This document shows, in pieces, positions 1 through 22,138 of a DNA stretch of 22,138 bases. Source of the stretch: Baffinella frigidus (Eukaryota; Cryptophyceae; Cryptomonadales; Baffinellaceae); assembly GCA_026770585.1 (NCBI GenBank), contig MU646315.1, positions 441,678 to 463,815 on the forward strand, written 5' to 3'. Position 1 is the stretch's first letter, and every line of letters starts with the position of its first letter. Below the pieces are notes generated by a model. It did not search any database, had not been told where the DNA came from, and saw nothing but the letters and a program-made list of their open reading frames with translations. Both the position numbers and the translations under genes were made by a program.

Positions 1-113
<113 letters not shown>

Positions 114-123
114 GTATACATCG

Positions 124-152
124 CTATCTTTATCTCTCTCTGTCTCTCTCTC
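124..152. repeat. CT-rich microsatellite
   Basis: TCTCTCTCTGTCTCTCTCTCT followed by a short GCA run. Confidence 0.8.
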
Positions 153-203
153 TGCAGCAGCAGCAGCCTCGTTGATGGTGGAGTCAGATACAGCGGGGTT
201 ATG

Positions 204-302
204 TACCCCTTAAGTGACCATAGGGCGAATATTCGTCCGTGGAAGCCCTAGACGGGTCATAGGCCCCTACCGTAGGGCGTATGAGCCTGCTGGGAACTTA
301 AT
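204..302. mobile_element. degenerate MITE-like element (TATCCCTTAAGTGGCGAG family)
   Basis: CCCCTTAAGTGACC at the left, CTACCGTAGGGCGTATGAGCCT inside (also in 14001-14105) and GGAACTTAATGGA at the right mirror the intact copy at 14001-14105 with many mismatches. Confidence 0.45.
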
Positions 303-311
303 GGATAGTAC

Positions 312-447
312 TAGCTCTGCCTCCCGCGGGTTGGCCGACTATTCTCACGTTGCCGTGCTGTATGTGCGGTGCAAATCCGTCAACTGTGGAGCGGAAAAGA
401 GCCCGGGCTCACCAGATCGCTTCGCCTAAATCGACTGAGACAGAGCC
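312..447. mobile_element. MITE-like element, CTCTGTCTCAGTC family
   Basis: Shares GGAGCGGAAAAGAGCCCGGG and the end ACTGAGACAGAGC with 14334-14470. The left end TAGCTCTGCCTCCCG is diverged. No coding capacity. Confidence 0.6.
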
Positions 448-487
448 AGAGTTCTGACTCCGCGGGATCCAGTTGGGGATCTGTTAC

Positions 488-553
488 TTTAGGGAGCAGG
501 TTTAGGGTGTGGGGTTTGGGTTCCCAGACCCTAAACCCTAAACCTGCCCCCTA
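488..553. repeat. head-to-head telomere-like foldback
   Basis: TTTAGGGAGCAGGTTTAGGG on the left is mirrored by CCCTAAACCTGCCCCCTAAA on the right, with both G-rich arms pointing to the centre. Confidence 0.8.
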
Positions 554-593
554 AAGAGGGGTGTGGGGTTCTGATTCCGTTGGGGCGCGGCAG

Positions 594-646
594 GTGCGCC
601 GGAGCAGGGGTTCTCGTCCGGGAGAGTCTGCATGAAGGCGGAGAGG
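594..646 (+). CDS. isolated exon-like segment
   Basis: 53 nt between GCGGCAG and GTACCC, phase 2 to 1, reading CAGAGVLVRESLHEGGE. Protein-like but without any family match; could be chance in GC-rich sequence. Confidence 0.2.
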
Positions 647-762
647 GTACCCCCCCCCGCCGCACCCTCCCCGCCCCATGCATCTCTCTTTGCACAAGCT
701 GAGAACGAGAGAGGACACCTGACGCCCTCTGCGTTAGATTGTATGGGTGCACCCCTGGTGCA

Positions 763-958
763 AACCCTAAACCCTAAACCCTAAACCCTAAACCCTAAAC
801 CCTAAACCCTAAACCCTAAACCCTAAACCCGAAACCCTAAACCCTAAACCCTAAACCCTAAACCCTACACCCTAAACCCTAAACCCTAAGAACTAAACCC
901 TAAACCCTAAACCCTAAACCCTAAACCCTAAACCCGAAACCCTAAACCCTAAACCCTG
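763..958. repeat. telomere-like (CCCTAAA)n tract
   Basis: About 28 heptamers, C-rich on the plus strand, with a few substitutions such as CCCGAAA and CCCTACA. Confidence 0.95.
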
Positions 959-960
959 AA

Positions 961-1128
961 GCAGGTTCCCGGGTGCACGGGAGCGGTGCGGTCCTCGTCT
1001 AACTCAGTCCCGGAAGAGGGGTTCTGGCAGACGCACCTTTGCCATTCTGGCAGGCGTACCCTGAAAACAATCCGACCGCTCGGCAGGTTCCGGGGTGCAC
1101 GGGAGCAGTGCGGTCTTCGTCTAGCTCA
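961..1128. repeat. 46-bp segment duplicated 122 bp apart, perhaps coding
   Basis: 961-1006 and 1083-1128 differ at four positions. On the minus strand both encode ELDEDRTAPVHPGTC and all four differences are synonymous. On the plus strand they read QVPGCTGAVRSSSNS/QVPGCTGAVRSSSSS with three silent changes and one Asn/Ser change. The strand and gene are unresolved. Confidence 0.6.
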
Positions 1129-1139
1129 CGTGCGTCCTC

Positions 1140-1400
1140 GGGCCGCGGGGGCGCGGGAGGCGCGGGCCGGGGGGGCGGGGGCAGCGCGGGGCAGAGCATG
1201 GCCGCGGTGCGTGCCTCGACCCCCCCACACACACACTTCCGCCCTATCTTGCCAACTGCCGCCCTAACCTGCCACCGGCCGCCCTCTCTATGCGGAGCTT
1301 GTGTGTGTGGGGGGGGGGGATAGCGGGGTAGAGCATAGCTGCGGTGCGTCCCGTCTTGAGACGGGGCTGCTGCGCGGGGCTGGATATGTATACATCCCGG
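1140..1400. other. GC-rich stretch with a short internal duplication
   Basis: GCGGGGCAGAGCATGGCCGC near 1187 reappears as GCGGGGTAGAGCATAGCTGC near 1323. Open frames on both strands are a result of the high GC content; I see no gene. Confidence 0.4.
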
Positions 1401-1447
1401 CACCTAGATGTTTCTACCTGAATTGTGGGTTTTGATAGAATGCCGCT

Positions 1448-1560
1448 ACCTCTCTCTTTCTCTCTTTCGCTCGCTGCGTGTCCACTTTCTGTCTCTCACC
1501 CTTGATCTCTCTCTTTCTATTCATCTCTCTCGCTCGCTCTGTCTCTATCACCTTTCGCCC
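1448..1560. repeat. CT-rich low-complexity stretch
   Basis: Imperfect CTCTCT and CTCG runs, followed by a C-rich stretch to 1620. Open frames here are low-complexity artefacts. Confidence 0.75.
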
Positions 1561-1659
1561 CTCCCTAACCCCTCTCCTCTCCCAACCAACCCCCCACCTC
1601 CCATACACCAACCCCTCCTCAACAAACGCACACCACGGTCAGGGGCAGGCAAGCGTTTT

Positions 1660-1790
1660 GGGTTTCACGTTTCGGATTTCGGTTTCCTGAGCCCCCAGAC
1701 CCGAAACCCGAAACCCGAAACCCGAAAACCGGGTTTCGGGTACCCGAAACCCCAGACCCGAAACCCGAAACCCGAAATCCGAAAACCGAA
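1660..1790. repeat. variant telomere-like block (GGGTTTC/CCCGAAA)
   Basis: GGGTTTC-type sequence turns into CCCGAAA repeats near 1700. At 1731-1752 a perfect 22-bp palindrome centred on GGGT/ACCC gives a second head-to-head junction. Confidence 0.85.
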
Positions 1791-1801
1791 ACGCGTGGCA
1801 G

Positions 1802-1873
1802 GTGAGCCCGATGCACGACCAGCACGCCTCCAAGTCAGCCTGGTCTGCGCCTAAGTCGGTCGAGACGCGCATG
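1802..1873 (+). CDS. isolated exon-like segment between heptamer tracts
   Basis: 72 nt between GTGGCAG and GTCCTC, phase 0 on both sides, reading VSPMHDQHASKSAWSAPKSV then ETRM. It sits between a CCCGAAA block and a CCCTAAA block, in the same orientation (C-rich in sense) as the confident exons. No partner exon could be fixed. Confidence 0.3.
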
Positions 1874-1885
1874 GTCCTCCCCCCA

Positions 1886-2083
1886 ACCTAAAACCCTAAA
1901 CTATCAACCCTAAACCCTAAACCCTAAACCCTAAACCCTAAACCCTAAACCCTAAACCCTAAACCCTAAACCCTAAACCCTAAACCATACACTCTAAACC
2001 CTAAACCATACACTCTAAACCCGAAACCCAAAACCCAAAACCCGATATCCGAAACCCGAAACCCGAAACCCTAAACCCTAAAC
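1886..2083. repeat. telomere-like (CCCTAAA)n tract
   Basis: C-rich on plus, regular to about 1985, then degenerate with CCCGAAA and ACTCTAA variants. Confidence 0.93.
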
Positions 2084-2084
2084 C

Positions 2085-2310
2085 GAGATAAGACGAGACC
2101 CCTCGACGAATCGCGTGAATACACCTCATGATGGACGAATCTCACGGAGCCGTGCGCTGAACCTCAGCTGTATCCCTCGAGCTGCATTACCCTGGATACC
2201 TCGAGCAGCATTACCCTGCATAGTGTGATTTCACATGTCTCCGATGAATATCCTCAATACATCTCATGATGATCACATGATCAATACACCTGATTCTGAA
2301 CGAATCGCTG
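2085..2310. other. AT-balanced spacer with small internal repeats
   Basis: Contains a two-copy repeat CCTCGAGC(T/A)GCATTACCCT near 2174 and 2198, and recurrent CGAATC and CTCATGATG words. No gene seen. Confidence 0.4.
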
Positions 2311-2419
2311 AAGCTGCAGAGCGGCAGCCCTCCTCACAGGGGATGCTGATTCTTCTGCAGGTCATGTCGCCGGGGACCATCGGGGCATATCCATCCATCT
2401 TGCTATTTATGCATCCAGC

Positions 2420-2453
2420 CATTCATCCATCCATCCATCCATCCATCTATATG

Positions 2454-2500
<47 letters not shown>

Positions 2501-2545
2501 AATCATCCATCTCTCCATCCATCAATCCATCAATCCATCTATCCA
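2420..2545. repeat. ATCC tetranucleotide and (AT)n microsatellite
   Basis: CATCCATCCATCC runs flank an (AT) tract at 2459-2498. Confidence 0.95.
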
Positions 2546-2700
2546 CTTGTTCCAACAATCACGGATGTTCTGAAATTCGTTTGGGCAGCCCTCCTCACAG
2601 GGAATGCTGATCCTTCTGCTGATCATGTCCGCGGGGACCATCGGGGCATACATCCTCTTCCGTCGCCACGGCGCAGGTCCCTCTCCTACCTCTCCATTAT

Positions 2701-2788
2701 AAAACTTGGCTCGCCTTAAAATACATGTAGAGCAGGAAATCCAGTATGAGGGTGCAGCTCAAATACATTTATGGTGGACCCAATTTTT
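2701..2788. mobile_element. short hairpin element, copy 1
   Basis: AAAACTTGGCTCGCCTTAAA at the left and TTTATGGTGGACCCAATTTT at the right are imperfect inverted repeats. It is inserted in the 65-bp array and shared with 3304-3390, including downstream flank TAGAGGTAG. Confidence 0.65.
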
Positions 2789-2898
2789 AATGCGGTAGAG
2801 GTAGTTGTTGGTAAGCTGCTGCTGATCATGTCAGCGGGGAAAATAGGAAAATACATCCTCTTCCGTCGCCACGGCGCAGGTCCATCTCACACACACCG

Positions 2899-3003
2899 GC
2901 CTACAAAGGGGTTTCGCGAATAACCCTTGAATGAATAATCCTAGGACCCTACTGTAGGCCATCCGTAGGGACATAGGGTTGTTCCTACGGATGTCCTAAC
3001 CGA
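2899..3003. mobile_element. old copy of the CCACACAGCGG MITE family
   Basis: Contains TTCGCGAATAACCC, CCCTACTGTAGG and an ATCCGTAGG...CCTACGGAT hairpin as in 18368-18529, but the terminal repeats are eroded. Confidence 0.55.
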
Positions 3004-3150
3004 AACCTGGGTGATAGCACCATCGGGGCCTACAAGCTTTTCCACGGCCACGGCGCAGGTCCCTCGTCCATGTTCTTCTGTATTCCTCTCGAGCCTTGAG
3101 TTGAGTGATCCAGTAGTCCATGTGCGTAGCTTTTGACCGCTCAGCTACTG

Positions 3151-3210
3151 GCTCTGTCTCAGTCTGTTTGGGCTCACCAAGTTGGTCAGCGCCAACAGAC
3201 TGAGACAGAG
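3151..3210. mobile_element. 60-bp hairpin of the CTCTGTCTCAGTC family
   Basis: CTCTGTCTCAGTCTGTTTGG and the reverse complement AACAGACTGAGACAGAG enclose a short loop. It has the ends of the family and little else. Confidence 0.75.
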
Positions 3211-3303
3211 ATATATGATGGTGGCTGCTGATGATGTCAGAAGGGGCCATCAGGGCTTGCGTCATCAATGACGCGCCCCCACGGCGCAGGTCCCTCCTCA
3301 AGT

Positions 3304-3390
3304 AAAACTGGGCTCGCCATAAAATACATGTATTGCAGGAAATCCAGTACAAAAGTGAAGCTAAAATACATTTTAGGCGGGCCCAGTTTT
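3304..3390. mobile_element. short hairpin element, copy 2
   Basis: AAAACTGGGCTCGCC at the left and GGCGGGCCCAGTTTT at the right; same unit as 2701-2788. Confidence 0.7.
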
Positions 3391-3485
3391 AATAAGGTAG
3401 AGGTAGATGTTGGTATATGCTGCTGATCGTCTGTGGGGACTCGGGGCATGAATTCTCTGCCGCCGCCACGGCGCAGGTCCCTCTT

Positions 3486-3742
3486 CGAAGCTTTTGCCTT
3501 GGATGCGTTTCACAGCATCGACCATTCTAGTCATTGGGACGATTCGATTCGATAGATGGCTCAATTCAAAACCCTGCTCGAGCATTTGCGCAGAGGTCTG
3601 GGGGGCATTTTTTTCAAGGTATCGACAATTTCATCCAGTCGGACGATTCTATTCCACAGATAGGTCAACTCAAAATGCTGGAGCACGCTACATTGCGCGT
3701 TGCTTGCTGTCCCTGACAGCCGTCCTCTCTGGACACTGCAGG
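3486..3742. other. non-repetitive spacer
   Basis: Short open frames on both strands, but no splice-bordered exon or family motif that I can support. Two direct half-copies, TCGAATCGATAGATGGCTCA-like near 3545 and TTCCACAGATAGGTCA near 3650, suggest an old duplication. Confidence 0.35.
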
Positions 3743-3954
3743 GCTAAACCCTACACCCTAAACCCTACACCCTAAACCCTAAACCCTAAACCCTAAACCC
3801 TAAACCCTAAACCCTAAACCCTAAACCCTAAACCCTGAACCCTAAACCCTAAACCCTGAACCCTAAACCCTAACCCTAAACCCTAAACCCTAAACCCTAA
3901 ACCCTAGAACCTGAACCCTAAACCCTAAACCCTAAACCCTGAACCCTAAACCAG
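3743..3954. repeat. telomere-like (CCCTAAA)n tract
   Basis: About 30 heptamers, C-rich on plus, with occasional CCCTGAA and CCCTACA. It ends in AAACCAG, like an acceptor; the following 50 nt are open in two plus frames, but no exon could be fixed. Confidence 0.95.
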
Positions 3955-4015
3955 GACAACGGTCGCTGAAGAAGCCCTCGCCCGTCCCCGCCTACTACGG
4001 CCGCCTCTAGCTTAC

Positions 4016-4055
4016 TCGAGAACGTTCGAGAACGTTCGAGAACGTTCGAGAATGC
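4016..4055. promoter_or_regulatory. 10-bp tandem repeat matching a heat-shock element array
   Basis: Four units of TCGAGAACGT (last TCGAGAATGC). The result is GAA-nn-TTC-nn-GAA-nn-TTC with correct 5-bp alternation, which is the known binding pattern of heat-shock factor. No gene start is identified beside it, so it may simply be a minisatellite. Confidence 0.4.
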
Positions 4056-4465
4056 TCTAACCCCGCTCCATGCTGTTGGACACGGGCGCAGCCGTCTCAA
4101 ACAAGAATCCTGGGGATCCCCTCATTTGTCGCTGCGAGGGGGGGGCACGACGCGATAGTGCAGAGAGGGAGAGCGTTACTGTAAAGCAAATAGCACCGAT
4201 CGATCGCTCGAACATCGGTGCAGGCGCATGATCGTGGAATGCAGGGGTACCACCGCGTGGCCCTAGTGTAGGCCGTGTGTAGGATCCTAGGGGGGCGGTT
4301 GGTACGGGCATATCCAGTAAAGCTACTGTCCTGTGCCCTGGATGCGCGAGAGGGTGGAAGGACTACATGTAGGCAGACCCCAGTCGCTAGGCTGGACGCA
4401 CCCTTTTGAAGTGGCGTAAGAGTGGGGAATGATTGCACGCCAAGCGCTCTTGTGGGCGTGATGTT
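4056..4465. other. spacer without recognisable gene
   Basis: Overlapping open frames on the minus strand show no domain and no agreed splice borders. Around 4258-4306 there is a degenerate GGCCCTAGTGTAGGCCGTG core like that of the MITE families. Confidence 0.35.
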
Positions 4466-4617
4466 CTTATCTCAGAAAACGGATTTTAGAATCCGTTTTC
4501 TTAAGTCAATTCCCATGCAAATTCGTCAACTTATTCTTTTCTCTACGCATAAGTTGACATATTTGAAGGGGAATTGACTTAAGAAAACGGATTCTAAAAC
4601 CCCTTTTCTGAGATAAG
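4466..4617. mobile_element. MITE-like element with 50-bp inverted ends
   Basis: CTTATCTCAGAAAACGGATT at the left and its mirror AAAACCCCTTTTCTGAGATA at the right extend about 50 bp inward with few mismatches. Each arm is itself a small palindrome around TTTTAGAATCCGTTTTC. Confidence 0.85.
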
Positions 4618-4965
4618 TTTAGAGTGAGGGGCTCCCTTGCTCTGGTGAAGCCTGATTTGGTCCAAAGGGCGCCACGTCCGACACACTTGCTGTGCTACAT
4701 GTATTACTACTCACCAAGATCACCACACCTCTACTATTACTAAGGGATACACACCGTGTAGAGTGCGCATGACCTCTCTCTAGGTCCTGCTCACCAATAG
4801 CCTCCGTGGCGGCCGGGTTGGTGCTTTGGTGCGTTTGTGCTTTGGTGCTTTGGTGCGTTGGTGATATCAATCAAGGTTGTGTTGTAAGGAACACAACCTT
4901 CTGCACCGCCAAAAAACGATGTTCCCCGAGATGGGGGCGTTTGCACCTCTGTCACCGTTCGTAAT
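4618..4965. other. spacer without recognisable gene
   Basis: Contains a TTTGGTGCG-type minisatellite at about 4820-4862. Nothing else is supported. Confidence 0.35.
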
Positions 4966-5126
4966 CCACACAGCGGGCTACGAAGGGATTTTCGGGCGCT
5001 GAGAGCCCGAGTTTCCGTTACCTTATCCGTAAGAACCCCCCCATGTCCCCACGGGTTGCCTACTGTAGGATCTTAGGTCTTATCGCTTAGGGGTTATTCA
5101 AAATCCCTTTGAAGTCAGCTGTGTGG
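4966..5126 (+). mobile_element. 161-bp MITE, CCACACAGCGG family, copy 1
   Basis: Ends CCACACAGCGGGCTACGAAG and TTTGAAGTCAGCTGTGTGG. Inside are a terminal hairpin, TTACCTTATCCGTA, CCTACTGTAGG and ATCGCTTAGGGGTTATTCA. Same orientation as 17666-17826. Confidence 0.9.
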
Positions 5127-5310
5127 TTGGGGTAACCTGCGCTGCCAGCCTTGAGGTTTTGGTTGTCAACTTGACCCAAGGCACATCCGTCGCGAGGCGG
5201 GTCCCTCTCTGTCCTGAGGCGGGCCTCTCTCTCCCGAGGCGGGCCTCTCTGTCCAGAGGCGGACCGATCACCGAGCAGTGCTCCCCCTCCCCACCTTGCC
5301 TCCTGGCGCA

Positions 5311-5432
5311 TACAGGGGTACCTCGCTCATAAGAAACCGCCCCCCCCCCTAGGACCACCCTACGACCCTAGGCATGGTCCTACTGTAGGGTCCTAGGGGG
5401 GGGCGGTTTCGTATGAGCGAGGTACCCCTGTA
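5311..5432. mobile_element. hairpin element with TACAGGGGTACCTCGCTCAT ends
   Basis: About 45 bp at each end are inverted repeats, including AAACCGCCCCCCCC. The centre holds TAGGACC and CCTACTGTAGG. A diverged relative is at 5890-6010. Confidence 0.9.
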
Positions 5433-5434
5433 GC

Positions 5435-5568
5435 GGCCGTGTTTGACAATTTATTTAACCTTACTTCCCCCCCTCACTGCGCTTGGTCCAGCCCCCTGCT
5501 GCAGTCAACCGGCCAGGAAACCTCTTTTTTGTTCTGCTGCAGCCTGGTGTGGGGTGTGAGGTTTTGGG
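5435..5568. other. spacer before the heptamer block
   Basis: Contains TTTTTTGTTCTGCTGCAG on plus, and a minus frame LQQNKKEVSWPVDCSRGL ending in a stop, both possible exon borders. Neither could be tied to a gene. Confidence 0.3.
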
Positions 5569-5838
5569 TTTTGGGTTTGGGTTGAGGGGTTAGGGTTTCG
5601 GGTTTCGGGTATCGGGTTTCGGGTTTAGTGTTAAGTGTTTAGGGTTCAGGATTTAGGGTTGAGTGTTTAGTGTTTAGGGTTTAGTGTTTAGGTTTTAGGT
5701 TTTAGGTTTAAAAAATTGGTGTTTGGGTTTTAGGTTTTAGGTTGTAGTGTTGAGGTTTTAGGGTTCAGGGTTCAGGTTTTAGCGTTGAGTGTTTAGGGCT
5801 CAGGGTTTAGGGTTTAGGGTTTAGGGTTTAGGGTTGAA
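5569..5838. repeat. degenerate telomere-like block, G-rich on plus
   Basis: GGGTTT/TTTAGGG with many GTGTTTAG and TTTTAGG variants. From here to about 17 kb all heptamer blocks are G-rich on plus, unlike those left of 4 kb. Confidence 0.9.
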
Positions 5839-5885
5839 GGCTGTTCCAGGGGCGCGGTTCGTGATTTGGGTCCAGTTGCCATCCT
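5821..5885 (-). CDS. possible terminal exon of the hydrolase gene
   Basis: After ATGGAG the frame in phase 1 reads DGNWTQITNRAPGTAFN and then stops at TAA inside the CCCTAAA tract. Phase is compatible with 6952-6980. The plus strand of the same stretch can also be read as AVPGARFVIWVQLPSSPY with AG/GT borders, so the strand is not certain. Confidence 0.25.
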
Positions 5886-5889
5886 CTCC

Positions 5890-6010
5890 ATACAAGGGTT
5901 ACTCGCGAATAAGCACACGCACCGCCCTAGGGCCCCACGGTAAGCCTATTCCCAGGACGCTACGACCACCCTATGAGAAGACATTTTCCTCATTCACGAG
6001 TACCCCCGGT
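5890..6010. mobile_element. diverged relative of the 5311-5432 hairpin element
   Basis: ACAAGGGTTACTCGCGAATAAG at the left and CTCATTCACGAGTACCCCC at the right are imperfect inverted repeats with CGCCCTAGG inside. Confidence 0.55.
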
Positions 6011-6011
6011 A

Positions 6012-6138
6012 CTACTTAGTAGGCACAGTTGTCCTTTTCGCCCAGATTTCCGAGCGAGATTTGCTAATTTTTGGCGTGTTTCCCGGGTGAGAATCAACTT
6101 TGTACAGATTCCCGCAGTCACCGGTGTCTGCTAAGTGG
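6012..6138. mobile_element. MITE-like element, CCACTTAGCAGC family, diverged copy
   Basis: CTACTTAGTAGGCAC at the left and GGTGTCTGCTAAGTGG at the right. Inside is CGTGTTTCCCGGGTGAGAAT, a word also seen at 12880-12900. Confidence 0.55.
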
Positions 6139-6142
6139 ATTT

Positions 6143-6280
6143 CATAGGAAAACGGTTTTGATTTAGAATTTTGGATTCAATAAAAATTACTACACGAATG
6201 CTTGAATGTTACTAGTAAAACTCATTATGTGTAGTAAATTTCATTGCCCAGAAGTTTCGAATTAAAATCGTTTTCCTACG
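6143..6280. mobile_element. AT-rich inverted-repeat element
   Basis: ATAGGAAAACGGTTTTGATT at the left and ATTAAAATCGTTTTCCTAC at the right; an inner ACTACACGAATG...ATGTGTAGT adds a second stem. Confidence 0.7.
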
Positions 6281-6549
6281 AGATTGTAGTGCACAACGCG
6301 ACCAAGAAAAGGTTGGGCTCCCGTCGAAGGAGGTGAACACCCCCCGGTTTTCGGTTATATTTTATCCGTTTCAGACAAATTCCGCCGATACGATTTCAGT
6401 CAAGGTCCTTTAGGTCCTTGAGGGTCTTGGAGCTCCCAACATAGGCGGGCAGCGGAACTTGTTCTTGCAAATCGCCGTGCAGGGAAGCGACTCCAGTCGT
6501 TGTTGCAAATGATGTTTGAGTGAGTGGGTGTCTATAGATGATACCCCTC
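6281..6549. other. spacer without recognisable gene
   Basis: No repeats or exon-like islands noticed. Confidence 0.3.
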
Positions 6550-6684
6550 GGCGGACTACGGATCTTTCGGGACCTCTAAATCTAGGGGTAATGGCTCAAA
6601 GGGGTTTGCCTGAAAAGGACTTAAAAGTTAATTGCCTCGGAAAATTTGACTTTTAACGAAAAAAACGTAGACCACCGTGTTGTA
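6550..6684. mobile_element. diverged MITE-like element, CCACACGGTGGACTACG family
   Basis: GGACTACGGATCTTTC at the left, AGTTAATTGCCTCGG inside and CGTAGACCACCGTGTTG at the right match 10331-10466. Confidence 0.55.
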
Positions 6685-6821
6685 CCACTTAGCAGCGGGC
6701 GAGTTCCTTTTCCCCCGGATATGCGGGGGAGATGCGGCTAGCATCCAATGCAAATGGAAAATTCTGGTACAAAACGTTTAGATGGACTGTATCCGTGAAG
6801 CCCCCGGTGGCTGCTAAGTGG
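6685..6821. mobile_element. MITE-like element, CCACTTAGCAGC family
   Basis: CCACTTAGCAGC at the left and GCTGCTAAGTGG at the right, 137 bp. Inside, TTCTGGTACAAAACGTTTAG resembles TCTGTACCAGAATCGTTTAG of 17469-17605. Confidence 0.8.
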
Positions 6822-6838
6822 ATGACATGACAGAACCA

Positions 6839-6925
6839 GTAGGCTCATACGCCCTACCGTATGGCCATAGGACCTGCCTAGGACCTCTTGGGGGTCAACT
6901 TTGACCCCCTCGCCACTTGAGGGAT
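6839..6925. mobile_element. MITE-like element, TATCCCTTAAGTGGCGAG family, one end lost
   Basis: TAGGCTCATACGCCCTACCG, CCTAGGACCTCTTGGGGGTC and CTCGCCACTTGAGGGATA mirror 14001-14105 in reverse; the outer left end is missing. Confidence 0.8.
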
Positions 6926-6951
6926 ATGACATGGCAGAACGCACCGTTCAC

Positions 6952-6980
6952 TGGCAAGGATGATCTCTGGGTAGCCGGTC
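6952..6980 (-). CDS. possible downstream exon of the hydrolase gene
   Basis: 29 nt between TGTGCAG and GTGAAC; phase 2 to 1, compatible with 7268-7301. It would encode TGYPEIILA. Its acceptor is 7 nt from a heptamer tract. Confidence 0.33.
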
Positions 6981-6986
6981 CTGCAC

Positions 6987-7262
6987 AGGGTTTCGGGTTA
7001 AGGGTTTCAGGTTTCGGGTTTCGGGTTTCGGGTTATGGTTTCGGGTTTCGGGTTTCGGGTATAGGGTTTTGGGTTTCGGGTTTTGGGTTTAGGTTTGTGG
7101 TTTGTGGTTTCGGGTTCAGGGTTTCGGGCTGAAGATTCAGGGTTTCGGGTTGAGGGTTTCGGGTTTAGGGTTCAGGGTTTGGGGTTTAGGGTTCAGGGTT
7201 TCGGGTTTGCGGTTCAGGGTTCAGGGTTTGGGGTTTAGGGTTCAGGGTTTCGGGTTTAGGGT
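6987..7262. repeat. telomere-like block dominated by GGGTTTC
   Basis: G-rich on plus. The left half is mainly TTTCGGG, the right half alternates TTTAGGG, TTCAGGG and TTTCGGG. Confidence 0.93.
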
Positions 7263-7267
7263 GTAAC

Positions 7268-7301
7268 CTGTAGACACGGATCGCTTTCGAAGGCCCCATC
7301 C
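7268..7301 (-). CDS. possible downstream exon of the hydrolase gene
   Basis: 34 nt between AATCAG and GTTACA; phase 1 to 2, matching the phase left by the exon ending at 7917. It would encode MGPSKAIRVY. It directly abuts the heptamer tract at 6987-7262, as confident exons do. No family match supports it. Confidence 0.35.
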
Positions 7302-7916
7302 CTGATTTTGCACAGGATTCAGAAGCTGCCCCAGACCCTACCTCTAGCCCTGGAAAGTGGCTTTTCGAAAGACCCAGTAAGGGAAATGTCCAAGTTAAAT
7401 CCTCGATTTGAGCCACTTCCCAGGAATAGTGTCAGAAGCGTTAAGAGGCTGCACCGCTCGAGAACGCTGGAGCACCCTATTTACATGTGGGGTTGTAAGG
7501 ATTTGTACCAGCCGCTGTCGAGCCAACTCGGCACATATAACACAGTCAGGACCGGGATTCCGGTCCTGGCTTTTCATTTTAAAAGTCCATTTCCTTCAGG
7601 ATGCAGGTCAAAGTTTTTAAAATCGTGTCCCGTCCTCGCTCGGTAGCGGGATGGGGACACCACCCCGGAATGTCCAGAGGGGTCGTGACCAAACCCGCGA
7701 AAGTTATCACACAAATGCCCACGTCCATATTCTGGACACGGGCTTTGACGCTGTGCCAAGGTCGCTCGAGAGCGGAGTTTGATTTGATTTGACCTGAGCA
7801 GTCGGGCCTCGAGAGCGGACGAGACAGTGTTGCTACAGGGGTACGAGGTCGCCTGAGAAGTCAGGTTTGATTTGATTTGACCTGCGAAATCTGGCCTCGG
7901 TTTGATTTGATTTGAC
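7302..7916. other. probable intron or 3' flank of the hydrolase gene
   Basis: 7425-7515 resembles 10495-10565 (CTCGAGAA(C/T)GC, then ATGTGGGGTTGTAA). 7775-7930 holds three to four copies of TTTGATTTGATTTGACCTG with CGAGAGCGG between; read on minus, each is a copy of the TCTCAG/GTCAAATC junction at 7917. Confidence 0.5.
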
Positions 7917-7978
7917 CTGAGAAGTCTGGCGGCGGGGCCACGATGGCCCAGTGCCTCTTGGTCCCCGGCTGCGTCGGG
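7917..7978 (-). CDS. hydrolase exon 14
   Basis: 62 nt, GCGCAG before and GTCAAA after; phase 2 to 1. It encodes PTQPGTKRHWAIVAPPPDFS. K-x-HW-x-IVA fits the last core beta strand. The domain could end soon after: a phase-1 acceptor at 7853 would give GDLVPL and a TAG (7833-7852). Alternatively splicing continues to 7301. Confidence 0.75.
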
Positions 7979-10900
7979 CTGCGCACAGGGGTGCACAGTC
8001 CTAAGTTGATTTGTCAACTTACTGCCAAGTAGACAGTCCTAAGTTGACTTGCGTGGAGCTGCGGACAGACCGTTGCGGTTTCAGTCAATCCACACAGCGG
8101 GCCTCGAAGGGATTTCGAATCACCCATACGCGACACGACATAGGACCCTACGGCAGGCAATAGCGTAGGGACATGAGGGGTTCCTACGGATAAGGTAACG
8201 GAAAGTCGGTGGACCAACCGACGAAAATCCCTTGGTAGCCCGCCCTGTGGAGGCTGTTCCGGTTTCAGGCAACTGGCCGCTCCAGTTTCAGGCAACCACT
8301 CGCGAGTAGATTACTCATGTTTCAAGACCCCCAGATCTGGGGGTCATGCGATCACATTTGTACCAGAAAAGGCTTTACACTCGATTCTCTCGGGCAAGTT
8401 GACGTTTGAAAGACTTGTAGTTCGAATCTCACCGAGTTAGACCCGGCACATAATAGATTCTATTTCGTACCGTGTCTATGTAAAAGGCGAGGAATCTTTT
8501 AGATGGAATCTGCATTTACATTTCCAAGTATTTTAACATCCTGAAAGTACGAAACAGCTCCCCAACGCCAAGCCAAATCTGAGATAGAATCTATTCAGGA
8601 CCGCGAAGAGACTTGGTTTTGTAGGTATTTGCACATCCTAAAAGTACGAAACAGCTCCAACGCCAAGCCAGATATGAGATATAACCTATCCAGGACCGCG
8701 AAGTGTGTGGTACCTTGAGATGACAGGGTAGAATCCCAAGGCCCCAAACGATTGGTGGAGGAGAACGCTTGAACTCTTTTGGAGAGGGTCGCTTGAGCCA
8801 GGGTGGTCGCACCCCCCCGCCCACTCTGCACACCCACCCCACGCGATTCGTCATTGCTTCGCGACCCTGCATAGATTTTATTCCAAATTTGGCTTAGCGT
8901 TGGAGCCATTTCATACTTTTAGGGTTGTAAAACACCTGGTTTTGCACCAGGAATCTTTGAGATGGACACCTTGCATTTTTTAAAAAAAGTGTTCTGGGAC
9001 AAGATTGGCGGGCAGGATGCATGTCCAACTTCTTGTTGAAAAGGAACTGATTCAGTGATTTTCCGAGATTAATTTAGGAAAGAGCGATGCACCATGGGGG
9101 TGTAAGCGAGGACAACCTAATTCCAGCATCAACTTTATTCCGGAATGCTACGGCAGGCAATAGAGTGGGTGCTACTGCACGCCGGAATTAGGGCTCGGTT
9201 TAAGACGCATAGACGTTGGGATTACCCATCTATAGTCTGAGAGTAATCAAGGTGAAGAAGAAGAAGAAGAAGAAGAAGACAAACACACAGCAGAAGAAGA
9301 AGAAGAGAATACGCAAGAAGAAGAAGAAGAAGAAGAAGAAGAAAACAAAGAGAAGAAAAAGAAGAAAAAGATAATGAAGAAAGAGAACAAAGACAAAAAG
9401 AAGAAGAGGAAGAGGAAGAGACCTGCTTGAGGTCGCCGCTCGGCCCTAAACCCTAGACCCAAAACCCCAAGCCCTAACGTGTTCAGTGCTCAACCCTAAA
9501 GGGTTGAGGGCCTCAAGGCTTTAGGGCCTAAAGGCTTTAGGGCCTAAAGGGTTCAGGGTACAAAAATCGAAAGAGTGTAGGGAATTAGGGAGCACCAGAG
9601 CTGTCTTGGTAGCACTCAATCCAGTGGCCGAACGAGTAGTGCCACTGCGCAGGGACAGGGGAGCATAAGAGTCACCGCGCTATGTGTATCCGAAACCCGC
9701 TCTATATGTACCCGAAACCAGCTCTATATATAACCGGAAACCGCTCTATCCCTTATGTGCCTGCGCCGCATCAGTCGTCACTTCGTCAAAATGTTAACTT
9801 CCGAAAATCACTGCGCCGCCGGAATAAGGACCCCAAAATAAGTGAAGATACCTGCTTGGAGCTGCGATCGAGCTCTTCAACTTAGTTCAATGGCTCCAAG
9901 GGATATGTATCGGAGCGGCGCTCACCTCGCGACCCCCAAGGGTGGACACCCTAATTCCAGCCTCAAACAGATTCCGGCGTTCCATAGCATCTGACTGTAG
10001 TGCACTGCGAATTTGGATATTTTGTGAAAGTCAACACCTCCAAAAATCTGACAAGTTTAGAAACGAGATACACCATCCGTGTACTTCAAGTTCCGATTTT
10101 CGCCCTGAGTTCACTTAGACAAAAACTTCGCCCTGGCAGTGTAGTGCCTAACATAGCACCCTACGGAACGTCGGAATCAGTTTGGTGCTGGAATTTGGGT
10201 GTCCACCCTTGCCGAGGTGAGTGTGGTCATACGTTTTTCGGAAAGCAACGAAAATGTGCTGCACCCCCAGCACAGTGTCATTAGACTGTCTAGCAGCGCG
10301 GAAGGCACTGCCAGCCACACCAAGGGCAACCCACACGGTGGACTACGGACCTTTCATCAAAAGTCAACTTGCCCCGAGGCAATTAACTTCAAGGCGTTTC
10401 TGGTGCAAATTTGGTCACGTTACCCGCGGATCCGCAGGGTCGGAACAATCGTAGTCCACTGGGTGGCACACTCTTTCGCGGCAAAACCAGTTCCGTCAGA
10501 AGAGGCCCCACTCGAGAATGCGGAAGGGTCCTATTTATATGTGGGGTTGTAAATATTTGTACCAGGATAAGGTGTTCCAACCTCGTGACTAGCCAATATA
10601 TGGCTAGTTACGTGACCAATCGACGAAAGTTGGCTACCAAATGCTCACTTTTAAAAGCACATTGGTTTTAAATAGGCCCCTCTAGCGTTCTTGTGAGGCC
10701 AGAGCGCTCTTGCACCGAAAGGATTCTGAAAAGAAGGATCGATTAACCACACGAGAATGCTAGAGCGGTTTTTTTTGTATAGAAAAATCCTTAAAGTTAA
10801 TTGTCTCAAGGTAAGTTGACTTTGGATGAAAGGTTCGTAGTCCACCGTGTGGTTAGGGCTGAGGGCTTGGGGTTTACCCGGACCACCTTCTCGTACACCC

Positions 10901-12342
10901 CCCCAGGGAAACTCTTGAAGTTTGTCAAGTTGGAGCGGTTGACATCCGCAGTCGCATCGTCGAACATGCCTTGCCTCACAACCCCACCCATCAGGCTGGA
11001 GTCTCCTGCGCATTTCATAGGCTCGATTCAGACTCCTCAAGCGGTTCACATCCGCAGCCGTATCCTCCAACATGCCTTGCCGAACAACCCCACCCATGTC
11101 TCCGTCGGGTCCTGTTTTAGGGTTTCGGGGGTTTAGGGGTTAGCATAATAGAGGTAGAGGTGTGTATAATTGATTTATATGTTACCCCACCCATTAAGCC
11201 GGAGTCTCCTGCACATTTCAGACATTTCAGAGGCTCGATTCAGACTCCTTTACACATTTCAGACTCCTCTGACTCGAACATTTTGTTGACTCGACCATTT
11301 CAAACCCTGACGCGGACTTTGTTACGAAACATGACTCGGCCATCCAGAGTTGCAGAGTTCCAGAGTACATTGCTCACACTGAGACGCTACGAAATTCACC
11401 AAAATGAACGCTACGAAATTCACCAAAATGCAACCTGTCAACCACACAACGGGCTCGACCATTTCAAATCCCCAGTGGAGAACTGGGGTCTCCGAGTTTG
11501 TGAGGCAGAAGGGCGGCGATTTAGAGTTTAGGGTTTAGAGTTTAGGGTTTGGGGAAAGCACACCTCGCATCAGCGCGGTCAGAAACCGGGCGTAGTCGCT
11601 GGGCGAGATCAAAAGCCCCTGCTTGAGGGTTTAGGGTTTAAGATTTAGGGTGTGGGGTGTAGGGTTTAGGGTTTGGTGTTTAGGGTTTAGGGTTTAGGGT
11701 TTAGGGTTTAGGGTTTAGGGTTTAGGGTTTAGGGTTTAGGGTTTAGGGTGTTGGGGTTTAGGGTTTAGGGTTTAGGGTTTAGGGTTGAGGGTTGAGGGTT
11801 TAGGGTCTAGGGTTTAGGGTTTGGGGTTTAGGTGATTAGGGGATTAGGTGTAGGGTCTAGGGTGTAGTTTTTAGGGTGTAGGGTTTAGGGTTTGGGGTTT
11901 GGGGTTTGGGGTTTAAGGTTTCGGGTTCTAGGTTGAGGGTTTGGGGGTTACCCCGGCAGGCGAAGTGGGGCCCCGGGAGAAAGTTGGATCGTCTTGCATC
12001 CCCACCGGCCTGTGCGTATTCGATTTATTAGCCACGCCAGGACGATCAAAACATCCACTTTTGACATCTTTCGAGGGAAACCTCTTGAATCCTTAGGTCA
12101 ACCACGTCAGATCTTACGTGGACAAGGCGTCGGTGCCCCTCAACCAATCTGGCGTGGAGACAATACTTACATTCTTCACAAGGGGTTCACGGTGGTGTAG
12201 GGGGGAGTATATCGAGTGTTCCGATTTATTACCGAGGTTCTCCTATTGACCAAGCCCAAACCGTCGCCACGGTCGAGGTGGGTATCGCCGCTCCACGCAC
12301 TGCCTACTCTCGATGTGGCTGTATGGCCCTCCTCTCTCGCTG

Positions 12343-12374
<32 letters not shown>

Positions 12375-12398
12375 TCTCTCTCTCTCTCTCTGTCGCTC

Positions 12399-12431
<33 letters not shown>

Positions 12432-14733
12432 GCGCCACCTGCAGGGTCCAATTCAGGGGTTTATGCCTACCCTTGATGTGAGAGGACAGCAGATGCCCTC
12501 TCTTCACACCACAAATGATTTTTTCAGGTGACTGTATCAACGCCGCACTGACCTTGGTCGGATAGCGAGGGGGCAAATGGATCGAGTAACTATTGGAAGC
12601 AGTGCCCATATGGGCACTGAATCCCCCACAAGCTGGACACGACTCTTACCAATCTTTGAATTCGTACCCGAACTAAAAAGATCCGTTTGCCCCCTCGCTA
12701 TCCCACCGAGGCTAGATCTCAGCCTGTCCGGGAGAGGAGGTGCCTCGGTCCACGAATGCACAATTGCCACGCGCCGTATCACACGTCTGAATTTCATACA
12801 CACTCGCTCGCGCCAAAAGTGTTTCGTGGTACAAGATGAAAATTTTATTGCGCCCAGGAATGGCTCAAGTTTTGTATTTTCGCGGTGTTTCCGGGGGAGA
12901 ATTAACTTTACGTCCAGATGGACTTGAAAATTAAATTCACACTTGTGACCCGGTGTGGACCAAAAAATGATACGAAGTAAGGCCGGGCGATGATCCCTAA
13001 ACCCTGAAACCCTCCCTGACCGACAAGTCAACAGGGCACATCTGAAAGTTGACAAGTCAACTCTAAAAAGGTTGCCAAGTGAGAAGACAACACTGCAGTG
13101 CTAGCCAGTCGATTTGTTTTAGTCAACTTTGAAAAACACGGGCGAGAGGTGTAGTAAAAAGGACGCCCCTGGGGCGTTTTGGATTCTAAAATGGACAGTT
13201 TCAGGGGGGGGTTGACTTGAGCAAAAAATCCTGACTAGCAGTGCACTGACCGAGCGACCAAGTCGAGGAACATGCTGTTGAAAGAGCGGCCTGGATTAGG
13301 GATTAGGGATTAGGGTTTAGGGATTAGGGATTAGGGATTAGGGAATAGGGATTAGGGTTTTGGGGTTTAGGGTTTAGGGTTTTGGGGTTTAGGGTTTAGG
13401 GTTTAGGGTTTAGGGTTTAGAGATTATGGTTTAGGGTTTAGGGTTTAGGATTTAGGGTTTAGGGGTTTAGGGTTTAGGGTTTAGGGTTTAGGGTTTAGGG
13501 TTTAGGGATTAGGGTTTAGGGGTTAGGGTTTAGGGATTAGGGTGTAGGGTTTAGGGTTTAGGGTTTAGGGTTTGGGGTTGAGGGTTTAGAGTTTAGGGTT
13601 TAGGGATTATGATTTAGGGTGTAGGGTTCAGGGTGAAGGGTTTAGGGTGTAGGGTTGAAGCATTAACCGGTGGCGGCTTCAGCCATGGCCGCAGCGACGG
13701 CCAAATGGCGCCACGAGTAGTGGAACTCCTCTCCCGGCGCGATGTTCTGGGTTTGGGTTTAGGTTCAGGTTTGCGGTTTACGGTTTTCGGTTTACGGTTT
13801 ACGGTTTACGGTTTACGCTTTACTGTTTGCAGTTTACGGTTTGGGATGGATTGTTTGTGAAGCACGTGTGGCGGAATGTTAGGGCTTAGAGAATAGGGAT
13901 TAGGGTTGAGGGTATCTTGGTAAAGGGTACAGGGTACTTAAACCCTAATCTAGGTTAGGGTTTAGGGTATAAGGATTAGGGGTTAGGGTAGAGCATAGGG
14001 TATCCCTTAAGTGGCGAGGGGGTAACAATTGACCCCCAAGAGGTCCTAAGCAGGTCCTAGGGCCCTACGGTAGGGCGTATGAGCCTACTCGCCACTTCAG
14101 GGATAGGGCAAAGGGTGTAGGGTTCGCTCCTGCGCCATGCCGACCGCGACAGCTAGGTGCCGCCACGAGTGACCCTCCGAGGCGGACATGTGTGCCTCAA
14201 CTTTCGAACCCCTGGGCCGATTTCACTTTTCTGAACCCCCCTATACCCCCTACGGTATTACCTAGGGTAGGGTGTACGAGAAAAAAAATGGGTTATTCAC
14301 GAAATGCCTTCTAAGTCCGATGTGTGGGTACTCTAGTGCCGCCTCAGTCGGGTTCGCCGACTATTTTTAAGTTGGCATGCTGCTTTTGCGGTACATATTC
14401 GTTAACAGTGGAGCGGAAAAGAGCCCGGGCTCAACAAGCTGGTGATCCCGAATAGACTGAGACAGAGCTAGGACTCGGGTGTTGGGAATGCCGAGGCGGG
14501 TCCGTCATCAGGCGCATAGGATGTTGGATCACTCAACTAACAGACTAGTGGATCACTCAACTTGAGGTTCCAGAGTACTGACCTTTGGTGAGCCCGAATA
14601 GACGGGAACAGAGATGGACTACCTGGCCCTCTTGCATGCTCTGTCTCAGTCTCGTTGGGCTCACCGCAAACCCTCAGCCTACACCCTCCCCCAGGGTCTG
14701 CAGCCCTCGCCGTCGAGGGCGTCACACAAACTC

Positions 14734-14764
<31 letters not shown>

Positions 14765-15474
14765 ATCTATCTCTATCTATCTCATACTCACACAAACTCT
14801 CGCTCGTTCTCTCTCTCTGTCTCTCTCTCTCTCTATCTATCTATATATCTCACACTCACATAAACTCTTGCTCTCTCTCTCTCTATCTATCTCACACCTC
14901 GCCGTCGAGAGCGTCGTAGATAGCGCCCGCGCACTCATCAAACGCCCCTTCTTCATAGTCGCACCTGGTGTAGGGTGCAGGGTTTGGTGTTTTGGGTTCG
15001 GGGTTTGGGGTGTGGGGTGTGGGGTTTGGGGTTTAGGGTTTAGGGTTTGGGGTTTAGGGTTTAGGGTTTAGGGTTTAGGGTTAAGGGTTTAGGGTTTAGG
15101 GTTTGGGGTTTAGGGTTTAGGGTTTAGGGTTCTCAGGGTTTAGGGTTTAGGGCTCGGGGTTTAGGGGTTACGGGTTAGGGTTCAGAGTTTCGGGTTTCGG
15201 GTTCAGGGTCGTACGCGATGGGGTTCGCCGAGGACGCAAGGCCGGACGTGAAGGATAGCAGCTGCTCAAGCGTCACGCGCCTCCGGGGGTCGCTGTTATT
15301 GAAGCTGTTGCATCGTTATTGGACACCCACAGAGCGGGCTACGAAGAGATTTTCGGCCCGAATCGGGCCACCATTCCGTTACCAGATCTTGAAGCGTTTC
15401 ACCCGCCTCTGGGGGTCGCTGAAACGGAAGGAGTGAGGTGACTGTGATGCCGAGAAGCACTGACGCGATGCGGG

Positions 15475-15518
<44 letters not shown>

Positions 15519-18181
15519 CCTCTCTTTTTCTCTCCCTCTCTCTCACGCGCCTCCAGAGGTCGCTGTTATTCGAGCTATTGCATCGTTATTGAACACAGTA
15601 CGACAGCCGAACGTTTCGGAGCCCAGTGGGCGGAAACGCTGCAATTCCCACAATTGATGTCAAATTCGCGATATTCACACCAGCTGCGTTAGAACCCCGG
15701 GCCCCATTTCCTCAATCGGCGTGGACCAAATCGAGGCTGGAGCATGCTCCAATTCCTCGGGCGGCACCTTCGAATTCGAATGCGCCACCCCAGGATATGG
15801 CTGCAAACAATCGTCGATTTGGTCCGTTTCGCAAGGCGGGTGGTACCGGCGCTGTGAGCCCGCCTGTCGCCTCGTGTGGAAAACTTAAGATAAAGCCTAA
15901 TATGCTATTTTAGGCATAAAAACAAGGCATAAAATAGCATACATGTGGACAGATGTTGGTATGTTCCGAGATGAAATTAGGGTGTCACTCGTACCTAGCG
16001 GACCTATCACCGACTCCAGGCAAGGGCGACACCCAGATCTGGGGGGTAAGGTACCCACATTTGCACCGGATAAGCCTTGCCTGCCACCCAACATCAGCCG
16101 AAAAGTAATTGCAAAAGTCAATTTCCCGGATTTCAGGGGGAATACACGCCAAGAGTGTCTTATCCATGTTAAAAGGAACGAAACTCGTTCCTTTGAACGT
16201 AACAAAATTCGTTCCTTTTGACGTAACGAAATTTGTTCCTTTAAACGTAACGAAATTCGTTCCTTTTAACTTGGATCAGATTTTACCATTGCTCCGCGTA
16301 AAATCTAGGGTGGAGGGCGGTGTCCCTCGCCAGAAGTGGCTCAACGGCTCCACCAAAGAACCAATGGCTCCAAGAACGCACCTGGCGGCGGTGTCGGGAC
16401 CCCCCCAGGAAGTGAGAAAGCGCTGGGGGTGGTCGTCCAGCGAGAGTGTGCCGTTCTGATTTAGGGTGTAGGGGTTAGGGTTGAGGGGTTAGGGTTTAGG
16501 GTTTCGGGTTTCGGGTTTCGGGTTTAGGGGTGAGGGTTCAGGGTTCAAGGTTTAGGGTTTAGGGTTTAGGGGTTAGGTCTTAGGGTTTAGGGTTAAGGGT
16601 TTCGTGTTTAGAGTTTAGGGTTTAGGGTTTAGGGTTTGGGGTTTCGTGATTAGGGTTTAGGGTCTAGGGTTTAGGGTTTAGGGTTTAGGGTTTAGGGTTT
16701 AGGGTTTGGGGTTTAGGGTTTGGGGTTTAGGGTTCTCAGGGTTTAGGATTTAGGGTTAAGGGTGGAGGAACCTGCACGAGCGCCAACAGCACTGCGGCCG
16801 ATACCCACTTCGAGGCTGGGTTTAGGGTTTAGGGTTTGGGGTTTGTGGTTTAGGGTTTATGGTTTAGGTTTTAGGGTTTAGGTTTTAGTTTTTAGGGTTT
16901 AGGGTTTAGGGTTCAGGGTTTAGGGTTTAGGGTTTAGGGTTTAGGGTTTGGGGGTTTAGGGTTTAGGGTTTAGGGGTTAGGCCTCAACCTGACGCCACTG
17001 GAATCCGCTCCCGCATCGCAGGAGAGGCCTGCGGTATTCCAGCTTAAGTTAAGGGAGGTTTCACCTTAAGTTAACGGAGGTTTCACCTTAAGTTAACGGA
17101 GGTTTCACCTTAAGTTAACGGAGGTTTCACGTTTGCTTTGAGATGTACCACGCTCGACCTGTTTCTCGGTGGGCAGCGCTCTTCGAGCAGCAAGAGGATT
17201 CCATTTAAGCGTGAGTTCGTTAGGAATCGTGATTGAATGTCGACCTCCCTTTGAAATTCCTCCTATTCAGGAAACACGCCAAAAGCCCGGGAAACACGCC
17301 AACGGTCAAAAAATCTCCCCCAGAAGTGACTCGCTAAGACCTGGTGGATCTTTCCCACCAGCGGCGTTAGAACCCTGGGCTCCATTCCCGACTCACTCAA
17401 TCTGGGCTTCTTGAAACGAGGAGCCCAGTTGTTGATTGCCCGGTTTCGTGGTACCGATTCACCAACTCCCCTTAGCAGCCACCGATGGCTATCTTCCTCG
17501 AATTTTCGGAGATCTTTTCGAGCCCGTTATCCTGGAATGCACTGCAATCTGTACCAGAATCGTTTAGATGACACTTCATCGAAGGCCTCGGTGGCTGCCA
17601 AGTGGTGTGAGGAGACGAGGAGTAGAATTGGGCCATTTCCATAGACAGGGCTACGAGTCACACCTCCACACAGCGGGCTACGAAGGGACTTTCGGCCCAT
17701 TTCGGGCCGAGTTTCCGTCACCTGATCCGTATGAAACCCCCCGTGCCCCTACGGGTTGCCTACCGTAGGGTCCTAGGTCTTATCGCTCAGGGGTTATTCA
17801 ACATCCCTTCGAAGGCCGCTGTGTGGTCTAGCTCTGTAGCAGTGAAATTAGGCTCTTCATTTGAGGAGACCGGAAGTTGATTTCCATGTTCTTGGTACAA
17901 ATCCGTCAACTTTTGGTATGAACGCGGTCACAAAAAAGAGGACAGAGTAACTCACAAAGCAAGAGAGAGGGGGGGTAGAGAGACAGCGAGAGAGAGGGAG
18001 GGAGAGAGAGTGAGAGAGAGGGAGAGAGAGAGAGTGAGAGAGAGGGAGAGGTAGACCTTGCCCTTGGCATGCGCCATCGACAGGCCCGCCTCGTTGCCGA
18101 CCAGGAAGAGGTAGTCGGAGTCCCCAGCAGAGTCGAGCCTTGTTGCGAGCCGCTCCCACGCCGCGCACGCCCCACCTCCGC
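7917..18181 (-). CDS. split gene for a serine beta-lactamase-like hydrolase (14 exons, core domain)
   Basis: Exons, in transcript order: 18181-18057, 17028-16989, 16815-16772, 16455-16382, 15292-15215, 14964-14898, 13746-13668, 13290-13251, 12009-11952, 11618-11564, 11005-10878 (3' end ambiguous), 9644-9596, 8825-8714, 7978-7917. Each has AG before and GT after, and the phases match at all 13 junctions. The spliced core is about 337 codons without a stop, near the usual size of a class C beta-lactamase/esterase domain. Seen: S-A-S-K (catalytic Ser and Lys), VTLEQLLSFTSGL, FHYSWRHLAVAAAMAEAATG (catalytic-type Tyr), LISPSDYARFLTALMRG, WHYSFGHWIEC, HQSFGALGFYP. These blocks occur in the order known for PF00144 serine hydrolases. 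Substrate cannot be inferred; eukaryotic members are usually esterases, peptidases or of unknown function. The third residue of the Y-x-N-like motif is Trp. Start and stop codons are not fixed. Confidence 0.85.
8000..8065. repeat. two-copy AGTCCTAAGTTGA repeat
   Basis: CAGTCCTAAGTTGATTTG and CAGTCCTAAGTTGACTTG lie about 30 bp apart. Confidence 0.6.
8090..8250 (-). mobile_element. 161-bp MITE, CCACACAGCGG family, copy 2
   Basis: CCACACAGCGGGCCTCGAAG at the left and GGTAGCCCGCCCTGTGG at the right; internal CCTACGGCAGG, GATAAGGTAACGGAAA and hairpin GTCGG/CCGAC. Opposite orientation to 4966-5126. Confidence 0.88.
8528..8703. repeat. tandem duplication (8528-8608 and 8635-8703)
   Basis: Shared AAAGTACGAAACAGCTCC, AACGCCAAGCCA and CAGGACCGCGAAG. 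An inverted partial copy is at about 8870-8925 (TTTGGCTTAGCGTTGGAGC), so the exon 8714-8825 lies inside an inverted repeat. Confidence 0.75.
8714..8825 (-). CDS. hydrolase exon 13, third active-site region
   Basis: 112 nt, GTGCAG before and GTACCA after; phase 1 to 2. It encodes WAGGCDHPGSSDPLQ..., then HQSFGALGFYPVIS. The H-x-x-x-G-A-x-GFYP segment sits where the third active-site strand (KTG-like) is expected. Confidence 0.85.
9253..9420. repeat. (GAA)n-rich microsatellite
   Basis: Long GAA/AAG runs with interruptions. On the transcript of the hydrolase gene it is (TTC)n, inside an intron. The Ser-rich open frame here is an artefact. Confidence 0.95.
9443..9560. repeat. mixed telomere-like and related short repeats
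   Basis: CCCTAAACCCTAGACCC, then GGGCCTAAAGGCTTTAGGGC-type palindromic repeats. Less regular than the other blocks. Confidence 0.7.
9596..9644 (-). CDS. hydrolase exon 12, WHYSFGHW block
   Basis: 49 nt, TGCGCAG before and GTGCTC after; phase 0 to 1. It encodes WHYSFGHWIECYQDSS. W-H-Y-x-(F/L)-G-x-W is typical of the C-terminal half of this hydrolase group. Confidence 0.87.
9938..10210. mobile_element. 273-bp MITE with 48-bp inverted ends
   Basis: AAGGGTGGACACCCTAATTC at the left is mirrored at the right (GAATTTGGGTGTCCACCCTT); similarity continues through CCGGCGTTCC/GGAACGTCGG. Relatives of one end are at 9107-9150 and 19350-19410. Confidence 0.88.
10331..10466. mobile_element. MITE-like element, CCACACGGTGGACTACG family
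   Basis: CCACACGGTGGACTACGGAC at the left and TAGTCCACTGGGTGG at the right. Half a copy is at 10790-10854 and a diverged one at 6550-6684. Confidence 0.75.
10486..10790. mobile_element. inverted segment with CTCGAGAATGC ends
   Basis: ACTCGAGAATGCGGAAGG near 10510 and ACGAGAATGCTAGAGCGG near 10751, with ATGTGGGGTTGTAAATATTT as at 7486-7505. Limits are not sharp. Confidence 0.4.
10878..11005 (-). CDS. hydrolase exon 11 (3' border ambiguous)
   Basis: Acceptor GCGCAG at 11006-11011; enters in phase 1. It encodes DSSLMGGVVRQGMFDDATAD, then VNRSNLTNFKSFPGG. Three donors, all phase 0, are possible: after 10899 (GTGTAC), 10887 (GTGGTC) or 10878 (GTAAAC). They differ by VYEK and VVR. The coordinates given use the longest form. 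Two partial copies of this exon lie upstream. Confidence 0.75.
10925..11260. repeat. three partial tandem copies of exon 11 with flanking intron
   Basis: Copies at about 10925-11012 (used), 11040-11100 and 11182-11255. Shared words are CAACCCCACCCAT, GGAGTCTCCTGC(A/G)CATTTCA and GCTCGATTCAGACTCCT. The middle copy reads MGGVVRQGMLEDTAADVNR on minus; the outermost is cut after GLMGG. Confidence 0.8.
11378..11425. repeat. 24-bp tandem duplication
   Basis: CGCTACGAAATTCACCAAAA followed by TGAA occurs twice in succession. Confidence 0.85.
11519..11553. repeat. short telomere-like tract
   Basis: TTTAGAGTTTAGGGTTTAGAG on plus, just 3' of the exon 11564-11618 in transcript sense. Confidence 0.75.
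11564..11618 (-). CDS. hydrolase exon 10, SPSDYARFL block
   Basis: 55 nt, AAGCAG before and GTGTGC after; phase 0 to 1. It encodes GLLISPSDYARFLTALMR. It is an island between heptamer tracts at 11519-11553 and 11626-11945. Confidence 0.86.
11626..11945. repeat. telomere-like (TTTAGGG)n tract filling an intron
   Basis: More than 40 heptamers, regular at 11680-11750, degenerate elsewhere. It occupies almost all of the 333-nt intron between 11618 and 11952. Confidence 0.95.
11952..12009 (-). CDS. hydrolase exon 9
   Basis: 58 nt, GCACAG before and GTAACC after; phase 2 to 0. It encodes PVGMQDDPTFSRGPTSPAG, joining to GLLISPSDY in the next exon to give the AGGL(L)-S-x-x-DY pattern. The donor is 6 nt from the next heptamer tract. 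Confidence 0.85.
12330..12432. repeat. (CT)n/(CG) microsatellite
   Basis: CTCTCT runs with a CGCGCGCGCG interruption at about 12364. It lies inside an intron; open frames over it are artefacts. Confidence 0.95.
12552..12711. mobile_element. MITE-like element with 32-bp inverted ends
   Basis: CCTTGGTCGGATAGCGAGGG at the left and CCCTCGCTATCCCACCGAGG at the right, continuing through GGCAAATGGATC/GATCCGTTTGCC. Confidence 0.85.
13093..13246. mobile_element. MITE-like element with 35-bp inverted ends
   Basis: CTGCAGTGCTAGCCAGTCGA at the left and CCTGACTAGCAGTGCAC at the right, plus inner TTTTAGTCAAC/GTTGACTTGAG. It ends 3 nt before the donor of the exon 13251-13290. Confidence 0.82.
13251..13290 (-). 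CDS. hydrolase exon 8
   Basis: 40 nt, ATCCAG before and GTCAGT after; phase 1 to 2. It encodes RSFNSMFLDLVA with split codons on both sides, giving ATG-RSFNSMFLDLVA-RPVGM across the junctions. This is the usual TG-x-x-(F/W)...P-(L/V)GM stretch of the family. Confidence 0.82.
13294..13660. repeat. telomere-like tract filling an intron (ATTAGGG then TTTAGGG)
   Basis: The first 60 nt are mainly GGGATTA units, the rest TTTAGGG. It fills the 377-nt intron between 13667 and 13291. Confidence 0.95.
13668..13746 (-). CDS. hydrolase exon 7, second catalytic motif
   Basis: 79 nt, CCCAG before and GTTAAT after; phase 0 to 1. It encodes NIAPGEEFHYSWRHLAV and AAAMAEAAT. Tyr of HYS matches the catalytic Tyr of the family's Y-x-N motif. 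It is flanked on both sides by heptamer tracts. A decayed second copy is at 14122-14190. Confidence 0.87.
13748..13850. repeat. (GGTTTAC)n variant heptamer tract
   Basis: About ten units of GGTTTAC/GGTTTGC, a variant not dominant elsewhere in the window. Confidence 0.9.
13880..14000. repeat. degenerate telomere-like block with inversion
   Basis: TTAAACCCTAATCTAGGTTAGGGTTT at about 13939-13964 is a tail-to-tail inversion of the heptamer. Confidence 0.8.
14001..14105. mobile_element. MITE-like element with TATCCCTTAAGTGGCGAG ends
   Basis: TATCCCTTAAGTGGCGAG at the left and CTCGCCACTTCAGGGATA at the right, one mismatch in 18. It is inserted between heptamer-like sequences. Inside: CCTAGGGCCCTACGGTAGGG. 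Confidence 0.9.
14122..14190 (-). pseudogene. decayed duplicate of exon 7
   Basis: On minus it reads SWRHLAVAVGMAQ, aligning with YSWRHLAVAAAMAEA of 13668-13746. The upstream half is diverged and the acceptor is lost. It lies in the intron before the good copy. Confidence 0.75.
14250..14328 (+). mobile_element. partial CCACACAGCGG-family MITE (right half)
   Basis: CCCCTACGGTATTACCTAGG, GGGTTATTCACGAAATGCCT and the end TCCGATGTGTGG. Confidence 0.65.
14334..14470. mobile_element. MITE-like element, CTCTGTCTCAGTC family
   Basis: TAGTGCCGCCTCAGTC at the left and GACTGAGACAGAGCTA at the right, possible TA target duplication. The inner GGAGCGGAAAAGAGCCCGGG is shared with 312-447 and, inverted, with 21450-21475. 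Confidence 0.8.
14703..14724 (-). pseudogene. fragment duplicate of the 3' end of exon 6
   Basis: On minus GACGCCCTCGACGGCGAG (DALDGE) repeats the last codons of 14898-14964, followed by GGC instead of the GTG donor. Confidence 0.55.
14730..14896. repeat. CT/CTAT microsatellite
   Basis: CTCTCT and CTATCTAT runs. They lie in the intron after exon 6. Confidence 0.95.
14898..14964 (-). CDS. hydrolase exon 6
   Basis: 67 nt, ACACCAG before and GTGTGA after; phase 2 to 0. It encodes 22 residues, CDYEEGAFDECA then GAIYDALDGE. The two Cys could pair, which is common in secreted members but is inference here. Heptamers sit immediately on its 5' side and a CT microsatellite on its 3' side. Confidence 0.85.
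14967..15212. repeat. telomere-like tract filling an intron
   Basis: TTTAGGG/TTTGGGG on plus; fills the 250-nt intron between 15214 and 14965. Confidence 0.95.
15215..15292 (-). CDS. hydrolase exon 5, LLSFTSGL block
   Basis: 78 nt, ATAACAG before and GTACGA after; phase 2 to 2. It encodes DPRRRVTLEQLLSFTSGLAS... The V-T-x-x-x-LLS-x-TSGL string is the most recognisable PF00144 signature. Two partial copies of its 5' end lie upstream in the preceding intron (15399-15421, 15542-15597). Confidence 0.88.
15327..15382 (+). mobile_element. truncated CCACACAGCGG-family MITE (left end)
   Basis: CCCACAGAGCGGGCTACGAA, then hairpin GGCCCGAATCGGGCC and CCGTTACC; the rest is missing. Confidence 0.75.
15399..15597 (-). 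pseudogene. two partial copies of the 5' end of exon 5
   Basis: On minus, 15421-15399 reads CAG/CGACCCCCAGAGGCGGGTGA and 15597-15542 carries the same intron end (AATAACGATGCAA...ATAACAG) and CGACCTCTGGAGGCGCGTGA. The good copy is 15292-15215, downstream in the transcript. Confidence 0.75.
15474..15544. repeat. (CT)n microsatellite
   Basis: Almost pure CT with a few CCC/TTT interruptions. Confidence 0.95.
15600..16180. other. intron sequence with small repeats
   Basis: 15685-15725 resembles 17362-17405 (GCGTTAGAACCC(C/T)GGGC(C/T)CCATT). A 41-nt hairpin lies at 15901-15941 (TATGCTATTTTAGGC mirrored). No coding island fits the hydrolase phases here. Confidence 0.45.
16187..16273. repeat. 24-bp tandem repeat, 3.6 copies
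   Basis: Units at 16187, 16211, 16235 and 16259 of the type GTTCCTTTGAACGTAAC then RAAATTC. Because 24 is a multiple of three, one plus frame shows repeated FVPLNVTK, which is an artefact of the period. Confidence 0.92.
16382..16455 (-). CDS. hydrolase exon 4
   Basis: 74 nt, AAATCAG before and GTGCGT after; phase 0 to 2. It encodes NGTLSLDDHPQRFL..., the (D/N)G-x-LSLDD-P segment that normally follows the SxxK helix. Its acceptor lies 4 nt from a heptamer tract. Confidence 0.85.
16458..16763. repeat. telomere-like tract filling an intron
   Basis: TTTAGGG with TTTCGGG near 16500; fills the 316-nt intron between 16771 and 16456. Confidence 0.95.
16772..16815 (-). CDS. hydrolase exon 3, rest of the SxxK motif
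   Basis: 44 nt, CCCAG before and GTTCCT after; phase 1 to 0. Together with the preceding exon it reads A-S-A-S-K-W, then VSAAVLLALVQ, which is the helix following the catalytic Ser/Lys in this family. It is a coding island between two TTTAGGG tracts. Confidence 0.85.
16818..16981. repeat. telomere-like tract filling an intron
   Basis: About 23 heptamers; fills the 173-nt intron that splits the S-x-x-K motif. Confidence 0.95.
16989..17028 (-). CDS. hydrolase exon 2, carries the catalytic serine
   Basis: 40 nt, CCGCAG before and GTTGAG after; phase 0 to 1. It encodes ASPAMRERIPVAS plus one base. The final Ser is the first residue of S-x-x-K. The exon ends 8 nt before a heptamer tract and begins next to a 22-bp tandem repeat. 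Confidence 0.82.
17043..17130. repeat. 22-bp tandem repeat, exactly 4 copies
   Basis: Four units of CTTAAGTTAACGGAGGTTTCAC written as CTTAAGTTAACGGAGG plus TTTCAC. Units 2-4 are identical; unit 1 has one change. Confidence 0.97.
17469..17605. mobile_element. MITE-like element, CCACTTAGCAGC family
   Basis: CCCCTTAGCAGCCACCGATG at the left and CTCGGTGGCTGCCAAGTGG at the right, 137 bp like 6685-6821. Confidence 0.8.
17666..17826 (+). mobile_element. 161-bp MITE, CCACACAGCGG family, copy 3
   Basis: CCACACAGCGGGCTACGAAG at the left and CGAAGGCCGCTGTGTGG at the right; hairpin CGGCCC/GGGCCG near the left end. Confidence 0.92.
17963..18050. repeat. (GA)n microsatellite
   Basis: GAGAGA with GGG and GTGA interruptions; on the hydrolase transcript a (CT)n stretch 7 nt after a donor. 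Confidence 0.95.
18057..18181 (-). CDS. hydrolase exon 1 of the confident set (N-terminal part)
   Basis: 125 nt, TTTTCGCAG before and GTCTAC after; enters in phase 1, leaves in phase 0. It encodes 41 whole codons including WERLATRL, DYLFLVGNEAGLSMAHAKGK. The LFLVGN...KG pattern is where beta-lactamase-like hydrolases have the first beta strands before the SxxK region. A GA/CT microsatellite begins directly after the donor. Confidence 0.8.
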
Positions 18182-18367
18182 CTGCGAAAATCTGCGCAAA
18201 ATTAATTTTAGCCAAAAACTATTTTCAGTTCCCCTTTCTGCGCTGGAGTTTCTGGTTTGAAATATTTTTTGTGGAGGGAAGATTTACTGGGGCAGAGCTA
18301 GACTTCCAGTCTGTAGACGCCTGCCGCACCCACCTGTTCGGACCTTATGGTTTTATTGATTCCCAAC

Positions 18368-18529
18368 CCACACATCGGACTTCGAAGGGATTTTGAATCA
18401 CCCTTAAGCGATAAGACCTAGGACCCTACCGTAGGTAATCCGTAGGGACATAGGGGGGGTTCCTACGCATAAGGTAACGGAAACTCGGGCTCCCAGAGTC
18501 CGAAAATCCCTTTGCAACCCGCTGTGTGG
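18368..18529 (-). mobile_element. 162-bp MITE, CCACACAGCGG family, copy 4
   Basis: CCACACATCGGACTTCGAAG at the left and TTTGCAACCCGCTGTGTGG at the right; internal CCTACCGTAGG and ATCCGTAGG...CCTACGCAT. Confidence 0.9.
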
Positions 18530-18615
18530 ATAGCTGACCACCGGGCACGAGCCAGAATCTCACGAGCTGGACGGCAGAGCCAACTTAGAGGGTTGCTTTT
18601 TTGTAGAGGACTCAC

Positions 18616-18849
18616 CCCAAACATGAGCAAATTGACTGCATGTCCATAACCACACAGCGGACTTCGAAGGGATTTTGAATAACCCTAGAGCGATAAGACC
18701 TACGACCCTACGGTAGGCAATCCGTAGGAACACAGGGGGGGTTGCTACAGATAAGGTAACGGAAAGGTGGCCCGAGTTGGGCCGAAAATCCCTTCGAAGC
18801 CCGCTGTGCGGGAGCACAGAGTCCTCGATGCCGGAGAACAGCGTCCTGC
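18616..18849 (-). CDS. possible upstream exon of the hydrolase gene containing a MITE
   Basis: CTAG before and GTGAGT after; phase 1 to 1, matching the exon starting at 18181. The ends read RTLFSGIEDSV and CSQFAHVW. The middle, 18650-18811, is a 162-bp inverted-repeat element read in frame without a stop. Either the element is inside the exon, or the ends are separate exons whose splice sites I misjudge. Confidence 0.4.
18650..18811 (-). mobile_element. 162-bp MITE, CCACACAGCGG family, copy 5
   Basis: CCACACAGCGGACTTCGAAG at the left and CTTCGAAGCCCGCTGTGCGG at the right. It lies inside a possible exon and is 54 codons long. Confidence 0.92.
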
Positions 18850-18906
18850 CTAGCGACTGATTGCACCACTGAACAGAGAATTTTTACTGTTAAAAAAACA
18901 GCTGAC

Positions 18907-18978
18907 CTGGACTAGAGAAACGTGCCGTGAGTGCATCACCGGCAGGGGCTCCACCAGCCCTCACAGAAGGAGCAAATG
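18907..18978 (-). CDS. possible upstream exon of the hydrolase gene
   Basis: 72 nt between TTTAG and GTCAGC; phase 1 to 1. It encodes FAPSVRAGGAPAGDALTARF. The 57-nt intron to 18849 is like the short introns of the neighbouring plus-strand gene. The acceptor is next to a MITE-like element at 18987. Confidence 0.4.
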
Positions 18979-18986
18979 CTAAATCC

Positions 18987-19141
18987 TAGCTCTGTCCCAG
19001 TAAATTTGGGCTCGCCATTATTTCGCCTCCTCCGAAATTTCACAGGTGAATTTTTTCACCCCCTCATGGAATTTAAATGTGGAATTTCGGGGGGGGGGGG
19101 GAGGGGTAATGGCGAGCCCAAATCTAAGTGGGACAGAGCTA
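18987..19141. mobile_element. MITE-like element, TAGCTCTGTCCCA family, complete
   Basis: TAGCTCTGTCCCAGTAAATT and TCTAAGTGGGACAGAGCTA ends, then TTTGGGCTCGCCATTA/TAATGGCGAGCCCAAA, with TA at both borders. The middle holds CCGAAATTTCACAGGTGAAT as in 22029-22138. Confidence 0.92.
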
Positions 19142-19349
19142 GAAATCGGTTTGGAACAACCTCGCCGGATTCCGGCGAGTTTTGGTACCAGAAAAATAGA
19201 AAAACAGAAGTGATTTGGTCTTTGTGTGAGGGCTGGTGGCTGGACGCCTACATTTTAGGTGGCTGGGTGTGTTCCCCTCCATGAAAAACACAGCCAGCTG
19301 CCGTACTATGTTCAGTTTCCTATGACTATGTAGAGCGTACTCCGTGGGG

Positions 19350-19410
19350 CGTAAGGGTGGACACCCTGGTTCCGGCATCAACCCAATTCCGACATTTCGT
19401 AGCGTGCTGC
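19350..19410. mobile_element. single end of the AAGGGTGGACACCC family
   Basis: TAAGGGTGGACACCCTGGTT then CCGGCATCAACCCAATTCCG, as at 9938-9985; no partner end found nearby. Confidence 0.6.
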
Positions 19411-19529
19411 GGTAGCCGGTTTCTGCTGCGATCCTCTGCACCGGGAGGTTCGATGCTTGAAATAAAGCCGAGACATTTTGCGGGACCAGTTGCAGTCTCC
19501 GCCTAAGGTGGGAGCTCGAAAACCCTCAA

Positions 19530-19983
19530 GGACCGAAAGGCAATAGGTACCCAGCCGTATCCAAGGACGATGAGGAGGAGGAAGAGGATGGTGCCGCCCG
19601 TGCCCCAGCAGAGATGACGGCAGCGCCCGGCTTGATTTCTCTGCGCAAGAGGTGGGCCTTCACATGAACATCGAGGGACCGCAAGCGGTTCCCAGCACAC
19701 CAGTCTGCGGACATCACGGCACCGCACGAGCCACCCAACCTCCGTGGCAGGGAACATTGAGGAGGTGTGTTGCATGCTTCGGGAAGACCTGCAGAAAGTG
19801 CGACGGTGACTGGAGCTTTTCGTGCCGCACTCCCAAGTCATCGCCCTCCTGCAGCGAGTCGATACTCGCGAGTCCCTCTTCCTTGCCTAACTGCTCGAAC
19901 CTATCACCACTCCGGGGATCCTTGCCGTCCACCTCTGGCATTTCAACGTCCCCAGCGCCTGCATTCATGGCTGGATTTCTCAT
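19530..19983 (-). CDS. possible N-terminal exons (acidic segment and membrane anchor)
   Basis: Reading from ATG 19983: MRNPAMNAGAGDVEMPEVDG..., continuing to SPSHFLQ followed by a phase-0 GTCTTC donor. After TTGCGCAG a second phase-0 stretch reads RNQAGRCRHLCWGTGG then ILFLLLIVLGYGW, followed by GTACCT. The latter is a good membrane helix, which would make the product a type II or secreted protein. Alternative frames here are also open (an Ser-rich one), and the link to the hydrolase core is inferred only from strand and order. Confidence 0.3.
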
Positions 19984-20007
19984 TTCTCTCCTTCCAAGAA
20001 TTCCCAG

Positions 20008-20821
20008 CCGATGGTCAAATCCAAAACCCTGCAAAAAAGAGGGTCTACTTTAGACTGGATGGCTCAAAAGTTGCCGTAAGTTGCAACCCCGAATGTCCGA
20101 GCCTCATGACCTGCAGGTTTTGGGTCGAGGGGGTGGAGAGAAGGCGATGAAGGAGGATTTCTCGGGGCTGAACCTGGCCGAGCGTCTCGGGTCGCTGGCG
20201 GGGTGGCTGCGAGTGGCTCTCAAGCCGCCGGAAGCCCATGTGCGCCGCCCCCAAGCCTGGGATCTCGCGTTTGTTCACGGATCGCGCCGGAGCCCAGCCT
20301 TCTTGATGGAGCAATTGTCATGCACGAACTCCTCTCCCTATTTGACGAAACCTTCCACCCGCCCCGCCCTCCGGATGCCCTGCGTGTTACACCCGGTGCT
20401 CGGTTCAACGGAAAGGGCCTTAGCAGTTGGTGCTTGTGTGTAGGTGGTGGACGACGAGCTGACTGTTGAGGAGCGGCATTTGATCTCTGGGCGCGTGTCG
20501 CGCCTGCGCTACATCTCGCGCCAACGACAGGTGCAATCCCATGCATGAGCACCTCGTGGAAAGGAGGGCTGCCCTCCAGCACGTAGCTGCCCAGGCTGGT
20601 GATGGTGGGCAGCCGCCATCCTTGGAGCACATCCCGCCCAGGAAATGACAGGGGGTGGGGGGGGGGCGGTGCAGGTGGAAGCGCCGTTCTGGTCGTTCCT
20701 GGTGAAGACATGCTGTTTCGCGCCTCTCGCGCTGGGACAGGACGACCTCATTCCAGACGACCCGGCGGGGCGCACGTACATCGACGCCATGAATGCCGTG
20801 CTCAACGACGAGTGGGACAAG
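20008..20821 (+). CDS. split gene of unknown product, five exons
   Basis: Exons: 20008-20075, 20117-20239, 20293-20385, 20444-20530, 20675-20821. All borders are AG/GT, the first donor is GTAAGT, and every junction is phase 0. Introns are 41, 53, 58 and 144 nt. The product contains KKRVYFRLDGSKVA, EDFSGLNLAERLGSLAGWL, LLDGAIVMHELLSLFDETF, VVDDELTVEERHLIS, LGQDDLIPDDPAGRTYIDAM and NAVLNDEWDK. I do not recognise the family. ELTVEERHLIS resembles a stretch of 14-3-3 proteins, but nothing around it does. The gene is divergent from the hydrolase gene. More exons are expected on both sides. Confidence 0.6.
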
Positions 20822-20835
20822 GTTAGTTATTAAAC

Positions 20836-21027
20836 GACCCGAAATTAGGGCAGTTAAGCCTACGGGTTGCCTACCGTAGGCCGATGGGCTCCTAGGACCT
20901 GGTCCTAGGCGACCTACCTCCTACGGTAGGCCTGGCCATAGGAGATCCGTAGGCTAAACTACCCTCAAACCCTAAACCCTAAACCCTAAACCTCAAACCC
21001 TAAACCCTAAACCCCTAATTTCGGGTC
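20836..21027. mobile_element. composite inverted-repeat element enclosing a telomere-like tract
   Basis: GACCCGAAATTAGGG at 20836-20850 and its exact reverse complement at 21013-21027. Inside, a smaller hairpin (20848-20957, GGGCAGTTAAGCCTACGG / mirrored) is followed by CCCTAAA repeats at 20963-21014. It starts 14 nt after the donor at 20822. Confidence 0.88.
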
Positions 21028-21054
21028 ATTTCCCTATGAAGATGCCGACCGCCC

Positions 21055-21074
21055 CAACCCCCAAACCCCAAACC

Positions 21075-21113
<39 letters not shown>

Positions 21114-21119
21114 ACCCTA
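21055..21119. repeat. (CCCTCAA)n variant heptamer tract
   Basis: About seven CCCTCAA units, preceded by CCCCAAA; C-rich on plus. Confidence 0.92.
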
Positions 21120-21161
21120 CGCCCTCGTGCGACTCTTGTCAAACACTCATGCCCAGCCCAG

Positions 21162-21284
21162 GCAAGTTGCAATACACTGATAAAAAGGTTTACCTTACGC
21201 CAGACTCTCAAGTCAAAGCCATGGTGGCCTGCCACAGGGAGCTTCCTGACAACTTACTGCCGAGGATCAGCCAGTTGACTTATG
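21162..21284 (+). CDS. possible further exon of the plus-strand gene
   Basis: After CCCAG the frame reads KLQYTDKKVYLTPDSQVKAM, then VACHRELPDNLLPRISQLTY, followed by G/GTGAAA; read through, it stops at TAG 21311-21313. Composition is clearly protein-like. The entering phase (1, or 2 with the AG at 21155-21156) does not match the phase-0 exit at 20821, so an exon may be missing or this belongs to another transcript. Confidence 0.45.
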
Positions 21285-21413
21285 GTGAAATGTTCTGGCT
21301 GGCAGTGCAATAGACTGAGGCAGCGCTAGGAGTCGGACAGCCCAGACGTTTGCGAAGATAACGAGAGCAGTTTCGGCTTTTGCTCTATGGCTCGACAGCT
21401 CGTGCCGAGGCCT

Positions 21414-21500
21414 ACATCTGTCTCAGTCTATCCGGGCTCACCAAAGTGGTGAGCCCGGGCTCTTTCCCGCTCCAAAGTTGACGGGATGGTAAGTTGAGAA
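21414..21500. mobile_element. MITE-like element, CTCTGTCTCAGTC family, inverted
   Basis: ATCTGTCTCAGTCTATCCGG, then GGGCTCACCAAAGTGGTGAGCCC as a hairpin, then CGGGCTCTTTCCCGCTCC. The other end may be GACTGAGGCAGCGCTA at 21313. Confidence 0.65.
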
Positions 21501-21530
21501 TCGTGGGTGAGCCCCAGTCTCGGACGAGTG

Positions 21531-21604
21531 GGTGGCGCGGAAGGCATCCAGGGATGAACGCTTCCTCGGTGGCGCGGAAGGCATCCAGGGCTGAACGCTT
21601 CCTC
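21531..21604. repeat. 37-bp tandem duplication
   Basis: Two adjacent units beginning GGTGGCGCGGAAGGCATCCA and ending CGCTTCCTC, one mismatch. Confidence 0.95.
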
Positions 21605-21776
21605 GCGGGTGCTGAAGCTCTACGCTTTGCAGGTGGGGCCTGTGGGGGAGCTTCCGATACACTGCTGCTTCCTTCTGGCGTACGGCTCTGCGCCTGGTTG
21701 TGACCCCCCCCCAAAAGCTAGTTACGCATGGCCCAGGAAGCCATCCAGGACTGATCACTTCCACTCCCCCAAGACC

Positions 21777-21976
21777 TAGAGCCAATGTGGTAGGACTTGG
21801 CCAAATCGAACTTCGAAGTTACGAAGAACTTCTAGATGGACTCTTTTGGACATGTAGTGTTTTAAATTCAAATTTTGCAGTACAAATGGTGTTTACTAAT
21901 AATTACGGTCCATCTAAAAGTCCGCATCTTGTAAGTTCGAAGTTCGATTTGGCCCAGTCCTACCACATTGGCTCTA
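21777..21976. mobile_element. 200-bp MITE with 40-bp inverted ends
   Basis: TAGAGCCAATGTGGTAGGAC at the left and its mirror GTCCTACCACATTGGCTCTA at the right, extending through CAAATCGAACTTCGAA. TA at both borders suggests a TA target site. Confidence 0.93.
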
Positions 21977-22028
21977 CTTACGCACGAGCGAACTCATCTC
22001 ATGGAACCCTTTCCGCGCGGGCGTACTC

Positions 22029-22138
22029 TAGCTCTGTCCCACTTGCATTTTCGCTCCCCATAAATTCGCCCCCCCCCGAAATTTCACAGGTGAATTTCAG
22101 GGGGGGGGGTCAAAATTTACCAGTAAAATTAGGGGGGG
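22029..22138. mobile_element. MITE-like element, TAGCTCTGTCCCA family, cut by window end
   Basis: TAGCTCTGTCCCACTTGCAT and CCGAAATTTCACAGGTGAAT match 18987-19141. The right end lies beyond the window. Confidence 0.85.

Follow-up and report, generated by a model that had tools for sequence, protein, structure and literature searches.

In the cryptophyte alga Baffinella frigidus there is an oriented class of introns built from a telomere-type repeat; judged by homology, and as read from the genome sequence, it occurs in three or more unrelated genes of this one alga. The repeat is the heptamer TTTAGGG, which we take to be the cryptophyte telomere sequence, and in the introns it is the C-rich strand (CCCTAAA; hereafter, C-sense) that lies in sense. 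The best explanation, to which we assign a probability of roughly 0.6, is that these are spliceosomal introns with a C-sense telomeric array as their body, which would have arisen from telomeric DNA put repeatedly into coding sequence. The analysis concerns a 22,138-nt stretch of DNA (the window; positions 441678–463815 of contig C13 in a 382,457,362-base assembly) and a sample of loci elsewhere in the genome. The main claim is carried by those introns that were checked by homology.

On the minus strand of the window, ten exons (E1–E10; Table 1) join into a single open frame of 226 codons, interrupted by nine introns. All nine have GT–AG ends and their removal restores a conserved frame, as is the case for U2-type introns. 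The 226-codon product matches the beta-lactamase fold (PF00144; E = 4.6e-22), and its alignment with protein P0001 (56% identical) is ungapped at four of the five junctions left by the telomeric introns (I1–I5); the third of these junctions lies inside a variable, gapped loop. A named Baffinella protein, P0010, shares 66% identity across 44% of the query length, and E1 is similar to it. Two more exons, E11 and E12, were located by tblastn, and their ends are approximate. By the positions in the exon model, E2 presumably holds the serine, and E3 the lysine, of the SxxK motif. I1 splits these two residues, so the active site would need correct I1 removal. When paralogues were sought in the alga's own genome for a comparison of intron positions, ten matches were obtained, every one of them at the window locus; Rfam and tRNA scans of the window found nothing.

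Table 1. Features of the window, listed in transcriptional order for the beta-lactamase-fold gene, then for the two plus-strand genes.
Feature	Position	Strand	Description	Basis
E1	18057..18200	-	N-terminal coding exon; 18200 is not a defined 5' end	exon model, P0010 similarity
Intron	17029..18056	-	ordinary, 1,028 nt, heptamer-free	exon model, heptamer scan
E2	16989..17028	-	RIPVAS-; SxxK serine (presumed)	exon model
I1	16816..16988	-	telomeric intron, 173 nt, 98% C-sense heptamer	exon model, heptamer scan
E3	16772..16815	-	44 nt (SKWVSAAVLLALVQ); SxxK lysine (presumed)	exon model
I2	16456..16771	-	telomeric intron, 316 nt, 99% C-sense heptamer	exon model, heptamer scan
E4	16382..16455	-		exon model
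Intron	15293..16381	-	ordinary, 1,089 nt, 1% heptamer	heptamer scan
E5	15215..15292	-		exon model
I3	14965..15214	-	telomeric intron, 250 nt, 98%; first 14 nt match the start of the next exon at 10/14
E6	14898..14964	-		exon model
Intron	13747..14897	-	composite, 1,151 nt; decayed arrays at 13744-13993 up to the acceptor; pseudo-exon E7' inside
E7	13668..13746	-		exon model
I4	13291..13667	-	telomeric intron, 377 nt, 98%; a single GT and a single AG throughout
E8	13251..13290	-		exon model
Intron	12010..13250	-	ordinary, 1,241 nt, without sense heptamer	heptamer scan
E9	11952..12009	-		exon model
I5	11619..11951	-	telomeric intron, 333 nt, 96%	exon model, heptamer scan
E10	11564..11618	-	GLLISPSDYARFLTALMR	exon model
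Array	11517..11556	-	short C-sense array at the donor end of the intron that follows E10	heptamer scan
E11	10878..11006	-	approximate ends; more partial copies near 11106 and 11209	tblastn
E12	9606..9647	-	approximate ends (QWHYSFGHWIECYQ)	tblastn
Last intron, left-hand gene	3477..3954	+	read by eye; C-sense array from ~3740 abuts acceptor CCCTAAACCAG
Intron, right-hand gene	20822..21632	+	811 nt; C-sense arrays mid-intron (20961-21126)

A first-pass annotation of the window had described the five introns I1–I5 as heptamer tracts with only a few nucleotides left before each splice site. Their coordinates proved exact to the base, each running from GT to AG on the minus strand, and the description of their content held as well: at a coverage threshold of at most three mismatches per 14-mer, they are 96–99% heptamer, with 0–7 nt before the array and 0–2 nt after it. 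The three ordinary introns of the gene contain almost no sense heptamer; the fourth further intron is 17% heptamer, and its array abuts the acceptor. Across the window, 21 heptamer runs were found, some of them beyond the interval 11564..17028, and on one strand heptamer covers 2,429 bases, versus 73–169 in five Markov-resampled sequences. In a placement test on 20 of the 21 runs (the smallest, 32 nt at 1651–1682, was omitted), five begin and end within 12 nt of the two ends of an intron. When the 20 runs were placed at random 10,000 times, a single coincidence arose in 56 placements and two arose in none.

The repeat is widespread in the assembly, with 53,120 exact (TTTAGGG)3 sites (25,832 + 27,288) and 27 sites of the reversed pattern (13 + 14). 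The arrays are internal, in the window on contig C13 and in sampled stretches at 290–310 kb of 1.26–2.12-Mb contigs, the ends of which may not be chromosome ends. The sample consisted of 21 stretches of 10 kb, with 49,307 letters among 210,000 bases and N at all other positions (13 of the 21 stretches are all N); heptamer arrays of at least 60 nt make up 18.3% of the sampled letters. Seven loci exceeded 400 letters; exons were predicted on both of their strands, using a heptamer-blind model trained on 356 codons of window genes, and the higher-scoring strand was kept: the minus strand for L031 (174.8 vs 36.5), L048 (81.4 vs 21.1) and L027 (64.4 vs 14.2), and the plus strand for L035 (21.2 vs 9.4). 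Loci L018, L036 and L037 did not exceed 4.1 on either strand and were left out of the intron counts. The predicted introns are GT–AG by construction. On the minus strand of the window, the same predictor does poorly: of the ten exons it gets one exactly right, places another to within 2 nt and finds part of a third, and it misses all five reported introns. The 50 introns that it predicts in the four kept loci are hence approximate. The kept strand of L035 scores lower (21.2) than the wrong strand of L031 (36.5) and is accepted because of its RPN3 homology, while the L048 and L027 predictions stand without a homology check.

Two of the four loci were identified. L031 is HUWE1 (PDB sequence search, E = 3.8e-7), with an alignment that is ungapped across three telomeric introns, and L035 is the proteasome subunit RPN3 (PF25573, 3.3e-39; PDB, 2.6e-41), ungapped across one. 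Pfam searches with the L031, L048 and L027 predictions, and with three pieces of L031/L048, returned no family; L048 adjoins L031, and both may be one gene. Together with 12 introns in the window, the 50 predicted introns form a set of 62. The C-sense heptamer share is at least 50% in 23 of these (heptamer-rich introns), 15–50% in 19 (middle introns), and below 15% in 20 (poor introns), while the G-sense share reaches 50% in none and at least 15% in five. Heptamer-rich introns are unevenly spread: 13 of 20 at L031, 5 of 9 in the minus-strand gene of the window, 3 of 10 at L048, 1 of 14 at L027, 1 of 6 at L035, and 0 of 3 on the plus strand of the window. Heptamer density was compared inside and outside introns. 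In the four loci, sense heptamer makes up 36.8% of predicted intron bases and 0.7% of exon bases, and also 18.5% of bases outside the models, which may not be intergenic; the corresponding antisense values are 2.4%, 0.0% and 0.2%.

These results bear on whether the introns could be an artefact or a product of chance, i.e., intergenic repeats into which introns have been read. Simple repeats can mimic splice sites, I1–I5 were first read from sequence alone, and the predictor by itself misses all five. However, matches to conserved proteins continue across nine telomeric introns out of the 23 (in the beta-lactamase-fold gene five, in HUWE1 three and in RPN3 one), and the placement test gave five coincidences in 20 runs where none of 10,000 random draws gave more than one. 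We regard an artefact as extremely improbable.

The heptamer-rich introns share a fixed geometry: in 23 of 23, the array lies no more than 13 nt from the donor and from the acceptor (0–13 nt on each side). Array orientation is uniform within the sampled loci for 61 of 64 arrays (none of 200,000 random draws reached this), or for 55 of 57 under a stricter array definition, and in the plus-strand genes of the window it is again the C strand that lies in sense. Near the 5' edge (10 nt or less away), 45 of 64 arrays have a GT, as against 26 with the control dinucleotide TG; at the opposite edge GT is found in 25. The 15 arrays of the window, taken by themselves, show no GT excess (GT near the 5' edge in 11, TG in 13). 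Near the 3' edge, at the same distance, 47 of 64 arrays have an AG; the figure is 30 at the opposite edge, but the GA control reaches 47 as well. Donors of the form GTNNAC, present in 11 of 23 heptamer-rich introns, 2 of 19 middle and 3 of 20 poor ones, correspond to the heptamer register, as if an exonic G were joined straight to TAAACCC or a variant; the upstream exon ends in G at 21 of the 23 heptamer-rich introns. Acceptor endings include CCCTAAACCAG and CGAAAGCAG. This recurrence in unrelated genes (HUWE1 locus and RPN3), with strict orientation and fixed geometry, supports the proposal that these are a distinct intron class.

The orientation has a plausible cause in the repeat itself. 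Pure CCCTAAA has neither GT nor AG and repeats CTAA, a sequence that is likened to the core of the branch point. As spliced, I1–I5 each contain 1–2 GT and 1–5 AG; inverted, they would contain 24–51 GT and 19–49 AG (41 and 49, respectively, for I4). CTAA occurs 15–39 times per intron. In a C-sense array without GT or AG, internal mis-splicing would hardly be possible, and the spliceosome would be left with one donor at the 5' edge and the first AG at the 3' edge; the inverse would be full of decoys. We thus read the heptamer-rich introns as self-defining bodies that splicing would keep in one orientation, and we consider it probable that splicing acts as a filter on array orientation. If freedom from decoys accounts for the orientation, the insertions themselves need not have been oriented. 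Selection against AG-making variants was also considered as a mark of introns and was set aside: the same depletion is seen in the other arrays of the window, so that it does not single out introns, and it may be mutational.

Two origins had been put forward in the first-pass annotation: telomerase-type repair of breaks inside introns, and intron creation by repeat capture. The former fits less well, because random insertion within old introns would leave ordinary flanks; these are absent in all 23 heptamer-rich introns, which also disfavours expansion inside old introns. The latter is favoured by a duplication-like signal, which stops short of proof. When the first 14 nt of each heptamer-rich intron are compared with the start of the next exon, 118 of 322 positions match at offset 0, versus 62–89 at 20 other offsets, and 0 of 4000 permutations are as high. 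Leaving out the first four positions (fixed GT, common exon starts) gives 74 of 230 matches versus 55.0 in permuted comparisons, again with 0 of 4000 as high. The signal is absent in the 19 middle and 20 poor introns. It falls short of significance over short lengths (p = 0.116 at k = 6, 0.058 at k = 8), is significant at k = 10 to 20 (p at most 0.005), and becomes weaker at k = 14 without the best three introns (p = 0.027), all on few introns with mostly predicted boundaries, six acceptors having been shifted by 3 nt ahead of the second duplication test. Among I1–I5 tested singly, the signal is seen in I3 and weakly in I4, and is absent from I1, I2 and I5. Two HUWE1 introns are further examples, and several other introns have no such resemblance. 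The signal looks like a duplicated target site that has since drifted, which favours insertion into exons and makes creation by insertion likelier than expansion.

The main rival to insertion is that an old, ordinary intron gained a small telomeric insert, or a few heptamers close to its acceptor, after which slippage or unequal exchange enlarged the array until it took the place of the intron body. HUWE1 and RPN3 are old genes, and the arrays of I1–I5 are both degenerate (substitutions or indels at 11–14% of positions) and locally homogenised (in I4, for example, 13 of 38 substitutions are the same change, 7A>T). The 19 middle introns may further represent a series, with the array no more than 13 nt from the acceptor in nine and from both ends in four. 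Expansion is at odds, however, with the lack of ordinary flanks on both sides of the 23 heptamer-rich introns and with a duplication-like signal that appears at offset 0 alone and in this class alone; on this evidence we hold it to be rather unlikely. A mobile, introner-like element with telomeric content, inserting into exons and giving introns of shared ancestry, would account for the many copies in several genes, for the exon-final G, for the duplication-like signal, and for the acceptor endings AAGCAG and ACCAG, which recur by eye. Yet the donors differ among introns and, by eye, the edges of the 23 introns show no common non-heptamer sequence and no terminal inverted repeat, and such an element seems to us quite improbable.

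Under insertion of telomeric DNA into coding sequence, the reading that we prefer, insertion would have happened many times, through either (i) telomerase acting at breaks, or (ii) telomeric copying during end joining. C-sense insertions would be tolerated, as they would be spliced out at once, and the arrays would then drift, expand, gather other insertions, and recombine. For the parts of this scenario our confidence differs: intron creation, rather than expansion, is slightly favoured, and telomerase as the maker of the arrays is doubtful. A broader version is put forward tentatively, in which telomeric DNA would be a genome-wide intron-creation engine—arrays being written into exons at staggered breaks by telomerase or telomere-templated repair, only the GT/AG-free orientation surviving because it would be spliced precisely from the outset, and the arrays later driving exon duplication by mutual recombination. 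If this were true, thousands of introns, some of them in housekeeping genes, would be former break repairs. The preferred reading itself predicts more G than A or T before TAAACCCTAAACCC genome-wide.

Several known systems invite comparison. TTTAGGG is called the Arabidopsis-type telomere in a passage of PMC8226300. Human short interstitial telomeric sequences (ITSs), as treated in passages of PMC7215372, resemble the introns described here in being telomere-type arrays inside chromosomes; no human ITSs lie in exons and 31% lie in introns, a share said there to fit random insertion, and short ITSs are treated as one-step insertions. Unlike ITSs, the arrays of the 23 heptamer-rich introns occupy nearly the whole distance between the splice sites and keep to one orientation. 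Introners, in the main text of PMC9860276, are likewise many introns of similar sequence in several genes, whereas here the body is a heptamer array and no terminal inverted repeats were noticed by eye; the terms 'telomer', 'tandem repeat' and 'cryptophyte' do not occur in that main text. In break-repair intron gain, as set out in the main text of a review in which 'telomer' does not occur, filler DNA lies between short direct repeats, and a table gives five unambiguous events; the filler here would differ in being telomeric, recurrent and orientation-filtered. Passages of a paper on Amorphochlora amoebiformis (PMC12730881) describe extensive intron gain without clear introners, as in intron-rich algal genomes; the sole 'telomeric' in them refers to TAACCC at contig ends, and they report no telomeric introns. 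An open-access literature search, by titles and the starts of abstracts (subscription papers and preprints being outside its scope), found no description of telomeric introns.

Traces of the repeat are also found in predicted proteins. An artificial heptamer translation was compared with protein sequences, and the best 120 of 1,260 matches (E up to 10) were considered; the NCBI-named proteins among the matches listed number 16, consisting of 15 from Baffinella frigidus and one from Burkholderia. Four Baffinella frigidus proteins were inspected and contain long runs of heptamer translation; such runs in the predicted proteins of this species are probably intron sequence annotated as protein. 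In P0141 (RRM) and P0162 (Dus) a conserved domain passes straight into heptamer translation, and in P0203 exon-like sequence does so. These three, which are metagenomic or Baffinella predicted proteins, look like read-through of telomeric introns, suggesting that the class may exist in other environmental algae. P0180 (PF00697) has an in-frame insert in mid-domain that resembles heptamer translation. Exact AAACCCT runs occur in viral contigs as well (L002, 2733–2819; L007, 2020–2132; and seven other IMG/VR loci). These nine IMG/VR loci with (CCCTAAA)4 were set aside as unrelated to the introns: in the two that were read, L002 and L007, the DNA is phage-like and small genes flank the repeat.

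The window contains two further genes, both on the plus strand. The right-hand gene (20147–21696) has a four-exon model that is 78% identical to the metagenomic protein P0121, for which no Pfam domain is on record; the match runs on past the last junction. Two of its introns, 204 and 144 nt long, are ordinary, and a short intron is thus not always telomeric. The left-hand gene, read by eye, ends at 4014. Within it, at 2323–3484, is a tandem exon-like unit, membrane-helix-like and ending CGGCGCAG/GTCCCTC, the copies of which are 74–89% identical in pairwise matches and spaced roughly 190–260 nt apart. Tandem exon copies are frequent across the window. A copy of exon 7 (E7') lies at ~14130–14190, in the intron upstream of exon 7, and is followed by heptamer-like sequence, as is the true exon 7; unequal exchange between telomeric introns flanking an exon would yield such a copy. 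Partial tandem copies of exon 11 lie at 11006, 11106 and 11209, and tandem copies of the start of exon 5 at 15273–15326 and 15543–15596. The window also contains a dispersed family of ~163 bp, 77–88% identical and in both orientations (4964–5131, 8086–8253, 17663–17827, 18362–18531 and 18648–18812), which resembles foldback or MITE-type elements.

The origin of new introns is an old problem for which few examples have been caught. In Baffinella frigidus, 23 of the 62 introns examined carry a simple sequence that is easy to recognise, and the properties of that sequence (no GT, no AG, and repeated CTAA) would provide a mechanistic reason for the immediate splicing of one orientation. Break-repair intron gain becomes testable here through strain comparison and splicing reporters. 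The arrays suggest that a gene may tolerate telomeric sequence whose C strand lies in sense, and on the sequence evidence the DNA of chromosome ends would be one source from which new introns arise.
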